Source of the DNA: Fibrobacter sp.
GTDB taxonomy: Bacteria > Fibrobacterota > Fibrobacteria > Fibrobacterales > Fibrobacteraceae
Direction of reading: 5' to 3'
DNA: 64,000 bases
Assembly: GCA_017412605.1 (NCBI GenBank)
Contig: JAFPWY010000012.1
Location: forward strand, 186,001-250,000
The translations under genes were made by a program, and so were the position numbers. The notes beneath the pieces are model-generated. The model was given only the letters and a program-made list of their open reading frames with translations. It had not been told where the DNA came from and did no database searches. Shown piece by piece: positions 1-64,000 of this stretch (its first letter is position 1; each line of letters opens with the position of its first letter).

Positions 1-54
1 CGAGCAACAAATAGCAAGGCGAATGTCGCGGCAAAATGCTCGCGACCTTAAAGC

Positions 55-1437
55 TTATTTCTCCACCACGTTCCCGAGAATGTGGTGGATTTTGTTTTTG
101 CCGATTTCGGGATTTTCCAGATAGTAGAACATCTGCTCCACAAGCGCGTCGGTGTTGAAATCGTAGCTCCGGATGCGCAGCAGGTAGCTTTCGGCGGAGT
201 TGTCGAATGCGATGATGTGCGGCTGGTTCCTGTCGCCGGGCAGCGTACATTCGCCGTCTTCGGCCATTTCGATGAAGAGCCCCGCGACCTCGTCGTTGAC
301 GCAAACCCACCAATCGTCGGGTGCCCATTCGTCCCGTGCAGGAATCAACGTCTTGAGCTTTTCTTTTAGCAGCCTGCGCGAGTAGGCTTCTACGGACTGC
401 TTCGCGACGGAGGCGCGCGCAATTTGTCTGTAATCCCAGGGGCTTGCGAATTCCACGTCCACTTGGCTGTCCACTTGCAGTCCGGCCTTCTGTAGGCCCG
501 TCAGGCGGTCCTTTGACCAGGAGCTGTTGTGGTACGGCGAGAAGAAGGTGACGTTTTGGATTTTGTTGTTGGCGAGATATTTTCCCACCTCGATTCCAGG
601 CAGTTCACCGAAGGTCGAATTGAAAAATGCCCAGTGCGGCTTGTTCAGATAAAATTTCGGGATGCTGTCCACTGGCTGTTCCCACCAGACGGCGACGGGG
701 AACTTGACTCCCGCGAAAAGTTGAAGGAGGGGGAGGGGTTTCTGCACGAGCAACGTGCTCAGCAGCGCTCCGATGGCGTGCGTGTAGTCTTGCAGGCGGA
801 CAACTTGGCCGCTACGGTCAATCAGGTCGCCGCTGTTCTCGTCCATTCCCAGGAGGATGAGTTTGTACTTGCGGGCACCGGCTGTTTTATAGATAAGGCG
901 CAAAAAGTCCAGTTCACGTTCGCTTTCTGCTGTAAAACCGCCCCAGCTATTGCATCGCGTGACAAAGATGAGTTCGCTGAGTCCGTTCCCGGAATTCCCG
1001 AAGGTATCCCTGTGGTTTTGGGCGAAAAAATAACGCCTGCCATTTTGCTGGAGGATTCCTGCCTCCATTTTCTGCGCAAGGAATTTGCGGAGGAGGGGGA
1101 GGCTCGCATGATAGCGTTCTGCCATCTCTTTCAAGAGGGGCAGCGGGTCGGTCGGCTTGTATTCCCCGTGCCTCCAGTCTTCTTCGAAAAGGCGGTTGAG
1201 CTTGGCGAGGACGCTTTCCCTGGGCTTGGGGAGTTGAATCTGCGTCGGCGAACTGCCCCAGAAACAACCTTTACCGCGGATGCAGTAAATCTGTCCGTTA
1301 TCCTGAAGCTGCCGGAGGACGGCCTGTACGGTTCCGGAACTCGCCTTGAACGTGGCCATGAGCATGCGGACGCTGGGCAACGCATCGTCACGTTTGTGCG
1401 GGGACTGGATTAATGCTTGCAGGATCTTGTTGCGCAT
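55..1437 (-). CDS. GntR/LacI-like transcriptional regulator with two tandem winged-helix domains
   Basis: This is a 460-residue DNA-binding regulator, probably controlling a sugar or polysaccharide gene set. Residues about 1-60 form a GntR-type winged helix ('DALPSVRMLMATF', then 'GTVQAVLRQLQDNG' and a GKG wing). Residues about 75-145 look like a second GntR-type wing ('GEYKPTDPLPLLKEMAERY', 'LLRKFLAQKMEAGIL'). The remainder resembles the periplasmic-binding-protein fold of LacI-type effector domains ('LIFVTRCNSW', 'VCVNDEVAGLFIEM', 'IIAFDNS'). The effector is unknown and no target operon is adjacent. It lies 24 bp downstream of the gene at 1462-2277 on the same strand, so the two may be cotranscribed. 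The family call is firm; the doubled wHTH is my reading of the residues. Confidence 0.85.
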   Translation of the reverse strand: MRNKILQALIQSPHKRDDALPSVRMLMATFKASSGTVQAVLRQLQDNGQIYCIRGKGCFWGSSPTQIQLPKPRESVLAKLNRLFEEDWRHGEYKPTDPLPLLKEMAERYHASLPLLRKFLAQKMEAGILQQNGRRYFFAQNHRDTFGNSGNGLSELIFVTRCNSWGGFTAESERELDFLRLIYKTAGARKYKLILLGMDENSGDLIDRSGQVVRLQDYTHAIGALLSTLLVQKPLPLLQLFAGVKFPVAVWWEQPVDSIPKFYLNKPHWAFFNSTFGELPGIEVGKYLANNKIQNVTFFSPYHNSSWSKDRLTGLQKAGLQVDSQVDVEFASPWDYRQIARASVAKQSVEAYSRRLLKEKLKTLIPARDEWAPDDWWVCVNDEVAGLFIEMAEDGECTLPGDRNQPHIIAFDNSAESYLLRIRSYDFNTDALVEQMFYYLENPEIGKNKIHHILGNVVEK

Positions 1438-1461
1438 AGGCTCGGCACGGGAATCGGTGGA

Positions 1462-2277
1462 TTAGCGGTATTGTGCGCTCCAACGGCGCTTGAAACGCGG
1501 TTCGTCAAGAACCTTGGCCCAGATGAATCCCTTGCGTACGTCGGCGATGTTTTTCGTCGAAACGGCGGGGGCGCGGGATGGTTGCGTAACGTTTTCGGAT
1601 TCAGCGGCTGCAAGCGAAGCTAGATCCGTGCCGGCGGCTTCGCGGGCGGATTTGGCACGGCCTTCGAGTTCGTTCAGCTTGCGCTGGCGTTCCAACTCCA
1701 GGCGGCGCGCTTCTTCGCGCTCATCGCGCAAAGCCTGCTCGCGTTCCGCTTCGGCATCTTGTTCTTCTTGACGATGGGCTCGATTTAGGAGATTGTCCAG
1801 TTCGTCCATGTCGTGTACGAGCACGTCGCAGTCGCCTTCGCCCATGTCGTGGCCTACGATGCGGTGGGCTTGCAGCGCCATGAGCATTTCGGCGGCCGTA
1901 TTTTCGTCGACCTCGAATTCATCCATAAGGAATTCCAGATTGACTATATCGACACCGATAACGACTTCGGCAACATCGCGCAGCGTGATTGGTTTGTTCG
2001 GGTCACGACGCTTTTCCACAGGGGGAACGGGCGGCTCGATGTTGCCCTGAGCGGCCTGCCGCTGCGCTTCCTCAAATTGACGAATCAGGTCCTGCAAGGA
2101 ACGCGGCGCATGCGGGGCTTCTTCGGTCCCGTATTCATCGCTTTCCTGGTCGTCTTCAATATCTTCATGCCGGCTTACGGTCGGCGGAATCTGTTGCTGC
2201 TTCCGCCGGTTCGCCGCAACCTTCTTGATGACGACATCGAGAAGCCAGATGCCTATGAGTATGAGTAGTCCTTCCAT
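1462..2277 (-). CDS. Membrane-anchored coiled-coil protein of unknown function
   Basis: This 271-residue protein starts with one hydrophobic segment (residues about 3-17, 'GLLILIGIWLLDVVI') followed by a basic stretch, which predicts an N-terminal membrane anchor with a cytoplasmic body. The middle is acidic. Residues about 165-215 are very rich in Glu, Arg, Ala and Leu ('REQALRDEREEARRLELERQ') and predict a coiled coil. Residues about 90-135 ('ITLRDVAEVVIGVDIVNLEFL') look globular. I do not recognise a named family. It precedes the regulator at 55-1437 by 24 bp in the direction of transcription. The codon pattern and the clean membrane segment support a real gene. Confidence 0.75.
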   Translation of the reverse strand: MEGLLILIGIWLLDVVIKKVAANRRKQQQIPPTVSRHEDIEDDQESDEYGTEEAPHAPRSLQDLIRQFEEAQRQAAQGNIEPPVPPVEKRRDPNKPITLRDVAEVVIGVDIVNLEFLMDEFEVDENTAAEMLMALQAHRIVGHDMGEGDCDVLVHDMDELDNLLNRAHRQEEQDAEAEREQALRDEREEARRLELERQRKLNELEGRAKSAREAAGTDLASLAAAESENVTQPSRAPAVSTKNIADVRKGFIWAKVLDEPRFKRRWSAQYR

Positions 2278-2306
2278 AAGCAGTGAGCTATGAGCCTTGA
2301 GGGGTG
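2278..2306. repeat. Border repeat of the GAGCTATGAG family (downstream copy)
   Basis: Short iterated sequence with 'gtgagctatgagc' and 'gaggggtgag' directly behind the four-helix-bundle gene. The gene's stop codon (2288-2290) and last codons lie inside it. It matches the longer array at 2650-2730 and similar arrays at 25846-25975 and 60690-60735. Confidence 0.6.
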
Positions 2307-2653
2307 AGTTTGTTAGCGAATGCGAACATCATTTTTCGAATTTCAATGACATTGTTATTAAGTGCTCGCCAAGTATTTTCGTTTATGTATTTCAAATCCT
2401 TGGCAAGAAAAAGTTGGTATTCTACTTCAGACGATGAGCCGATGGCTATTTGAATGAAATGAGCTAAATCTTTCTTTGATTTTCTGCCACATCCTTCAGC
2501 AATATTTATTGGAATAGATGAAACAGCACGCCTTAATTGCGACGTCAAAGCAAAAAGTTCTGTGTTGGGAAATTGTTTCGCTGTAATTTCATAAATAGAC
2601 AAAGTCAAAGAATGACTTTTCTTCCAGATTTCTAGCGAATGAAAATCTCTCAT
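2288..2653 (-). CDS. Four helix bundle protein (S23 / 23S rRNA intervening-sequence protein family)
   Basis: This roughly 121-residue protein belongs to the four-helix-bundle family first seen encoded in 23S rRNA intervening sequences, now known from many free-standing loci; its biochemical role is not established. Diagnostic residues are the N-terminal 'DFHSLEIWKKSHSLTLSIYEIT', the 'LTSQLRRAVSSIPINIAEG' core with 'GCGRKSKKD', and 'ALGSSSEVEYQL'-like 'IGSSSEVEYQLFLAKDL'. An ATG at 2674 would add seven residues encoded by the flanking repeat; I prefer 2653 because family members start with M-x-D/N-F. The gene is AT-richer than its neighbours and is bracketed on both sides by the same repeat, which suggests it arrived or is maintained as a small module. 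Confidence 0.85.
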   Translation of the reverse strand: MRDFHSLEIWKKSHSLTLSIYEITAKQFPNTELFALTSQLRRAVSSIPINIAEGCGRKSKKDLAHFIQIAIGSSSEVEYQLFLAKDLKYINENTWRALNNNVIEIRKMMFAFANKLTPQGS

Positions 2654-2732
2654 ACCTCGAACCTCATTGCTCATAGCTCGAACCTCGAGCCTCGAATCTC
2701 ATTGCTCATAGCTCACCGCTCATTGCTGTAAT
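2650..2732. repeat. Iterated GCTCATAGCTC / CCTCGAACCTC array
   Basis: Low-complexity array made of 7-12 bp words such as 'gctcatagctc', 'cctcgaacctc' and 'tctcattgctcatag', each repeated with small changes. It lies between floA and the four-helix-bundle gene and overlaps the latter's possible start. Comparable arrays are at 25846-25975 and 60690-60735, with a related array at 36600-36655. Confidence 0.7.
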
Positions 2733-3704
2733 CTACTTCGCCTCCGGAGCAGCTCCGATTTCCTTGCGCATCTGTGTGTCGGCTTCGATGTTCTTCAAGT
2801 TATAGTAGTCCATCACGCCGAGCTTGCCGTCGCGCAGTGCTGTGGCCATGGCCATCGGGATCTGGGCTTCGGCTTCCACAAGCTTGGCCTTCATTTCCAT
2901 GACCTTCGCCTTCATTTCCTGTTCGGCAGCGTATGCCATGGCACGGCGCTCTTCAGCCTTGGCCTGGGCAATTTTCTTGTCGGCTTCGGCACGGTCGGTT
3001 TCGAGGATAGCGCCAATGTTCTGGCCCACGTCCACGTCGGCGATGTCGATGGAGAGAATTTCGAAGGCGGTTCCGGCATCGAGACCGGAGGCGAGCACCT
3101 TCTTGGAAATCATGTTCGGGTTCTCGAGCACGTCCTTGTGGCTCTTGGCAGAACCGATGGAAGAAACGATGCCTTCACCCACGCGGGCAATCACGGTGTC
3201 TTCGCCGGCGCCACCGACCAACTTCTGGATGCTCGCGCGCACGGTAATACGGGTCACGGCATGGAGCTGGATACCGTCGAGGGCCACGGCGGAAACCTTC
3301 GGGGTCGTGATGACCTTCGGATTCACGGACATCTGCACTGCCTCGAGCACGTTACGGCCGGCGAGGTCGATGGCGGCAGCTTCCTTGAAGTCGAGCTTGA
3401 TGTTCGCCTTGTTCGCGGCGATGAGGGCCTGGATTACGCGGAGCACGTTACCACGGCTAAGGTAGTGGGCTTCGAGCAGGTTCGTGTCAACGGGGAGGCC
3501 AGCCTTGCAGCTCAAAATGCGGGCTTCGACAATCACCTGTGGCGGCACCTTACGCAGACGCATACCGATGAGCTGGAATATGCTCACGTTCGCCCTGGAG
3601 AACAAGGCCTGGAGCCAGAGGCTGAAGAACTTGCCGATGAAGGCGAGCAGGATAATGACGGCAATCGCCGCGATGACAATTCCAACGATTAAAAGAGTAT
3701 CCAT
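2733..3704 (-). CDS. floA: Flotillin-like protein FloA
   Basis: This 323-residue protein matches the bacterial flotillin-like FloA/YqfA family, membrane-associated scaffolds that form foci in functional membrane microdomains. It has one N-terminal membrane hairpin or helix (residues about 4-30), then '[19 protein letters not shown]', an SPFH-like core with '[21 protein letters not shown]' and '[16 protein letters not shown]', and the family-typical '[14 protein letters not shown]'. An Ala/Glu/Lys-rich helical region follows ('[22 protein letters not shown]'). Length is normal. It follows the nfeD-type gene by 22 bp, the classic partner arrangement, with an RBS 'ggagat' before the ATG. Confidence 0.95.
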
Positions 3705-3726
3705 TGTTTATCTCCGTTTTTTGTTT

Positions 3727-5268
3727 TTAAACGCTTGTGTCTAGAACCACCCAGATGTGGCCTTCCTGTACGGCTTCAACTTTTATGCGGGAACCCGCTT
3801 CGATAATCTCGCCGTGCGTCTGAACGTCGAATAGCTTGGTTGAGCCGTCGGCCAGAGTAAAGCTTGCTTGGCCTACCGGGCGCAGGAAAGTCTTGGCGAC
3901 ACCGACATCGCCGACATTCACTTCTTGCACGGCTTCGGTGGGGGATGCTGCCGTTTCCAAGTCGGTCTTGAGCATGGGCGTCCAGCCTTCGGGCAAAAGC
4001 GGAATCAGGTACTTGCTTGCGGCAATCGGGAATACAAGCGCAACGCCTGCACAGCATAGCATATAAAGTAATCCAAACAGCCACGGGGTCGCGTCGAAGG
4101 TTGTCTCGATGGTCTCGGGGATGTATTCGGGCATTTCGGAGGGCGAGAACGAGAGCGCGAGGGCGAGTATCATGCACGCAATGCCTCCGACGCCAAAGAG
4201 GAACGTTCCCGGCATCACAAAGATTTCGACGAGGAACAGCGCCACGCCAGCCACGAGCAAGATGGCGGGAATGTAGCCATCGAGCTGTGGGGCGAACTGC
4301 CCGAGGAATACGATGCCGATAAGGATGATGCCGATGATGCCGAACAGTCCGAATCCGGGTGTCTTGAATTCAATGTAGAGCGCACCGAACCCGAGAATGA
4401 GCAAGATTCCAGAGATGGCGGCGATGGCGGCGGCGATGTCTTCGCCGAGAGTCGTTTCGACTTCGCTACGCCTTTCGATGGCGAGTGCGGTCTCGAAGTC
4501 GGCCCTGTCCTTGAACGTACCCTTCGAGAAGCCGAGTTCTTCGGCTTCCTTGTCGGTCATCGTTAAAAGTTCGCCTTCCTTCACGAGAATTTTGGGCGCG
4601 CCCCAGAATTCCTTATCGGCCTTGTCGAGGACTTCGTATTTTTCGCCCTCGATGATAAGCACGGTGTCGCGTTCCGTCTTCTTGCCCTTGTCGAGCTTGG
4701 CCTTGAGTTCCAGGATTTCAAGTTCCGGAGTCACGAACGATGAGCTCAGCAGTTCGGGGTAACCGTTCCGCTGGGCGAGGTTCCTGAACTTCGCCCGGAG
4801 CGGGGACTGGATCTTTTCGCCGACGATTTGCGGGGTGCCGTCGCCGCCTTGCACGATGGGCGCACAGTCACCGATAGTCGTGGCTTCGAGCATGTAGAGA
4901 CGCTTGCAGGCGAGCGCGATAAGGCTCCCCGCACTGATGGCTTTTTTCTTGACGAGAGCGATGGTCTCGGGGCCCTTGATTGCCATGATGGTGTCTACAA
5001 TGTCGAATGCAGCGTCGAGTCTGCCACCGAAGGTGTTGATTTCGAATACGATGTAGTCGGGGTTTTCCTTGAGCGCGTCGTCGATGGCGCGGGCGCAGAA
5101 ATCAAACATCGACGGTTCCACGTCGCCTTCGAGCTTGATCCACACAGCGTGCTTCTTTGCTAGGGAGTCCGTAATGGAGGTGTCGGTGGGCGCAATTTGC
5201 GTGGAATCGGCGAATGCGAGGGCTGCGCCGATGGCCAAAAGGGTAAAAAGCCTTGCGAATATCTTCAT
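3727..5268 (-). CDS. NfeD-family membrane-bound ClpP-like serine protease
   Basis: This 513-residue NfeD1b-type protein is expected to cleave membrane-associated substrates next to FloA. It has a signal peptide (residues 1-20), then a ClpP/SDH-like domain (about 40-235) with 'FEINTFGGRLDAAFDIVDTI' and 'KAISAGSLIALAC'. Ser-112 (or Ser-115) and Lys-160 are the likely nucleophile and general base by analogy with the archaeal stomatin-operon protease PH1510. Residues about 275-440 hold five or six hydrophobic helices, and about 455-513 form the C-terminal NfeD OB-fold ('GDVGVAKTFLRPVGQASF'). It is the first gene of the nfeD-floA operon and is divergent from the histidine kinase. The catalytic assignment is inference. 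Confidence 0.92.
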   Translation of the reverse strand: MKIFARLFTLLAIGAALAFADSTQIAPTDTSITDSLAKKHAVWIKLEGDVEPSMFDFCARAIDDALKENPDYIVFEINTFGGRLDAAFDIVDTIMAIKGPETIALVKKKAISAGSLIALACKRLYMLEATTIGDCAPIVQGGDGTPQIVGEKIQSPLRAKFRNLAQRNGYPELLSSSFVTPELEILELKAKLDKGKKTERDTVLIIEGEKYEVLDKADKEFWGAPKILVKEGELLTMTDKEAEELGFSKGTFKDRADFETALAIERRSEVETTLGEDIAAAIAAISGILLILGFGALYIEFKTPGFGLFGIIGIILIGIVFLGQFAPQLDGYIPAILLVAGVALFLVEIFVMPGTFLFGVGGIACMILALALSFSPSEMPEYIPETIETTFDATPWLFGLLYMLCCAGVALVFPIAASKYLIPLLPEGWTPMLKTDLETAASPTEAVQEVNVGDVGVAKTFLRPVGQASFTLADGSTKLFDVQTHGEIIEAGSRIKVEAVQEGHIWVVLDTSV

Positions 5269-5465
5269 GCTACCAATGTATAAAGTTTTTTCGGCAAAGA
5301 AATGGAGCCTAAATCTTTTTGTCGGGAAAACGGGATGATTACTTTTTCTTTACTTTTGGGGCGCAAAAATCCCCAAAATGCCAAAATCTTAAAGAATTTG
5401 TAATATCTTATTTACAGAATAAGACTATATTTACCATAGTAGAGTCTGCATCGAGTGAGAACTGT

Positions 5466-8400
5466 ATGAAGAGTAAAATTTTCAGTTTCAATGCTATTAT
5501 AACGATCGTGTTAATCGCGTTCCTTTTTGGCGTGACTGAAATTGGCTTTTTCTACATATCCAATAGGGTGACGGCCGACTGCTGGGAGAACCTGCACCAG
5601 ATTGGCAGGAACGCAGACTCTCGCCTTGTTTTCGTCTCGCGTTCCCAGATGGGCGCTCTCATCAACATCACTGATCTCTTTACCTCGGTGGAGACGTTTG
5701 ATAATCCCGAGGTCGTGAAGTATATCCAGGAAGTAAGAGTTGGCCCGCTTCAGGCCCCTGTCCGCGTGTACCGCCGCAACGGCTACTACATTTATGAAAA
5801 AGGGAGTGGCACGAACCCCAAGGTCGTTGGCCTGCTCAACAAGTATTTCTCTCCGTCGCCCTACATCACTCCGGTCCACGAGGACGTGTTCAGGCCTGGA
5901 GTCATGGTTGCCGAACAGTTTTTCCCGATACGCCACAAGGGCGAGATCGTGGGTGTGTTGGCCGCAGTGATCGATCTGCATGTTCTGCCCGGGTTCTTTG
6001 CCCAGTCCAACGTGAACAGTAACGGTCTGGATCTGCTAATCCTCGACCGCCGCGATAGTCTTCTCTTTGTCGACACCTTCCACAAGAAGATGTCCAAGAT
6101 TTCGGATTATTCGTCCAGAAAGACCAAGAGCGGTTATTCATACGACAAGTGGATATCGGATGTCATGGCCAAGCGCGTTTCCGACTTCGTTTTCACGCGC
6201 GAAAATGGCGAGGTGATTTTCTTGACAGCCATGCCATCTCTTGTCGAGAACTGGACCATGCTCGTCGCCATTACCGAGGATGTCGCCCTGGCGAAGGCGA
6301 TGCTTGTTCGCAAGACGTTTATTATCATTTCGGTGATAGAACTCCTGGCGCTGATTTTGTACTTGTTCTGGATGGTCCGCGACATCAAGAAGCGCCTGGA
6401 ATCCGAGAACCGCGAATATTCCGACATTCTCTCGACCTTGAGTGGCAGTTTTGACGATCTGTTCTACGTCAACCTGAAGGATGACTCCTTCATCGAGTTC
6501 GTCTCGCACAAGAAGTTCCTAAAGCTGGAGGTGAGACCCGGCAAGGAAAATTTCTTCACCTGGGCCAAGTCGAAAATTCAGGAATATTGCTACTTCGAGG
6601 ACCAGGAACTTGTCCAGGATTTCTTGATCAAGTCCCGTTTTGCGGATGGCTTGAATCCGGGCGATTCGCTGTCTGTGGAGTTTAGGCTGGATGACCAGCA
6701 CGGCAAGAACCGCTATTACAGGATGAGAGCGCACAAGGCGGTTAGCGCTTACGACCATGTGATTTTCACTATCGAGAACGTGGACGAGGAAATCCGCAGG
6801 TCCGACAAGCAGCGTCAGGATCTTGAACGCCGCAACCGCATGATCGCTTCGCTTGCCGCGGACTTTGACTGCGTTCAGTATGTCGAGTTGCAGGAGACGA
6901 AATTCGACGATGTTGCCGAGACGTATCGTGAAAGCGAGAGCCTCTCTCGCGTCATTCCTGGCTGGGCTGCCGAAAAGAGCTTCATGGTCAAGCTTGACCT
7001 CCTGCTTACTTATTTTGTCTGCGATAACGACCGCGAAGCGTTCCTGGCGCAGACGCGCCGCGAGGTTATCCTTGCCAATCTCAAAAAGCAGTCTACGTAT
7101 TACGTGAACTTCAAGGCCGTCATGAACGGCAAGGAACTGTTCTACCAGCTCAAGTTCATTGCCGACAGGGTGGGAACCGAGAAGGTGAAGGGCTTTGTCA
7201 TCGGCTTGCACAGCGTGGACGAGGAAATCAAGCAGCAGCTTGAAATCCAGGAAAAGCTGAAACGCAACCTGGAAATCATCGATATCCTTTCTGAAGATTA
7301 CACGGCCCTGTATTACATGAACTTCAAGACGCTCAAGACGGGCGTGCTTTCTCTGGACGACGACAACCACTCCGAGATCCGCGACTTTATTTCGCAGAAC
7401 GGAGACCTGATGGATACCTTCAAGCAGTTTGTCGCCGAACTGGTGCATCCTGACGATCGCAGCCTGCTTGAACCTTACAAGGACATGGATTACATTCGTG
7501 AAAGCCTTGCTCACCAGAAGCGTATCAATGTCGACTTTAGGCGCAACTATTCCGGCGTTTACATGTACACGCGAATGACGATTGCGAAGGCCGAGGCTGT
7601 GGACGAAGAGCCGGAATTGGTGGCTGTCGGCTTTATCGAAATCGATGAGCAGTACAGGGCCGAAGCGGAACGCCAGGAAAACATCCGCCGCATCATGACT
7701 CTTTCCGACGAGTTCGATTCCATTTACGACGTGAATCTCGACAACGGTACATACAGGGTCTCGACAAAGAACGGTCTGCATTCTGACGAAATCAAGGGCT
7801 ACCAGGCCATGAATTCGGACTTCTTCCAGCTGAACGCCAACAGCATTCCGATGGTCATCTACAAGGACGACCGCGAGATGATGAGCACGAGCATGACGAA
7901 GCAGTACATGCTCGACCGCCTCGAGAAGGAAATGTCGTACTTCATTGACTACCGCTGCGTCATTGACGAAAAGATTCTCTGGTACAGGATGAAGGTGACG
8001 CGTTCGGGCAACTGGATGAACGAACGCCGCATGCTCGTGGGTGTGTTCAACAACGACGAGAACCACCGCAAGGAAAAGGCTCAGCAGGAGGCCCTGGAAC
8101 AGGCCCTGCAGATGGCCAAGTCCGCATCCCGTGCGAAGACGACGTTCCTCAACAACATGAGCCATGATATTCGTACGCCGATGAACGCCATTATCGGGTA
8201 TACGAGGCTTGCCAAGGCGCATATGGACAACAAGGACCAGATCAAGGATTATCTGGGCAAGATTGCGCAGTCCTCCGACCATCTGTTGTCCCTTATAAAC
8301 GATGTGCTGGACATGAGCCGAATCGAGTCGGGCAAGATGAACCTGAACGAGAAGTCGGAAAACCTCTCGAACATCATCCACATGCTCAAGGATATCGTGC

Positions 8401-9668
8401 AGGCGGACATCCGTTCGAGACGAATCGAGTTCTATGTGGATTCGGCGGACGTGAGCGACGAAGAGGTCGTCTGCGACAAGTTGCGCCTGAACCAGGTCTT
8501 GCTGAACGTGCTTTCCAACGCCATCAAGTACACGCCGGCGGGCGGTACGGTTTCGATGCGTATCATGCAGATCGGGGTGACGGATTCCGGTTACGGCAAG
8601 TACGAGTTCCGCGTGAAGGACTCCGGTATCGGCATGAATGCCGAGTTCCTCAAGACCATCTACGATCCGTTTACCCGCGTGACTTCTTCGACCGTGTCCG
8701 GTATTCAGGGGACCGGCCTTGGCATGGCCATTACCAAGAACATCGTGACGATGATGGGTGGCGATATCCAGATCCAGAGCGAGGAAAATGTCGGTACCGA
8801 AGTCGTGATAACGTTTGACTTCAAGCTAGGGAAGCAGCACAAGGCTCCCGAACGTATTCCCGAGGTGGACGGAATGCGCTGCCTCGTCGTGGACGACGAT
8901 ACCAATGCCTGCCGCAGCATCGTCAAGATGCTCAAGGATATCGGCATGCATTCGGAATGGTGCTCCAGCGGCAAGGAAGCTGTCCTCAGGACGGAGGACT
9001 CGTTCCAGGACAAGGACTTCTTCGGGATGTTCCTTATTGACTGGCTGATGCCTGACGTGAACGGCATCGAGGTGGCTCGCCGCATCCGCAGGATGGTGGG
9101 CGAGAATGTGCCTATCCTGATCCTTACCGCGTATGACTGGTCCGACATCGAGGAAGAAGCCAAGAATGCCGGAGTGACCGGATTCGTAAGCAAGCCTCTG
9201 TTCTTCTCCGATTTGCGCAAGATTGTTTCTACCTATTGTTGCCCGCATGACGAAGTTCCTGTGAAAAAGGAACCCGAAGTCAACTTTGTGGGTAAGTCCA
9301 TTCTCCTTGTCGAGGACAATGAACTCAACTGCGAAATTTCCAGGGAAGTGCTCGAAGATTTCGGTATAGAAGTGTCTATGGCCGAGGACGGTTCTGTTGC
9401 CTTGAATATGATGAAGAAGGCGAAGCCGGGCGATTACGACCTGATCTTGATGGACGTGCAGATGCCCATTATGGACGGTTACGAGGCGACCCGCAGGATT
9501 CGTGCTCTCCCGAACAAGAAAATTGCCGAAATCCCGATTGTCGCCATGACGGCGAACGCGTTTGCCGAGGATTGCCAGGCGGCGCTCGATGCGGGCATGA
9601 ACGAACACGTGACAAAGCCGGTCGACTTCGACAAGCTCAAGGTCATCTTGGCCAAGTTCCTGACCTAG
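5466..9668 (+). CDS. Hybrid sensor histidine kinase with four PAS-like repeats and two receiver domains
   Basis: This 1400-residue protein senses an unknown signal and phosphorylates itself and its own receivers. A TTG start at 5319 is possible, but the ATG at 5466 begins just before the first membrane helix. Domain order: membrane helix (about 8-28), extracytoplasmic Cache-like domain to about 275, second helix ('IIISVIELLALILYLFWMV'), then four related modules of about 150 residues each beginning like 'LSGSFDDLFYVNL', 'LAADFDCVQYVEL', 'LSEDYTALYYMNF' and 'LSDEFDSIYDVNL'. Next come HisKA ('NNMSHDIRTPMNAIIG'), HATPase_c ('NVLSNAIKYTPAGG', 'DSGIGM', 'GTGLGMAI'), REC1 (phospho-Asp in 'LIDWLMPDVNG') and REC2 ('LILMDVQMPIMDG'). 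No Hpt domain is present. 'ctatattta' at 5425-5433 may be its -10 region. Confidence 0.93.
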   Translation: MKSKIFSFNAIITIVLIAFLFGVTEIGFFYISNRVTADCWENLHQIGRNADSRLVFVSRSQMGALINITDLFTSVETFDNPEVVKYIQEVRVGPLQAPVRVYRRNGYYIYEKGSGTNPKVVGLLNKYFSPSPYITPVHEDVFRPGVMVAEQFFPIRHKGEIVGVLAAVIDLHVLPGFFAQSNVNSNGLDLLILDRRDSLLFVDTFHKKMSKISDYSSRKTKSGYSYDKWISDVMAKRVSDFVFTRENGEVIFLTAMPSLVENWTMLVAITEDVALAKAMLVRKTFIIISVIELLALILYLFWMVRDIKKRLESENREYSDILSTLSGSFDDLFYVNLKDDSFIEFVSHKKFLKLEVRPGKENFFTWAKSKIQEYCYFEDQELVQDFLIKSRFADGLNPGDSLSVEFRLDDQHGKNRYYRMRAHKAVSAYDHVIFTIENVDEEIRRSDKQRQDLERRNRMIASLAADFDCVQYVELQETKFDDVAETYRESESLSRVIPGWAAEKSFMVKLDLLLTYFVCDNDREAFLAQTRREVILANLKKQSTYYVNFKAVMNGKELFYQLKFIADRVGTEKVKGFVIGLHSVDEEIKQQLEIQEKLKRNLEIIDILSEDYTALYYMNFKTLKTGVLSLDDDNHSEIRDFISQNGDLMDTFKQFVAELVHPDDRSLLEPYKDMDYIRESLAHQKRINVDFRRNYSGVYMYTRMTIAKAEAVDEEPELVAVGFIEIDEQYRAEAERQENIRRIMTLSDEFDSIYDVNLDNGTYRVSTKNGLHSDEIKGYQAMNSDFFQLNANSIPMVIYKDDREMMSTSMTKQYMLDRLEKEMSYFIDYRCVIDEKILWYRMKVTRSGNWMNERRMLVGVFNNDENHRKEKAQQEALEQALQMAKSASRAKTTFLNNMSHDIRTPMNAIIGYTRLAKAHMDNKDQIKDYLGKIAQSSDHLLSLINDVLDMSRIESGKMNLNEKSENLSNIIHMLKDIVQADIRSRRIEFYVDSADVSDEEVVCDKLRLNQVLLNVLSNAIKYTPAGGTVSMRIMQIGVTDSGYGKYEFRVKDSGIGMNAEFLKTIYDPFTRVTSSTVSGIQGTGLGMAITKNIVTMMGGDIQIQSEENVGTEVVITFDFKLGKQHKAPERIPEVDGMRCLVVDDDTNACRSIVKMLKDIGMHSEWCSSGKEAVLRTEDSFQDKDFFGMFLIDWLMPDVNGIEVARRIRRMVGENVPILILTAYDWSDIEEEAKNAGVTGFVSKPLFFSDLRKIVSTYCCPHDEVPVKKEPEVNFVGKSILLVEDNELNCEISREVLEDFGIEVSMAEDGSVALNMMKKAKPGDYDLILMDVQMPIMDGYEATRRIRALPNKKIAEIPIVAMTANAFAEDCQAALDAGMNEHVTKPVDFDKLKVILAKFLT

Positions 9669-10702
9669 TAGGTCTCGTACTTGGCGTCCCTTTCAACGGG
9701 AGTGAGTCCCTCTTTTTCGATGAGTTCGCGCATCCGGCTCGGGCTCATGCCGACGGGGGCTGTCGCGCCAGCCGCGTGCGTAATCTTCTCTTCTATAATG
9801 GTTCCATCCAGGTCGGAGGCTCCCGCATGGAGTGCCTTCATGGCCGTTTCAATGCCCATCTGGATCCAGTAGGCCTTGATGTGGGGGAAGTTGTCGAGGA
9901 AGAGCCTTGCGATGGCCACCGTGCGCAGAATGTCCTCTTCGCTTGTGATGTTGGGAACAATCTTGTGCAGGGCGTTGTGTTCCGGGTGGTAGACGAGTGG
10001 GATAAATGCAAAGAATCCGGGGGCTTCGTCTTGCAAATCGCGGAGCATGCGCATGTGTGCGATTCGGTCCTCTGGCTTTTCGATGTGCCCGAAAAGCATG
10101 GTTGCGTTCGTGGGGATGCCGAGCCTGTGCGCCGCGCGGTGGACGGCGAGCCATTCCTCACCGGTTTCCTTGCCCGGGCAGATCTGGTCCCTGACGCTCT
10201 GCACGAGAATTTCTGCACCGCCGCCGGGGAGGGTGTCGAGTCCCGCATCCTTGAGGGTTGCCATGATTTGTTCGGGGCTTTGTCCTGAAATTTTTGCAAA
10301 ATGGCAGATTTCGACCGCCGTGAAGGCCTTCAGGTTTACAGCCGGGAATTCCTTGCGCAATTTGCGGAGCATTTCGATGTAGTAGTCGAAGGGGTGGTCC
10401 GGATGGAGTCCACCGACGATATGCAGTTCCCTAGCGCCGCCCACAATGGCCTCTGCCGCCTTGTCGCGGATGGTGGGGTAGTCCCAGTCGTAGGCCGTCG
10501 GGCTGTCCTTCTTGATTTTCGAGAAGGCGCAGAACCGGCAGTGCAGTACGCAGACGTTCGTGTAGTTGATCTGGCGGTTGTTTACCCAGTACACGGATTT
10601 CCCGTGTCTTGATTCCTTTTCGGCGTTGGCGAGCTTGCAGAGCTCATCGAGGGGGGCGTTCAAGAAAAGGTCAAGGGCTTGGGTTTCGGTAAGGCGGTTC
10701 AT
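9665..10702 (-). CDS. mqnE: Aminofutalosine synthase MqnE (radical SAM)
   Basis: MqnE makes aminodeoxyfutalosine from the chorismate-derived substrate of MqnA, an early step of the futalosine menaquinone pathway. The radical-SAM CxxxCxxC motif is Cys-51, Cys-55 and Cys-58 ('TNVCVLHCRFCAF'). 'ELHIVGGLHPDHPFDYY' and 'LPGGGAEILVQSVRDQICPGKE' separate MqnE from the related cyclase MqnC. At 345 residues the length is normal. The ATG at 10702 is preferred over a TTG two codons upstream. Its stop codon overlaps that of the convergent histidine kinase (shared 'ctag'). No other mqn genes are in the window, so the pathway is dispersed. Confidence 0.9.
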   Translation of the reverse strand: MNRLTETQALDLFLNAPLDELCKLANAEKESRHGKSVYWVNNRQINYTNVCVLHCRFCAFSKIKKDSPTAYDWDYPTIRDKAAEAIVGGARELHIVGGLHPDHPFDYYIEMLRKLRKEFPAVNLKAFTAVEICHFAKISGQSPEQIMATLKDAGLDTLPGGGAEILVQSVRDQICPGKETGEEWLAVHRAAHRLGIPTNATMLFGHIEKPEDRIAHMRMLRDLQDEAPGFFAFIPLVYHPEHNALHKIVPNITSEEDILRTVAIARLFLDNFPHIKAYWIQMGIETAMKALHAGASDLDGTIIEEKITHAAGATAPVGMSPSRMRELIEKEGLTPVERDAKYETY

Positions 10703-10735
10703 GTGCAAAATTTATTAATTTAAAGCATATAAAGC

Positions 10736-10765
10736 AAAAAGGCCCGGAATCTTCCGGACCTTTTT
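10736..10765 (-). terminator. Intrinsic terminator after tRNA-fMet
   Basis: Hairpin with nine-base arms at 10741-10749 and 10752-10760 (one C/A mismatch), flanked by five A and five T. It sits just behind the tRNA's 3' end in its direction of transcription and could work on both strands. Confidence 0.8.
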
Positions 10766-10770
10766 GTAGT

Positions 10771-10843
<73 letters not shown>

Positions 10844-10857
10844 TCGAGGTAGACCCA

Positions 10858-10870
10858 TATATAGAAAAAA
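10858..10870 (-). promoter_or_regulatory. T-tract/TATATA promoter of tRNA-fMet
   Basis: Minus strand reads six T, C, then TATATA. The -10-like box ends about 14 bp before the mature tRNA 5' end, which fits transcription starting a few bases upstream of the tRNA. This is the best-anchored example of the T-tract plus TATATT motif in the window. Confidence 0.6.
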
Positions 10871-10969
10871 GGCTCTGTTTTGGCAAGGCTTTTTGTTCGA
10901 TTGTAAAAAAAATATGCCTAAATTCGCATGATTTAAGCATATTGTAAGGTTACTTGCTCGGCTCGACGG

Positions 10970-12124
10970 CTACACGAATTTTTTCAGGATGTGCTTGCTT
11001 GCGACAAAGTAGTCGATGCCGCTGAGTATCGTGATAGCCGTGATGGAGGCCATGACGGCCGTGGGGAAGATGCTCCAGAATTCCTGGTAGTTGGGGATAA
11101 CATGGGCCATCGGGTCAAGCGCACCGACGAGGATGCCGAGGATGCCGATTCCCTGCAAGGCCGTTTTCCATTTGCCGCTTCGGCGGGCGGGCATGACGAG
11201 GCCTTCGCTTGCCGCAAGCGTCCTGAGTGTTTCCACGCTGGATTCGCGGAAGTAGATGAGGGCGACCATCCACACGGGCGCATACCCTGTCGCGATGAAG
11301 CACATGAATATGGTCATGTTGGAAATCTTGTCGCTGAACGGGTCGAGGTACTTGCCCAGCGTGCTCACTTCGCCCATGGAGCGGGCGAGCTTTCCGTCCA
11401 GGTAGTCGGTCAGCATGAATCCGAGCACCATGATGAGGGCGAGGCTCTTGAAAACGAGGCTGTTGTTGCTGTAGTCCAGATCGTTGTCGTAGAAGAACAC
11501 CCAGAGGAAGAACGGCGTGAGCACGATGCGGCTCATGGTGAGCTGGCTTGCAATGGAGAGCGGTTTGCGGTGCGCAGGGTCGCGATAGTACCAGTAGGCG
11601 TATGCGACGGTGGAGGCGATCATCAGCAGGATGGAGGCCACCATGCATATCTGCTTGTAATCTTCGAGGTTGAGCAGGTAGACACCCATCGTTATGGTGA
11701 CGGCGATGTTTGCAAACTTGCTCCAACGGCGCTTGCGGGGCAGCGACTTGCCTTCGCGCAATACTCCGAGGTTGAAAAGGTTGTTCGCAATGAGGCGGGC
11801 AAGCAGGAAGGCACATCCGACTCCGAGGAGTTTCTCCGTGTTTTCTTGCAGGATGAGTTCGCGGACGAAGATGCTCGTCATGACGCTAAACTGCAGGAGT
11901 CCGTCGATGAAGTTGAGCCAAAGCCTATAGTAGGGTTTTTCGATTTCCTGGGAGCGGAGCTGGAACAGGTTGACCCAGCCCATGATAAGTGCGATACCGA
12001 CGAAGGCTGTGGCTGTCTTGGCCATGCCCATCCATATGAACACAATCACGCACACAAAAACGATTGCTCTGAGAATGCTCCATATCCTACTGCGGAGCCT
12101 TACGCCAGATGCCTTATTCGTCAC
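10970..12124 (-). CDS. pgsA: CDP-alcohol phosphatidyltransferase (PgsA-like) with an N-terminal membrane domain
   Basis: This 384-residue integral membrane enzyme probably makes phosphatidylglycerol phosphate from CDP-diacylglycerol and glycerol 3-phosphate. The signature D-x2-DG-x2-AR-x8-G-x3-D-x3-D is complete: Asp-240, Asp-243, Gly-244, Ala-247, Arg-248, Gly-257, Asp-261 and Asp-265. Typical PgsA is about 180-200 residues and corresponds to the C-terminal half here. The first 190 residues add about six hydrophobic helices of unknown role. The GTG start overlaps the recN stop (GTGA), so translation is probably coupled. Another head-group acceptor is possible. Confidence 0.85.
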   Translation of the reverse strand: MTNKASGVRLRSRIWSILRAIVFVCVIVFIWMGMAKTATAFVGIALIMGWVNLFQLRSQEIEKPYYRLWLNFIDGLLQFSVMTSIFVRELILQENTEKLLGVGCAFLLARLIANNLFNLGVLREGKSLPRKRRWSKFANIAVTITMGVYLLNLEDYKQICMVASILLMIASTVAYAYWYYRDPAHRKPLSIASQLTMSRIVLTPFFLWVFFYDNDLDYSNNSLVFKSLALIMVLGFMLTDYLDGKLARSMGEVSTLGKYLDPFSDKISNMTIFMCFIATGYAPVWMVALIYFRESSVETLRTLAASEGLVMPARRSGKWKTALQGIGILGILVGALDPMAHVIPNYQEFWSIFPTAVMASITAITILSGIDYFVASKHILKKFV

Positions 12125-13770
12125 TTATTCGCCTCCAGAAGTTGCCTTGCGTGTTCCCGGACTGTTTCGGACTCTCCGCCGAGCATGCGGACCAGTTCCT
12201 GAACACGACCCTCATAATCTAGCTCTTTCACGGAGGTAAATGTGCGACCGTCCTCTTCTTTTTTGCTCACAGCGAGCTGATTTTGCGCACGGCTGGCCAC
12301 CTGGTGCAGGTGGGTGATGGTCAGGACCTGGTGGTGCCTGCCCAAATTGCGCAGCGCTTCGCCAATCTTGTTGCCGACTTCTCCGCTGATGCCGGAGTCC
12401 ACCTCGTCGAAAATCAGGAGGGGGACACGGTCCAGTTCGGCCATGACGCTCTTGATGGCGAGGAGCACGCGGCTGAGTTCGCCGCCGGAGACGGCCTTCT
12501 GCAGAGTCTTTTCGCCTTCGCCTGGGTTCGGTGCGAGCAGGAATTCGATCCTGTCGGCTCCGGTGGCGCCCAGCGGCTGGGCGGCGATGGACGTCTTGAA
12601 CGAGGCCTTGGGCATGCCGAGTTCGCGCAGGAACCCTTCGACGGCACTGTCGAACCGCCGAGCCGCTTCGGCACGGCTCTCCGAGAGCCTTGCCGCGCCG
12701 CGCTCCAGCGCGGCATGGGCGCCTTCCGCCTGCTTGGCGAGCTCGTCGAGGTCGGCGTCCAGGTTCTCGAGGCATTCGAGTTCTTCTTTGCGCTGTGCGG
12801 TAAGCGCGATAAGCCCGGGGACGTCCGTGCGGTATTTCCGCTTGAGTTTCTGTATGAGGGCGATGCGCGCGTTCGCCTTGTCGATGTCGGCTTCGCTCAT
12901 GGTCCTCGACGGGCTCAGGCGGAGCAGTTCCTTGCAGCAGCATTCGAACGGGTCGAAGGATTCCTCGAACGACTGGAGCTGGGCCTCGTATTGCGGGAGC
13001 TTGGAGGCGAGGGCGCGAATCTTCGATTGCAATACTCGCGCCTGGTCCAGGACGCCCTTCTCGCTGCCGAGCATGGTCTGAATTTCGTTCAGGTAGCGGC
13101 GCTCGATTTCGCTCTTGCTTGCCGCTCCCACCCGTTCTTCGAGTTCTTCTTCTTCGCCCTCCTTGAGGGCTGCCTTCTGCAGTTCGTCGAACTGGAACTT
13201 GAGAAAGTCCTTCTGCGCGGCGAGTTCCTTGGCCCGCTTTTCGGTTTCTTCGATCTTGGCCTGGATGCGGTTCCACTCGTTCCAGTGGACGGCGTATTCC
13301 TTGAGCAACTCGCCGTTGCCGGCGTAGTCGTCGAGCATTTGCGCATGTGTCCTGATGTCGCGGAGTAGCAACTGCTCGCTCTGGCCGTGCATCTGCACGA
13401 GTTCCTCGCCGAGACGCTGCAGGTCGGACTGGCTCACGATGTTCCCGTTCACGCGTGCGCGCCCCTTGCCGTTCTCGAGGATTTCGCGACGGATGATGAG
13501 TTCATCGTCGGAATCGATTTCAAGTTCGTCGAGAAGCTTCTTGACCTGAGGTTCGCCTGAAATGTCGAACAGGGCCTCGACGACGGCCTTGGTTTCTCCG
13601 CTGCGCACAAGCGAGGCTTGCGCCTTGTCACCGCAGACAAGGCGGAGCGCCTTCAGCAGTACGGACTTGCCGGCTCCGGTTTCACCGGTAATGGCGGTAA
13701 AGCCATCGCGGAAAGGAACTTCCGCTTGGGAAATCAGGGTGAATGCGTTTATCGAAAGTTGTTTTAGCAT
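12121..13770 (-). CDS. recN: DNA repair protein RecN
   Basis: RecN is an SMC-like ATPase recruited to DNA double-strand breaks. This copy has 549 residues, the usual length. It has Walker A 'GETGAGKS' (residues 29-36), a central coiled coil ('EETEKRAKELAAQKDFLKF' to about residue 370), the ABC signature 'VSGGELSRVLLAIKS' and Walker B 'PLLIFDEVDSGISGEVG'. It is followed by pgsA with a four-base overlap and preceded by trmB. A sigma70-like promoter in the 62-bp gap behind trmB may give it separate control. I saw no LexA-type box. Confidence 0.96.
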   Translation of the reverse strand: MLKQLSINAFTLISQAEVPFRDGFTAITGETGAGKSVLLKALRLVCGDKAQASLVRSGETKAVVEALFDISGEPQVKKLLDELEIDSDDELIIRREILENGKGRARVNGNIVSQSDLQRLGEELVQMHGQSEQLLLRDIRTHAQMLDDYAGNGELLKEYAVHWNEWNRIQAKIEETEKRAKELAAQKDFLKFQFDELQKAALKEGEEEELEERVGAASKSEIERRYLNEIQTMLGSEKGVLDQARVLQSKIRALASKLPQYEAQLQSFEESFDPFECCCKELLRLSPSRTMSEADIDKANARIALIQKLKRKYRTDVPGLIALTAQRKEELECLENLDADLDELAKQAEGAHAALERGAARLSESRAEAARRFDSAVEGFLRELGMPKASFKTSIAAQPLGATGADRIEFLLAPNPGEGEKTLQKAVSGGELSRVLLAIKSVMAELDRVPLLIFDEVDSGISGEVGNKIGEALRNLGRHHQVLTITHLHQVASRAQNQLAVSKKEEDGRTFTSVKELDYEGRVQELVRMLGGESETVREHARQLLEANK

Positions 13771-13785
13771 AGTTATACTAAACTA

Positions 13786-13813
13786 TTAATATTTGGATGT
13801 CAGAATATGTCAA
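13786..13813 (-). promoter_or_regulatory. Putative recN promoter
   Basis: Minus strand carries a consensus -35 TTGACA (13808-13813) and -10 TATTAA (13786-13791) with 16 bp between them, ending 15 bp before the recN ATG. A GGGGTCAGGCCCC hairpin (13815-13829) separates it from the trmB stop. Confidence 0.5.
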
Positions 13814-13832
13814 TATGGGGCCTGACCCCAAA

Positions 13833-14579
13833 TTATTTGAAAAATTCGATAATGCTCCGGTAGATGGGGCGGCCTTCCTTCTTGTACTTGCGTTCAAAAC
13901 CGGTCTCGATTCCTTCGGTGGGCTCGGCCGTGTTGCGGACGATGACCTTGCAGGTGGGGTAGGCGTCAAAAGTCTCGAGGGCAATCTCGTTGTATTCCTT
14001 GTGGTCGGTGCCCCAGTAGAATATGCGCTTGCCGGGCTTGAGCACACGGGCGACCTCGTCAAGGAAGTCGGGACGCAACAGCCTGTTCTTGTGGTGCCTT
14101 TCCTTGGGCCAGGGGTCCGGGAAATACATGTGGAAAGCATCCACGGTATTGTCCTTGACGGCATCGCGCAGGAAGTAGAATACGTCGCCGCGCAACATGG
14201 CTGCATTGCCCAGCACGCCGCGCTTTCTCATGCGCTCGTGTGCGAATGCGGCCCAGGTGTAGTCCCATTCGCTGCCCATGATGAAAATGTCCGGGTGCCT
14301 CTCGGCGTAGTCCGTCATGAAGTTGCCCTTGCCGCTGCCGATTTCCACTTCCACATGACCATTGCAGTTCGGGAACATGTCCGTCCAGTTGAAGTCCAGC
14401 TTGTGCGGCAGGTTGTCGGGAGTCTTGATGGGCTTGCGGTCGCCGTTCGTGCGGAACACGTAGTGCCAGATTCCCCGGTCCTTTTCGTCCTGCTTCAGGT
14501 CACGGAAAAATTCAGGGATCACCACCTGCTTTTCGGAGGGCTCTTCGTTAAGTTCTTTTGTCGTTTCTTCGTTGTTCAT
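13833..14579 (-). CDS. trmB: tRNA (guanine-N7-)-methyltransferase TrmB
   Basis: TrmB methylates N7 of G46 in the tRNA variable loop using SAM. The SAM site is 'VEVEIGSGKGNFM', followed by 'ERHPDIFIMGSEWDY', the family-typical 'VDAFHMYFPDPWPKERHHKNRL' and 'FYWGTDHKEYNEIALE'. At 248 residues it has a 60-residue N-terminal extension relative to short homologues ('MNNEETTKELNEEPS' and a basic stretch). It follows the MBL hydrolase by 19 bp on the same strand. The two are plausibly a tRNA-processing pair. Confidence 0.95.
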   Translation of the reverse strand: MNNEETTKELNEEPSEKQVVIPEFFRDLKQDEKDRGIWHYVFRTNGDRKPIKTPDNLPHKLDFNWTDMFPNCNGHVEVEIGSGKGNFMTDYAERHPDIFIMGSEWDYTWAAFAHERMRKRGVLGNAAMLRGDVFYFLRDAVKDNTVDAFHMYFPDPWPKERHHKNRLLRPDFLDEVARVLKPGKRIFYWGTDHKEYNEIALETFDAYPTCKVIVRNTAEPTEGIETGFERKYKKEGRPIYRSIIEFFK

Positions 14580-14598
14580 TCTGCGTACCTGTTCCCGC

Positions 14599-15489
14599 CT
14601 AGATTAGCGCCACCACTTTTTCCGAAAATTTTTCCGGAATCTCCTTGGCAATCATGTCGCGGATGTGCTTTTCTGCGTACTTCATGGAGAAGTGGTTCAA
14701 TATAATCTTGTCGCACTTTACTTCGTCGCCGAGCTCGTTGAGTGCGCGGACGATGTCGGCGATGTGCGTATGCCCCTTCTGGTGCGCCATCTGCTCTTCG
14801 CCTTCGTCGAGGAACGTGCATTCGGTGATGAGCACCTTCGACTTGAAGATGTCCTTGTTCTCGAGCAGCGATTCGCCGAGGCAGTCGCCCGTGAAACTGA
14901 GCAGGGGCTCGTACACCTCGCGCGTGATTTCCACGTTCTTCTGCCGCAGCTCGATGATTTCCGTGGCGGACTTGCCGAGGAATTCGTCCTTGAGCTTTTT
15001 CTTGTAGTAGTACAGGGTGGCTCCCATCGAGGGGATGGAATGTTTCACCTCGAACGGCTCGATGGCGAGGTCCTTGCGGTACTCGAGAAATATTCTTTGT
15101 CCCGCCTTGACGGGAACGATTTTCGGGTAGCGGAATTTCGTCTCGCTGACGCCTTCGAACATGGCTTCCGCCTTGATCCAGGCCTTCGCCCCTTCGCTGA
15201 TGCTTTCCGGGATGTAGTAGACGCTGTCGCGCTCGACGCCCATCATCTTGCGCAGGCTGTGGTGCCGCATGAGGCAGCGGGCGTGGTCCCCGTGGGCGTG
15301 GGTCAGGAACACGTGGTTGATGGGGGTTGCGCTGAGAGGGCATTCGCCCATGTCGATGGCGAAGTCCAGCTCGTGCATCTGCAAGTACGTGGCGAGCCCG
15401 GATATGGAAAAACCGGATACTTTCGCGCACTGCGTGTCGACCTTGACTTGCCTGAGGGCGTTATGTATATGTCTATTTTCTGATGTCAC
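14599..15489 (-). CDS. MBL-fold hydrolase, RNase Z-like
   Basis: This 296-residue metallo-beta-lactamase fold protein has the metal-binding HxHxDH as 'FLTHAHGDHARCLMRHH', an upstream 'ATYLQMHELDFAIDMGECP', and a late 'DKIILNHFSMKYAEKHI' where an RNase Z histidine is expected. It resembles the RNase Z/ElaC group that trims tRNA 3' ends, and its partner trmB also acts on tRNA. This member could have another phosphodiester substrate. The GTG at 15489 is the best start I can see. A T-tract/TATTTT promoter lies 16 bp upstream. Confidence 0.8.
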   Translation of the reverse strand: MTSENRHIHNALRQVKVDTQCAKVSGFSISGLATYLQMHELDFAIDMGECPLSATPINHVFLTHAHGDHARCLMRHHSLRKMMGVERDSVYYIPESISEGAKAWIKAEAMFEGVSETKFRYPKIVPVKAGQRIFLEYRKDLAIEPFEVKHSIPSMGATLYYYKKKLKDEFLGKSATEIIELRQKNVEITREVYEPLLSFTGDCLGESLLENKDIFKSKVLITECTFLDEGEEQMAHQKGHTHIADIVRALNELGDEVKCDKIILNHFSMKYAEKHIRDMIAKEIPEKFSEKVVALI

Positions 15490-15505
15490 GTTATTACCGG
15501 TTCCA

Positions 15506-15520
15506 AAAATAGAAAAAAAA
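15506..15520 (-). promoter_or_regulatory. T-tract/TATTTT promoter fused to a terminator tail
   Basis: Minus strand reads eight T, C, TATTTT, 16 bp before the MBL-hydrolase GTG. The same eight T form the tail of the terminator hairpin at 15522-15546. Confidence 0.45.
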
Positions 15521-15546
15521 GAAGGGCCGCTCCAGGAGTGGCCCTT
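15512..15546 (-). terminator. Intrinsic terminator of the lipoprotein gene at 15574-16173
   Basis: Arms AAGGGCC (15522-15528) and GGCCCTT (15540-15546) with an inner CTCC/GGAG pairing, followed on the minus strand by an eight-T run (15513-15520). Confidence 0.85.
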
Positions 15547-15573
15547 TCTACAAGTTTTTTTGACGCCGACGGA

Positions 15574-16173
15574 TTATTTCTTGTTTGTCGCGTGGTTCTG
15601 CAGCAGCATTTCGTAGTCTTGGCAGGTCATGGCCTCGATGTGGTTACCCATCGCCTTGCTCCTGGTCCTTTCGTTGCCGCCCTTGCGTTCGGGAACTCGG
15701 AAGCAGAAGTTGTAGACATTGCCCTTGTCTGTGGGGATGCCCATCTTGAAGATGCGCAGGCGCTTGCCGCCATTGCTGTAGATTTCGTGGTAGTCGTAGG
15801 TGTTTATGATTTTTTCAAGGCGCTTGTCCTGGTTGAATTCGAGTTCGTCAACAATCGGGCCTTCGAGCGTGAGCGGGAGCGCCATCTGGAAGCGGAGCTC
15901 GAGCTTGTTGTTCGTCTTGACGATAGATGTTTCCGAGGGCTTGATGAGGTACCTCTGTTGCGGGATGTTCTTGTACGCGCGGTTGTGGACTTTGCGTACT
16001 CCGCACATTTCGCGCATGTCCGGCTGGGAGACAAAGTCGATGTCTCGGCAGATCGGGGGCAGGTTGGTCGGGACTTCGAGGTCTTCGCCGTTGGAGGAAC
16101 CTGCACATCCTGAGAGAAGGGTCAGGGGGACCAGGAGGATGCTTGCCGTCAGAAAAAATAGTTTACATTTCAT
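15574..16173 (-). CDS. Lipoprotein of unknown function
   Basis: This protein of about 199 residues starts at the ATG at 16173, which opens a clear lipoprotein signal ('MKCKLFFLTASILLVPLTLLSGC'-type, with lipobox LLSGC). The mature part contains 'LPPICRDIDFVSQPDMREMCGV', 'IVDELEFNQDKRLEKIINTYDYHEIYS' and a Cys near the end. I do not recognise a family. The reading frame runs further upstream to 16242, but the added residues carry no signal and are rich in Lys and Asn. 'ctatattta' (16182-16190 on the minus strand) may be its -10. A strong terminator follows, so it is probably monocistronic. Confidence 0.8.
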   Translation of the reverse strand: MKCKLFFLTASILLVPLTLLSGCAGSSNGEDLEVPTNLPPICRDIDFVSQPDMREMCGVRKVHNRAYKNIPQQRYLIKPSETSIVKTNNKLELRFQMALPLTLEGPIVDELEFNQDKRLEKIINTYDYHEIYSNGGKRLRIFKMGIPTDKGNVYNFCFRVPERKGGNERTRSKAMGNHIEAMTCQDYEMLLQNHATNKK

Positions 16174-16357
16174 GCTTATAAATATAGTCTCTTTAGCACC
16201 AAAATTGATATTTTTTTCTTTTGTTTTTAGATAAAATTGCATTTTTGCACACAGATTCCGTTTTTTTGTCCGGGAAAGTGGTTTTCGGTTGTCTTCTTTG
16301 ACGATGTGGCTATAAAAAAGCTATCTTTTCCAAGTATAACGATGGATTGTGGTTAAA

Positions 16358-17170
16358 ATGAATATCTACAGCTGGAATGTCAACGGAATCCGCTCGGCGG
16401 TGAAGAAGGGCTTCGAGGACTGGTTCGCGGCGACGCGCCCGGACATACTGTGCCTCCAGGAGACCCGTGCCGATGTGGACCAAGTTCCCGAATCACTGCA
16501 AAATCCAGAAGGATATTACAGCTATTGGAACCCATGCCGTCGCAAGAAGGGCTATAGCGGTGTTGCCGTCTTTTCGCAGATTGAGCCCGATGCCGTTAAC
16601 TACGGGTTCGATATCGAGGAATTCGACGTGGAAGGCCGTGTCGTCCAGCTGGTCTTCCCGGACTGGGTCCTCAATTCCATCTATTTCCCAAACGGCGGGC
16701 AGGGTGATGACAGGCTCGACTACAAGCTGCGGTTTTATGACGCCTTCCTAGACAATAGCCGCCACTGGCTCGAAGACGGCAAGCACGTGGTGACGGTCGG
16801 TGACTACAATACCTGCCACAAGGAAATCGATATTGCGCGTCCCAAGGAAAACGAGAACGTGAGCGGTTTCTTGCCCATTGAGAGGGCTTGGATGGACAAG
16901 TATGTCGAAAGCGGCTTTGTCGATTCGTTCCGTTCGCTCCATCCGGACACGCGCGAAGCGTACACCTGGTGGTCGAACCGTTTCGGTGCCCGCAGCAGGA
17001 ACGTGGGATGGCGCCTGGACTACGCGTTCGTCGATGCCGGTCTTGTCCCCAATATCGTGAGCTCGGAAATCCACCCGTCGGTCATGGGCTCTGATCATTG
17101 CCCCATCAGCATCGAGCTGGAACCGCCCTTTACGCCCCAGCCCATAAGCCGCGAAGAAACAGCTATTTAA
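16358..17170 (+). CDS. xthA: Exodeoxyribonuclease III
   Basis: This 270-residue AP endonuclease/3'-5' exonuclease acts in base-excision repair. It shows the ExoIII/EEP motifs in order: 'YSWNVNGIRSAV', 'DILCLQETRAD' (metal Glu), 'SGVAVFS', 'VTVGDYNTCHKEIDIARP', 'YTWWSNRFGARSRNVGWRLDYAFVD' and the catalytic 'VMGSDHCPI'. The ATG at 16358 matches the family's usual beginning; a GTG three codons upstream is unnecessary. It stands alone between a divergent lipoprotein gene and its own terminator. Confidence 0.95.
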   Translation: MNIYSWNVNGIRSAVKKGFEDWFAATRPDILCLQETRADVDQVPESLQNPEGYYSYWNPCRRKKGYSGVAVFSQIEPDAVNYGFDIEEFDVEGRVVQLVFPDWVLNSIYFPNGGQGDDRLDYKLRFYDAFLDNSRHWLEDGKHVVTVGDYNTCHKEIDIARPKENENVSGFLPIERAWMDKYVESGFVDSFRSLHPDTREAYTWWSNRFGARSRNVGWRLDYAFVDAGLVPNIVSSEIHPSVMGSDHCPISIELEPPFTPQPISREETAI

Positions 17171-17175
17171 ATCAG

Positions 17176-17202
17176 AAAGCGGGGCGTGCGCTCCGCTTTT
17201 TT
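17176..17202 (+). terminator. Intrinsic terminator of xthA
   Basis: Arms AAAGCGG (17176-17182) and CCGCTTT (17192-17198) with further GC pairing inside and a six-T tail, directly behind the xthA stop. Confidence 0.8.
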
Positions 17203-17233
17203 AATGTCTCGGATTACTGCCGGAAGTTGCCCG

Positions 17234-18295
17234 TTACCGGGTCTTTACGGTCGTCCAGGCCTCGTCGAACATCATTGCCGCTTCGCCCGGGTCCTTGAGG
17301 AACGTCAGTCTGGCGAACGTCTCTTGGGCCGGGTTGATGACCTGGTTTTTCTTGAATGTCGAGTCGATGACCTCGAGGCTTGCCTTGTTCGGTGTCGCGT
17401 AGTTGATATACTTGGCGAGCTGTGCGCCGATTTTGGCGTCGAGGACGTAGTTCATGAAGGCGTAGGCCCCGTTGGGATTGGGGGCGTGCGAGCTGATTGT
17501 CATGGCGTCGGCCCACATGAACGAGCCTTCTTTCGGAATGGCAAAGCGTAGCGTGGAATCTTCGTCTATGGCGGCTTGGGCGTCGCCGTTGAATACGATG
17601 GCTGCCCAGTTCATGTTCGAAAGCACCTTGTCCTTGCCGCCGACGGAGCCGTCGAACCCGATGAAGTGCGGGTCCTTTTTGGCCTTCAGGATGTGCTTAA
17701 CGGCCTCGTTGATTTCGTTCTGGCTAGTGCTGTTGGCGTCGTACCCGATGGACATGAGCGCAAGGGAGAGCATGGAGCGGCTCTCGTTCAAGAAGCTGAA
17801 GTTCCCCTTGGTATGCTTTGCGTCAAAAAGCATGGAATAGCTTACGTTGTCCGGGTCGATCGTCTTGTCGCGGTAGAGAATTCCTGTTGTGCCCAGAAGG
17901 TAGGGAATGGTGTAGGTGTTTGTCGGGTCGTAGGGGCGGTTGAGGAATTCCGGGGCGATGTTCCTGCGGTTGGGGACCTTTTCCGTGTCGATGGGGGATA
18001 TCAGGTTGAGTCGCACCATCTGCTGGATGACTACGTCGGAAGCGATAATGACATCGTACAGGTTGTTTCCTACGGTCTGGAGCTTGCCTATCATTTCTTC
18101 CTGGGCCTCGTAGAGTTCCAGGTGCAGCTTGTATCCCGTCTTTTTCTCGAAGTCGTCGATCATGGCCGGGTCAATATACTCGCTGTATATCATCACGGTG
18201 ACCGCTTTCTTGGGCTGTTCTTGCTGTTCTTGTTCGTTGCAGGCCGTGAGGGCCGTGGCAGCGAGAAGGAAAAATGCAAGGAGAAAATGTTTCAT
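17234..18295 (-). CDS. PotD-like polyamine ABC transporter substrate-binding lipoprotein
   Basis: This 353-residue solute-binding protein resembles PotD/PotF, which bind spermidine or putrescine for import. The lipobox is 'TALTAC' with Cys-19, and the mature domain contains 'VMIYSEYIDPAMIDDFEKKTGY', 'YDVIIASDVVIQQMV', 'IPYLLGTTGILYRD', 'SMLSLALMSIGYD' and 'PNPNGAYAFMNYVLD', typical of the family. No permease or ATPase genes are adjacent, so either the transporter is encoded elsewhere or the protein is a stand-alone sensor or scavenger. Ligand identity is not settled from sequence. The region 18296-18415 behind its start is AT-rich promoter DNA without an open frame. Confidence 0.88.
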   Translation of the reverse strand: MKHFLLAFFLLAATALTACNEQEQQEQPKKAVTVMIYSEYIDPAMIDDFEKKTGYKLHLELYEAQEEMIGKLQTVGNNLYDVIIASDVVIQQMVRLNLISPIDTEKVPNRRNIAPEFLNRPYDPTNTYTIPYLLGTTGILYRDKTIDPDNVSYSMLFDAKHTKGNFSFLNESRSMLSLALMSIGYDANSTSQNEINEAVKHILKAKKDPHFIGFDGSVGGKDKVLSNMNWAAIVFNGDAQAAIDEDSTLRFAIPKEGSFMWADAMTISSHAPNPNGAYAFMNYVLDAKIGAQLAKYINYATPNKASLEVIDSTFKKNQVINPAQETFARLTFLKDPGEAAMMFDEAWTTVKTR

Positions 18296-18415
18296 ACGGT
18301 TTTTCCTGTTTTTACCTTTTTGGCTTTAGCCTGCAGTTCGTTTTTTAGACAAGATAATATTATTTGACAGCAGAAAAAATTTTTTTTTAGAAAAAATGCA
18401 AAATGTGTGGACATT

Positions 18416-19081
18416 TTAGTCCAATTTGATTTGGTAGCCGTCATCCGGGTGGAACCATCTTCTAAAGAACGGTTTCTGGTTGTTCTCGGACGTTTCGGCC
18501 AGCTTGACCACCGAGCCTAGGTAAAGCCGGATGATTTTCTTTGCATGTTCCCGCGCTCTGCGTTTCAGTTCGGCGTTGTTTTCCTCTTCATATTTCTTTT
18601 GCTCGGCAATGAAGAATTTCTTGAAGTCGTCGAACTTGATATCGTTGAGCCAGCCGCTCTTTTCCCAGAAGACCTGGATGCTCTCGAAGTCGATGCTGTG
18701 GCTCAGTATCTTGGGCTCGGGGAGGTAGATGAGGATTGTCCTTGTGATGGGGTCGACGTTGATCTTGATGTCTTTCAGGTCGTAGCCCAGCTTGACATCG
18801 CCCTGGTATATCAGCATGAATTCCTTGATGGACTGGTTGATGCGCCAGTTGGGCATATATTCCAGGAGCTTCTTCGCATCCTGGTAGTTTGCGTTTTTGC
18901 GGTAGTGATGGTGAAGTGTCGCGAGCTCGGAAATCTCGCTGATTTGCTGTTCTATGAAGGCGCTCGTGATTTGTGGACCTTTGGAGTCGGCTTCTTCCAG
19001 TTTCTTCATGACAAGCACCGTCGCAACGATGGTTGCACAGAGGAGAATGACGACGGAGAGTAGCTTTAGAGTCAGTTTCAT
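18416..19081 (-). CDS. DUF4230 domain membrane-anchored protein
   Basis: This 221-residue protein has one N-terminal membrane helix (residues about 5-25) and a soluble domain with the DUF4230 pattern: 'ISEISELATLHHHY', 'KEFMLIYQGDVKLGYDLKDIKINVD', 'TILIYLPEPKILSHSIDFES' and a C-terminal helical stretch 'EEENNAELKRRAREHAKKII'. The function is unknown. Homologues are single-pass proteins of Gram-negative and some Gram-positive bacteria. It lies 42 bp downstream of the small gene at 19124-19414 on the same strand, so the two may share a transcript. Confidence 0.85.
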   Translation of the reverse strand: MKLTLKLLSVVILLCATIVATVLVMKKLEEADSKGPQITSAFIEQQISEISELATLHHHYRKNANYQDAKKLLEYMPNWRINQSIKEFMLIYQGDVKLGYDLKDIKINVDPITRTILIYLPEPKILSHSIDFESIQVFWEKSGWLNDIKFDDFKKFFIAEQKKYEEENNAELKRRAREHAKKIIRLYLGSVVKLAETSENNQKPFFRRWFHPDDGYQIKLD

Positions 19082-19123
19082 GCTATAAATCTACTGAAAA
19101 AAAGCTAAAAGGGTGCCGCTTAT

Positions 19124-19414
19124 TTATTTCTTGGACCTGTTCTTGCCGGTAAATACGTTGGAAATGTAGGTACGTATTGTGTTTACCTGGTCGTGAAGCT
19201 CCATTTTCTTGATGTTGCACAAGTACTTAGTCTCGGGATAGAGGTAATCCTTTATGCAGTTCCAGGGGAACAGGATCGGATGGTGTTCCTGTTTCCTGTT
19301 GTTGCCGTTCAGGCGCAATGCGTAGACCGATTGCTTGTCCTTATCCTTGGACACGTTGTTGGTGTCCAAGTTGTTTACTCCTTGACCTTTCTCATAATCT
19401 TTATTCAACCCCAT
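19124..19414 (-). CDS. Small hypothetical protein
   Basis: This 96-residue protein is hydrophilic and rich in Asn, Lys and Asp at the N-terminus ('GVNNLDTNNVSKDKDKQS'), with a central 'HHPILFPWNCIKDYLYPETKYLCNIKKMEL' that looks folded and two Cys. It is not a recognised family. A GGGGA ribosome site lies seven bases before the ATG. Codon third positions in the central part resemble those of neighbouring genes, which supports a real gene. The start may be further in. Confidence 0.55.
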   Translation of the reverse strand: MGLNKDYEKGQGVNNLDTNNVSKDKDKQSVYALRLNGNNRKQEHHPILFPWNCIKDYLYPETKYLCNIKKMELHDQVNTIRTYISNVFTGKNRSKK

Positions 19415-19466
19415 TTGTGTCCCCAGTTGAATGTTTATGTTAAAAATGTCTCAAGTATCAATAAAT

Positions 19467-19494
19467 ATTGCAAAACGTGGATTCGTTTTGCAAT
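19467..19494. repeat. Perfect 11-bp inverted repeat
   Basis: ATTGCAAAACG (19467-19477) and CGTTTTGCAAT (19484-19494) form a strong hairpin in the AT-rich gap between the outer membrane protein gene and the small gene at 19124. It could be an operator for the small gene or a terminator. A second stem, TTTTTCGG/CCGAAAAA on the minus strand (about 19551-19576), lies closer to the stop at 19588 and is the likelier terminator of that gene. Confidence 0.5.
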
Positions 19495-19587
19495 ACTTTT
19501 TCGTAATCATTTTTTTATAAAAGGGGACTTTCGGGTAAAAAAATTTTTTTCGGAAAAAAACTCGCCGAAAAACGTCTATAGTTCGGG

Positions 19588-20376
19588 CTAGAACGGGAAC
19601 AGCAATCCGAATCCGTAGGGGAGGACAATCTTGTCGCTGTCAAGAGTGCCGTGGTCCTTGTCCAGGTGCGTGTAGTAGCCGCCGTTTCCTGCGAAAAATT
19701 CGAAGCCGGCCTCGATGTAGGCGCCGAAGTGCTCCAAAAACAGGAATTCGCCGCCAATGCCTGCCACGACGCGCCAGTAGTTGACCGTCTCTTCGTAGTC
19801 CTCGTATTCGCCCTTGGAAATGTGCCGTTCCCTGTCGTACTTGCCCCTGAACCAGTCGGAGGTCACGAACGTGTAGAAATAGCGCATGGACATCGGGAAA
19901 TATATAGCCGAGGCACCGATTTGGAGGAGGTGGCTGTTGTAGTCGGAAAAATGGACGTTGACGTTGAAGATTTCCTGGGCGAAGATGTATTCCAGCGAGA
20001 CGATTCCGCGGCTGGGGGACTGCAGGCCGACCGTGACTTGATACTTGTACACGGGGGCGTCCACGCCGATATGCCGGATTGGCGATGAAGATGAAGACTG
20101 CGCATCGTAGAGGACGAGGCCTCCTTCGGAGGACGACGACTCAGCCTGTGCGGAATCCTTCGCCAAGGAGTCCTTTACCGCGCTGTCCAGGGCGGTAATG
20201 TAGCCGTCGGGCGTGTAGTTCTGCCCCAGGATGTCCTGGAATGCAGCGTCACGTGCCGCGGAGTCCTGCGCCGCCATGTTGTTAGCTTGCGTTGTTGAGT
20301 CGCCGGACGCCGCTTCCTGCGCGAATGCGCAAACTGCGGCGACCAGGAGTGCGAATAAACTAGCCTTGAACTTCAT
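19588..20376 (-). CDS. Probable outer membrane beta-barrel protein
   Basis: This 262-residue protein has a signal peptide ('LFALLVAAVCAFAQ'), an Asp/Ala/Ser-rich linker (about 20-95, including 'AQAESSSSEGG' and 'AQSSSSSP'), and a C-terminal part of alternating polar and aromatic strands that ends in Phe ('YGFGLLFPF'), as in outer membrane barrels. No specific family is recognised. It follows gatA by 12 bp and ends the DUF4321-gatA-OMP operon, an unusual partner for a tRNA amidotransferase subunit. Confidence 0.78.
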   Translation of the reverse strand: MKFKASLFALLVAAVCAFAQEAASGDSTTQANNMAAQDSAARDAAFQDILGQNYTPDGYITALDSAVKDSLAKDSAQAESSSSEGGLVLYDAQSSSSSPIRHIGVDAPVYKYQVTVGLQSPSRGIVSLEYIFAQEIFNVNVHFSDYNSHLLQIGASAIYFPMSMRYFYTFVTSDWFRGKYDRERHISKGEYEDYEETVNYWRVVAGIGGEFLFLEHFGAYIEAGFEFFAGNGGYYTHLDKDHGTLDSDKIVLPYGFGLLFPF

Positions 20377-20388
20377 CGTTGCCTACGC

Positions 20389-21807
20389 TTACTTGTTCAG
20401 GCGTTCCGTGGCGGAGGCGACGCTGAGCAGGTCGGCTTCCTGGAACGGCTTTCCAATCCACTGCAGGCCGACGGGCAGCCCGCCAGCCATGCCGCAGGGC
20501 ACGCTTATGCCGGGGAGGCCGGAGAGGTTCAGGCTCACGGTGTAGATGTCGGAAAGGTACACGGCCATCGGGTCGGACTCGTTCATGCCGCACTTGAGGG
20601 GCAGGCCCGGCATTGTCGGGCTCGCGATGAAGTCACAGCTCTCGAACGCCTTGTTGAAGTCGTCGGTGATGAGGCGGCGCACCTTCTGGGCCTGCACGTA
20701 GTAGGCGTCGTAGAAGCCGGCGCTGAGCACGTAGCTTCCGAGGAGGATGCGGCGCTGAACTTCCTTGCCGAACCCTTCGCTGCGGGACTTCGCATACAGG
20801 TCGAACAGCTTGCGGGCTTCCTTGCTCCGGTAGCCGTAGCGCACGCCGTCGTAGCGGCTGAGGTTCGAACTGGCCTCGGCGGTCGCGATGATGTAATAGC
20901 TGGAGACGGCGTAGCCGATGTGGGGGAGGCTCACTTCCTGGAGCTTGGCGCCTTCGGCCTCGAGCTTTTTCAGCATGCCTTCGATGGCGGCCTTGCATTC
21001 CGGGTCAAGTCCTTCGGCAAAGTATTCCTTCGGGACGCCGATGACCTTGCCGCTCACGCCCGCGTCGAGCTTCGTTGTGAAGTCTTCGTTGGGACGGGTG
21101 CTGGTGGTGTTGTCGTGCGGGTCGATTCCGCAGATGGCGCCGAGGAGGGTCGCCGTGTCCTTGACCGTGGTGCCGAAGGGGCCGATCTGGTCCAAAGAGC
21201 TTGCGTAGGCGAGCAGGCCATAGCGGGAGACGCGGCCATACGTGGGCTTCATGCCCACGACGCCGGTGCATGCGGCCGGCTGGCGGATAGATCCACCTGT
21301 GTCGGAACCGAGGGCGCAGGGCACCGTGCCGGATGCAACGGCGACGGCGGATCCGCCCGAGGAGCCGCCGGGGACGCGGGATTCGTCGAGCGGGTTCTTG
21401 ACGGGGCCAAAATAAGAGGTCTCGTTGCTCGATCCCATGGCGAATTCGTCCATATTCGTCTTGCCGACGATGATGGCGCCTGCCGCTTCGAGTTTTTCGA
21501 CGGCGGTCGCGGTGTAGGGGGCGACAAAGTTTTCAAGAATCTTGGAGGCGGCCGTGGTGCGGGTACCTTCGAGACACATGTTGTCCTTCACGGCGACGGG
21601 AATGCCGTCGAGGGGGCCGAGGCTCTTGCCTTCGGCGCGGCGGAGGTCGCTTTCCTTGGCCTTGGCCAGGGCGCGTTCGTTCAGGACAGAAATATAAGCG
21701 TTGAGATTCTTGGTGGATTCAATCTTTTCGAGCGAAGCCTGTGCGAGCTTTTCGGCAGTCGTGCTGCCGGATGCAAGCTGGGCCTGCAATTCTTGGATGG
21801 TTTGCAT
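20389..21807 (-). CDS. gatA: Asp-tRNA(Asn)/Glu-tRNA(Gln) amidotransferase subunit A
   Basis: GatA releases ammonia from glutamine for GatB to amidate mischarged Glu-tRNA(Gln) or Asp-tRNA(Asn). The amidase-signature triad is complete: Lys-74 ('VAVKDNMC'), cis-Ser-149 ('PGGSSGGSAVAVA') and Ser-173 ('SDTGGSIRQPA'), with the spacing seen in GatCAB structures (75 and 24 residues). At 472 residues the length is normal. gatB and gatC are not in the window. Its ATG overlaps the DUF4321 stop by one base (TAATG), so translation is probably coupled. Confidence 0.96.
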   Translation of the reverse strand: MQTIQELQAQLASGSTTAEKLAQASLEKIESTKNLNAYISVLNERALAKAKESDLRRAEGKSLGPLDGIPVAVKDNMCLEGTRTTAASKILENFVAPYTATAVEKLEAAGAIIVGKTNMDEFAMGSSNETSYFGPVKNPLDESRVPGGSSGGSAVAVASGTVPCALGSDTGGSIRQPAACTGVVGMKPTYGRVSRYGLLAYASSLDQIGPFGTTVKDTATLLGAICGIDPHDNTTSTRPNEDFTTKLDAGVSGKVIGVPKEYFAEGLDPECKAAIEGMLKKLEAEGAKLQEVSLPHIGYAVSSYYIIATAEASSNLSRYDGVRYGYRSKEARKLFDLYAKSRSEGFGKEVQRRILLGSYVLSAGFYDAYYVQAQKVRRLITDDFNKAFESCDFIASPTMPGLPLKCGMNESDPMAVYLSDIYTVSLNLSGLPGISVPCGMAGGLPVGLQWIGKPFQEADLLSVASATERLNK

Positions 21808-22130
21808 TACCTATCTCCGGACCATTTCATGATGTAGATCGAGATGATCATACCGATGATGCTAACGATGTTAAACTTGATTCCGAATCCGAGCGCGAGC
21901 TTGACCATGTAGAGGTCAAGCATAATCGGGGATTCGCCCTTTCCCGTCCCGATATTCAGGTCGAACGACGAAACAAAGAAGTTGCGGACGATATTGTCGT
22001 ATCCGCCGGCGTTCATGAGCTGACCGAGCTGGCCGAACAGAAGACCTAAGCATTCTCCCAAAATTCCGCCAATGAGGAGGCCGATAACAATAAAGAGCAC
22101 GAGACGTGCAAAGCTATTCTTATGTGTCAT
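21807..22130 (-). CDS. DUF4321 small membrane protein
   Basis: This 107-residue protein has two hydrophobic helices, one near the N-terminus ('LVLFIVIGLLIGGILGECLGLLF') and one at the C-terminus ('IVSIIGMIISIYIMKW'), matching the DUF4321 family of unknown function. I choose the ATG at 22130. An upstream in-frame start at 22163 would place the T-tract/TATATT box (22138-22151) inside the gene. With the 22130 start, the predicted transcript begins almost at the ATG, so it may be leaderless. First gene of the operon with gatA. Confidence 0.82.
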   Translation of the reverse strand: MTHKNSFARLVLFIVIGLLIGGILGECLGLLFGQLGQLMNAGGYDNIVRNFFVSSFDLNIGTGKGESPIMLDLYMVKLALGFGIKFNIVSIIGMIISIYIMKWSGDR

Positions 22131-22137
22131 AGGTGCG

Positions 22138-22151
22138 AATATAGAAAAAAA
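22138..22151 (-). promoter_or_regulatory. T-tract/TATATT promoter of the DUF4321-gatA operon
   Basis: Minus strand reads seven T, C, TATATT. The box ends only seven bases before the ATG at 22130, implying a very short or absent 5' leader. Confidence 0.5.
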
Positions 22152-22282
22152 GTTTTTCTGCAAGTTTGTTCGGAGCAGGAGTGGGCTCTAAATGGCTCCC
22201 ATGGAATGGTTTGGGGGTATGGTGGCATTTACGCCATCGGGAGACTTTGAATTGATAAAAAAATGTTATTTTTTCCATCGTT

Positions 22283-25200
22283 GTGCAAATTACGAAGCTA
22301 AAGATTTTTGGATTCAAGTCCTTCGCCCAGAGGACCGAAATCAACTTTCCCACGAAAGGCCTGACCGCCGTGGTGGGACCGAACGGCTGTGGCAAGTCCA
22401 ACATCACGGACGCCATTCGCTGGGTGCTTGGCGAACAGAAGGCTGCATCGCTCCGTATGAGCAAGATGCAGGACGTGATTTTCAGCGGTACCGAAGAACG
22501 TGCCGCCATGAGCCTTGCCGAAGTTTCCATCGTCATCGACAACAGTGACGGCTCGCTCAATTCCGAATATTCCGAAGTCATCGTGACCCGCCGCGTGCAT
22601 CGCGACGGTTCGGGCGAATATCTTATAAATAACCAGGAATGCCGCCTGCGCGATGTCCACGCATTGCTGTTCGACTCGGGCCTCGGGTCCAGCACCTACT
22701 CGCAGATGAACGCCGACATGATCAAGTCCGTTCTGAGCGACAAGGCCGACGACCGCCGCATCCTGTTCGAGGAAGCCGCCGGGGTCAGCAAGTACAAGCA
22801 GCAGCGCAAGGAGACTCGCCGCCAGCTGGAAAGGGTCCAGATGGACATGGAGCGTGTCGAGGACAACCTGAGGAGCGTCCGCCGTTCTGTGAGGCTCTAC
22901 GAGACCCAGGCCGAAAAGGTCAACGAGTACAAGCGCCTGAACAACCGCCTCCGCGAACTCGACCTCTCGGTTAGCTTGGACAAGTACGAGGACTACAAGG
23001 ACGGCCTTGCGACCCTGGATTCCACGTCCAAGCGCATGAACCACGAAGTGGAGTCGGCCAAGACCAAGGCGACCGAACTCCAGGCGAAAATCGAGGAAAA
23101 GCGCCTTGCTATCAGCGAGGACGAGAACGCCTTCCGCGACCTGGAACGCCAGGTCCAGGCGGCCACGATCGCCCTGAACGACATTAATAACAACATTGGC
23201 AGGACCCGCGACTCCATATCGTCCCTGGAGGCTGCAAGCGAGAAGGCCCAGGACGAAATCGGCCGTTCCGAGACCAAGTTGAACGAAATTTCCGAAGAAA
23301 AGGCCCGCCTCGAGGAAGAAAACCAGGTCCTCCAATCCGACAACGACGTCGAAGAGATGAACGCCCTCCTGGAACGCGAGCAGGAAACGCTGCAAGTTAT
23401 GCGCGACAAGGTGGACGACCTGCGTGGCCAGTCTCGTGAACTGGCGAACGAGCGTGTGCAGGCCAATAACCGAGCGAACAGCCTCCGTGGCCGTTTCGAG
23501 CGCCTGGACGCCGAATCCCAGATGTTGCAGGGCAACATCGAAAAGTGGACAAACGAAATCGAGAGCCTCAAGAAGCAGAAGGAAGAGGCCGAAGCCTCGG
23601 TGAACGAGATCCAGAACCAGGTCGACGAGGTCAACCGCGAAATTGCCGGGCTGGAAGAGCAGAAATCCATCCGCGAGGAACGCCTGGAATCCATGCGTGC
23701 CGATCTCGCCGATGCTGGCCAGAAACTCCAGGGGCTCAAGAACGAGGAGGCTCGCCTGCAGTCGAGAATCGACGTGCTGCAGAGCGTTGCCGACGAGGGC
23801 ACCGACGCAAACCGCTGGCTTAGCGAGAACAAGGCTAGCCTGATTGGCGGTATCCTTTCGGAACGCATCGAGGCTGCCCCGGAATACGCAAACCATGTCG
23901 AGAACGCCCTCGGCGACATCTTGGATGCTGCCATTGTGGGGGCGGACGACTCCGTGAACGACATCGTGGTTTCGGCGAAAAACGAGAATGTCGGCAAGGC
24001 AGTGCTCGCGCTGGTCCAGAATCCGGCTCCCGCCTACGACAAGCCGATTGACCGCCCCGAAGTTGTGGGTGCCCTGTCCGGCTTTGTCAAGTGCGACGAC
24101 GACAAGCTCGCCGCCTGGCTCTCCGGCATCCTTTCACGTTACTTTATAGTCAACTCCCTGGAGGCGGCCATCGCGCTTGCCCGTGAATTCCATGGCGAGA
24201 ACTTGAACTTTGTCGCTCCAGAGGCCATCGTGCGTTCCAACGGGCTCGTGAGCTTTGGCGCCGCCACGTCGGGTGCGCTTTCCCGCAAGAACGAGATTGC
24301 CGAGGCGAAATCGCTTTTGGAAGGCGTTTCTGCCGAAATTTCCCAAAAGGAGCAGGATTTCGAACGCCTGCAGGAACAGGTCGACGAGGAAGCACAGATG
24401 CTGCAGTCCCTCGTGGACGACATTTCCGGCAAGAAGGATTCCCTGCGCGGCAGCGATACGGCGGTAAGCATCCACAGGAACAACGTTACCGCATACGAAC
24501 GCCGCATTCAGCAGCTGCAGACGGACTGCTCCACGGCCATGGGGCGGATTTCTGCCGCCGCCGAGACGAAAAATGCGGATGCGGAACTTGCCGAAGCCGA
24601 AAAGTGCGTCGAAAACGTGGAAAACCAGTACCAGATGGTATCCGATCAGCTTGCCGAAAACGAGACGATGCTCCGCGAAAAGGAAGAGGACGTCCGCGAG
24701 CTGGAACGCTCTACGCAAGACAAGAATTCTAGGCTAGCCCAGAACGAGAACAGGCTCCGCGCCATCGCCGACCAGATGGAATTCCTCGAGAGTACGATCC
24801 GTGCCCGCCGCGAGGATATTGAAAAGAATACAGTCAATATTGCAAAACTCGAGGAAGACAGCACGAAGCTCGCCGACCAGGCGCAGGAAAAGGATGCCGT
24901 GCTCCGCGAACTCGAACAGGCCCGTGACATTGCCCGCGAACGCTACGACGTGGTGAGCGGCGACCTTGGCGCCTGGCAGGATGAAAGCAACCGCCTCCGC
25001 GACGAGATGATCGACCGGATGAAGGAACTGAACGACGTCGGACGTCGCCAGGAATCCCTGCAGAACAACGTGGACCGCCTCCGCGAACGCATTTCCAACG
25101 ACTGGTCTGTCGACGTGGACAATCCGGAAGGTGTCGAACGCGTGGAATACAGCCAGCCTGACGCCGACCGCGAAATCCGCGAACTCCGTGGCAAGATCAA

Positions 25201-25840
25201 GGAACTTGGCCCCATCAACGTCAACGTGATGGACGACTATGAGGGCGAAAAGAAGCGCCTGGAAGAAGTCGAGAAGCAGTTCGACGACCTGGACCGTGCC
25301 CGCGCCTCGCTCGACCGCACCATCACCAAGCTCGACGATATTGCTCGCCAGCGCTACCTCGACACGTTCGCCCGTATTCAGAAGAACTTCCAGTTCGTGT
25401 TCAGCAAGCTGTTCCTGAACGGCGAAACCAAGATGAGCCTTGTCGAAAAGCTCGACGAAATGGGCAAGCCCATGGATATTTTGGATGCCGACATCGAAAT
25501 CAACGTCCGCCCGACCGGCAAGAAGATGCGCGGCATCAAGGCGCTTTCCGGTGGTGAACACGCTTTGACCGCGACGGCCCTGCTGTTCGCCATCTACATG
25601 GAAAAGCCGTCTCCGTATTGCGTGCTGGACGAAGTCGACGGCCCGCTGGACGATGCGAACGTGGGCCGCTTCATGGCGCTGCTCCGCGAATTCAGCAAGC
25701 AGACCTTGTTCATCGTGGTGACGCATAACAAGCGTACCATGGCCGAAGCCGACATGCTCTACGGCGTGACGCAGGAAATCAAGGGTATTTCCCGCATCGC
25801 GAGCGTGCAGCTCGCCGACGCCACCAAGTTCGCAATTTAA
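22283..25840 (+). CDS. smc: Chromosome segregation protein SMC
   Basis: This 1185-residue SMC ATPase works in chromosome organisation and segregation with ScpA/ScpB, which are not encoded here. The N-terminal head has Walker A 'VVGPNGCGKSNITDAIRWVLGEQ'. Two long coiled coils (about 170-500 and 675-1020) flank a hinge ('LIGGILSERIEAAPEYANHVENALGDIL'). The C-terminal head has the signature 'ALSGGEHALTATALLFAIY' and Walker B 'YCVLDEVDGPLDDANV'. It starts with GTG ('gtgcaaattacgaag'). It is read divergently from the DUF4321 operon. Confidence 0.97.
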   Translation: MQITKLKIFGFKSFAQRTEINFPTKGLTAVVGPNGCGKSNITDAIRWVLGEQKAASLRMSKMQDVIFSGTEERAAMSLAEVSIVIDNSDGSLNSEYSEVIVTRRVHRDGSGEYLINNQECRLRDVHALLFDSGLGSSTYSQMNADMIKSVLSDKADDRRILFEEAAGVSKYKQQRKETRRQLERVQMDMERVEDNLRSVRRSVRLYETQAEKVNEYKRLNNRLRELDLSVSLDKYEDYKDGLATLDSTSKRMNHEVESAKTKATELQAKIEEKRLAISEDENAFRDLERQVQAATIALNDINNNIGRTRDSISSLEAASEKAQDEIGRSETKLNEISEEKARLEEENQVLQSDNDVEEMNALLEREQETLQVMRDKVDDLRGQSRELANERVQANNRANSLRGRFERLDAESQMLQGNIEKWTNEIESLKKQKEEAEASVNEIQNQVDEVNREIAGLEEQKSIREERLESMRADLADAGQKLQGLKNEEARLQSRIDVLQSVADEGTDANRWLSENKASLIGGILSERIEAAPEYANHVENALGDILDAAIVGADDSVNDIVVSAKNENVGKAVLALVQNPAPAYDKPIDRPEVVGALSGFVKCDDDKLAAWLSGILSRYFIVNSLEAAIALAREFHGENLNFVAPEAIVRSNGLVSFGAATSGALSRKNEIAEAKSLLEGVSAEISQKEQDFERLQEQVDEEAQMLQSLVDDISGKKDSLRGSDTAVSIHRNNVTAYERRIQQLQTDCSTAMGRISAAAETKNADAELAEAEKCVENVENQYQMVSDQLAENETMLREKEEDVRELERSTQDKNSRLAQNENRLRAIADQMEFLESTIRARREDIEKNTVNIAKLEEDSTKLADQAQEKDAVLRELEQARDIARERYDVVSGDLGAWQDESNRLRDEMIDRMKELNDVGRRQESLQNNVDRLRERISNDWSVDVDNPEGVERVEYSQPDADREIRELRGKIKELGPINVNVMDDYEGEKKRLEEVEKQFDDLDRARASLDRTITKLDDIARQRYLDTFARIQKNFQFVFSKLFLNGETKMSLVEKLDEMGKPMDILDADIEINVRPTGKKMRGIKALSGGEHALTATALLFAIYMEKPSPYCVLDEVDGPLDDANVGRFMALLREFSKQTLFIVVTHNKRTMAEADMLYGVTQEIKGISRIASVQLADATKFAI

Positions 25841-25845
25841 TAGCT

Positions 25846-25975
25846 ATGAGGTCGTGCCTGCGGCACTTTGAGGTATGAGGTCGGGCTTCGCCCTTTGAGG
25901 TTATATGTTTTTTGATAAAAAAACTCAAAGCGAGCTATGCGAGCGAGCTCATAGCTCAAAGCGCAGCGACCTCAT
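25846..25975. repeat. Palindromic repeat mosaic between smc and the EamA gene
   Basis: Two direct units that begin ATGAGGTCG and end TTTGAGGT (25846-25874 and 25875-25901), each with a tiny hairpin (GTGCCTGCGGCAC, GGGCTTCGCCC). Two inverted copies, CTCAAAG...GAGCTCAT (25924-25952) and CTCAAA...CCTCAT (25955-25975), follow. The EamA start codon sits between the direct and inverted halves. Confidence 0.8.
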
Positions 25976-26840
25976 CGCTCTAAAAGGCTTTATTTTTGCT
26001 GCTCTTTCCGCCATCTGTTATGGCACGAACCCTCTGGGGGCGCTGAACCTCTATTCCCAGGGCTATTCTCCCGAAAACGTCCTTTTTTATCGTTTTTTCA
26101 CGGCGGCACTCCTCCTTTTTGCGGTAATCCTTGCGAAAGGCTCGCATTTCAAGATTACGCTCAAGGAATTTGGGGCGCTCGTCGCCTTTGGCTTCTTGTT
26201 TGCGGTCAGTTCGCTCACGTACTATGCCTCGTTCAAGTACATGGATGCAGGGCTGGCCTCGACGCTCCTCTTCCTCTATCCGCTCGAAGTCTCGGTTTTG
26301 ATGGCGATATTCTTCAAGGAGAAGATTAAAGCCTGGACGGTCGTTTCCATTGCCGTTTCGATGTCCGGTGTCGCTCTGTTGTACCGTGGCGATGACGGAG
26401 TGCCTCTGAGCACCGCAGGCCTTGTGCTCGTGTTTGCCTCGTCACTTTCGTACGCGATTTACATGGTGATGGCGAACCGCATCAATTTGCAGATGGGCTC
26501 CGTGAAGATGACTTTTTACGTCATTTGTTTTTGCTTGGTCTTTTTGTTGCTCTATTCCGTGACGTTCGGCTCGGGGCTGCCGCCGCTCTTTACGCAGGCG
26601 AGTTCCTGGGGCTGGGGATTCATGCTGGGCCTCGTGCCGACGGTGCTTTCGCTCATATTCATGGTGAAGGCCGTGAAGATTATCGGGTCTACGCCCACGG
26701 CGATTCTCGGTGCGCTCGAACCCGTGACGGCTGTGGCAATCGGTGTGCTTGTCTTTGGCGAAATTCTTACGGGCAGGCTTATCGCGGGCATTATCCTGAT
26801 TCTTGGCTCTGTCGTGCTCATCGCAGCCAAGCGGAAGTGA
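25905..26840 (+). CDS. DMT-superfamily (EamA) transporter
   Basis: This 311-residue inner membrane transporter has about ten helices and two EamA halves. The first half includes 'FAALSAICYGTNPLGALNLYSQG', 'FYRFFTAALLLFAVIL' and 'ASTLLFLYPLEVSVLMAIFFKEKI'; the second ends with 'TPTAILGALEPVTAVAIGVLVFGEILTGRLIAGIILILG'. The substrate is unknown; the family exports amino acids and other metabolites. The first 24-27 residues are hydrophilic and encoded by the repeat mosaic at 25924-25975, and no alternative ATG, GTG or TTG lies between that repeat and the first helix. The gene therefore appears to have acquired its start from the repeat. Confidence 0.88.
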   Translation: MFFDKKTQSELCERAHSSKRSDLIALKGFIFAALSAICYGTNPLGALNLYSQGYSPENVLFYRFFTAALLLFAVILAKGSHFKITLKEFGALVAFGFLFAVSSLTYYASFKYMDAGLASTLLFLYPLEVSVLMAIFFKEKIKAWTVVSIAVSMSGVALLYRGDDGVPLSTAGLVLVFASSLSYAIYMVMANRINLQMGSVKMTFYVICFCLVFLLLYSVTFGSGLPPLFTQASSWGWGFMLGLVPTVLSLIFMVKAVKIIGSTPTAILGALEPVTAVAIGVLVFGEILTGRLIAGIILILGSVVLIAAKRK

Positions 26841-26923
26841 GCCCTGGGCGATGTTCTAAAAGCTACTCAGGCATTGAGCGTACTTCACGCAAATACCAAG
26901 GCTCATAAAGTGGACCTCAAAAT

Positions 26924-27067
26924 TCATACCTTGTATTTCTTCTTGACATCGGAAAGGACCATCGCGGCAGGGCGGGTGCGGCCTTTCAGCATGTCGTTGT
27001 AGCCCTTTTCAAGTTCCGCATCAAGGCGTTCTTTTGACCATTTGGCAGAGTTTTCTAGCTTATTCAT
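26924..27067 (-). CDS. Small antitoxin-like protein
   Basis: The ATG at 27067 gives a 47-residue protein; a GTG at 27121 would extend it to 65 and overlap the palindrome at 27100-27122. The C-terminal pattern 'LDAELEKGYNDMLKGRTRPAAMVLSDVKKKY' resembles the C-terminal part of RelB/Phd-type antitoxin proteins, but no toxin gene is adjacent. It is downstream of the KilA-N gene on the same strand. The function is a guess, and the gene itself is supported by the recognisable residue pattern. Confidence 0.55.
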   Translation of the reverse strand: MNKLENSAKWSKERLDAELEKGYNDMLKGRTRPAAMVLSDVKKKYKV

Positions 27068-27099
27068 ATTTATTTTTTGCCTTAATTTCAGCTTGGCAA

Positions 27100-27122
27100 G
27101 GTGGTCAAAACTTTTGACCACC
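27100..27122. promoter_or_regulatory. Perfect 23-bp palindrome between the KilA-N gene and the small protein gene
   Basis: Arms GGTGGTCAAAA (27100-27110) and TTTTGACCACC (27112-27122) around one central base, starting three bases past the KilA-N stop. The half-site CTTTTGACCA recurs exactly at 27031-27040 inside the small gene. It may be an operator or an attenuating hairpin. Confidence 0.6.
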
Positions 27123-27124
27123 TC

Positions 27125-27934
27125 TTATTTCAGTAACTTGTTCTCTCCGATGGATTCTAGCACTGTCATCTGCGAAATCGCAATCTGGTTCAGCTTTTGC
27201 AATCGTTCTGGCTGCGGCAAGCCTTCCTTGATCAGGACGGAATTCAGCGATTCCATATTCGAAAGGCATATAAGCTGATTTACCGTCGCATAGTCGCGGA
27301 CATTGCCCTGCAAATCGGTATGTGCATCGCGCCATTCCTTAGCAGTAAATCCGAATAATGCAACATTTAGAACATCAGCTTCGTTTGCGTAAACCATGCT
27401 CATCTGTTGTTTTGTAAGTGTAGCCGGAATCAAATTCTGCTTGATGGCGTCCGTATGGATATGGTAGTTGATTTTTGAGAGTTCACGACGTAATGACCAT
27501 CCTAATTGGGCCTGTTCCGCAGCCTTGAGGCGTTGGAACTCCTTAACTAAGTACAATTCGAATTCGACAGAAACCCAACTTGCAAATTTGACGGCGATAT
27601 CATATTGTGCAAAAGTCCCGCCGTTTACACCATTTTTAGAAATGAGTCCAATTGCACCTGTTTCTTCAATCCATCGAGAAGGGCTCATGGTGAACGAATG
27701 GCTACCAGCTTCTTTTAAAAAGGGGTCGAATTCGACCCCTTTGAAGTCGGGATTGTTCAACATTTCCCATAAACCTAAATATTCTATTGTATTTTTTGAC
27801 CTCATCCAATTTTTCACAACATCCTTAGGCTCCACCGGATTCTTTTGCCGAGCAATATCAGTAATGCAGACATAATCGACGCCGTTAACGAGCATTGTTT
27901 TGATTTCTCGGTTCATGACGTTTATTCGTTTCAT
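27125..27934 (-). CDS. KilA-N domain protein
   Basis: This 269-residue protein has the KilA-N DNA-binding fold typical of phages and mobile elements, spread over about residues 10-130: 'DYVCITDIARQKNPVEPKDVVKNWMRSKNTIEYLGLWEML', 'WIEETGAIGLISKNGVNGGTFAQYDIAVKFASWVSVEFELYLVKEFQRL'. The C-terminal half ('YANEADVLNVALFGFTAKEWRDAH', 'NQLICLSNMESLNSVLI') follows the layout of chromosomal KilA-N proteins in Bacteroidota and Fibrobacterota. Its biological role is not known. Base composition is lower in GC than in smc or eamA, consistent with transfer. Direct repeats that could be its operator lie at 27973-28011. Confidence 0.87.
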   Translation of the reverse strand: MKRINVMNREIKTMLVNGVDYVCITDIARQKNPVEPKDVVKNWMRSKNTIEYLGLWEMLNNPDFKGVEFDPFLKEAGSHSFTMSPSRWIEETGAIGLISKNGVNGGTFAQYDIAVKFASWVSVEFELYLVKEFQRLKAAEQAQLGWSLRRELSKINYHIHTDAIKQNLIPATLTKQQMSMVYANEADVLNVALFGFTAKEWRDAHTDLQGNVRDYATVNQLICLSNMESLNSVLIKEGLPQPERLQKLNQIAISQMTVLESIGENKLLK

Positions 27935-27972
27935 CTTTTACTCCTTTTTGCTGCGGACAAGCGTAAAACCGC

Positions 27973-28011
27973 AACGTTTGAAATTTTGAGCACTAGAACG
28001 TTTGTGCACTA
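27973..28011 (-). promoter_or_regulatory. Direct-repeat motif upstream of the KilA-N gene
   Basis: Two AACGTTTG words (27973-27980, 27997-28004), each followed by GCACTA (27990-27995, 28006-28011). A TATATTTA-like box lies just upstream on the minus strand. The layout suggests regulator binding sites. Confidence 0.4.
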
Positions 28012-28090
28012 ATAAATATAATCTCTCTATGGGCGGATGTCAAGAGATTTATGAAAAATTCTACAAAGATGTGAATCCAATATTTTGAAA

Positions 28091-28178
28091 GGGGAGGGAG
28101 AAGTCTCCCCTAGGTCGCGCGACGCTTGCGTTGTTGCTTCCCACCTTCTCGCCTAGGGGCTCTGCCCCTAAAACCCCT
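28091..28178. repeat. GC-rich palindromic repeat, left flank of the methyltransferase gene
   Basis: Contains a GGGGAG/CTCCCC hairpin (about 28091-28110) and, at 28144-28178, 'ctcgcctaggggctctgcccctaaaacccct'-like sequence. The latter is an inverted copy of 30695-30732 on the other side of the gene. An in-frame start at 28131 would translate this repeat and is not credible. Confidence 0.7.
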
Positions 28179-28229
28179 ATTGCAAAGGATAAAGCATCCG
28201 ATTTCGCTAAAAATTCTTATATTCAAGGC

Positions 28230-30686
28230 ATGAATTATTCAAAGCTCCGCGAAGAACAGTTGAAATCCGCCGTGCGCGAGGATTTCTTTGCCGATTACAA
28301 ATATACGCAACTAGGAAACATTGACTTCGTAATTGCAAAACACAATACGACTGGCGAACGAACGGAACTTTTTGAAGACGAAATCGCCGACCTCAAGAGC
28401 ATCTTATGGGCAGAGGCGAAACAGGGTAACACCCACGACATATACGAATCTTTTGTGCAATTGATGCTCACCATTGGTAAGGAGCGTTCCTTTGAGCATA
28501 ACCTGCCACCCAAGTACATCGGAGCCTTTGATGCCGAAAAATTTGCGTTTATCGAGTATCACGATATTCAGGAAATTTTCTACCAGAATGATTTTAATTG
28601 GAATGTAACCCCGAGCAATCACGATACCAAGGAATTTAAGCAACTTCACGATCTTTGCCAAAAGTTACTTGAAGAGAAATCGATTTTTTTCCGATTCAAG
28701 AGTGATTCTGCAGAACTAAAAAAATTCATTCGTACCAATTTCAAAATTACGAAGGACATCTCCGAAAAAATTTCAGTTACCAAGAACAATTTTACTTTCG
28801 TATTCCAGAAATGGGAAACTGCAGTAAAACCATCTATCAATGTAGATTGGACAAAGGTAAACAAGGCTGGAATCATATCGGCGGACTTCTTCTTGGCTGA
28901 TTTACTTTCTAGCGACAATCGTTCCATCAAGGACAATCTCTTTGTTGTCTTGAAAAGGACAAAATACGCGTTAGCCAAGAAACTAGACGAGAATGGATTC
29001 CTTTCGTATTCCACGGTTGAATTCAAGGATAAGCAAAAGGCGTATAAGGAATTTTGGAGTATCTATAAGAGACCCCCACAAGAGGAATATTGGGATTATA
29101 TCATTGAAAGACGTGATTTGTTGGTTCCTCAGGATATCCGCGAACGCAAGGGCAGTTTTTTCACTCCGCAGATATGGGTGGAAAAATCTCAGCAGTATTT
29201 AGCGGATGTGCTCGGAGAAACCTGGCAAGATGACTATTGTATATGGGACTGTTGCGCCGGAACGGGCAACCTGCTGAACGGGCTCACCAACTACGACAAT
29301 GTGTGGGCATCAACATTGGATAAGCAGGATCTCGATGTGATGACGGACCGTGTGAATAACGGATGGTCCATGCCCGAAAACCATATTTTTCAGTTCGATT
29401 TTCTGAATGATGAATTTGGCAAGTGCCCTGAAGAATTGCAGCAAATCATCAATGACCCCGAAAAACGTAAGAAACTGGTTATCTACATAAACCCTCCGTA
29501 TGCGGAAGCGGGAAATAAGCGTCAAATGAATTCTGATGCAAAGAACAAGAGTGGCGTTTCGTTTGAAAACAAGATTTATGAAAAATGGAGTGGTATTGTT
29601 GGAACGGCGGCAAGAGAACTTTATGCTGAATTTCTCCTGCGAATCCATGATGAACTAAATGGTTGCGTTTTAGGTCAATTCTCAAAATTAAAGGCTCTTT
29701 GTGCTCCAAATTTTGTGAAATTCCGTGAGGTATTTAGAGCGAAATTGCAAAAATGTTTTGTTGTTCCTGCAAATACTTTTGATAATGTTAAGGGCCAATT
29801 TCCAATAGGTTTCTTTGTATGGGATACAAAGGAAATGTCTAATTTACTCGAAAATAAAGAGTCTTTAAATCCAACCGTTGCTGATGTTTATGATTCAAAT
29901 GGAGTTTTTCAGGGAAAACACACATTCTACGCATATAATAACTGCAAATTTATGTTGCATTGGATTAGAAACTTCTATGATCTTGATGGAGAACTCATTG
30001 CATTTATTCGCGTAAACGGACAGGATATGCAAAACAAAAATGGTGTATTCCTGACTTGCGAATTGACTCCAAATGATTACAAAGCACATTTCTTTTTCAA
30101 AGTGACAAAAAAGAATGTGACGCAAATGTCGATTTACTTTGCCGTTCGTCATTGTATTGAAGCTTTATGGCTTAATGACCGTGATCAGTTCCTTTATCCG
30201 AATGATGGCTGGCAGGAGGATTTTGCTTTCCAAACAGATTGCCTGATTTATACTCTATTCCATGGGCAAAACAGGATTTCATCCGAAGTACTAACTACCG
30301 ACAAGCAATCACTAGCCACAAACCATTGGATTCCTTTTACTCGCGAGCAAGTTGGTTGTAAAAGTACTTTCAAGAGTAATTTCATGAACAAGTTCCTGAA
30401 AGAATTCATGGAATCGCACTCGTTGAATCTTTCTGATGAAGCTCAAACTGTATATAATGCCGGGCTAGAACTTTGGAAATATTACCACACTCAAACTGCT
30501 GCAAAACCTAACGCAAGTTTCTATGATATCCGCAAGCATTTCCAGGGTGTTGATGCCAAGGGACACATGAACAGCAGTTCAGAAGATTCCACTTACATGG
30601 ATCTAATCTCGGTTTTGCGCACCCGTCAAAAAATTCTCGCTTCAAAAATTGAACAGAGTGTCTATAAGTACGGATTCTTGAAGTAG
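28230..30686 (+). CDS. N6-adenine DNA methyltransferase, possible single-chain Type IIG restriction enzyme
   Basis: This 818-residue protein has the SAM motif 'WDCCAGTGNLLNGL' (Asp-340) and catalytic 'YINPPYAEAG' (NPPY at 421-424), marking an adenine-N6 methyltransferase. The N-terminal region contains 'LKSILWAEAKQG' (Glu-62, Lys-64) with Asp-32, Asp-50 and Asp-54 nearby, which could be the D...ExK site of a restriction nuclease as in MmeI-like enzymes. The C-terminal 250 residues would then hold target recognition. No separate endonuclease or specificity gene is present. The ATG at 28230 avoids repeat-encoded sequence. The gene is clearly AT-richer than its surroundings and lies between inverted repeats. 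Methyltransferase is confident; nuclease activity is inference. Confidence 0.82.
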   Translation: MNYSKLREEQLKSAVREDFFADYKYTQLGNIDFVIAKHNTTGERTELFEDEIADLKSILWAEAKQGNTHDIYESFVQLMLTIGKERSFEHNLPPKYIGAFDAEKFAFIEYHDIQEIFYQNDFNWNVTPSNHDTKEFKQLHDLCQKLLEEKSIFFRFKSDSAELKKFIRTNFKITKDISEKISVTKNNFTFVFQKWETAVKPSINVDWTKVNKAGIISADFFLADLLSSDNRSIKDNLFVVLKRTKYALAKKLDENGFLSYSTVEFKDKQKAYKEFWSIYKRPPQEEYWDYIIERRDLLVPQDIRERKGSFFTPQIWVEKSQQYLADVLGETWQDDYCIWDCCAGTGNLLNGLTNYDNVWASTLDKQDLDVMTDRVNNGWSMPENHIFQFDFLNDEFGKCPEELQQIINDPEKRKKLVIYINPPYAEAGNKRQMNSDAKNKSGVSFENKIYEKWSGIVGTAARELYAEFLLRIHDELNGCVLGQFSKLKALCAPNFVKFREVFRAKLQKCFVVPANTFDNVKGQFPIGFFVWDTKEMSNLLENKESLNPTVADVYDSNGVFQGKHTFYAYNNCKFMLHWIRNFYDLDGELIAFIRVNGQDMQNKNGVFLTCELTPNDYKAHFFFKVTKKNVTQMSIYFAVRHCIEALWLNDRDQFLYPNDGWQEDFAFQTDCLIYTLFHGQNRISSEVLTTDKQSLATNHWIPFTREQVGCKSTFKSNFMNKFLKEFMESHSLNLSDEAQTVYNAGLELWKYYHTQTAAKPNASFYDIRKHFQGVDAKGHMNSSSEDSTYMDLISVLRTRQKILASKIEQSVYKYGFLK

Positions 30687-30694
30687 GAACTTTC

Positions 30695-30732
30695 GGGGGG
30701 TTTAGGGGGTGGAGCCCCTTAGGCGAGGGGGT
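30695..30732. repeat. GC-rich repeat, right flank of the methyltransferase gene
   Basis: 'gggtttagggggtggagcc' followed by 'ccttaggcgag' mirrors the left-flank copy at 28144-28178 in inverted orientation with few changes. It begins eight bases behind the methyltransferase stop. Confidence 0.75.
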
Positions 30733-30743
30733 AGCGTATGCCA

Positions 30744-30806
30744 CAGGGAGATCCCCGCCTTCGCGGGGATGACATGGGGCAGAAGCGAGGGGGAGGCTTC
30801 CCCCTT
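30744..30806. repeat. REP-like palindromes upstream of the GH43 gene
   Basis: 'gatccccgccttcgcgggga' (from about 30750) is a strong palindrome, followed by GGGGGAGGCTTCCCCC (about 30791-30806). These resemble dispersed palindromic units of many genomes. They explain the open frame upstream of the GH43 start at 30906, which is not likely translated. Confidence 0.6.
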
Positions 30807-30905
30807 TTGGATCCTATCGCGCTCCGCGCTCCAGGATGCCATTTCCTCCTTCCTATTTTTATTATATATTTAAACAGGTTTGGCTGTGTGGGAAAGCGAG
30901 GCGTT

Positions 30906-32798
30906 ATGAAAAGGTTTGGCGTGGTATTTGCACTTTCTGCTCTGATGGCGGGGCAGGTGTTTGCGGCCGATTGGTACGCGAAGGAGACCCGCTGGGCGGG
31001 GCATGACCCGGACATTATCCGTTACGAGGATGGCTATGCGCTCGCGACGACGGACAACCACATGCTCATGCAGTTTTCCGAGGATGCGCTGAACTGGAAG
31101 AACGGCGAACCTGCCATGCCGAAGTTTTCGCGGTGGCTTTACGACTACGCCCCGAACATGATTGACATCTGGGCGCCGGACATTCATTACATTGGCGGCG
31201 AGTACCGCATGTACTATTGCGGTTCCGAGATGGGCATCCGCTCGTCGGGCATGGGCTTCATGGCGAGCAAGGAAATCGACCCGACAAAGCCGGATTATGG
31301 CTGGACGGACCAGGGCGAAGTCATCCATACGGTCAAGAGCGATTCGTACAACGCGATTGACGCGGCAGTGCTGAAGGACAACGATGGCAAGGTCTGGATG
31401 GCATTCGGTTCGTGGGGCACGGGCATCCACATTCTTGAACTCGACGAGACGACGGGCAAGGTGAAGGACGGCGCGAAGATGATCAACATCGCGAACCGCG
31501 GTGGCTCGGGTATCGAGGGCGCAAGCCTCATTGAGCACAACGGCTACTACTATCTTTTTACGGCGTGGGATAACTGCTGCAAGAAGGGCGCGGACCTCGA
31601 GAACAATTCCTACAAGACGACGGTCGGGCGCTCCAAATCGATTACGAGCGGCTATGTCGACAAGTCTGGCAAGAAACTGCTGGATGGCGGCGGCACGATT
31701 CTGTTGAGCCGTTATGGCCGCTACTACGGGCCTGCGGGCGGCGAGGCTTTCCAGGACGTGAACCGCCAGCGCTTTGTGAACCATTACTACGACAAGAATG
31801 ACGGCGGAAATTCTTACATCCAGGTCCGCGATATCGTTTATACCGACGACGGCTGGCCGGAACTCGGGCAACCGTTCCTCGGACGTTACCTGAGCGCAGA
31901 GGCGGAACACGGAGCCTTGACGCATGTGGATATTTCGAGCAGTTCCAAGGCGTCTAACGGCGAGTTCTGCGCCTACATCAACTATGACGACAGCAAGATT
32001 CGCCTGCCGATGATTATCCCGCAGGCGGGTGACTACCTGATTCGCTACCGCTACGACAACGATTGGACCGAAGACGGTGCGAACGGAAGCTCTCACTTTG
32101 TGAGCATCAACGGCAAGAAGCAGGAAATCGAGTTGCCGCTGACGGGCGCGTGGAGCGAATTCCCCGAGAAGTCTGTGGTGTACATCCCCACGAAACTCAA
32201 GCGCGGCTCGAACTTCATCGAGATTACGAAGGGCAAGCATTATGCGGAGCTCGACAGGTTGGACTTCTTGCGCATCATCCGCGATACGATTCCGGCGAAC
32301 GGCTTCGATAACGGCATCCGCGTGCGTTTGACGGATAAGGACGAGTTCGCCATCAAGGACGGCGGTTACGCAATTTTCGAGAACGTGATTACGGATTCTA
32401 TCGTGGGCCCGGGCGTGCTTGTGCAGGTGAAGAACGGAGCCGGCGGAACGCTCAACATCCGCAAGGAAGGCAAGAAGGGTGACGTGATTTCCAAGTGCGA
32501 TTTGCCCTCGGTGGGCGATGAGAGCAAGTGGATTGACGTGCGCTGCTCCAACATGCCGGAACTCAAGGGCGTGCAGGACTTCTACCTGACGGCGGAAGGC
32601 CTCGGCGGCGAAACGCTTCTCGGAAACATCAAGTTCGACGAAGGCCCGAAGGACACGAGTACGACGGCCATCAAGCGCGTTGTTCCTCGCGACGGTTTGC
32701 TGATTCCGGCCCGCAAGAAGAACTATCGGGACCTGAAAGGACGCTACTACAACAGGCTTGTACCGTACCGCGTTTTGAAATCTAAAGATTCCCGTTAG
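30906..32798 (+). CDS. GH43 arabinan-active glycoside hydrolase with CBM and basic C-terminus
   Basis: This 630-residue secreted enzyme has a signal peptide (residues 1-21) and a GH43 five-bladed propeller domain (about 22-330). The predicted catalytic residues are Asp-34 ('GHDPD'), Asp-152 ('NAIDAAV') and Glu-204 ('SGIEGAS'). The pattern fits endo-1,5-alpha-L-arabinanase or arabinofuranosidase activity on pectic side chains. Residues about 335-465 form a CBM6/CBM35-like beta-sandwich ('YLSAEAEHGAL', 'DRLDFLRI'), with a second similar module to about 590 ('GVQDFYLTAEG'). The last 35 residues are rich in Arg, Lys and Tyr, resembling the basic terminal domain of Fibrobacter hydrolases. The RBS 'gcgagg' precedes the ATG at 30906. 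Confidence 0.9.
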   Translation: MKRFGVVFALSALMAGQVFAADWYAKETRWAGHDPDIIRYEDGYALATTDNHMLMQFSEDALNWKNGEPAMPKFSRWLYDYAPNMIDIWAPDIHYIGGEYRMYYCGSEMGIRSSGMGFMASKEIDPTKPDYGWTDQGEVIHTVKSDSYNAIDAAVLKDNDGKVWMAFGSWGTGIHILELDETTGKVKDGAKMINIANRGGSGIEGASLIEHNGYYYLFTAWDNCCKKGADLENNSYKTTVGRSKSITSGYVDKSGKKLLDGGGTILLSRYGRYYGPAGGEAFQDVNRQRFVNHYYDKNDGGNSYIQVRDIVYTDDGWPELGQPFLGRYLSAEAEHGALTHVDISSSSKASNGEFCAYINYDDSKIRLPMIIPQAGDYLIRYRYDNDWTEDGANGSSHFVSINGKKQEIELPLTGAWSEFPEKSVVYIPTKLKRGSNFIEITKGKHYAELDRLDFLRIIRDTIPANGFDNGIRVRLTDKDEFAIKDGGYAIFENVITDSIVGPGVLVQVKNGAGGTLNIRKEGKKGDVISKCDLPSVGDESKWIDVRCSNMPELKGVQDFYLTAEGLGGETLLGNIKFDEGPKDTSTTAIKRVVPRDGLLIPARKKNYRDLKGRYYNRLVPYRVLKSKDSR

Positions 32799-32889
32799 GT
32801 GTCTGAGGTTGTTTTTCCGGGCCCCTTGGGGGCATAATGAAAAAAATGGGCTGTAATGAAATTTTTTTTGATTTTTTCTTAAAAACCCC

Positions 32890-32918
32890 TTGACAACCCT
32901 TTTCAATTATTCTATTAT
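32890..32918 (+). promoter_or_regulatory. Sigma70-type promoter of tRNA-Lys
   Basis: Consensus -35 TTGACA (32890-32895), 17-bp spacer, -10 TATTAT (32913-32918), 21 bp before the tRNA. This is the best classical promoter in the window. Confidence 0.85.
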
Positions 32919-32939
32919 TGTGCGCGTCCAAGCGACAAT

Positions 32940-33012
<73 letters not shown>

Positions 33013-33014
33013 CG

Positions 33015-33049
33015 AAAACCGAAATTCGAAAGAGTTTCGGTTTTTTTTT
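33015..33049 (+). terminator. Intrinsic terminator of tRNA-Lys
   Basis: Arms AAACCGAAA and TTTCGGTTT around a ten-base loop, followed by nine T in total. Confidence 0.88.
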
Positions 33050-33065
33050 GCTGTAGCGAAATAAA

Positions 33066-33098
33066 AAACTGCTTAGAGATTTCGCTCGTAAGCAGTTT
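33066..33098 (-). terminator. Intrinsic terminator of the outer membrane protein gene
   Basis: Arms AAACTGCTTA (33066-33075) and TAAGCAGTTT (33089-33098), with a T run on the minus strand below 33068, located 41 bp behind the stop at 33139. Confidence 0.8.
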
Positions 33099-33138
33099 CT
33101 GAAGGTTTCTCCCGATGAGGAGATTCTTTCGTTTTTTG

Positions 33139-34104
33139 TTAGATGAATATCTTCAGGCCGATGTTCAAGTCGAACGTCTTGAAGCCCCAGTATTCCTTCT
33201 TGCCATCTTCCTTGATGTAGAGGTCGTCATAAATATCGGAAATACCGATGTTCATGCGCGTGTAGAGGCCGAAATGGCTGGTGGCGTTGATACCCATGCC
33301 GAGGAGGATGTCCCAAGACATCGGAGCGCAGTGGTCTTCCTGGAGATCCTGGTCGACACGCTTTTTCCCGTCAATGGAAATCTGGAGGTTGTTGTACAGG
33401 GGAACTTCAAATTCAACACCCATGCCGAAGTAGAGCAAGCCGGAGCGACCTGCGTTGATGTTCATGAGGATGGGGAATCCCAGCGAGTAGGCGGTAATCT
33501 TGTCCTTGCGGGCTTCCGTTTCGTAGGTGTTCCTGTTGGTTTGAGTGAAGGAATTGGAAACCTTTCTGTAGATGAACTGGGAACCCAGTTCGAAGCTGAA
33601 GATGTAATCGCTGATGGGCAGGTTTATGTATGCGCCTGCGTTCCAGCCCAAGCCGTCGTCAAAGTCGGCATTCGAGTCGCCGGAGTATGTACTGGTACCG
33701 ATAGAACCCTGGATACCATAGTGGGTGGTCTGCTTGGGATGAACCTTCGGCTTGTACTGCTCGATGACGGGCTGAGGAGCGGGAGGAACATTTTCGACCT
33801 GAGCCGGATTTTGGACGGGTTCATTGCCGGGTGCCGTGGGGGCGTAGTAGAAAACGACTGGAGCGACTTCGTTTGTTTGTGCAGGCTGTTCTGCAGTCTG
33901 TGTGGGGGCCGGTGCGCTGACTTGAGGTTCCGCTTCAGGAGCGGGCGCGGCCGGTTGTTCCGCTGGCTGAGCTTCGGGTTCGGGGGCCGTAACGGCTGCT
34001 TCGGGAGCGGTCTGTTCCGGTGCCGGAGCTGGTGCATCTTGAGCAACTGCAAATGTTGCGATGCAGAAAAGAGAAGAAATGGCAAGGATAAATTTATTGT
34101 TCAT
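33139..34104 (-). CDS. Outer membrane beta-barrel protein with Pro/Ala/Glu-rich periplasmic linker
   Basis: This 321-residue protein has a signal peptide ('SLFCIATFAVAQ'), then about 95 residues of Pro, Ala, Glu and Gln repeats ('APAPAPEQTAPEAAVTAPEP'). A barrel of about 190 residues follows ('THYGIQGSIGTSTYSGD' to 'TFDLNIGLKIFI'), with alternating aromatic strands of the kind in outer-membrane beta-barrel domain families. The linker could span the periplasm or bind peptidoglycan-associated partners. An RBS 'aaggag' lies before the ATG. It is monocistronic and followed by a terminator. Function unknown. Confidence 0.85.
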   Translation of the reverse strand: MNNKFILAISSLFCIATFAVAQDAPAPAPEQTAPEAAVTAPEPEAQPAEQPAAPAPEAEPQVSAPAPTQTAEQPAQTNEVAPVVFYYAPTAPGNEPVQNPAQVENVPPAPQPVIEQYKPKVHPKQTTHYGIQGSIGTSTYSGDSNADFDDGLGWNAGAYINLPISDYIFSFELGSQFIYRKVSNSFTQTNRNTYETEARKDKITAYSLGFPILMNINAGRSGLLYFGMGVEFEVPLYNNLQISIDGKKRVDQDLQEDHCAPMSWDILLGMGINATSHFGLYTRMNIGISDIYDDLYIKEDGKKEYWGFKTFDLNIGLKIFI

Positions 34105-34223
34105 GGATTACTCCTTAATATGTCTTACATTAAACTATCTATTTTTTTTTCATAAGGAAAGAAAACGTTGATATTTTCTTCAAGTTTTTTCGTTTTTTGC
34201 AAAAAGGTGTATTTTTTTTGTTA

Positions 34224-34237
34224 TTTTTTTGTATAAT
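34224..34237 (+). promoter_or_regulatory. T-tract/TATAAT promoter of the nucleotidyltransferase gene
   Basis: Seven T, G, then a perfect TATAAT (34232-34237), 50 bp before the ATG. The surrounding 34105-34286 is a very AT-rich divergent promoter region without a gene. Confidence 0.6.
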
Positions 34238-34286
34238 GGGATGTGTTGTTTAGGATTTTTTTAGCAAAATCAAGGATTGTGAAGAA

Positions 34287-35210
34287 ATGAAAATTATTTT
34301 GCCGGTCGCTGGTAATGGAATAAGACTCCGTCCCTACACAGAGGATCGTCCAAAATGTTTGCTTCCCGTGGCAGGCAAGACGATTCTCGATTGGATTGTT
34401 GAAGATTCTTTGAAGCTGAATCCCACCGAGACTGTTTTTATCACTGGTTACAAAGCCGAAAAAATAGATGAATATTTGCAGGACAAGCCGGAATGGGGTA
34501 AAGTCCGCACAGTCCTCCAGGACAACCCGCAGGGACTGGGGGAGGCGATTAGCCTGGCCTTGCCGTTTGTTGACGACGACGAACCGTTGCTGATTATTCT
34601 TGGTGACACTTTGTTCGAAGCGGACCTTTCCATTCTCGAAAAAGCTGACCAAAATATCCTTTATACGTACAAGGTCGAAGATCCTTCGCGTTTTGGCGTT
34701 GCCGTGACTACGCCAGATGGTCAAATTGAACGTCTTGTGGAAAAGCCCCAGGAATACGTGAGCGACGAAGCGATCGTCGGCATCTACTACATCAAGGATG
34801 TGAAGGCTTTAAAGGCTGCCCTTAAATATTTGATGGACAACAATATACGTACCAAGAACGAATTCCAGCTGACGGATGCGCTTGAAATGATGATCAGGCA
34901 GGGCTGCAAGTTCCGGACGGCCCCGGTATTCCGCTGGCTGGACTGCGGCTTGATGGAAACGCTTTTGCACACGAATGCGCACATGCTTGGCCGTAACGAC
35001 AACAGTAACGCCTTCGCTTCTAGGGGTGTCCAAATCATACCTCCTTGCCATATAGGCAAGAATGTCAAGGTTTATGGCTGCAAGATAGGCCCTTATGTCA
35101 CTATTGGGGACGATTGCGAACTTTCTGGCGTCGAAATCAGCAATTCCGTTGTCTGGAGCGGAGTCAAGATTACGAACGGCAAGATCAGCAATTCGATTGT
35201 TCACAAATAG
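34287..35210 (+). CDS. Sugar-phosphate nucleotidyltransferase (glucose-1-phosphate thymidylyl/uridylyl type)
   Basis: This 307-residue NTP-transferase activates a sugar phosphate for envelope polysaccharide synthesis. The N-terminal nucleotide site is 'ILPVAGNGIRLRPYTEDRPKCLLPVAGK', with 'VLQDNPQGLGEAISLALPF', 'LIILGDTLFEADLS' and 'GIYYIKDVKALKAAL'. The C-terminal 70 residues show the hexapeptide pattern of a left-handed beta-helix ('CHIGKNVKVYGCKIGPYVTIGDDCEL'). The exact sugar and nucleotide cannot be fixed from sequence. It stands apart from polysaccharide clusters, with glgC 1.4 kb away in the opposite direction. Confidence 0.88.
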   Translation: MKIILPVAGNGIRLRPYTEDRPKCLLPVAGKTILDWIVEDSLKLNPTETVFITGYKAEKIDEYLQDKPEWGKVRTVLQDNPQGLGEAISLALPFVDDDEPLLIILGDTLFEADLSILEKADQNILYTYKVEDPSRFGVAVTTPDGQIERLVEKPQEYVSDEAIVGIYYIKDVKALKAALKYLMDNNIRTKNEFQLTDALEMMIRQGCKFRTAPVFRWLDCGLMETLLHTNAHMLGRNDNSNAFASRGVQIIPPCHIGKNVKVYGCKIGPYVTIGDDCELSGVEISNSVVWSGVKITNGKISNSIVHK

Positions 35211-35329
35211 TTACATTTTTTGAGATTCTCGCAACACTTTTTGTCTGTTGAGCGGTTCACATCGGGGAACCGCTCTTTTTAACGTGATATATTCCTGCTA
35301 GAGGAAAACCTTAACAGGAGTATCTTATA

Positions 35330-36532
35330 ATGAACTACAAAAAATTAGCTTTGGTCGCATCCTTTGCTGCGGCTGTATGTTTCACAGGCTGCGGTGACGA
35401 TTCGTCCACTTCGGCGAACGTGGCTGGCGGCGACGAACCCGCTGTAGCCGAGGATTCACAGGGAGGCGAGGGGGGCGAAGCGACCTCTGAAGACTCCAAG
35501 GGCGACAAGACCAAGTCTGCCGAATCAAAGGATTCTAAGGATTCCAAGGACGGTAAGGAGGCTTCCGCTGATTCCAAGGATGGAAAGGATGCTTCCGGCG
35601 ACTCCAAGGCCGAAAAGGCTGAATCCGGCGATTCCAAGGGCGATAAGGCTTCCTCCAGTGATTCGAAGGACTCTGGTAAGGACTCCGGCTCCAAGGATTC
35701 TGGCAAGGACTCCGGCAAGGATTCTGGAGACAAGGACAATAAGGATTCTTCTGGAACTCCCACGAACGAAGGAACGACTAATCCTTTTGGCACGGGTACG
35801 ATGACATTCGATTCGACTGCCTTTGCGAGCATGTTATCTTGCACCGAGGAAGGCGCTACCCAGAACCAGATGGGCTACGTAAGTGTTTGCACGAACGGCC
35901 AGTGGGTTTATGATTCCACGGCGACTGCCGAAGCCAACAAGTGCGACGAAGAAGGTGCCACGAAGACGGATTCCTCTTCGATGATGGGCATGACCTATGC
36001 GACGACTTACGTTTGCAAGGACGGCAAGTGGACTATGAATATGGGTACTGGTGTTTCGGGGACCCCGTGCGATGTGGAAGACTCCACCAAGGAAGAGAAC
36101 GGGAAGTCCTACATCTGCAAGGAAGGCAAGTGGGAACGCGATAAGGCTGCTGAAGCCGAAAAGAACAAGTGCGACGAGGAAGGCGCCACGAAGGACAGTA
36201 CGTCGTCGTTTGGTGGGACCACGCCGTATGTGTGCAAGGACGGCCAGTGGACCCGTGATAAGGAAGCTGAAGCCGAAAGGAACAAATGCGAAGAGGATGG
36301 CGCCACGAAGGACAGCACCATGTACGGCATGACCGTGACTTATACGTGCACGGACGGCCAGTGGAAGATGGATATGTCCAGCTTTACGGGTGGCGGATTC
36401 AACATGGGTGACAGCACTGGTACCGGCTTTAACTTCGGTGGCCGTGGCGACAGCACGGGTGGTTTCAATCTCGGTGGCGGCGGTAACTGGGGTACCAAGC
36501 CCGTAGTCCCGGATTCTACCGCAACTGAATAG
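35330..36532 (+). CDS. Surface lipoprotein with Asp/Ser/Lys repeats and Cys-rich tandem modules
   Basis: This 400-residue lipoprotein has the lipobox 'CFTGC' followed by 'CGDDSSTS'. Residues about 50-145 are a low-complexity tract built on 'DSK' and 'DGKD' words. Residues about 165-345 contain five imperfect modules of the form C-x-E-E/D-G-A-T ... Y-x-C-K/T-D-G-x-W, two Cys per module. The C-terminus is Gly/Asn/Asp-rich ('GDSTGGFNLGGGGNW'). The modules resemble short repeats common in Fibrobacter surface proteins. The role is unknown, with adhesion to plant fibre possible. A terminator follows at 36557-36588. Confidence 0.87.
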   Translation: MNYKKLALVASFAAAVCFTGCGDDSSTSANVAGGDEPAVAEDSQGGEGGEATSEDSKGDKTKSAESKDSKDSKDGKEASADSKDGKDASGDSKAEKAESGDSKGDKASSSDSKDSGKDSGSKDSGKDSGKDSGDKDNKDSSGTPTNEGTTNPFGTGTMTFDSTAFASMLSCTEEGATQNQMGYVSVCTNGQWVYDSTATAEANKCDEEGATKTDSSSMMGMTYATTYVCKDGKWTMNMGTGVSGTPCDVEDSTKEENGKSYICKEGKWERDKAAEAEKNKCDEEGATKDSTSSFGGTTPYVCKDGQWTRDKEAEAERNKCEEDGATKDSTMYGMTVTYTCTDGQWKMDMSSFTGGGFNMGDSTGTGFNFGGRGDSTGGFNLGGGGNWGTKPVVPDSTATE

Positions 36533-36556
36533 TAGTTTGTCCTAAAAATCCACAAG

Positions 36557-36588
36557 CAAAGGCCCCGGCAATAGCTGGGGCCTTTTTA
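36557..36588 (+). terminator. Intrinsic terminator behind the repeat lipoprotein
   Basis: Arms AAAGGCCCC and GGGGCCTTT with a five-T tail. The A-run on the other side allows some bidirectional use for glgC. Confidence 0.85.
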
Positions 36589-36599
36589 ATAGGTTCGAA

Positions 36600-36655
36600 G
36601 GTGCGAGGCTCGGGTCTCCTAGTCCCTAGATCCTAGCCTCTAGATCCTAATCCCT
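36600..36655. repeat. Iterated CTAGATCCTAG array at the glgC 3' end
   Basis: Words 'tccctagatcctag' and 'cctctagatcctaat' repeat with variation and abut the glgC stop region. It is similar in design, though not in sequence, to the GCTCATAGCTC arrays. Confidence 0.45.
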
Positions 36656-37905
36656 TACGCCTTGATAATCGTATCCTTCGCAAGGACCACGATTCCCGAT
36701 TCGGTCACGTGGAAGAGCTTGCGGTCGCGCTCCAGGTCGTAGCCGATCTGGAACCCGGCGGGGATATGCAGTCCCTTCTCGATGATGGCCTTGCGGACCT
36801 TTGCTCCCGGTCCGATGGTCACGTTCGGGAAGAGGATGGATTCCTCGACGAGCGCGTCCTTCTGGATGGTGACGCCCGGGCTGAGGATGCTCTTGACGAC
36901 CGTGCCGCCGCCGATGATGCAGCCCGCGGAAACGATGGAGTCGATGGCCGCGCCCTGGTGGGCGTCGCTGTCGCCGGCAAAGAAGCGGGCGGGCGGCTGG
37001 TTCCAGTTGAACGTGCGGATGGGCCAGTAGTTGTTATAAAGGTCGAACGGCGGGTTCTCGGAGCAGAGGTCCATGTTCGCCTCGAAGAAGGCGTCGAGCG
37101 TTCCCACGTCGCGCCAGTAACCCTTGGTGCTGGCCTGTTCGCCGCGGACGATGTTCGTGTTGAAGTCGTAGACGTACACCGGGAACTCGTTGTACAGGTT
37201 CGGGATGATGTGCTTGCCGAAGTCCGTGGCGCCGTTCTGCGCGCCCTTCAGGAGCTCGCGCACCAGGAACTTGCTCGTAAAGATGTAGTTGCCCATGCTC
37301 GCGAGGCAGTAGCCCGGATTGCCCGGCATTTCCTTCGGGTTCTTGGGCTTTTCCTCGAAGCCGATCATGCGACCGTCCTGGTCGACCTCGATGATGCCGA
37401 ACTCGTGGGCTTCCGCGACGGGAACGGGAATGGCCGCGATGGTGAGGAGCGCCGCCCTGCTCAGGTGAAAATCAATCATCTGGTTGATGTCCATCTTGTA
37501 GATGTGGTCGCCGCCGAAAATGGCCACGAGGTCCGGTCGTTCGTCCGTGATGAGGTTGATGTTCTGGAAGATGGCGTCGGCCGTTCCCTTGTACCAGTCG
37601 TCGCCGGTGCGCATCTGCGCGGGCACGAGGTCAACGTACTGGTCGAGGCTCGCGTTCAGGTTCCAGGCCGCCGAAATGTGCTTGTTCAGCGAGTCACTCT
37701 TGAACTGGGTGAGAACCTTGATCTTGAAGATGCCGGAATTGATGAAATTGTTGAGGACGAAATCGATGATGCGGTAGGTCCCGCCGAAGTGGACCGCCGG
37801 CTTGGCACGGTCGCGGGTGAGGGGCTGAAGACGGCTTCCCTGACCGCCCGCCATGATCATGCACAGGATGTTTTTTTGGTGTTCTCTATAGTAGGACCAG
37901 CTCAT
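36655..37905 (-). CDS. glgC: Glucose-1-phosphate adenylyltransferase
   Basis: GlgC makes ADP-glucose, the donor for glycogen synthesis, a major storage polymer in Fibrobacter. The 416-residue protein has 'MIMAGGQGSRLQPLTRDRAKPAVHFGGTYRIIDF', the catalytic region 'GGDHIYKMD', 'FEEKP' and a C-terminal beta-helix ('AGCIIGGGTVVKSILSPGVTI'). Length and motifs are normal. It is divergent from pckG, placing storage and gluconeogenic enzymes back to back over a 148-bp intergenic region. Confidence 0.96.
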   Translation of the reverse strand: MSWSYYREHQKNILCMIMAGGQGSRLQPLTRDRAKPAVHFGGTYRIIDFVLNNFINSGIFKIKVLTQFKSDSLNKHISAAWNLNASLDQYVDLVPAQMRTGDDWYKGTADAIFQNINLITDERPDLVAIFGGDHIYKMDINQMIDFHLSRAALLTIAAIPVPVAEAHEFGIIEVDQDGRMIGFEEKPKNPKEMPGNPGYCLASMGNYIFTSKFLVRELLKGAQNGATDFGKHIIPNLYNEFPVYVYDFNTNIVRGEQASTKGYWRDVGTLDAFFEANMDLCSENPPFDLYNNYWPIRTFNWNQPPARFFAGDSDAHQGAAIDSIVSAGCIIGGGTVVKSILSPGVTIQKDALVEESILFPNVTIGPGAKVRKAIIEKGLHIPAGFQIGYDLERDRKLFHVTESGIVVLAKDTIIKA

Positions 37906-38053
37906 AATGCCTCTGGATGGATTCCTTGCTCATTGTTACATGTGAAATTTACCTTTTTTGGGGTCGAAAGGAGGTCGGACGTCCCTAAAAATACTATTTT
38001 TGCTCCGTTCGAAATATCTCGAAATAAACACGTTAAACCTATAGGAGCTCATA

Positions 38054-39916
38054 ATGAGTCTTACTCTTAACGATATCAAGCACCCGAAGATCAGTACTTG
38101 GGTGAATGAAATGATTGCTATGTGCGAACCGGACAACGTGGTTGTCGTTGACGGCACTCAGGAAGAATACGATGCCCTCATGCAGAAGTGCGTCAAGGCT
38201 GGCCTTGCCACTCCGCTCAAGAAGAAAGAAAACTGCTTCTTGTTCCGTTCCCTCCCGTCTGACGTGGCCCGTGTCGAATCCCGCACGTTCATCTCCTCTG
38301 TGAAGGAAGAAGATGCAGGTCCGACCAACCACTGGATCGACCCGTCTGAACTCAAGCAGACGATGCGCAAGCTTTACAAGGGTTGTATGCACGGCCGTAC
38401 CATGTACGTGATTCCGTTCTGCATGGGCCCGCTCGGTTCCGCTATTTCCAAGAACGGTATCGAAGTCACGGACTCCGAATACGTCGTTCTCAACATGGAC
38501 ATCATGACTCGCGCCGGCAAGAAGGTCTTGGACATCTTCAACGCCGACCCGAACGCTGACTTCGTTCCGTGCCTCCACTCTGTGGGTAAGCCGCTCCGCG
38601 AATGCGAAAGCGACAACGGTGTCTGGCCCTGCGCTGACGTCGAATACAAGTACATCACCCAGTTCCCGGAAGAACGCCTCATCTGGTCGTACGGTTCGGG
38701 CTACGGTGGAAACGCCCTCCTCGGCAAGAAGTGCTTCGCTCTCCGTATCGCTACCGTTCTCGCTCGCGACGAAGGCTGGCTCGCCGAACACATGCTCATC
38801 CTCAAGCTCACGAACCCGAAGGGCGAAGTCAAGTATGTTACTGGCGCCTTCCCGTCTGCTTGCGGTAAGACGAACCTCGCCATGCTCATCCCGACTATCC
38901 CGGGCTGGAAGGTCGAAACCATCGGTGACGACATTGCATGGATGAAGTTTGGCAAGGATGGCCGTCTCTACGCCATCAACCCGGAAGCCGGTTTCTTCGG
39001 CGTTGCTCCGGGCACCTCTGCCGAATCCAACAAGAACGCTCTTATCTCTGCCGAAAAGAACACCATCTACACCAACTGCGCCCTCACTGAAGACGGCGAC
39101 ATCTGGTGGGAAGGCATCGGCTACCCGGCCAAGGGCAAGCTCGTTGACTGGAAGGGCAAGACCCGTGACGCTCTCCCGAAGGACAAGGCTCCTAAGGGCG
39201 AAGAAATGGCTCACCCGAACGCTCGCTTCACCGCTCCTGCCAACCAGTGCCCCTGCATTGCTAAGGAATGGGAAGATCCTGCCGGCGTGCCTATCTCTGC
39301 AATCCTCTTCGGTGGCCGTCGTCCGTCCACCATCCCGCTGGTTCACCAGTCTCTCAGCTGGAACCACGGTGTGTTCCTGGGCTCCATCGTGGGTTCTGAA
39401 ATCACCGCTGCTTCCACCATCAACGCTGCTGAAGTCGGTAAGATCCGTCGCGACCCGTTCGCCATCCTCCCGTTCTGCGGCTACAACATGGGTGACTACT
39501 TCAAGCACTGGATCGAAATCGGCAAGAAGTCCACTGAAGACAAGCTTCCGAAGATCTTCTACGTGAACTGGTTCCGCAAGGATGCCAACAACGAGAAGCT
39601 CCCGGGTGGCTTCATGTGGCCGGGTTACGGCGACAACAGCCGCGTGCTCGCTTGGATCTTCGACCGCTGCAACGGTGTCGATAACGCCAAGGAAACTCCG
39701 ATCGGTTACATGCCGAAGGACGGCGCCATCAATACTGAAGGCCTCGCCGACTACTACAAGGAAACTCTCCCGGAAATCACGAAGGTTGACGTGGAAGGCT
39801 GGAAGAAGGAACTCGCCGACGTTAAGGAAAACCACTATCCGAAGTTCGGCAAGCACCTCCCGAAGGAACTCTCCGAAATCATCGACATGATCCAGGATCG
39901 CCTGAACAAGGCTTAA
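38054..39916 (+). CDS. pckG: Phosphoenolpyruvate carboxykinase (GTP)
   Basis: This 620-residue GTP-type PEPCK interconverts oxaloacetate and PEP. In succinate-producing Fibrobacter the enzyme fixes CO2 onto PEP in the fermentative direction. The kinase loop is 'GAFPSACGKTNLAML', with 'GDDIAWMKFGKDGRLYAINPEAGFFGVAPGTS' and 'SLSWNHGVFLGSI'. The GTP-type layout (about 600 residues) separates it from the ATP enzyme. Codon use is highly biased, as expected for a strongly expressed gene. RBS 'aggag' upstream, strong terminator downstream. Confidence 0.97.
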   Translation: MSLTLNDIKHPKISTWVNEMIAMCEPDNVVVVDGTQEEYDALMQKCVKAGLATPLKKKENCFLFRSLPSDVARVESRTFISSVKEEDAGPTNHWIDPSELKQTMRKLYKGCMHGRTMYVIPFCMGPLGSAISKNGIEVTDSEYVVLNMDIMTRAGKKVLDIFNADPNADFVPCLHSVGKPLRECESDNGVWPCADVEYKYITQFPEERLIWSYGSGYGGNALLGKKCFALRIATVLARDEGWLAEHMLILKLTNPKGEVKYVTGAFPSACGKTNLAMLIPTIPGWKVETIGDDIAWMKFGKDGRLYAINPEAGFFGVAPGTSAESNKNALISAEKNTIYTNCALTEDGDIWWEGIGYPAKGKLVDWKGKTRDALPKDKAPKGEEMAHPNARFTAPANQCPCIAKEWEDPAGVPISAILFGGRRPSTIPLVHQSLSWNHGVFLGSIVGSEITAASTINAAEVGKIRRDPFAILPFCGYNMGDYFKHWIEIGKKSTEDKLPKIFYVNWFRKDANNEKLPGGFMWPGYGDNSRVLAWIFDRCNGVDNAKETPIGYMPKDGAINTEGLADYYKETLPEITKVDVEGWKKELADVKENHYPKFGKHLPKELSEIIDMIQDRLNKA

Positions 39917-39940
39917 TAAGTTCTCCTTTTGGAACTTTAA

Positions 39941-39979
39941 AAATCCCTGCTACCAGCGATGGTGGCGGGGATTTTTTTT
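39941..39979 (+). terminator. Intrinsic terminator of pckG
   Basis: Stem AATCCCtGCTACCA / TGGTgGCgGGGATT with a four-base loop and an eight-T tail. Confidence 0.9.
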
Positions 39980-40068
39980 GTCCGTTATTTTGTCCTTTTT
40001 TCTTTTTGCTGCATGGAAGCATTAGTGAAAAACTGCTAAATTTCGGGAAAAGAAGGATTCGGTTTAAG

Positions 40069-41124
40069 ATGAAGATTCTTGTGACTGGTGCGGCTGGATT
40101 TATCGCCTCGAAGATTATGGCGATGCTTGCGCTGCGTGGCGACGAAGTGGTCGGGCTGGATAATATCAACGACTACTACGACGTCCGCCTCAAGTATGGC
40201 AGGCTTTGCGAAAATGGTTTCTGCGAAGTCTCGGGCCAACCGTTCGTGGAAGTTCCTTTTGCCAAGATGCTTGTGAGCTCCGTGCTTCCCGGTGCACGCT
40301 TTGTCCGCATGGACCTTGCGGACAAGGATTCTATTGACAAACTTTTTGCCGAAGAAAAATTTGACAAGGTGGTGCATCTCGCTGCGCAGGCGGGCGTCCG
40401 CTATTCCATCACGAATCCCTACGCCTATATGCAGAGCAACATGGTCGGGTTCATGAACATTTTGGAAGCGTGTCGCCACAACCAGGTGAAACACCTTTTG
40501 TACGCTTCTTCCAGTTCCGTGTACGGCCTCAACAGCAAGGTGCCTTACAGCGAAGACGACAAGGTGGATTGCCCTGTGAGCCTTTATGCTGCAAGCAAGA
40601 AGAGCAACGAGCTGATGGCTCATGCTTATTCTAAGCTGTACGGCATCCCGATGACGGGCCTCCGCTACTTTACGGTGTATGGCCCGTGGGGGAGGCCCGA
40701 CATGTCTCCCATGCTCTTTGCCCGCGCGATTTCGAAGGGTGAATCCATCAAGGTGTTCAACAACGGCGACATGATTCGCGACTTCACCTACATCGACGAC
40801 ATTGCCGAAGGCAGCGTGCATGCGCTCGACCACATGCCTGTTGCCGAGCAGTGCGAAAATGGGGTCCCGTACAAGCTCTACAACATCGGGTGCAGCCATC
40901 CGGTCAAGCTCATGGACTTCATTGCCGAAATCGAGAGCGCTTACGGCGAATCCGCCAAGAAGGAATTCCTGCCGATGCAGCCGGGCGACGTGTACCAAAC
41001 GAATGCCGATACGACAAAGCTCGAAACGGAATGCGGGTACAAGCCCCACTGGAGCCTGCACGACGGCATCGCCGAATTCATGAAGTGGTACAAAAGCGAG
41101 AAGAACCCGCTGAGGGATTTTTAG
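40069..41124 (+). CDS. NAD-dependent epimerase, probable UDP-glucuronate 4-epimerase
   Basis: This 351-residue extended short-chain dehydrogenase has 'ILVTGAAGFIASKI' (NAD-binding GxxGxxA), 'LDNINDYYDVRLKYGRL', 'VVHLAAQAGVRYSI', 'YASSSSVYG' and the catalytic 'YAASKKSNE'. The 'NDYYDVRLK' element and the 'FTVYGPWGRPDMS' loop are typical of UDP-glucuronate 4-epimerases, which supply UDP-galacturonate for capsule or LPS. A GalE-like specificity cannot be ruled out. The ATG at 40069 is chosen because the preceding in-frame stretch lacks the nucleotide-binding start. Convergent with the lipoprotein gene, stops 12 bp apart. Confidence 0.88.
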   Translation: MKILVTGAAGFIASKIMAMLALRGDEVVGLDNINDYYDVRLKYGRLCENGFCEVSGQPFVEVPFAKMLVSSVLPGARFVRMDLADKDSIDKLFAEEKFDKVVHLAAQAGVRYSITNPYAYMQSNMVGFMNILEACRHNQVKHLLYASSSSVYGLNSKVPYSEDDKVDCPVSLYAASKKSNELMAHAYSKLYGIPMTGLRYFTVYGPWGRPDMSPMLFARAISKGESIKVFNNGDMIRDFTYIDDIAEGSVHALDHMPVAEQCENGVPYKLYNIGCSHPVKLMDFIAEIESAYGESAKKEFLPMQPGDVYQTNADTTKLETECGYKPHWSLHDGIAEFMKWYKSEKNPLRDF

Positions 41125-41136
41125 TCAGGGTTTCTG

Positions 41137-42681
41137 TCAATCGCCGGTAAATACCGGGCGGACTGGGAAACCGAATCTGTACTGAGCATAAGTTGAGCTT
41201 GCAGAGGGGCTAAAGTTTTTTGGGGAATAAATAAAATAGGTATTAGCCGTCCTATAAGAAGAAACACTGTTGACAAAGGCGGTATCGGTATAGGCGCCCG
41301 CGATAGGGAACGCAACTTCTGTCTTGTGGACGGGGTCGATTATGTTATCGCAGACGGTGTGATTGTCAATGATGGACTCTGATGTCGCGTTTCCGAAGCT
41401 ACGATATTTGGAAAGACCGTCTAGTTCTTTTTTTTGCGGTAGTCTCCATTTTCCGCCCAGCTTGGCCCGTGCGATGTCGTAGGCGTCGTTGCCGGCAATG
41501 TTTCCGAGACCATTTAAACCAATGTTCGTCAAGTAGAAGTAGCCGCTCGTGTCCCCGGCGACGAACAGGTCCAACGTGTCGGCTTCGATATCGTAGTACA
41601 TTTCGTTGTGGTACTTGACGCGGGCTCCCTTCGAAATGATTCCGGGCGACGGAGGTACAACGCCCTCGTAGCTGCCTTCGCCCTTCTTGACCAGGAGGAG
41701 GTTGGCCTTGGCAAAATAGACCGGTTTTACGCTGACAATTCTATTGTCGCTGTCATAGGTGGTATCGTTTGCGCCAATGTAAACGCCTTCGATTCCCTTT
41801 TCGGTGGCGGTCAGTGGATAGAGTGTATTTTTCAGGCAAACCTTTTGTAGGGTGTCGTAGGCGGTACCGCCGCATTCCACCTTGATAGTTCCCCCGTCAC
41901 AGGTTGCGACTTCCGGGTCGTATTCAGCTTCGCCGCAAAGCTTGTAGATGGCATAGTTCCCGTTCAGTCGACTCCTGAAGCAGAAGGCCGTGTCGGTGGT
42001 AAATTTTTTTGAATTGCAGGTTAGGGTGTCTGGTGCCTGTCCTTGCAATATTGGGGGCAAGTAGGTGTCTTCGGATTTAGAAGAAGACGAAACCTCTTTC
42101 TTGTCGGAAGAAGAGGTTCCAGTTGTCATTTCGGATGAAGAACTCGCTGTTTTTGCAGAAGAGGAGGAACTTCCCGCTTTTACGGAAGATGAACTCTTTG
42201 TTTTTCCTGAAGAAGACATGTCTTCCGCTTTTACGGACGCAGAGGTGTCTTCCGATTTTGCAGAAGAAGAACTTTTTTCTGAGGACTCCTTTTTACCGGA
42301 TGATGAGCTCTTGTCCTTGCCGCTCGAAACTTTTTCGCCCTTGTCGGTCGTCGCAGACCATACGACACGGGTGGAATCCCCGCAAGTGATTTTCACTCCG
42401 GTGTTTCCGGAGGCGCTGACGGTGTCCTTCACGTGGCAGGTCCCTTGTTCGGTCTCCTCGTCATGGATCGTGTCGATGGAATCCCCGTTGCAGATGATGT
42501 CGAAGCCTTCTTCCGCTTCCTTTACGGTGCAACCGGAATCCTTTTGGTCCGTTTCTTTCGGAGAGGTTGCTTCGGCGGTGTCGGACGGGTCGTTTTTCGA
42601 TACGCTTGTGGAGGAATCGTCGCCGCAGGCGACGAAAAAGAGCAGGGTGCAGGTCCCGGCCAAGAGTGCGATTTTTTTCAT
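41137..42681 (-). CDS. Lipoprotein with Ser-rich linker and FISUMP-type C-terminal domain
   Basis: This 514-residue lipoprotein has the lipobox 'FFVAC' followed by 'CGDDSSTS'. Residues about 110-210 are an extreme Ser/Lys/Glu/Thr linker ('KDKSSSSGKKESSEKSSSSA'). A middle region contains eight or more Cys ('LTCNSKKFTTDTAFCFRS', 'VATCDGGTIKVECGG'). The C-terminal 170 residues include 'LGGKWRLPQKKELDGLSKY' and end '...YAQYRFGFPVRPVF', the layout of the F. succinogenes major paralogous domain. Such domains are widespread on the surface of this genus, with no settled function. A sigma70-like promoter is at 42714-42742. Confidence 0.85.
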   Translation of the reverse strand: MKKIALLAGTCTLLFFVACGDDSSTSVSKNDPSDTAEATSPKETDQKDSGCTVKEAEEGFDIICNGDSIDTIHDEETEQGTCHVKDTVSASGNTGVKITCGDSTRVVWSATTDKGEKVSSGKDKSSSSGKKESSEKSSSSAKSEDTSASVKAEDMSSSGKTKSSSSVKAGSSSSSAKTASSSSEMTTGTSSSDKKEVSSSSKSEDTYLPPILQGQAPDTLTCNSKKFTTDTAFCFRSRLNGNYAIYKLCGEAEYDPEVATCDGGTIKVECGGTAYDTLQKVCLKNTLYPLTATEKGIEGVYIGANDTTYDSDNRIVSVKPVYFAKANLLLVKKGEGSYEGVVPPSPGIISKGARVKYHNEMYYDIEADTLDLFVAGDTSGYFYLTNIGLNGLGNIAGNDAYDIARAKLGGKWRLPQKKELDGLSKYRSFGNATSESIIDNHTVCDNIIDPVHKTEVAFPIAGAYTDTAFVNSVSSYRTANTYFIYSPKNFSPSASSTYAQYRFGFPVRPVFTGD

Positions 42682-42713
42682 GTTGCTACCATCCTGAATA
42701 ATTGTTCCCCATA

Positions 42714-42742
42714 AAAATAAATTAACGGGGATGCGGAGTCAA
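42714..42742 (-). promoter_or_regulatory. Promoter of the lipoprotein gene at 41137-42681
   Basis: Minus strand TTGACT (-35, 42737-42742), 17-bp spacer, TATTTT (-10, 42714-42719), 32 bp before the ATG. Confidence 0.6.
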
Positions 42743-42801
42743 GGCTTTTCTGACGGAGCCTACAAGGATGCCATCCGGCGTCCTGAAGATAATTTTTCAA
42801 T

Positions 42802-43914
42802 CTAGTCCATCACACAGCGGACAGACAGGGATGCCGATTTGATTTCGTTGGCACCTATCTCCTGGTTGTCAGAAATCAAAAACATCTGGAACACATCTTT
42901 TTCAGAACGTTCAGTGGCGCTCCAGAAAAAGGCCCTGCTACCCTTGTGCCAAAAACTTCCTAATCCAAAAACTCGATTTCCGCTAGGAAGTGCGGAAAAG
43001 CCGTATGCGTCGGTACCGTTTCCTTCGTTATTCCACCCGCTTGCAGATTTAAGATTTGTTCCGGCAATAGACCTGCCGCCAACAGCAACCTTGAGCGAAT
43101 CGAATTCGGCCAATGTCGGTAGGTGCCAATTTTGGGGACAGATGCCACGTACGGGGTATGTAGGCGAACAGTTGTTTTCGTCGCCGCAGCCTTTGCCGTT
43201 TGTCGAGAATACTGCGGCGCTGTCCATGGCGTCTGCCCATGTATATAGGCGACCGTATTCTTCGCATGAGGACTCCTGGTTATCATAGCAAGAGCTATTC
43301 CCTGCCTTGAAATTCAAATTTTCCGCCATCCAGGTCTGTTTTCCGATTTTGACCGTTTTGTAGGTTTTACCATCTCGATCATCTACTATGGTTCCCTTGA
43401 CAACTGTCGATGGTTTGATTGCATTTTCGTTCCATTCAAAAGCATACAAGTCCTCTAGTTCTTGCATGTTCGGTGGATTCATTGTGATTTGAGTAAGGAC
43501 TTCTCCATTCTTATTCTTCAGGATATAGACAATATCCATATTTTTCTCTTTCAGTTTAGAGAAAAAAGCGGGGGTCATTATGTTTTTCTTTTCTCCCTTG
43601 TTGACGGAGATCATCCAGTCAAGATAGATTTGTGTTGAAATATTATTTATCATGGACTCCGTCATCTGGATTTCCCATTTTGAAACATTGTCCTTTGTTA
43701 GCTGTTTTGAAATTAGGAGTTTGTTTGCTTCAAGTGAGATGGTGAAAATTTCTTGTTCTTTCGAGGCTTCATTTTTCTGCTCCATTACGGCCTGCATCTT
43801 CTCAATTATCAATGCAAAATGGGAATCATCCATGCTGCGTGAGCCTCCGCAGGCGATAATGAGTAGGGATGTCCAAGCAAGCAGGACAATAGAAGCTTTT
43901 TTTATTTGTCTCAT
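42802..43914 (-). CDS. Lipoprotein with FISUMP (Fib_succ_major) domain
   Basis: This 370-residue lipoprotein has the lipobox 'LLIIAC'. Its C-terminal 180 residues are a textbook F. succinogenes major paralogous domain: 'DDRDGKTYKTVKIGKQTWMAENLNF', 'CYDNQESSCEEYGRLYTWADAM', 'CPQNWHLPTLAEFDSL', 'GFSALPSGNR' and 'FFWSATERSE...SLSVRCV'. The N-terminal half (residues about 25-180) is helical and not recognised. It is adjacent to and codirectional with the other FISUMP-type lipoprotein but has its own TATATT-like box (about 43951-43956, minus strand) and RBS 'aaggggag'. Confidence 0.92.
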   Translation of the reverse strand: MRQIKKASIVLLAWTSLLIIACGGSRSMDDSHFALIIEKMQAVMEQKNEASKEQEIFTISLEANKLLISKQLTKDNVSKWEIQMTESMINNISTQIYLDWMISVNKGEKKNIMTPAFFSKLKEKNMDIVYILKNKNGEVLTQITMNPPNMQELEDLYAFEWNENAIKPSTVVKGTIVDDRDGKTYKTVKIGKQTWMAENLNFKAGNSSCYDNQESSCEEYGRLYTWADAMDSAAVFSTNGKGCGDENNCSPTYPVRGICPQNWHLPTLAEFDSLKVAVGGRSIAGTNLKSASGWNNEGNGTDAYGFSALPSGNRVFGLGSFWHKGSRAFFWSATERSEKDVFQMFLISDNQEIGANEIKSASLSVRCVMD

Positions 43915-44233
43915 ATAAATCTCCCCTTAAGATGTTTTTTTTTAATATACTTCATTTCAGGTAAAATGAATAAAGAAATTCCGATGGGCTTACAAATTGG
44001 GAAAGTTTTGCTATAGCCCGCCTAAGTGTACGATTGGCCCGGCAGAACCGTTTCCTTTGATGTACTGATGTGCACTATATTCTGGCTTCATGCGATTCTT
44101 TGCGGACCGTTTTGTCTCGACGGCTCGCGGATTGCCTGTAAGTACATGCTCCGTAGCCTTTTTTTTGGCTCTTTCGTTTTTCGCAAGTTGTTGATTTTTA
44201 CTAGATTATGAAACTGAGTATCAAGGATTAGAG
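43915..44233. other. Divergent intergenic region without a supported gene
   Basis: 319 bp between the FISUMP lipoprotein and the MglA-type GTPase. A short open frame at 44026-44211 lacks an RBS and any recognisable pattern. T-rich DNA with 'tagatta' near 44203-44209 may be the promoter of the downstream operon. No repeat or RNA signature was seen. Confidence 0.6.
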
Positions 44234-45223
44234 ATGTCATCTATAAATTTTGCAACACGTGAAATTAGCTGTAAGGTGGTTTATTACGGACCTGGTTTGA
44301 GCGGCAAGACGACAAACTTGCAAGTCATTCACCAGAAGATGCCACAGGACAAGCGCACCGACATGGTTTCGCTTGCTACCGAAGGCGACCGTACCCTGTT
44401 TTTCGACTTTCTTCCTTTGAATCTTGGCGACATTAAGGGCTTCAAGACCCGTTTCCAGTTGTATACGGTTCCCGGTCAGGTTTATTACAACAGTACGCGT
44501 AAGCTTGTTCTTCGCGGTGTCGATGGTATCGTCTTTGTTGCAGACTCCCAGCGTTCCCGCCAGGCGGAAAACATCGAGAGCCTGCAGAACCTCCGCCAGA
44601 ACCTCCAGGATTATGGGATGGATCTGGACGACCTTCCGTTCGTGCTCCAGTACAACAAGCGCGACATGGAAAACGTCTTTACCCTAGACGAGATGAATGC
44701 GGAACTGAACCCCAACAAGGTCCCGTTCTTCCCGGCTACGGCCCACAATGGCAAGGGCGTTGTCACAACGCTCAAGACCATCGCCATGCTTGTTATCGAG
44801 AAGTTTAACGTAAAGCAGGGCTTCCTCCGCAAGGCCGCCGAAAGTGTGAACAACACGGGCGTTCACAGCGTTTCTTTGACCAAGGATGGTGTTTCCGTGG
44901 CCAAGGACCAGCAGCCGCAGCAACAGCAGCCGCCTCGTGCGCCTGCAGCCCCTCCTTCGCCGCCTCCGCAGTCGGAGCGCCCCGCATCTCCATTCCGCAT
45001 GCCGTCGTTTGCGGCAAAGCCGCCTAGCGGTAATGTCTCGTCTAGCGGTGCCAGTTCGGGGTCGGGCTTGTTCCAGAAGGGGGCCACATCGTCCCCGTTC
45101 GGGCGTCCCCGCGCGGTTGCCCCTTCGCGCATGCCTACGTTTGGCCGCGAACTTTCCAAGCCCAATCAGGAGGTCTCGGACGACGATATCGAATTGCGTC
45201 CGTACATCCCGAAGAAGAAGTAG
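44234..45223 (+). CDS. MglA-type small GTPase with Pro/Ser-rich C-terminal tail
   Basis: This 329-residue protein consists of an MglA GTPase (residues 1-195) and a long tail. Nucleotide-binding motifs are '[14 protein letters not shown]' (P-loop), '[31 protein letters not shown]' (the MglA-specific switch region) and 'LQYNKRDM' (NKxD). MglA proteins set cell polarity and drive gliding or secretion-site choice in Myxococcus and relatives. The tail (about 200-329) is rich in Pro, Gln, Ser and Gly ('[20 protein letters not shown]') and ends 'LRPYIPKKK'; ordinary MglA lacks it. First gene of a five- or six-gene operon. Confidence 0.92.
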
Positions 45224-45259
45224 ACGGTAAAAAGTTTATTTAAGGCGAAAAGGTTTATC

Positions 45260-45679
45260 ATGAGTGATTTTACGATTTATTCGGAAGATGCCGGCAAGGT
45301 CCGCCGTCTTATGCTTGCCTACCAGGCGAGCGTCAAGGCTGAATACGTTGTCCTTTGCCATCGTGACGGTTCCATTATTGCCGAAGTGGGTTCCATCGGA
45401 ACCGACGCGACTCCGCTTGCCGTTCTCAGCACGGCCTCGTTTGACTCCGCCCGCCAGATTGGCATGATGCTCGGCGGCGAGAATTTCCAGTCCGTTTCGT
45501 ACGGCGGCGAGAACCGCTCCATCTATATTGCTCCTGTGGACCAGGCGTTGCTCCTAGTCCAGATCTTCCCGGGTTCGCGCCTTCCGAACCGCATTGAGGA
45601 CTTCAACAAGATGCTTGTCGAAAAGCTGGTCGACGCGGTGCCTGCATTTACCCAGAACACCAGCAGGCTGGTTCGATAG
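45260..45679 (+). CDS. Roadblock/LC7 domain protein, MglB-like
   Basis: This 139-residue roadblock/LC7 protein is the expected GTPase-activating partner of the MglA-type protein 36 bp upstream. It has the compact fold pattern: 'LMLAYQASVKAEYVVLCHRDGSIIAEVG', 'LAVLSTASFDSARQIGMMLG' and 'SIYIAPVDQALLLVQIFP'. Length is typical of MglB. The next gene starts two bases after its stop, which implies coupled translation and links the switch to the membrane proteins that follow. Confidence 0.9.
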   Translation: MSDFTIYSEDAGKVRRLMLAYQASVKAEYVVLCHRDGSIIAEVGSIGTDATPLAVLSTASFDSARQIGMMLGGENFQSVSYGGENRSIYIAPVDQALLLVQIFPGSRLPNRIEDFNKMLVEKLVDAVPAFTQNTSRLVR

Positions 45680-45681
45680 GG

Positions 45682-46149
45682 GTGCTTGTGGCTGGGCTTC
45701 CGCCACTACGTTATCTTAGAAAGACGACAGTGATTGTCATTGTCGTCTTTTTGGCATTCTTGGTGCACCGCATGGTGAATTCCCTGATGGAAAACGAGGT
45801 TGTTCAAGATGTTGCCGAGTCTGAACTGTCGATGGTGCAGAGTGTCATTTGTCGCCACATCGTGAGCGGTTCTCCGTTTGGTCAGGATAGCGTTTTTGAA
45901 GAAAATATCCGTCTCTATTTTTATACGGCCATTCCCAATATAAAGGATTACAAGGACGATACGTTGCTCACGGTCTGGTTCCGTGGGCTCGATACCGTGC
46001 AGACCATCCCTTGCAGCTTGACGGGCGATGTGTGTTTTTCCATGATTGCTCCGTCGTTGCTTCAGCCGGGCGAGTGGAGCGTCGACCTGGTCGACAAGCA
46101 GAAGCTGCTTTCCAGCCGTCAGTTCCGCATCGTACCCGCCGATAGGTAG
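45682..46149 (+). CDS. Single-pass membrane protein with DUF2914-like domain
   Basis: This 155-residue protein has one membrane helix (residues about 14-33, 'KTTVIVIVVFLAFLVHRMV') and an extracytoplasmic domain with 'LLTVWFRGLDTVQTIPCSL' and 'SLLQPGEWSVDLVDKQKLLSSRQFRIV', the pattern of DUF2914 (a small beta-sandwich of unknown role). GTG start, two bases after mglB; the next gene follows by five bases. Its place between a cytoplasmic GTPase module and outer membrane proteins suggests a bridging role, which is inference. Confidence 0.8.
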   Translation: MLVAGLPPLRYLRKTTVIVIVVFLAFLVHRMVNSLMENEVVQDVAESELSMVQSVICRHIVSGSPFGQDSVFEENIRLYFYTAIPNIKDYKDDTLLTVWFRGLDTVQTIPCSLTGDVCFSMIAPSLLQPGEWSVDLVDKQKLLSSRQFRIVPADR

Positions 46150-46154
46150 CACCT

Positions 46155-49028
46155 ATGCGTCTTTCCGTGTGCCTGGCTTTGCTTGCCGCGGGTTGTGCGT
46201 TTGCCTTGGACGTCGATTCCCTTCCAGTCTGGAACCCGGATTACCTTGTTCGTGGTAATGCCCCGCTGTATCCGTCCGATACGACGGATGTTTCCCGCTC
46301 CAAGCTGGAGACGCACGGCTACAAGACGATGCAGGTGACTGTGGGCGACGGCGGAACGCAGGTGGACCAGGAAATGCGCCTGAGTATCCAGGGCTTTTTG
46401 ACGGACGATGTCTACGTGGATGCGCTTCTTTCGGATGTCGACCGCAAGGCGGGGGACCAGACGACAGCTACGTTGCAGGAGGTCGACCAGATTTATTTCA
46501 GGGTGGAATCCCCGCATTTTTTGCTGCACTTGGGCGACTTTACCTGGCACGACGATTCGATGGGCTTGTTCGGTTTTGAACGCTCTACGCTTGGTGCGAT
46601 GGTCGGTGCGCGGGCGGGTTATTCTGAAGTGCGCGGTGCTGTGGGTACGGACGAGGTGGAACGCTATTCAATCACGTTCAATGGCGTGCGCGGCCAGCGC
46701 GAAGGCTATTCGCTTGGGACTGGAGGCAACTATTTGTCCGTGGTTCCCGGTTCCGAAAAAGTTTGGCTCAACGGCGTCGAACTGGTTCGTGGAAAAGATT
46801 ACGTTGTCAATTACGCGGGCGGCCTGCTTGATTTCAAGGGGTCGCTTGTTCCCGGTAACGATGACGAAATCCGCGTGGACTACGATGCCTATGATGAGGA
46901 CAATGTCTACACGATGTATGCCGCGAAGGCCAAGTACCGTCACCCGAATGTGCACATGGACGTGTCCGGATTCAGATTGGAAAACGACGTGGATCGCCTT
47001 AAGCATAATAGCTGGACGGACGACGATTACCGCATGCTGAAAAAAGATGATGGTAGTGAATTTGTTCGTGATGACTCGCTTGGCCAATTGGTTCGGCCCA
47101 CCCGGACGGACCGCATGGGGGCAAGGCTTCGCGTGCAGGGAGACCACCGTTTTTACGCCGATCTCGAAACAGCTATGAGTCGGAAGGATTCCAACACGGT
47201 CTCGCACAAGGTGGATGGTCCTGAAGATCGGGCTTTCCGCTGGTATGTGACTTCTGACTCCTCTTACGGACTTCGCAAGTTCCCCTTGGCGATTTCGGTG
47301 TACGGGAACTATATCGGCGAGGAATTCGGCAGTTCCGAGTTCGTCGGGACCGACCGCGACTGGAATTCGTACAAACTTGTTGACGAGTGGGATTTGGACA
47401 GCAGTGGTATTTCGGGAAATTTGAGGCATGATGAACTCGCCTTGCGTATGAGACTTTGGGATAACCTGTTCTCTACGGTAAAGTGGGGGTACCGCCGTGC
47501 CGATGGCGAGGAATGGAATTCATCCAGGGCGGCCGTTGGCTTTATGCACGATGCCAGATTGGTTCACAGCGAACTGGAACTAGTCCGCGTCGCTTCGGTG
47601 CAGGACCTGGAACGCACTCGCTATCAGGCGACGGCCAATGCGGAGTACAGGCAGGGGCTGGTGCGCCCCTTTGGCGAGATGGATTTCCGCTATACGGAAA
47701 GTGATTCGATTGGCCGGAAAGGGGAGCCCCTGTACGAGGTGGGCTACGGTCGGTCGCTAGGTGGGATTGCCCTAGTGGACGACGGATGGAACGTGCGCGA
47801 GGCGCTGGGAACCAAGCTTGCCAAGAAACGCGAGCGGCTTGCTGCGGATGGCGAGTGGGAAGATTCCCTGGTGACCTATGTGTGGCAGCAGTCCGCCGAT
47901 GCGAACTGGCGCTATCTCCAGCTCAACCACATGCTGCAATACGAGTATTCCAAACTCGAGGAGGAGGGCGATCAGGATGCGTGGGTGGGCGAACTGAACG
48001 CGAACTTCGGAAACAGGAATGAATGCATTAACGGCAGCGTCGCTTACAAGTTGGGCATGACCGAGGAGCAGACTTACGTATCGGTGTACAAGGCGGTGGC
48101 GCCGGGCACGGGCGATGTCCGCTACGACAGCCTGACGGGAGTGTTTATCGAAGGCGTGGACAACGGCAATTTTGTATACGAGGGCAAGGGACGCAATGAT
48201 TCTGTTGGTGCTGTCCTTGCGTCGAATTCCGCATTCAACGCCGATCTGGAATTCCGGCCTGCCTCTGCTTTCGGGATTAGGCACGGATTCTTGCGCGATA
48301 TTGTTTTGGGCGGGTCGTTCGGTTCGGAGGGCGAGGATACAACGGGGCATCACCTTTATTTCCCTCCGGTGACATCTTCCGGGCTCAAGGAGATTACCTC
48401 GGGAACGCTTTCTTGGGAAGGCCGCCTCGAATGGGCGCATCCGCGGGGGATTACGGCATCGTATTCGCCTGGTGCCGATTACGAGAAAACGCTTTCTTCG
48501 TACTCGTATTTCCAGGAGACCTTTTGGCATGAAGGCTCGCTTGGGTACCAGATGACCGAAAACCACTATGTGGGCGCCAATGGGCGGCTTGAAACGGTTG
48601 ATTTGACAGCCCTGCAGGTTCTGAACTGGAAAATTCGCGACGGTTCCCTGCGCTACAGGTACAGCTTCCTTGACGGATTCCACGTGGAGCCCGGGGTGCG
48701 CTACCGCTATGGCGACGGTCACGATAGCTATGGCGACGAATTCGATGCCGATTTGAAGGAAGGTTCGCTGCGTGTCGGCTACGATCGCGATGACAAGGTC
48801 AATGCCTTTGTGCAGTTTGCCGCAGTCCAGATGGAAAGTGGCGGGGACGCCATTCCGTACCAAATGATGTCCGGTTATGGGGAAGGGCGTACGTACAGGC
48901 TCGAGGCGTCCCTGTCGCTGGACTTGAATAAGAATGTGTCCGTGGCTTGCCATTATGTGCTCCGATTCGGCGATGCCGAGGAAAACATCTTCCAGAAACT
49001 GAGTAGCGAGGCGCGTGCCTATTTCTAG
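46155..49028 (+). CDS. Large outer membrane beta-barrel protein of unknown function
   Basis: This 957-residue protein has a signal peptide ('LSVCLALLAAGCAFAL') and the N-terminal features 'MRLSIQGFLTDDVYVDALLSD', 'QEVDQIYFRVESPHFLLHLGDF' and 'EKVWLNGVELVRGKDYVVNYAGGLLDF'. These recur in large surface proteins of Bacteroidota, Chlorobiota and Fibrobacterota, including SprA-like outer membrane proteins. The remaining 650 residues are alternating aromatic/polar strands ending 'RAYF', consistent with a big barrel. It does not show a TonB box or plug. Residues about 180-260 may be an Ig-like periplasmic domain. It is cotranscribed with the MglA/MglB pair and the Omp85-like gene. Confidence 0.85.
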   Translation: MRLSVCLALLAAGCAFALDVDSLPVWNPDYLVRGNAPLYPSDTTDVSRSKLETHGYKTMQVTVGDGGTQVDQEMRLSIQGFLTDDVYVDALLSDVDRKAGDQTTATLQEVDQIYFRVESPHFLLHLGDFTWHDDSMGLFGFERSTLGAMVGARAGYSEVRGAVGTDEVERYSITFNGVRGQREGYSLGTGGNYLSVVPGSEKVWLNGVELVRGKDYVVNYAGGLLDFKGSLVPGNDDEIRVDYDAYDEDNVYTMYAAKAKYRHPNVHMDVSGFRLENDVDRLKHNSWTDDDYRMLKKDDGSEFVRDDSLGQLVRPTRTDRMGARLRVQGDHRFYADLETAMSRKDSNTVSHKVDGPEDRAFRWYVTSDSSYGLRKFPLAISVYGNYIGEEFGSSEFVGTDRDWNSYKLVDEWDLDSSGISGNLRHDELALRMRLWDNLFSTVKWGYRRADGEEWNSSRAAVGFMHDARLVHSELELVRVASVQDLERTRYQATANAEYRQGLVRPFGEMDFRYTESDSIGRKGEPLYEVGYGRSLGGIALVDDGWNVREALGTKLAKKRERLAADGEWEDSLVTYVWQQSADANWRYLQLNHMLQYEYSKLEEEGDQDAWVGELNANFGNRNECINGSVAYKLGMTEEQTYVSVYKAVAPGTGDVRYDSLTGVFIEGVDNGNFVYEGKGRNDSVGAVLASNSAFNADLEFRPASAFGIRHGFLRDIVLGGSFGSEGEDTTGHHLYFPPVTSSGLKEITSGTLSWEGRLEWAHPRGITASYSPGADYEKTLSSYSYFQETFWHEGSLGYQMTENHYVGANGRLETVDLTALQVLNWKIRDGSLRYRYSFLDGFHVEPGVRYRYGDGHDSYGDEFDADLKEGSLRVGYDRDDKVNAFVQFAAVQMESGGDAIPYQMMSGYGEGRTYRLEASLSLDLNKNVSVACHYVLRFGDAEENIFQKLSSEARAYF

Positions 49029-49050
49029 AGGGTATGACGAAGAGGACTTG

Positions 49051-50499
49051 ATGATTGACGTGAATGAAAGACTCCAGATGCGCATGGCTCGCGATTCGCG
49101 GGCGGGGTGGACCTTGTCCGTCCTGCCGTTCCTCGCCGTGCTGCTCCTGGCCGTACTTTCGCACGCCGGCGACAAATGCCGCATCGCAAGCATTGCCTGG
49201 GAAGGCGAACATTCAGAATTTGACGAGGCCCAGATGGCAGGCGTTGTCGGCAAGCCCTGCGAAGCCTGGCTCGTCATGAGGGATAAGCTTGTCGGCTACT
49301 ATGAGAATCACGGCTTTGTCGGTGCGAAGCTGGAAGGTTCGCTCGACAGTGCCGGCATATTGAACCTGGAACTGCAGCGAGGGGTAAGCTATGTCTGGGC
49401 AGGAGCCGAGAACCTGGATTCCAGCGGCACGAAACCTGAGGTGTTCCGCAAGCTGAGCGGAATCGAGGCGGGTGAACCGGTTTCGCTTTCGGACCTGGAG
49501 CGTTCGGAACGCAAGCTTTCTCGCTTGGGCTATTTCGAAAAAACGGCTCCGACCCGACTGTTCCGAGATCCTGTCCGCAATAGGATTTTCCCCGTCTACA
49601 GCATGCGTAAGGCTTCGGTTTCGCAGGCGGAAGGCATGCTGACATATTCCAGCGAAGACGGGGTATGGGACGGCCTGGTGGACGTGAACCTCTACAACAT
49701 CGCCGGTACGGCTCGCGACCTGATTTTGGAAGGCTATACGGGCGACGGCTCCCGCCACATGTCCGGCAGCTACAAGGAACCCTGGGTTCTGGGGACAAAT
49801 TGGAACTTGGTTGTCCGAGGACGATTCGACGAGGAAATGTACGGTGACGACGATGCCGTCGAAAGGGAAATTGTCGGTGAATTGGGCGTGACGCGCGAAA
49901 TCGGCTTTGACTTTACTGTTGGTGTGTTCCTCGGCTTGAGCGAGGACGGCAAGCTTTCTTCGTTCGAGATGTCCTACGTGTCGCTCGACAGGTTCGTGCT
50001 GCCGCGCAGCGGTTGGCGTATCGATGGCAACCTTACGTGGAAGATGGACCGTCCCGATTCCCTGGACAACTTCCTCAAGGCGCATGCCCGCATGGTGAAG
50101 TACATGCCCCTGTACGGCAACTTCATTTCCCGTTTCTCCGGTGCGGCCGGCGGCGTTTTCCCCACCGATGCGACAGTCAAGCGTATGGACCTTTTCTCGC
50201 TGGGCGGCCTCGATTCCTTCAAGGGGATGCAGTACCACATGTTGCGCAGTCGCAGCTACGGCTTCTCCGAGCTGGCGGTCCTTTGGCAGGACGGTTATGA
50301 CTTGAGCATAGAGGTGTTCTACCAGCCGGGTCTGTACCGGCCTATGCCGCCGGGACATGGTTGGGCTCGCGAGCAAGGTTACGGCCTCGGCTTTACGCAG
50401 TATCGCGGCAACTGGAGCGTGAACATCTATTATGCGATGAGAAATGGCGAGAACTATCTTGACGGCATCGTCGGATTTGGCTTGAAAACATTGTTCTGA
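49051..50499 (+). CDS. Omp85/BamA-superfamily outer membrane protein
   Basis: This 482-residue protein has an uncleaved or signal helix at about 21-40 ('LSVLPFLAVLLLAVLSHAG'). One or two POTRA-like domains follow ('KCRIASIAWEGEHSEFDEAQMAGVVGKPC', 'DKLVGYYENHGFVGAKLEG', 'VSLSDLERSERKLSRLGYFEK'), then a C-terminal barrel with 'MDLFSLGGLDSFKGMQYHML', which carries an R/K-G-like motif of the Omp85 L6 loop, ending 'GFGLKTLF'. It is shorter than BamA (about 800), so it is not the general assembly factor and may insert its neighbour specifically. The ATG at 49051 follows an AGAGG site. Confidence 0.85.
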   Translation: MIDVNERLQMRMARDSRAGWTLSVLPFLAVLLLAVLSHAGDKCRIASIAWEGEHSEFDEAQMAGVVGKPCEAWLVMRDKLVGYYENHGFVGAKLEGSLDSAGILNLELQRGVSYVWAGAENLDSSGTKPEVFRKLSGIEAGEPVSLSDLERSERKLSRLGYFEKTAPTRLFRDPVRNRIFPVYSMRKASVSQAEGMLTYSSEDGVWDGLVDVNLYNIAGTARDLILEGYTGDGSRHMSGSYKEPWVLGTNWNLVVRGRFDEEMYGDDDAVEREIVGELGVTREIGFDFTVGVFLGLSEDGKLSSFEMSYVSLDRFVLPRSGWRIDGNLTWKMDRPDSLDNFLKAHARMVKYMPLYGNFISRFSGAAGGVFPTDATVKRMDLFSLGGLDSFKGMQYHMLRSRSYGFSELAVLWQDGYDLSIEVFYQPGLYRPMPPGHGWAREQGYGLGFTQYRGNWSVNIYYAMRNGENYLDGIVGFGLKTLF

Positions 50500-50549
50500 T
50501 GGTGTCGGGACGTGATTCTTTTCCCCTGTGCTTTTACTAAATTCTTCGT

Positions 50550-50816
50550 ATGCTGTGTATTTGTTCCATTTGCAAGAAAACTTTTAACGACAAGGTCGGG
50601 ATGTCCCCGATGCAGAGCAATTTGGCTATCCGTGTGCGCAACAGGGTCGGCAACATCTGTCCGGATTGTCGCGCGGAAATCGCCAAGACCAAGAAGGGGC
50701 GCCGTCGCCTGTTCTTCTACGATTTCAAGATTGCGCTCCGCTGCTTTTTACTCTTGCTCCCTGTATTCCTGATTTTTGCCGGATTGACCGCTTGCCTCGT
50801 ATTTTTCGTGCTGTGA
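50550..50816 (+). CDS. Small zinc-ribbon membrane protein
   Basis: This 88-residue protein has two CxxC pairs ('CSICKKTF' and 'NICPDCRAEI') predicted to bind one zinc ion, then a basic stretch 'TKKGRRRLFFYDFK' and one C-terminal membrane helix ('FLLLLPVFLIFAGLTACLVFFV'). I do not know a family. It is 50 bp downstream of the Omp85-like gene and may be the last gene of that operon. No strong RBS is visible. Confidence 0.7.
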   Translation: MLCICSICKKTFNDKVGMSPMQSNLAIRVRNRVGNICPDCRAEIAKTKKGRRRLFFYDFKIALRCFLLLLPVFLIFAGLTACLVFFVL

Positions 50817-50950
50817 CTGTGCGCTAAATCACATCCTTGCAAATACTTGTTTCTCTAGGGCTGTCTATTGACAACCCGAAAATGCTTTTTTTCTGTTTTT
50901 TGCACGAAATCGGAAAAAACAATCTAGATTCAGGGGAGAGGATGTTTGAT

Positions 50951-52366
50951 ATGAAATTGAAGCTAGCATTATTGCTGTCTTTTTTGCCAGTGTATGCGCT
51001 TGCCGCTCTGGATGTGTGCAAACCGGTCGGCTGGGCCACCCGCGAGGGGCGAACCGGCGGGGAATTCAGCGTGACTGGCGGCGGAAATGCCGTTCCCGAT
51101 ACCGTTAGGACTTTTTCTGACTTGCAAAAGTACGCGAAGGATTCTTCTCCGCGCGTCATCTACATCGACGGCACGCTCGGCAGTGGCTGGAGCGGCACGA
51201 CCGGCGACCGCCTGAATATCACCGCAAGCAACAAGACGATCATCGGTTTAAAGCCGGGGACGCTTTTGAAGGCTCCCATCCACATCACGAGCAAGGCGTC
51301 GAACATCATCGTGCGCAACATCGTCATCCAGGGTCCGGGCAGCAATGCCGACCAGGCGTGGGACAACCTCACCATCGAGGGCGAGGCGAAGAACATCTGG
51401 ATTGACCACTGCGAATTCTGGGACGGCCAGGACGGCAATGCCGACGTGGTGAAGGGTGCAGACAACGTAACGTTTACGTGGTGCATCTTCGGTTACAAGA
51501 AAAAGAGCTCGCACAATCTTTCGAACCTCATCGGCAGTTCCGACAACGAGCCTGTGAGCGAGGGCAAGCTCAACGTGACTTACATGTTCAACTGGTGGCA
51601 GGCCGCAAACCAGCGCAAGCCGCGTTGCCGTTACGGAAACGTGCACGTGGTGAACAACCTCCTGACTGGCGACGCAAGCATCACGAACGGGACGGACGTG
51701 CTGGGCGTTTCGGCGGGCCACATGTGTACGGTCCGTACCGAAAGGAACGTGTTCATCAACGAATCGAACCCGATTTATACCGGCAACGCGAACGGTACGG
51801 GCGTGAACGAGACTATCGACAACATCTTCACGAACTGCTCGGGCAACACGAAGGGGACGGGAAAATCCTTTACGCCGCCGTATGAATACGAAAGTTTCTT
51901 GCTCAAGGCGAGCGAGGTGGAGGCCGCCGTGAAGGCCGGTGCCGGAGCCAACCTTGAAAATCCGACCGAATGTTACAGCGCTGCCGAAGATACGACCGTG
52001 GCAGATACGGCCAAGCAAGATACGACGGTTCAAGACACGACAACGCAGGACACGGTCGTTCAGGATACGGCCTCTCGCGATACTGTCGCAAGCGATACCA
52101 TTCCACAAGATTCTGTTGTCCGCGATTCGATCCCGGAGGATACATCTTCGAATCGTATAGGTTTAAAGGTTGCTGATGTCCCTGTGCTGGGCCTTTACCG
52201 CGTGAGCCTCTTTAATACGAAGGGCGCGTTGGTGCGTCGAGTCGATGTCTTGCCTGCGAGAATCGGCGATACGGCTTGGATTACGCGGAGTTTGCCCGCA
52301 GGGGTCTATGTGATGCGAGTGAAGGCACCGGGCGTGGACCGCCGTTCCTTCGTCGTCGTCAAGTGA
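50951..52366 (+). CDS. PL1 pectate lyase with Asp/Thr repeat linker and C-terminal sorting-like domain
   Basis: This 471-residue secreted enzyme cleaves polygalacturonate by beta-elimination. The start at 50951 is nine bases behind a strong AGGGGAGAGG site and opens a signal peptide ('LKLALLLSFLPVYALAA'). The PL1 parallel beta-helix spans about 20-345: 'NKTIIGLKPGTLL', 'NIIVRNIVIQGPG', 'KNIWIDHCEFWDGQDGNADVVKGADNVTFTWCIF' and 'RKPRCRYGNVHVVNNLL' (catalytic Arg region). A linker of repeated 'QDT'/'RDT' units (about 350-400) joins a 70-residue C-terminal domain ending 'LPAGVYVMRVKAPGVDRRSFVVVK', like T9SS-type or Fibrobacter sorting domains. Terminator at 52386-52417. Confidence 0.92.
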   Translation: MKLKLALLLSFLPVYALAALDVCKPVGWATREGRTGGEFSVTGGGNAVPDTVRTFSDLQKYAKDSSPRVIYIDGTLGSGWSGTTGDRLNITASNKTIIGLKPGTLLKAPIHITSKASNIIVRNIVIQGPGSNADQAWDNLTIEGEAKNIWIDHCEFWDGQDGNADVVKGADNVTFTWCIFGYKKKSSHNLSNLIGSSDNEPVSEGKLNVTYMFNWWQAANQRKPRCRYGNVHVVNNLLTGDASITNGTDVLGVSAGHMCTVRTERNVFINESNPIYTGNANGTGVNETIDNIFTNCSGNTKGTGKSFTPPYEYESFLLKASEVEAAVKAGAGANLENPTECYSAAEDTTVADTAKQDTTVQDTTTQDTVVQDTASRDTVASDTIPQDSVVRDSIPEDTSSNRIGLKVADVPVLGLYRVSLFNTKGALVRRVDVLPARIGDTAWITRSLPAGVYVMRVKAPGVDRRSFVVVK

Positions 52367-52385
52367 GTTCTTCATACTACCTAAC

Positions 52386-52417
52386 AAAGCGCCCGGCATA
52401 ACCTGCCGGGCGCTTTT
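52386..52417 (+). terminator. Intrinsic terminator between pectate lyase and metK genes
   Basis: Perfect arms AAGCGCCCGGCA and TGCCGGGCGCTT around five bases, with a short T tail on the plus strand. It sits between convergent genes and probably serves both. Confidence 0.9.
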
Positions 52418-52459
52418 CTGTAATGAGTTGATGTCGCGGTTCAATTCCCGCGAAATTTT

Positions 52460-53650
52460 TTAGATCTTGGCGGCTTTCTTCAGAGCTTCGGCCTTGTCGG
52501 TCTTTTCCCACGTGAAGCGAGCACCCGTGCGGCCGAAGTGGCCGAGAGCGGCGGTTGCCACGTAGCCGGGCTTACGGAGGTCGAGCATCTTTTCGATGCC
52601 GGCCGGGGAGAGGTCGAAGTTCTTCGCGACAATTTCTTCGATCTTGCGGTCGTCAATCTTGCCGGTACCGAAGGTATTCACGAGCACGGAAACCGGCTTG
52701 GAGTAACCGATAGCGTAGGCGAGCTGCACTTCGCAACGGTAGGCGAGGCCGGCAGCCACGATGTTCTTTGCCACGTAGCGGGCGGCGTAAGCTGCACTGC
52801 GGTCGACCTTGGAGGGGTCCTTGCCGCTGAATGCGCCACCACCATGACGGCCCATGCCGCCGTAGGTGTCGACGATGATCTTACGGCCGGTGAGGCCGCA
52901 GTCGCCGTGCGGGCCGCCGACAACGAACTTGCCGGTCGGGTTCACGAGGTAACGGGTCTTCTTGTCCAAAAGCTTGGCCGGGATGACCTTCTTGATGAGC
53001 TTCTCGATGATTTCCTTTTCAATCACGGAGTGCTTGAGTTCCTTGCCGTTCACCTTGTCGTCGTGCTGGGTAGAGATGACGACGGTGTCGACGCGCACGG
53101 GCTTGTCGTTCTCGTCGTATTCCACGGTCACCTGGGACTTGGCATCCGGGCGCAACCACTTGATCTTCCCCTTTTCGCGGAGGTTCTGGATTTCTTCCAT
53201 GAGCTTGTGGGCGAGGCTGATCGGGAGCGGCATCAGCTCCTTCGTTTCGTTCACGGCGTAGCCGAACATCATGCCCTGGTCTCCGGCACCCTGCTTGTCG
53301 TCTTCCTTGCCTTCGGCAGCCTTGGCGTCCACGCCCTGGGCAATGTCCGGAGACTGCTTGTCCATGGCGACGAGCACGGCGCATCCCTTGTAGTCGAACT
53401 GAAGGTCCGGGTTCACGTAACCGATATTCTTGATGGTGTTGCGGGCGACTTCCTGGAAATCAACAACAGCCTTGGTGGTGATTTCGCCGGAAATGACGAC
53501 GAGGCCGGTGTTCACGAGCGTTTCGCAGGCGACACGGCTCTTGGGGTCTTGGGCGAGGCAGGCGTCGAGGATGGAGTCGGAAATCTGGTCGGCCACCTTG
53601 TCCGGATGGCCCTTGGACACGGATTCAGAAGTAAAGAGATAATGTGCCAT
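52460..53650 (-). CDS. metK: S-adenosylmethionine synthetase
   Basis: MetK makes SAM from methionine and ATP. The 396-residue protein has '[19 protein letters not shown]', '[12 protein letters not shown]' (MetK signature 1), '[21 protein letters not shown]' and '[19 protein letters not shown]' (signature 2). The ATG at 53650 follows AAGGAG and matches family starts; the frame continues upstream to 53911 but that part is untranslated leader. A sigma70-like promoter at 53743-53771 leaves a leader of about 85 bases. I see no SAM-riboswitch core in it. Confidence 0.97.
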
Positions 53651-53742
53651 TATGGCTCCTTGTGTTTTCGGCACCGAAAAGAATGTCGCATTTTTGAGCA
53701 TTCCCAAGTGCTGAAAAAACGGGTTTATGTTTTCTATGCATA

Positions 53743-53771
53743 AATCTACAAAAACGCATAGAGTTTGACAA
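53743..53771 (-). promoter_or_regulatory. metK promoter
   Basis: Minus strand TTGTCA (-35, 53766-53771), 17-bp spacer, TAGATT (-10, 53743-53748). Confidence 0.55.
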
Positions 53772-53852
53772 CTCCAAAAAGACGCGCTTTGGGATTTTTT
53801 TGTTAAAAAGTCTATATTGTATAGGTACAACCTTTGATTGGCAATAAGGTAT

Positions 53853-54614
53853 ATGAATATTTCTGAATTTTCCGCCTGGCTGAATGGCCTGCTCGAGCCG
53901 CAGGCCTTCAAGGACTACTGCAACAACGGCCTCAGCGTGGAGGCTTCCGACAAGGTGACCCGCATCGTGACGGGTGTTTCTTTCCGTGACCGCCTGATTG
54001 ATGCAGCCATCGAAGACGGTGCCGATTGCATCTTTGTCCACCATCCGAACGGTTTTTGGGTTAACGAGAACCGCATCCTCGTCGGGAAGTTCGGGGAGCG
54101 CATGCGCCGCCTGATGCAGCACGGTATCTCGCTGTACGGCTACCACCTGCCGCTCGACGGCCAGCCGGAGTTCGGCAACAACGCGCTTATCGCGAAGGCG
54201 CTCGGCCTCAAGGTGGTCGAGGGGTTCATGGTCGAGGGCGAGAAGCCTGTCGGCTGGATAGGGGAGTTCGATTCCCCGGTTTCCCGCGAGGCGTTCGTCG
54301 CAATTGCAAACCGAGCCTTCGAGCATGGGGTCCAGAACGCCCTGATGTATGGCTCGGATTCCATCCGCAGGGTCGCTATCTGCAGCGGCAGCGGGGCTAG
54401 CGGCATCGAAGAGGCCGTGAAGCTCGGCTGCGACGCCTTTATCACCGGCGATATCAAGGAATCCGTCCCCATCCTGTGCGAGGAAATGGGCTTCAACCTG
54501 ATCTCGGCGGGGCACCACCGCACCGAGATTTTCGGCGTCCGCGCCCTGGCCGATAAGGTCCAGAAAGACCTCGGGATCCCCGCCAGGTTCGTCGACATCG
54601 ACAACCCCGTCTAG
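53853..54614 (+). CDS. Nif3-like dinuclear metal center protein
   Basis: This 253-residue protein of the Nif3/YbgI family is annotated in some databases as GTP cyclohydrolase 1 type 2; the true cellular role is uncertain. Metal-binding positions are visible as 'FVHHPNGFW', 'GYHLPLDG' and the C-terminal '[11 protein letters not shown]', with the typical '[23 protein letters not shown]'. Length matches the short, single-domain form. The ATG at 53853 follows an AAGG site; a TTG five codons upstream is less likely. Divergent from metK; 'ctatattgtata' near 53812-53823 is its probable -10 region. Confidence 0.92.
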
Positions 54615-54689
54615 GGTTTCCCCTGTTAGGCAGGTCACAAAAAATTCATTTTTTGACGATTTTTGCTCCTGGACCCCATTTTTTATGTA

Positions 54690-54706
54690 TATTCCAAATT
54701 GGAATA
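54690..54706 (+). promoter_or_regulatory. Perfect 17-bp palindrome upstream of the PadR gene
   Basis: TATTCCAA and TTGGAATA around a central A, 40 bp before the PadR ATG. This is a plausible autoregulatory operator. Confidence 0.55.
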
Positions 54707-54746
54707 GGCTAAAAATTGTGCCTGTTGTCGAATAGAAGGTACACTT

Positions 54747-55343
54747 ATGAATCGATACGACCTTGTCCTTTTGGGGCTCATTCTGGAACATGAACGGAGT
54801 GGGTACGATATCATAACCGAAGTCCGCGTCCGCGAACTGGACCGCTGGGCAAAAATCAGCACGTCTACCATCTACAACCGCCTGATTACGCTGGAAAAGA
54901 ACGGCTGCATTGTCGGCCATGCCGAACGCGACGGCAACAGGCCCGAACGCATGGTTTTCAACATCACGGACAAGGGCAGGGAAGTCCTCCGCAAGGAGGT
55001 CCTCAAGCATTTGACCGGTTTCAACGACGACCCGAGGACACTCGGCTTCGCCTTCCTGTATGGTGCCGAGAACAAGGAACTCATCCGCACCCTGGAGGCT
55101 CACGAACGCCGCCTGGTGCAAGAAATCGAGAACCTCGAGAAGATGATTGCCGAAGAACCGCGCCCGACTTTGTTTGCCGAAGGCCCGTTCCTGAACTGCA
55201 TGAGCCGCGACCACATTCTGGTGGAACTCAAGTATGTGCGCGCCGCTATCGGAATCTTGCGCGATCCGGTTCGCAACAAGAAACTCGACGGCTACTTCTA
55301 CATCAACTTTGGAAACCGCGATTTTGTGAATAAGAAAGACTAG
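54747..55343 (+). CDS. PadR-family transcriptional regulator
   Basis: This 198-residue regulator has the PadR winged helix at residues 1-75 ('LVLLGLILEHERSGYDIITEVRVREL', 'STSTIYNRLITLEKNGCIVGH', 'ERMVFNITDKGREVLR'). A C-terminal helical dimerisation arm follows ('LIRTLEAHERRLVQEIENLEKMI', 'ILVELKYVRAAIGIL'), the Vir_act_alpha_C arrangement. PadR proteins are usually repressors relieved by small hydrophobic ligands or stress. The palindrome at 54690-54706 is the candidate operator. The next gene, GH94 phosphorylase, has its own T-tract/TATATT promoter 8 bp behind this stop. Confidence 0.93.
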   Translation: MNRYDLVLLGLILEHERSGYDIITEVRVRELDRWAKISTSTIYNRLITLEKNGCIVGHAERDGNRPERMVFNITDKGREVLRKEVLKHLTGFNDDPRTLGFAFLYGAENKELIRTLEAHERRLVQEIENLEKMIAEEPRPTLFAEGPFLNCMSRDHILVELKYVRAAIGILRDPVRNKKLDGYFYINFGNRDFVNKKD

Positions 55344-55357
55344 TTTTTTTCTATATT
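55344..55357 (+). promoter_or_regulatory. T-tract/TATATT promoter of the GH94 gene
   Basis: Seven T, C, TATATT (55352-55357), about 40 bp before the ATG. The flanking sequence TATATTTA-N3-CCGGAA is nearly repeated before the foldase gene at 58459. Confidence 0.6.
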
Positions 55358-55396
55358 TACACCCGGAATTTAACAACCCCCTCTTACGGAGAAACA

Positions 55397-57919
55397 ATGG
55401 CTACAAAACAGACCAAGAAGAGCGCCCCGAAGGCCGCCAAGAAGGTTGCAGCAAAGACTGCAGCAAAGTACGGCTACTTTGATGACGCCAAGAAAGAATA
55501 CGTGCTCACCACGCCGGCAACCCCGATCAAGTGGTGCAACTATGTTGGTACTTTGAACTTTGGTGGTATCGTGGATACTACTGGCGGTACCCTCGTTTGC
55601 AAGGGCGACCCGGCCCTGAACCGTATCACCAAGTACATCGCCCAGATGCCTTGCTCTGACTTTAAGGCCAGCACCATCTATATCCGCGTGAAGAACGCCA
55701 AGGGTTACACCGTGTTCTCTCCGTTCGTGGTTCCGACTCTCACCAAGATGAAGAAGTGGGAATGCCACGTGGGTCTTTCTTACATGCGCTGGATCGCCGA
55801 ATGCGAAGGCCTCCGTACGCAGGTGACGATTTTCGTTCCGACCGGCTCCAACACTCTCCTCCAGGACATCCAGGTCACGAACCTCGACAAGGCTTCCAAG
55901 GAAGTGGACATTATCCCGGTTTATGAATTCAGCCACTTCGAAGCTGAAAAGCAGCTCACGAACGCCGACTGGGTCCCGCAGACCATGACCCTCAAGGGCC
56001 ACTGGGAAAAGGACGGCCACGTGGTGCTCGAACAGTACGCTTACATGAAGCGTGACTTCGCCGTGAACTACGTGACCGCTAACTGCAAGGTCGGTAGCTT
56101 CGATGGCGACCGCCGCGTGTTCCTCGGCGCAAACGAAATGGGTTCCTGGGCCGCTCCGCTCAGCCTCGCCAACAAAGAACTTTCCAACAGCGAATGCGAC
56201 CGTGGCGACAACATTGCCGCTCTCATGATCCACGCTGGCAAGATTGCCGCCGGCAAGACCTTCCGCACCTGCACCCAGCTCGGTCAGGAACAGAGCCTGA
56301 AGGTTGCTGCCAAGGCAATCAAGAAGTACCGCGACTTGAAGAACGTCGACAAGGCTTTCGACGAACTCGCCAAGTTCTGGGAAAAGTACCTCTCTACGAT
56401 CCAGGTGCAGACTCCGGATGCAGCGTTCAACTCCATGGTGAACGTGCACAATCCGCGTCAGTGCCACACTACCAAGAACTGGAGCCGCTACCTGTCCCTG
56501 TATCAGCTGGGCTACGGCACCAGCCGCGGTATCGGTTACCGTGACTCCAGCCAGGACCTTATGGGCGTGATGAGCCACATGCCGGAAGAAGCATTGGAAC
56601 TCGCCTTGAACCTGCTCTCTGTGCAGCGTCCGGAAGGTAACGCCATGCACCAGTACGCTCCGCTTGCCCTTGCCGAAGACAACGGCAACGAAGCTAACGC
56701 CGGTGACTCCCGCGAAAAGAAGGGCGTGCTCGACGAAAACGGCAACCCGGCTTACGCTGACTGGTACGGCGACGACCACCTGTGGATCGTTCTCACTATT
56801 GCAAACTACCTCAAGGAAACCGGCAACATGGACCTCCTCAAGAAGGAAGTTCCGTTCTACGAAGCCGGCAAGAAGCGCGCTCAGCGTGAAAAGGGCACTG
56901 TGCTCGAACACCTCAAGCGTTCTCTCAACTTTACCCGTACTCACCTCGGTAAGCACGGCCTTCCGCTCCTCGGCTTTGCCGACTGGAACGACTGCATGAA
57001 CTTGCCGCTCGGTGCAGAATCCTCCTTCAACACGGGCCTGTATGCTAAGGCTCTCCTTGAAATGATGGACATCTGTGAAGCTCTCGGCGACACCAAGTCT
57101 GTCGAAATGTACAAGGGCTGGTACGAAGACGTGAAGAAGGCCTTCAATGACTGCGCTTGGGACGGCAAGTGGTGGGTCCGCTGGTTCGACAAGCAGGGCA
57201 ACGCCTACGGCACCAACAAGGCCAAGTACGGCAAGATTTACTGCAACAGCCAGTCCTGGTCTGTGATTTCTGGCATTGCTACTGGCGACCGCGCAGTACA
57301 GGGCATGGACAGCCTGAACAAGCTCCTCAACACCGCCAACGGCGTGAAGAGCTCTACTCCGGGCTACCGCGGCTTCGACCCGAACGTGGGTGGCATCTCC
57401 ACTTATCCTCCTGGAGCCAAGGAAAACGGCGGTATCTTCCTCCACACCAACCCGTGGGTGATGATTGCCGAAACGATTCTCGGCCGTGGCGACAAGGCCT
57501 TCCAGTATTACAGCCAAATTAACCCGGCTGCCAAGAACACCAAGCTCGACGAGTTCGAATCTGAACCGTATTGCTATCCGCAGAACATCCTCGGTGACGA
57601 ACACAAGCAGTTCGGTATGGGCCGTAACGCATGGCTCTCCGGCACCAGCTCCTGGACCTACCAGGCTGCCACCCAGTTCATCATCGGTGTCCGCGCCAGC
57701 TTCAAGGGCCTCATCGTGAACCCCTGCATCCCCTCCAAGTGGGACGGCTTCAAGGTGACCCGCAAGTTCCGCGGCGCTACCTACGAAATCGAAGTGAAGA
57801 ACCCGAAGCACGTGTGCAAGGGTGTCGCCGAGATGATCGTCGATGGCAAGAAGATTGACGCGGATGTTGCCCCAATCTTCACAAAGGGTACTCATAAAGT
57901 AGTGGTTACCCTCGGATAG
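55397..57919 (+). CDS. GH94 glycoside phosphorylase, probable cellobiose phosphorylase
   Basis: This 840-residue GH94 enzyme phosphorolyses a beta-linked disaccharide, most likely cellobiose, to glucose 1-phosphate and glucose, saving ATP during cellulose use. Visible landmarks are the N-terminal beta-sandwich ('SYMRWIAECEGLRTQVTIFVP'), 'GYGTSRGIGYRDSSQDLMG', 'ADWYGDDHLWIVL', the catalytic 'DWNDCMN' (residues 529-535, general acid Asp-532) and 'GKIYCNSQSWSVISGIA'. A close GH94 relative acting on chitobiose or cellodextrin is possible. The first 24 residues are Lys/Ala-rich ('TKQTKKSAPKAAKKVAAKT'), look disordered and are not part of the family. There is no signal peptide, so it is cytoplasmic. 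Strong codon bias suggests high expression. Confidence 0.93.
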   Translation: MATKQTKKSAPKAAKKVAAKTAAKYGYFDDAKKEYVLTTPATPIKWCNYVGTLNFGGIVDTTGGTLVCKGDPALNRITKYIAQMPCSDFKASTIYIRVKNAKGYTVFSPFVVPTLTKMKKWECHVGLSYMRWIAECEGLRTQVTIFVPTGSNTLLQDIQVTNLDKASKEVDIIPVYEFSHFEAEKQLTNADWVPQTMTLKGHWEKDGHVVLEQYAYMKRDFAVNYVTANCKVGSFDGDRRVFLGANEMGSWAAPLSLANKELSNSECDRGDNIAALMIHAGKIAAGKTFRTCTQLGQEQSLKVAAKAIKKYRDLKNVDKAFDELAKFWEKYLSTIQVQTPDAAFNSMVNVHNPRQCHTTKNWSRYLSLYQLGYGTSRGIGYRDSSQDLMGVMSHMPEEALELALNLLSVQRPEGNAMHQYAPLALAEDNGNEANAGDSREKKGVLDENGNPAYADWYGDDHLWIVLTIANYLKETGNMDLLKKEVPFYEAGKKRAQREKGTVLEHLKRSLNFTRTHLGKHGLPLLGFADWNDCMNLPLGAESSFNTGLYAKALLEMMDICEALGDTKSVEMYKGWYEDVKKAFNDCAWDGKWWVRWFDKQGNAYGTNKAKYGKIYCNSQSWSVISGIATGDRAVQGMDSLNKLLNTANGVKSSTPGYRGFDPNVGGISTYPPGAKENGGIFLHTNPWVMIAETILGRGDKAFQYYSQINPAAKNTKLDEFESEPYCYPQNILGDEHKQFGMGRNAWLSGTSSWTYQAATQFIIGVRASFKGLIVNPCIPSKWDGFKVTRKFRGATYEIEVKNPKHVCKGVAEMIVDGKKIDADVAPIFTKGTHKVVVTLG

Positions 57920-57952
57920 AAACGCATATAGCCGTCGCGATAGTGCGTCACA

Positions 57953-58102
57953 CTCGCCCTCACGTACGTGAGTACGCTACGGGCGAGCGTTCTACTGAGA
58001 CTCCGCACTTCAGTGCGGGAAATGGGCGTAGCCCATTGTTCGTCGAAGGATGTCGTAATCCAATCTTGTCGGAAACTTGTTTCCGTTACAAGATTGAGAT
58101 TA
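57953..58102. repeat. Cluster of four perfect hairpins
   Basis: Arms at 57953-57959/57981-57987 (CTCGCCC/GGGCGAG, enclosing the palindrome TCACGTACGTGA), 58003-58009/58012-58018 (CCGCACT/AGTGCGG), 58021-58027/58031-58037 (AATGGGC/GCCCATT), and 58061-58069/58088-58096 (CAATCTTGT/ACAAGATTG, enclosing GGAAAC/GTTTCC). No gene overlaps them. They may be mobile palindromic units or a structured RNA. Confidence 0.7.
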
Positions 58103-58177
58103 GGACCTGCTCTCGCTAGGCTCTCTGCGTTTCTCGAAAGAGGAAGTTGATTCTAATTTCAAATTCGAGTTTTTAGG

Positions 58178-58202
58178 TCCGCCTCTCACGGGGCGGATTT
58201 TT
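58178..58202 (+). terminator. Intrinsic terminator behind the hairpin cluster
   Basis: TCCGCC (58178-58183) and GGCGGA (58192-58197) with a five-T tail. It ends transcription from the GH94 gene or from the hairpin cluster. Confidence 0.75.
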
Positions 58203-58385
58203 GTCTATATCAATTGATTTGGAAATTAACTTGTCTGAAATTGTGCTGGGAATAATGGCTATAGGTATGGCTACTATATATCCCTGTTGGATAGCCTTTT
58301 TGTTGATCCGGATGATATAGAAAGAGACCTTTACGAAGTCAACATGGGTTTTCGGCTCTCTTTAACGCTCTGTTTCATTGGTTAA
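58203..58385. other. Intergenic stretch with no supported gene
   Basis: AT-rich DNA with two possible stems: GGCTAT/ATAGCC followed by five T (about 58257-58309) and AAAGAGA/TCTCTTT (about 58321-58365). No open frame of note. A small RNA is possible but unproven. Confidence 0.4.
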
Positions 58386-58420
58386 GCGGGAAATTGCTTG
58401 GTCGTTTTTCCCGCCTTTTT
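58386..58420 (+). terminator. Terminator-like hairpin upstream of the foldase gene
   Basis: GCGGGAAA (58386-58393) and TTTCCCGC (58407-58414), then cttttt. The T-tail leads directly into the TATATT box of the next promoter. Confidence 0.65.
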
Positions 58421-58427
58421 CTATATT
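58415..58427 (+). promoter_or_regulatory. T-tract/TATATT promoter of the foldase gene
   Basis: Five T, C, TATATT (58422-58427), 31 bp before the ATG at 58459. The T-tract is shared with the hairpin tail at 58415-58420. Confidence 0.55.
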
Positions 58428-58458
58428 TAAGCCGGAAATTTTTTAAAAAGGATAGATA

Positions 58459-59463
58459 ATGTCTATTAATTTTATTTCTCGTAGTGTGTTAGCCGTGGCC
58501 ATGGTCGCGGGTGTTGCTTCTGCACAGCTTCTCAATAGCAAGAGCATGGACGTGATTCGCGTCGAAAAGGTGGGTATTTCCGCTGGCAAGATTGATAGTC
58601 TTGCCCAGATGCTCGGTCAGCAGCAGGCTCCTGGCAAAAAGCTCAACGAAGAAATGATGACGCAGCTCCGCTATGCTGTGATTGACAATCTTGTCGGCCA
58701 GGAACTGGTTAAGCTCGAATGCAAGAAGCAGGGCATCAAGGTTTCCGCCGCCAAGGTGGACAGCGTTTCCAAGCTCTTCAAGGCCCAGTTCGGCAGCGAA
58801 GAAGTCTTCCAGAAGGAACTGAAGAAGTCCCACACGACTCCGGAGCAGTTCAAGTCCAAGATCGAGGACCAGCTCAAGAGCGAAATCCTCCTCGAGAAGA
58901 ACGTCCCGTACCCGAAGGACCCGACCGAAAAGCAGCGTGAAGCTTACTGGGAACTCAACAAGGGCAAGGTCCAGATTAACGACACGATTAGCGGTGCCCG
59001 CATCTTCATCAGCACGAAGGGCAAGTCCGCTCAGGAAATCAGCGACGCCAAGGATATGCTGAAGGGCCTCGCCGCCCAGGTGCGTTCCAAGAAGGCTACG
59101 TTTGCCCAGCTCGCCGCCATGTACAGCGACGACAAGGATGCCAAGAAGACCGGCGGCGTGATGAACAAGTTCGTTGCCAAGAGCAAGGGCGATGTCTTTG
59201 CCAAGGCCGTTGCCAAGATCAAGGTTGGCGAAATGACCGATGTCATGACCGAGAAGGACGGCGTTTCCATCTTCATGCTCACCGAACGTAACGACGGCAA
59301 GTACGAAAGCTACAAGTTCCAGATTGACTACATCCTCCGCGTGCAGGCCGAGCAGGAACGCCAGATGAAGCTCAAGGCTTATCTCGACGGTCTTGGAAAG
59401 GTCTACAAGGTGCAGTACATCGACAAGAAGTACATGCCGCCTGAGGCCATTGGCGCCAATTAG
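58459..59463 (+). CDS. SurA/PpiC-like peptidyl-prolyl isomerase
   Basis: This 334-residue periplasmic foldase has a signal peptide ('SVLAVAMVAGVASAQ') and a SurA-type helical N-terminal region ('RYAVIDNLVGQELVKLECKKQGIKV', 'TPEQFKSKIEDQLKSEILLEK'). A parvulin-like domain covers about 170-280 ('SGARIFISTKGKSAQEISDAKDML', 'TFAQLAAMYSDDKDAKKTGGVMNKF', 'GEMTDVMTEKDGVSIFML'). It probably assists outer membrane protein folding. Whether the parvulin active site is functional is unclear. A GGGCGCC hairpin separates it from prfB, 44 bp downstream. Confidence 0.9.
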   Translation: MSINFISRSVLAVAMVAGVASAQLLNSKSMDVIRVEKVGISAGKIDSLAQMLGQQQAPGKKLNEEMMTQLRYAVIDNLVGQELVKLECKKQGIKVSAAKVDSVSKLFKAQFGSEEVFQKELKKSHTTPEQFKSKIEDQLKSEILLEKNVPYPKDPTEKQREAYWELNKGKVQINDTISGARIFISTKGKSAQEISDAKDMLKGLAAQVRSKKATFAQLAAMYSDDKDAKKTGGVMNKFVAKSKGDVFAKAVAKIKVGEMTDVMTEKDGVSIFMLTERNDGKYESYKFQIDYILRVQAEQERQMKLKAYLDGLGKVYKVQYIDKKYMPPEAIGAN

Positions 59464-59473
59464 TATTGAGATT

Positions 59474-59496
59474 GGGCGCCTGGCAAGGCGCCCTTT
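59474..59496 (+). terminator. Weak intrinsic terminator between the foldase gene and prfB
   Basis: GGGCGCC (59474-59480) and GGCGCCC (59487-59493) with only three T. Partial read-through into prfB is likely. Confidence 0.55.
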
Positions 59497-59507
59497 GAGG
59501 AACGACG

Positions 59508-60612
59508 ATGTTTCAAACTACACACACCGGGCTTATCGAACTGCGCAGCCGCATAGACAAGCTCTGGGGGTATCTTTGACTTAGAGGCGAAGCAAGAAGA
59601 GCTTTACGTCCTCGAAAAGGATTCTAGCGACCCGGACCTGTGGAACGACCAGGAAAAGGCGCAGTCCATGATGAAAAAAATCGGCAACCTGCGTGGCCTC
59701 CTCGAATCTTGGAAGGAGGTTTCGCAGTCGTGTGACGACCTCGCCGAACTGTACGAGATGTCCAAGGACGAGGAATCTGCCGACCTCACTGCCTCCATTG
59801 AATCAGACATCGCCGCCCTGAAGGCGCGCGTCGAGGAAATGGAATTCAAGAAGATGCTGAACGGGCCGGACGACGCCTGTGCCTGCCTCATGTCCATCCA
59901 CCCGGGTGCGGGCGGTACGGAATCCCAGGATTGGGCGTTGATGTTGTTCCGCATGTACACGCATTTCTTTGAGCGCGAGAACATGGACTTCAAGGTGGTG
60001 GACTTCCAGGAAGCCGAAGACGCCGGCCTCAAGAGCGCGACAATTGAAGTGACTTGCGAGAACGCTTACGGGCTGCTCCGTTCTGAAATCGGGGTACACC
60101 GCCTGGTGCGCATCAGTCCCTTCGACGCGAACGCCCGCCGCCACACTAGCTTCACTGCTGTCTACCTTTATCCCGAGCACGAGGACGTGGAATTCGATTT
60201 GGACATGGCCGATGTGCGCGTGGACACCTACCGTAGTAGCGGTGCCGGTGGCCAGTACATCAACAAGACGGACTCCGCCGTGCGCATGACTCACTTGCCC
60301 ACGGGTATCATGGCGAGCTGCCAGACGGAACGCAGCCAGATCCAGAACCGCGAGACCTGTTACAAGATGCTCAAGACGATGGTCGCCGAGCATTACCGCC
60401 TCGAAGAAGAGGCGAAGCGCGACGCCCGCATGGCCGAGAAGAAGAAGGTCGAGTGGGGTAGCCAGATCCGCAGCTACGTGTTGCAGCCCTACCAGATGGT
60501 GAAGGACTTGCGTACCGGCGTGGAAACGTCCGACACCGCGGGCGTACTCGACGGTAAAATCAAGCCGTTCATCAACGCGTATTTGCTCAGCACCAGCGAA
60601 GCGCAGAAGTAA
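59508..60612 (+). CDS. prfB: Peptide chain release factor 2 with programmed +1 frameshift
   Basis: RF2 ends translation at UGA and UAA. Reading starts at the ATG at 59508 and runs 23 codons to an in-frame TGA at 59577-59579, inside 'gggggtatctttgac', the canonical RF2 frameshift site (internal SD-like run of G, then CTT TGA C). A +1 shift continues in the frame beginning GAC at 59578 ('DLEAKQEELYVLEKD') to 60612, giving about 367 residues. The specificity tripeptide SPF ('ISPFDANARRHTS') and the catalytic 'GAGGQYINKTDSAVR' are present. RF2 level autoregulates by termination at this TGA. An annotation starting at 59668 would miss the N-terminus. Confidence 0.96.
59571..59580 (+). promoter_or_regulatory. 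RF2 programmed +1 frameshift site
   Basis: TATCTTTGAC preceded by five G. The in-frame TGA is 59577-59579 and the new frame starts at 59578. Confidence 0.95.
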
Positions 60613-60654
60613 TCCGCTCGTTCGTCGCGATTCCGAGAAAATTCGCAAAAGAAA

Positions 60655-60682
60655 ATGCCCCGGTTTTGGCCGGGGCGTTTTG
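60655..60682 (+). terminator. Intrinsic terminator of prfB
   Basis: GCCCCGG (60657-60663) and CCGGGGC (60670-60676) with a four-T tail and A-rich 5' flank. Confidence 0.8.
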
Positions 60683-60689
60683 CATAATT

Positions 60690-60735
60690 TTCACAGCTCA
60701 GAGCTCATCGCTCACCGCTCATAGCTCGCCGCTAC
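60690..60735. repeat. GCTCATCGCTC array at the 3' end of the MauE-like gene
   Basis: Words 'gctcagagctcatcgctc', 'accgctcatagctcgccgct' form the same type of array as 2650-2730. It abuts the stop codon of the gene at 60732. Confidence 0.65.
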
Positions 60736-61436
60736 TTGCGCCAGATTCCGATAAGGCTCTTGTTCTTGCGCAGGGCGAGCCACAGCGTGGGCCAGATGAG
60801 AATCAGGTCGCGGATGAGGCTTGTCCAGGCTTCGGCCTTGTCCTGTGCGCCTTCGAGTTCGAAGCAGCCGCAGGTGATGCCGAGGTCATTCCACAGAGCC
60901 CAGGCGAGCGCAATAATAAAGCTCACGAACATCCAGAAGATGGCGAACGCCGATTCCTTCACGAACGGAGTAAAGATCATGGCGAGGCCGAACCACAGTT
61001 CGAACTGCGGGTACACCAGTGCGAAGAAGTTGTTCACGAAGTCGAGGTGCAGTGCCGAGAAGAACTGGTATTGTGCCACCAGTGTTGCGAACTGGTGCGG
61101 GTCCTGAATCTTGAAAATCGAGGCGAAGATGAACATGCCGCCAATGCCGATGCGGCAGAGGGTTTCGAGTGCGCGGATGGTGAAGTCCTTCTGCAGCTTG
61201 AATGCGGGAATGATGAGGATACCGCAGGCGATGCAAGCACCGACACCTACGTGGATGTTGTAGCGGTAGGCCTTCGGCCATATTTTGATGAGCCAGTCCT
61301 GGTCGGTAAATGTGAGGAAGGTCTCGGGGAAACTGATTTCGGCGACGCCCACGGCGACAAGGAAACTTGCAACGAGGAGAATCACGCCTGCGATAATAGA
61401 GCGCTTGAGGTTCTGTTTTTCAAAGCATTCGATCAT
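60732..61436 (-). CDS. MauE/DoxX-family redox-associated membrane protein
   Basis: This 234-residue inner membrane protein has about six helices and the DoxX/MauE core 'RIGIGGMFIFASIFKIQDPHQFATLVAQYQFF' followed by 'PQFELWFGLAMIF'. A late cytosolic or periplasmic loop 'WNDLGITCGCFELEG' carries the CxC pair typical of MauE-like proteins linked to disulfide or thiol chemistry. The exact function is unknown. It is 10 bp downstream of a small membrane protein gene on the same strand, and the two form an operon. Confidence 0.87.
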   Translation of the reverse strand: MIECFEKQNLKRSIIAGVILLVASFLVAVGVAEISFPETFLTFTDQDWLIKIWPKAYRYNIHVGVGACIACGILIIPAFKLQKDFTIRALETLCRIGIGGMFIFASIFKIQDPHQFATLVAQYQFFSALHLDFVNNFFALVYPQFELWFGLAMIFTPFVKESAFAIFWMFVSFIIALAWALWNDLGITCGCFELEGAQDKAEAWTSLIRDLILIWPTLWLALRKNKSLIGIWRK

Positions 61437-61446
61437 TGTCCGCCCC

Positions 61447-61641
61447 CTACAGGATATCCGCCGGTTTTTCCATCACGTCTTGCGTGCCGATCCAGTCGAC
61501 GGACTTGTCGTCGCTTACGCGGATGTTGTTGACGATGGCGAGAATGATGCAGAAGGCTGCAATGCCGAGAAGCACAATCCAGTTCAATGATTTAAGATAA
61601 TCAAGGGTGCATTTATAAAATTTTTGAACGAGTTCTTTCAT
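61447..61641 (-). CDS. Small membrane protein, partner of the MauE-like protein
   Basis: The ATG at 61641 gives a 64-residue protein with one membrane helix ('LNWIVLLGIAAFCIILAIV') and a short C-terminal tail 'SDDKSVDWIGTQDVMEKPADIL'. The tail looks like the start of a rhodanese-type fold but is too short to be one. A T-tract/TATATT box ends only seven bases before this ATG. An upstream start at 61695 would lie inside the metG terminator and is rejected. Function unknown. Confidence 0.72.
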   Translation of the reverse strand: MKELVQKFYKCTLDYLKSLNWIVLLGIAAFCIILAIVNNIRVSDDKSVDWIGTQDVMEKPADIL

Positions 61642-61648
61642 GTTGCCC

Positions 61649-61661
61649 AATATACAAAAAA
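61649..61661 (-). promoter_or_regulatory. T-tract/TATATT promoter fused to the metG terminator tail
   Basis: Minus strand reads T-tract, G, TATATT (61649-61654). The box ends seven bases before the ATG at 61641. The T-tract is the tail of the hairpin at 61661-61688. Confidence 0.5.
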
Positions 61662-61688
61662 ACAGGGCCCGCCAAGGCTGGTCCTGTT
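61654..61688 (-). terminator. Intrinsic terminator of metG
   Basis: AACAGG-CC and GG-CCTGTT arms around an eight-base loop, followed on the minus strand by a T-tract, 30 bp behind the metG stop. Confidence 0.8.
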
Positions 61689-61718
61689 GATTCAAAAACG
61701 TTTCTACGTTGTTATCGC

Positions 61719-63791
61719 TTAGTGGACGCCGTTGCCGTCGGCCACGTCGCAGGTCACGGGCTTGCCGTTCACTTCGAGAGCGAGTGCATCGCAGAACACC
61801 GCGCCACCCTTGACGGAGAGCGCAATCTTCTCGAAATCCTTCACCTTGAGTTCGCGGGGCTCGCTCGGGGCGACACCCTTGAACAGGGCGCGGTCACCGG
61901 GCTTCGCGTCGTCGGGGACGCTCACGAGCTTGCAGGTGTGCGCTTCGGCGTCGAGGTCGCCAGCAAAGAGCATGCCCTGGCTCATGATGCCGCGCAGTGC
62001 GCTTGGCTTGAGGTTTGCGAACAAGAGAATCTTCTTGTCCTGGAGTTCTTCGGCCTTGTAGCTGTTCTTGAGGCCGCTGCAGATGGTGCGGAGTTCGCCT
62101 TCGCCGGCATCGATCTTGAGTACGTAGAGGCTCGTGGCGTCCGGATGGTCGGCTACTTCCTTAATCTGGGCCACGCGCATGTCCATGGCGGCGGGCACGT
62201 CGGCGGCCGTCAGGGGCTTGTTCTGCTTGGGCTTCTGCTGCGGTTCGGGCTTCTTGACTTCTTCGTCGATGCGCGGGAAGAGCGGCTTGCCTTCGCCGAA
62301 CACTTCGCCACCCTTCAAGATACCCCAGACGAGGTCGTTCTGGTCGGTGAACTTGCTGCCGAGCATGGCGAGGCCTTCCTGGGCCTTGGTCGGGATGACC
62401 GGCCACAGCAGGCACAGCGAGAGGCGCACGGCTTCGGCGGAGACGAAGAGCACGGTCGCGAGTTCGTCCTTCAGGGCGGGGTCCTTCGCGAGCTTCCACG
62501 GGGCCTTGACTTCGAGGTAGCGGTTCACGCTGCGCACGAGCGTCATGATTTCGTCGATGACCTGCGAGAGCTTGACTTGCGGCACCCATTCCATGACGTT
62601 CGTAATGACGCGCTTGGCAATCGTGATGACTTCGTTTGCGGCGTCATCCAGCGGGGCGGCAATAGCGGGGAGCTTGCCTTCGAAGTTGTTGAGCACCAGG
62701 CGGTGTACGCGGTTCAAAACGTTGCCGAGGTCGTTCGCGAGGTCGCTGTTGATGCGGCGGACAAAACCGTCGTGCGTGAAGTTCGCGTCCTGGCCCACGA
62801 CCATCGCCGAGGCGAGGAAGTAACGGAAGGCGTCCACGCCGTATTTTTCCATGTAGTCCATGGGGTTCACCACGTTGCCTGCGGACTTGCTCATCTTGTC
62901 GCCACCATTCACGAGCCACCAGCCGTGGGCGAGGATGTGCTTCGGGAGCGGAATGTCGAGAGCCATAAGCATCGTCGGCCAGTAAACGCTGTGCGTCGTC
63001 AAAATGTCCTTGCCGATGAGGTGGTAGGTGGCAGGCCAAATCGGCGTGCCGTCCTTGTAAGTCTTGTGGAAAGCGGTCGAGGCGCTCACGTAGTTGAGCA
63101 GAGCGTCGAACCACACGTAGGTCACGTAGTCCTCGTCGAACGGCAGCGGGATGCCCCAGCTGAGGCGCGCCTTCGGGCGGCTGATGCAGAGGTCGTTCAG
63201 CGGCTGGCGCAGGAATCCGCGGATTTCGTTCCAGCGGTAGTCCGGCACGATCCAGTCCTTGTGGCTTTCGAGGTAGTCAATCAGCTTTTGCTGGTAGGAA
63301 CCCATCTTGAAGAAGTAGTTCTTTTCCTTGAGCCATTCCACCGGGCGGTGGCTGATGGGGTCGCACTTGTTCTCGTCGAGTTCGTCTTCGCCGAAGAAGC
63401 GTTCCTCGCCAACGGAGTACCAGCCTTCGTATTCCTTGGAATAAATTTCGCCCTTGTCCCAGAGCTTCTGGAGGCATTCCTGCACGTAGGCCTTGTGTTC
63501 GGGCATCGTGGTGCGGATAAAGAAGTCGTTCTCGATATCCATCTTTTTCCACAGGTCTTCGAAGCGGTGGTAGTATTCGTCCACGTGCTCCTGCGGGGAG
63601 ACTTCGCGCTTGGCGGCGGCGCGCTGCACCTTCTGGCCGTGTTCGTCCGTACCGGTCAAAAAGAATGTCTGGTAGCCGATAATCTTGTGGAAGCGGGTGA
63701 GGATGTCCGCAAGGACAGTGGTGTAGGAGTGCCCGATATGCGGGGCGTCGTTAACATAGTAAATAGGTGTTGTTACGTAAAAATTCTTCAT
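61719..63791 (-). CDS. metG: Methionyl-tRNA synthetase
   Basis: This 690-residue class I synthetase charges tRNA-Met, including the initiator encoded at 10771-10843. It has the HIGH motif as 'DAPHIGHSY' (residues 18-21), the KMSKS loop as 'GDKMSKSAGNVV' (about residue 300), an anticodon-binding helical domain, and a C-terminal Trbp111-type tRNA-binding OB domain ('MRVAQIKEVADHPDATSLYVLKID', 'SQGMLFAGDL'). The connective insert 'GWYSVGEERFFGEDELDENKCDPISHRPVEW' keeps a single Cys, so the zinc knuckle of many bacterial enzymes is absent. The ATG at 63791 matches family starts; twelve extra residues upstream are not needed. Confidence 0.97.
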   Translation of the reverse strand: MKNFYVTTPIYYVNDAPHIGHSYTTVLADILTRFHKIIGYQTFFLTGTDEHGQKVQRAAAKREVSPQEHVDEYYHRFEDLWKKMDIENDFFIRTTMPEHKAYVQECLQKLWDKGEIYSKEYEGWYSVGEERFFGEDELDENKCDPISHRPVEWLKEKNYFFKMGSYQQKLIDYLESHKDWIVPDYRWNEIRGFLRQPLNDLCISRPKARLSWGIPLPFDEDYVTYVWFDALLNYVSASTAFHKTYKDGTPIWPATYHLIGKDILTTHSVYWPTMLMALDIPLPKHILAHGWWLVNGGDKMSKSAGNVVNPMDYMEKYGVDAFRYFLASAMVVGQDANFTHDGFVRRINSDLANDLGNVLNRVHRLVLNNFEGKLPAIAAPLDDAANEVITIAKRVITNVMEWVPQVKLSQVIDEIMTLVRSVNRYLEVKAPWKLAKDPALKDELATVLFVSAEAVRLSLCLLWPVIPTKAQEGLAMLGSKFTDQNDLVWGILKGGEVFGEGKPLFPRIDEEVKKPEPQQKPKQNKPLTAADVPAAMDMRVAQIKEVADHPDATSLYVLKIDAGEGELRTICSGLKNSYKAEELQDKKILLFANLKPSALRGIMSQGMLFAGDLDAEAHTCKLVSVPDDAKPGDRALFKGVAPSEPRELKVKDFEKIALSVKGGAVFCDALALEVNGKPVTCDVADGNGVH

Positions 63792-63893
63792 GTGCCCAAA
63801 TTTAGTAAAAGCAAGGCCGAGCCGCATAGAAAAGCGTTTCGCAGTAACGCTATTTGTGAAATAATTGTATTATTGAACACGATGGAGTAATTT

Positions 63894-64000
63894 ATGGTTA
63901 AGCGTTTTGGATCTTTCCTTTCTTTTGCATTCTTTTCTCTGGCCATATTTTTTTCCGCTTGCGGAGATGATGATTCCTCCGCCATTGCCGTGGACTTGGG
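63894..64000 (+). CDS. Partial lipoprotein with C-G-D-D motif, cut by the window end
   Basis: An ATG at 63894 with GGAG seven bases upstream opens a lipoprotein signal: basic start 'MVKRFGSF', hydrophobic core 'LSFAFFSLAIFF', lipobox 'FSAC', then 'CGDDDSSAIAVDL' up to the window edge (35 residues). The mature protein cannot be assigned. The C-G-D-D start matches the lipoproteins at 35330 and 41137 and suggests another surface lipoprotein, possibly with a FISUMP domain. Confidence 0.75.
   Translation, partial: MVKRFGSFLSFAFFSLAIFFSACGDDDSSAIAVDL

Follow-up and report, generated by a model that had tools for sequence, protein, structure and literature searches.

A predicted single-chain Type IIG/IIL-like restriction-modification enzyme with a hypervariable recognition segment at a variable site of a Fibrobacter genome

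An intact gene in the 64,000-nucleotide stretch of Fibrobacter sp. DNA analysed here (the window) very probably encodes a self-sufficient restriction-modification enzyme, made of one polypeptide and operating in the manner of the Type IIG/IIL enzymes DrdV and MmeI. A complete enzyme of this kind had been put forward as a possibility in a preliminary description of the DNA. The prediction gains strong support from the conserved D/ExK and methyltransferase motifs, the predicted fold, the domain order, a hypervariable specificity segment, purifying selection on the N-terminal domain and the lack of a partner gene. The chain would begin with a PD-(D/E)XK nuclease (residues 1 to about 125) carrying D32, E62 and K64; a mainly helical spacer (about 126-290) would connect this nuclease to a gamma-class N6-adenine methyltransferase (about 291-535). 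A target recognition domain (TRD, about 536-645), probably aided by a loop at 426-460, and a conserved C-terminal part would follow. The single recognition domain would serve both methylation and cutting. The enzyme would methylate an adenine in its site, marking a single strand, and would spare sites bearing its own mark. Unmodified incoming DNA would be cut a fixed distance away from the site, probably by two molecules paired through their N-terminal domains, and the activity would serve in defence against phage.

The open reading frame runs on the + strand from the ATG at 28230 to a stop at 30686. An upstream TTG at 28131 would give 851 residues with the same stop. The ATG is the start aligned across the family and yields the 818 residues given in the preliminary description. 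The sequences singled out there, DCCAGTGN, NPPY and the N-terminal WAEAK (residues 60-64; 28407-28421), were all located in this frame. The methyltransferase domain opens with a motif X-like GSFFTP, followed by motif I (DCCAGTGN) and motif IV (NPPY). The gene is AT-rich against a GC-rich background, as had been stated, with a GC content of 39.8% compared with 53.7% for the window. Coordinates of all features are collected in the table.

Table. Features of the gene, its surroundings and related tandem arrays. Positions are those of the window, except for the arrays, which are given by locus.
Feature	Position	Strand	Basis or remark
KilA-N gene, PADLOC candidate PDC-S22, second gene of the variable stretch	27125..27934	-	
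Interspersed composite GC-rich repeat, left copy; not gene-specific	about 28091-28180	-	
Putative single-chain Type IIG/IIL-like restriction-modification gene, 818 aa, intact	28230..30686	+	
N-terminal domain, aa 1-125, predicted PD-(D/E)XK nuclease	28230..28604	+	predicted model, fold comparison, dN/dS
D32 codon, predicted catalytic Asp, 99% conserved	28323..28325	+	family alignments
E62-A63-K64 codons (ExK); E62 and K64 100% conserved in the core family	28413..28421	+	alignments
Mostly helical spacer region, aa 126-290	28605..29099	+	model; position matches the MmeI multi-helical spacer (PMC4833311)
Predicted gamma-type adenine methyltransferase domain, aa 291-535	29100..29834	+	motifs, model, fold matches
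Motif I DCCAGTGN (SAM binding), aa 340-347	29247..29270	+	
Motif IV NPPY, aa 421-424; N6 amino group of adenine is the expected target	29490..29501	+	
Variable loop after NPPY, aa 426-460	29505..29609	+	identity comparisons among members
Hypervariable segment, aa 536-645, putative target recognition domain core	29835..30164	+	identity comparisons
Conserved C-terminal region, aa 646-818, end largely helical	30165..30683	+	alignment, model
Composite repeat, right copy; terminator-like hairpin end at 30789-30803; present in G017 without the gene	about 30695-30805	+	
Tandem arrays	L065:3095-10487; L053:2395-10430; L033:8001-13004; L063:7977-12998		similar catalytic halves, different recognition segments

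The suggestion that WAEAK could be a nuclease site is strengthened by its conservation. When 90 full-length homologues were aligned, D32 and Q77 were each conserved in 99% and E62 and K64 in 100%, while the adjoining positions 41-59 were free to vary. Motif I (D340, G344, G346, N347) and NPPY were 99-100% conserved and occurred in order. E62 and K64 remained invariant in an alignment of 85 sequences that included more distant Fibrobacter copies. An ExK motif was read by eye in all of nine proteins reaching down to 22% identity (AEAK, FEAK, FEAK, MEFK, LEFK, LEFK, LEFK, IESK and FEAK), although in this alignment the ExK of the lactobacillar and Virgibacillus proteins falls a few columns off. 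Q77 was invariant in the same set; the eight distant homologues, 22-35% identical, thus retain both ExK and the Gln at position 77. The dN/dS of the N-terminal domain against the two nearest homologues (0.09 and 0.07) indicates that this domain is under purifying selection. The values for the nuclease, spacer and methyltransferase parts of the window gene against the same relatives (0.02-0.09) indicate that all three are under such selection.

The fold of the protein was predicted with AlphaFold (mean pLDDT 86, pTM 0.64 for the whole chain). The N-terminus is modelled as helix 8-19, strands 24-28, 31-36 and 57-63, helix 71-85 and strands 96-100 and 104-109. This alpha-beta-beta-beta-alpha-beta order is that of PD-(D/E)XK nucleases; D32 falls on the second strand, and E62 and K64 lie where the third strand ends. 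Residues 1-150 folded alone gave the same topology (pLDDT 84, pTM 0.81). When the nuclease domain alone was compared with PDB folds, no significant match was obtained (best E 0.14); its top, non-significant matches were proteins of the PD-(D/E)XK superfamily: HincII, Rai1, bunyavirus cap-snatching endonucleases, Cas4-type proteins and PrfA/RecU. The preliminary description had named absence of a PD-(D/E)xK fold as evidence against its reading. The predicted topology is right for this fold and the top matches, statistically weak, belong mostly to that superfamily. For the whole model, the best PDB fold matches were DrdV (E 1e-7), CamA, M.BseCI, MmeI (E 2.6e-6), BsaXI and LlaBIII; these span E 1e-7 to 1e-5. 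Type I HsdM proteins also appear among the fold matches. Global TM-scores of these matches are low (about 0.2-0.35) and rmsd is high, so the matches support chiefly the methyltransferase core and the domain order, less a full superposition.

The best solved match, DrdV (PDB 7LO5/7LVV), is a single-chain Type IIL/IIG enzyme with the same order of nuclease, spacer, gamma-methyltransferase and TRD as the window protein. It differs in length (about 1010 residues compared with 818), is 12-13% identical over the fold alignment, and its relationship to the window protein was not detectable by PDB sequence and profile searches.

One of the best fold matches, CamA, is an orphan methyltransferase of the gamma class and raises an alternative: the protein could act in regulation or epigenetically as a solitary adenine methyltransferase, its N-terminal domain being structural or having lost the ability to cut. 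The lack of a significant fold match for the N-terminal domain would agree with this, and CamA, M.TaqI and M.BseCI share with the window protein a common methyltransferase core with NPPY and a C-terminal recognition domain. These solitary enzymes differ in size, with 394-576 residues in solved chains, and are not known to have a nuclease domain. A literature search for Fibrobacter methylome data found nothing relevant. The near invariance of D32, E62, K64 and Q77 beside freely varying residues argues against a solitary methyltransferase, as does the retention of ExK in distant homologues, since a purely structural domain is not expected to retain metal-binding residues. A hypervariable specificity region in a patchily distributed gene is also unlike a core epigenetic regulator. 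We therefore regard a solitary methyltransferase as unlikely and favour the single-chain restriction-modification enzyme.

Searches by sequence and profile gave no link between the window protein and a characterised enzyme. Pfam gave no meaningful match (none to PF07669 up to E = 1), NCBIfam nothing meaningful, PADLOC no matching model, and the PDB nothing meaningful by either sequence or profile search. There was a weak match to one DNA-methyltransferase PHROG (E 0.02). The PDB profile search also gave weak hits to Rab GTPases; these fell within the variable region and were dismissed as chance matches. None of the five MmeI Pfam models (MmeI_N, MmeI_hel, MmeI_Mtase, MmeI_TRD and MmeI_C; PF20464-PF20467 and PF20473) matched the window protein or the other members examined, while a Fibrobacter MmeI homologue used as positive control (L211) matched all five. 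In a profile comparison with Fibrobacter MmeI homologues only motif I could be aligned. The failure of Pfam, NCBIfam, PADLOC and PDB sequence models indicates that these proteins are a separate Type IIG/IIL-like sequence family. True MmeI-family genes (PF20473; L209-L221) were found in nine of 61 Fibrobacter genomes sampled and are absent from the genome of the window.

Proteins of the MmeI family (PDB 5HR4) are five-part single polypeptides with diversified specificity; MmeI is composed of an endonuclease (1-155; catalytic residues D70, E80 and K82), a multi-helical spacer (156-300), a gamma-class methyltransferase (301-620), a TRD (621-825) and a helical bundle (826-919) (PMC4833311). The window protein parallels the order and sizes of these parts. 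The Eco57I-type monomeric Type IIG enzymes (PF07669) likewise combine a gamma-methyltransferase and an N-terminal PD-(D/E)XK nuclease in one chain; the monomeric systems described have separate methyltransferases, whereas the window family has no conserved neighbour (PMC3874165 for the former). As judged by the Pfam models, membership in the MmeI and Eco57I families is excluded. The broad definition of Type IIG, a gamma-methyltransferase with an N-terminal cleavage domain (PMC3874165), fits the window protein as far as sequence and prediction go.

The surroundings of the gene were compared across 85 loci. No conserved partner or companion methyltransferase was found among them, and no neighbour family recurs in more than four. 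The protein must therefore carry both activities or neither, and with no conserved neighbour it is likely to be self-sufficient. Many neighbouring genes look like housekeeping genes. No clear excess of defence genes was seen near the gene; PADLOC hits were scattered both in nearest neighbours (131) and in genes more than 5 kb away (83). The protein could instead supply the methyltransferase of a larger defence system, as a BREX PglX or a Type I/ISP relative, with the genes for the remaining components at other places in the genome; Type ISP LlaBIII and Type I HsdM do occur among the fold matches. The Type ISP enzymes LlaBIII and LlaGI also hold nuclease, gamma-methyltransferase and TRD in one chain, but they are of about 1500 residues with an ATP-dependent motor, and a Pfam search found no helicase or translocase domain in the 818 residues of the window protein. 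Together with the lack of conserved neighbours, and with relatives on plasmids of about 10-19 kb for which no such genes are listed, this makes a part in a larger system very unlikely.

At least 195 relatives were obtained in one scan of 84,980 genomes. The best 80 of the 195, reaching down to about 46% identity, are mostly from Bacteroidota, Treponema and Fibrobacter, with some from Lentisphaerae, Kiritimatiellae and Proteobacteria MAGs. The nearest named homologues are from F. succinogenes and F. intestinalis. Two relatives lie in viral contigs, and none was found in 50,697 phage records. Further relatives are carried by plasmids of Helicobacter pylori (43%) and of Acinetobacter, Fluviibacter, Virgibacillus and lactobacilli (23-32%); wherever a gene is listed, its annotation is 'hypothetical protein'. 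Conserved presence at the same site in all relatives had been named as counting against the earlier reading. Of 61 genomes of the genus, only four, one of them the window's own, have close relatives, and nine more have relatives of 33% identity. The gene is also in five of 392 genomes drawn from the phylum to which Prevotella pectinovora belongs, counting the genome on which the sample was centred. The gene is thus sporadic in its distribution. At one locus (L005:7950-10460) a family member is split into two frames of 155 and 628 residues, a decayed or frame-shifted copy.

The gene is flanked on both sides by GC-rich repeats in inverted orientation, imperfect and with small indels. The left copy, reverse-complemented, aligns to the right copy with a gapped score of 46, against a background of 18.7 +/- 3.6 (maximum 31) for about 400 random window segments. 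The inverted copies noted in the preliminary description are therefore real, although each is a composite of about 80-120 bp, larger than described there, with a terminator-like hairpin in its outer half. The mobile-cassette role given to them is not supported. Related composite repeats, counted by a search with limits on length and mismatches, occur elsewhere in the same genome (G000) and in congeners, including G037. The flanking genes have syntenic counterparts, 89-97% identical, in the congener G017, where the gap between them holds an antitoxin-like and a lipoprotein-like frame (named by eye from sequence) in place of the KilA-N gene and the enzyme. The right-hand composite repeat is present there before the same glycoside hydrolase gene, and the enzyme gene is absent. 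The repeats are therefore interspersed intergenic elements with a terminator-like end, and not cassette ends. Composite repeats with a variable inner part are scattered in Fibrobacter genomes (L108, L109, L120, L182:3255-3350 and L190:840-900).

A precise empty site between one repeat copy, proposed earlier as a check, was not found; the single contiguous comparison, G017, has other genes in the gap. Homology to the copy in G009 spans 28209-30696, essentially the gene without the repeats, and no transposase or recombinase lies between the two repeats. Hence, even with two imperfect inverted copies bracketing the gene and a variable locus, a mobile cassette ending in these repeats is extremely unlikely in view of similar repeats elsewhere, the right copy in gene-less G017, the extent of the G009 homology and the lack of a transposase or recombinase. 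The locus is a variable site and not a cassette defined by the GC-rich repeats. The KilA-N gene that shares this site with the enzyme matches the PADLOC candidate defence family PDC-S22 (E 4e-126) and has homologues of 52-54% identity in Streptococcus satellite phages, but it is not a conserved neighbour of the enzyme in the 85 loci.

To return to the predicted single-chain enzyme, variation in its residues 426-535, and most of all in 536-645, is uncoupled from that elsewhere in the chain. Pairwise identity correlates with that of the remaining protein at 0.65-0.81 for segments up to residue 425, at 0.06 for 426-535, at 0.24 for 536-645 and at 0.54-0.63 for the C-terminal segments. Where the remaining backbones of two members agree at 80% or more, their segments up to residue 425 are on average 89-94% identical and 536-645 only 33%, near the value of 30% between any two members. 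The window protein and its G009 relative are 94% identical in backbone and 34% in the TRD; for L010 and L011 the values are 99% and 27%. The converse was also seen: in some distant pairs the TRDs resemble each other more closely than the backbones do, as in L031 and L070 (TRD 75%, backbone 64%). This decoupling is the pattern that exchange of recognition domains would give. A further candidate for exchange, L013 and L085 (backbone 58%, TRD 70%), proved an artefact: L013 ends at a contig end and its missing C-terminus had been scored as mismatch, while full DNA comparison gave a uniform 71%. At the junction of methyltransferase and TRD in the distant Fibrobacter copies L088, L089 and L091, stretches like VGCHSERNEVESKN and VIASKAKQS were noted by eye; these look like interspersed repeats that entered the variable region in frame and are translated as part of it.

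Tandem complete copies were found at four loci, two each at L033 and L063 and three each at L053 and L065, with merely 3-4 bases between copies at L065. In the L033 pair, no difference was seen in the codons compared for nuclease and spacer (dN and dS 0), while the TRDs are 25-27% identical; the blastn identity of 92% for this pair includes the diverging boundary. Such a pattern may reflect gene conversion between array copies. One Cytophagales MAG has seven copies of the gene; several Type IIG systems per genome are known, up to 20 in Borrelia (PMC3874165). More tentatively, and with some doubt, we suggest that the family may be a lineage of single-chain restriction-modification enzymes, not described before, whose design favours quick changes of specificity. 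Two or three complete enzymes would stand in an operon-like array, their nuclease and methyltransferase halves similar or nearly identical and their recognition segments unrelated, and recombination between copies and lineages would move the segments. If this is true, a cell could carry several specificities at a time and acquire others.

Pfam, NCBIfam and PADLOC models are blind to this family, so defence surveys relying on such models would miss it, and it has members in fibre-degrading gut bacteria, Fibrobacter succinogenes for example. A recognition segment that changes almost freely on a fixed catalytic frame is a possible source of new cutting specificities. The arrays would let one ask how cells keep several single-chain enzymes of differing specificity at once.
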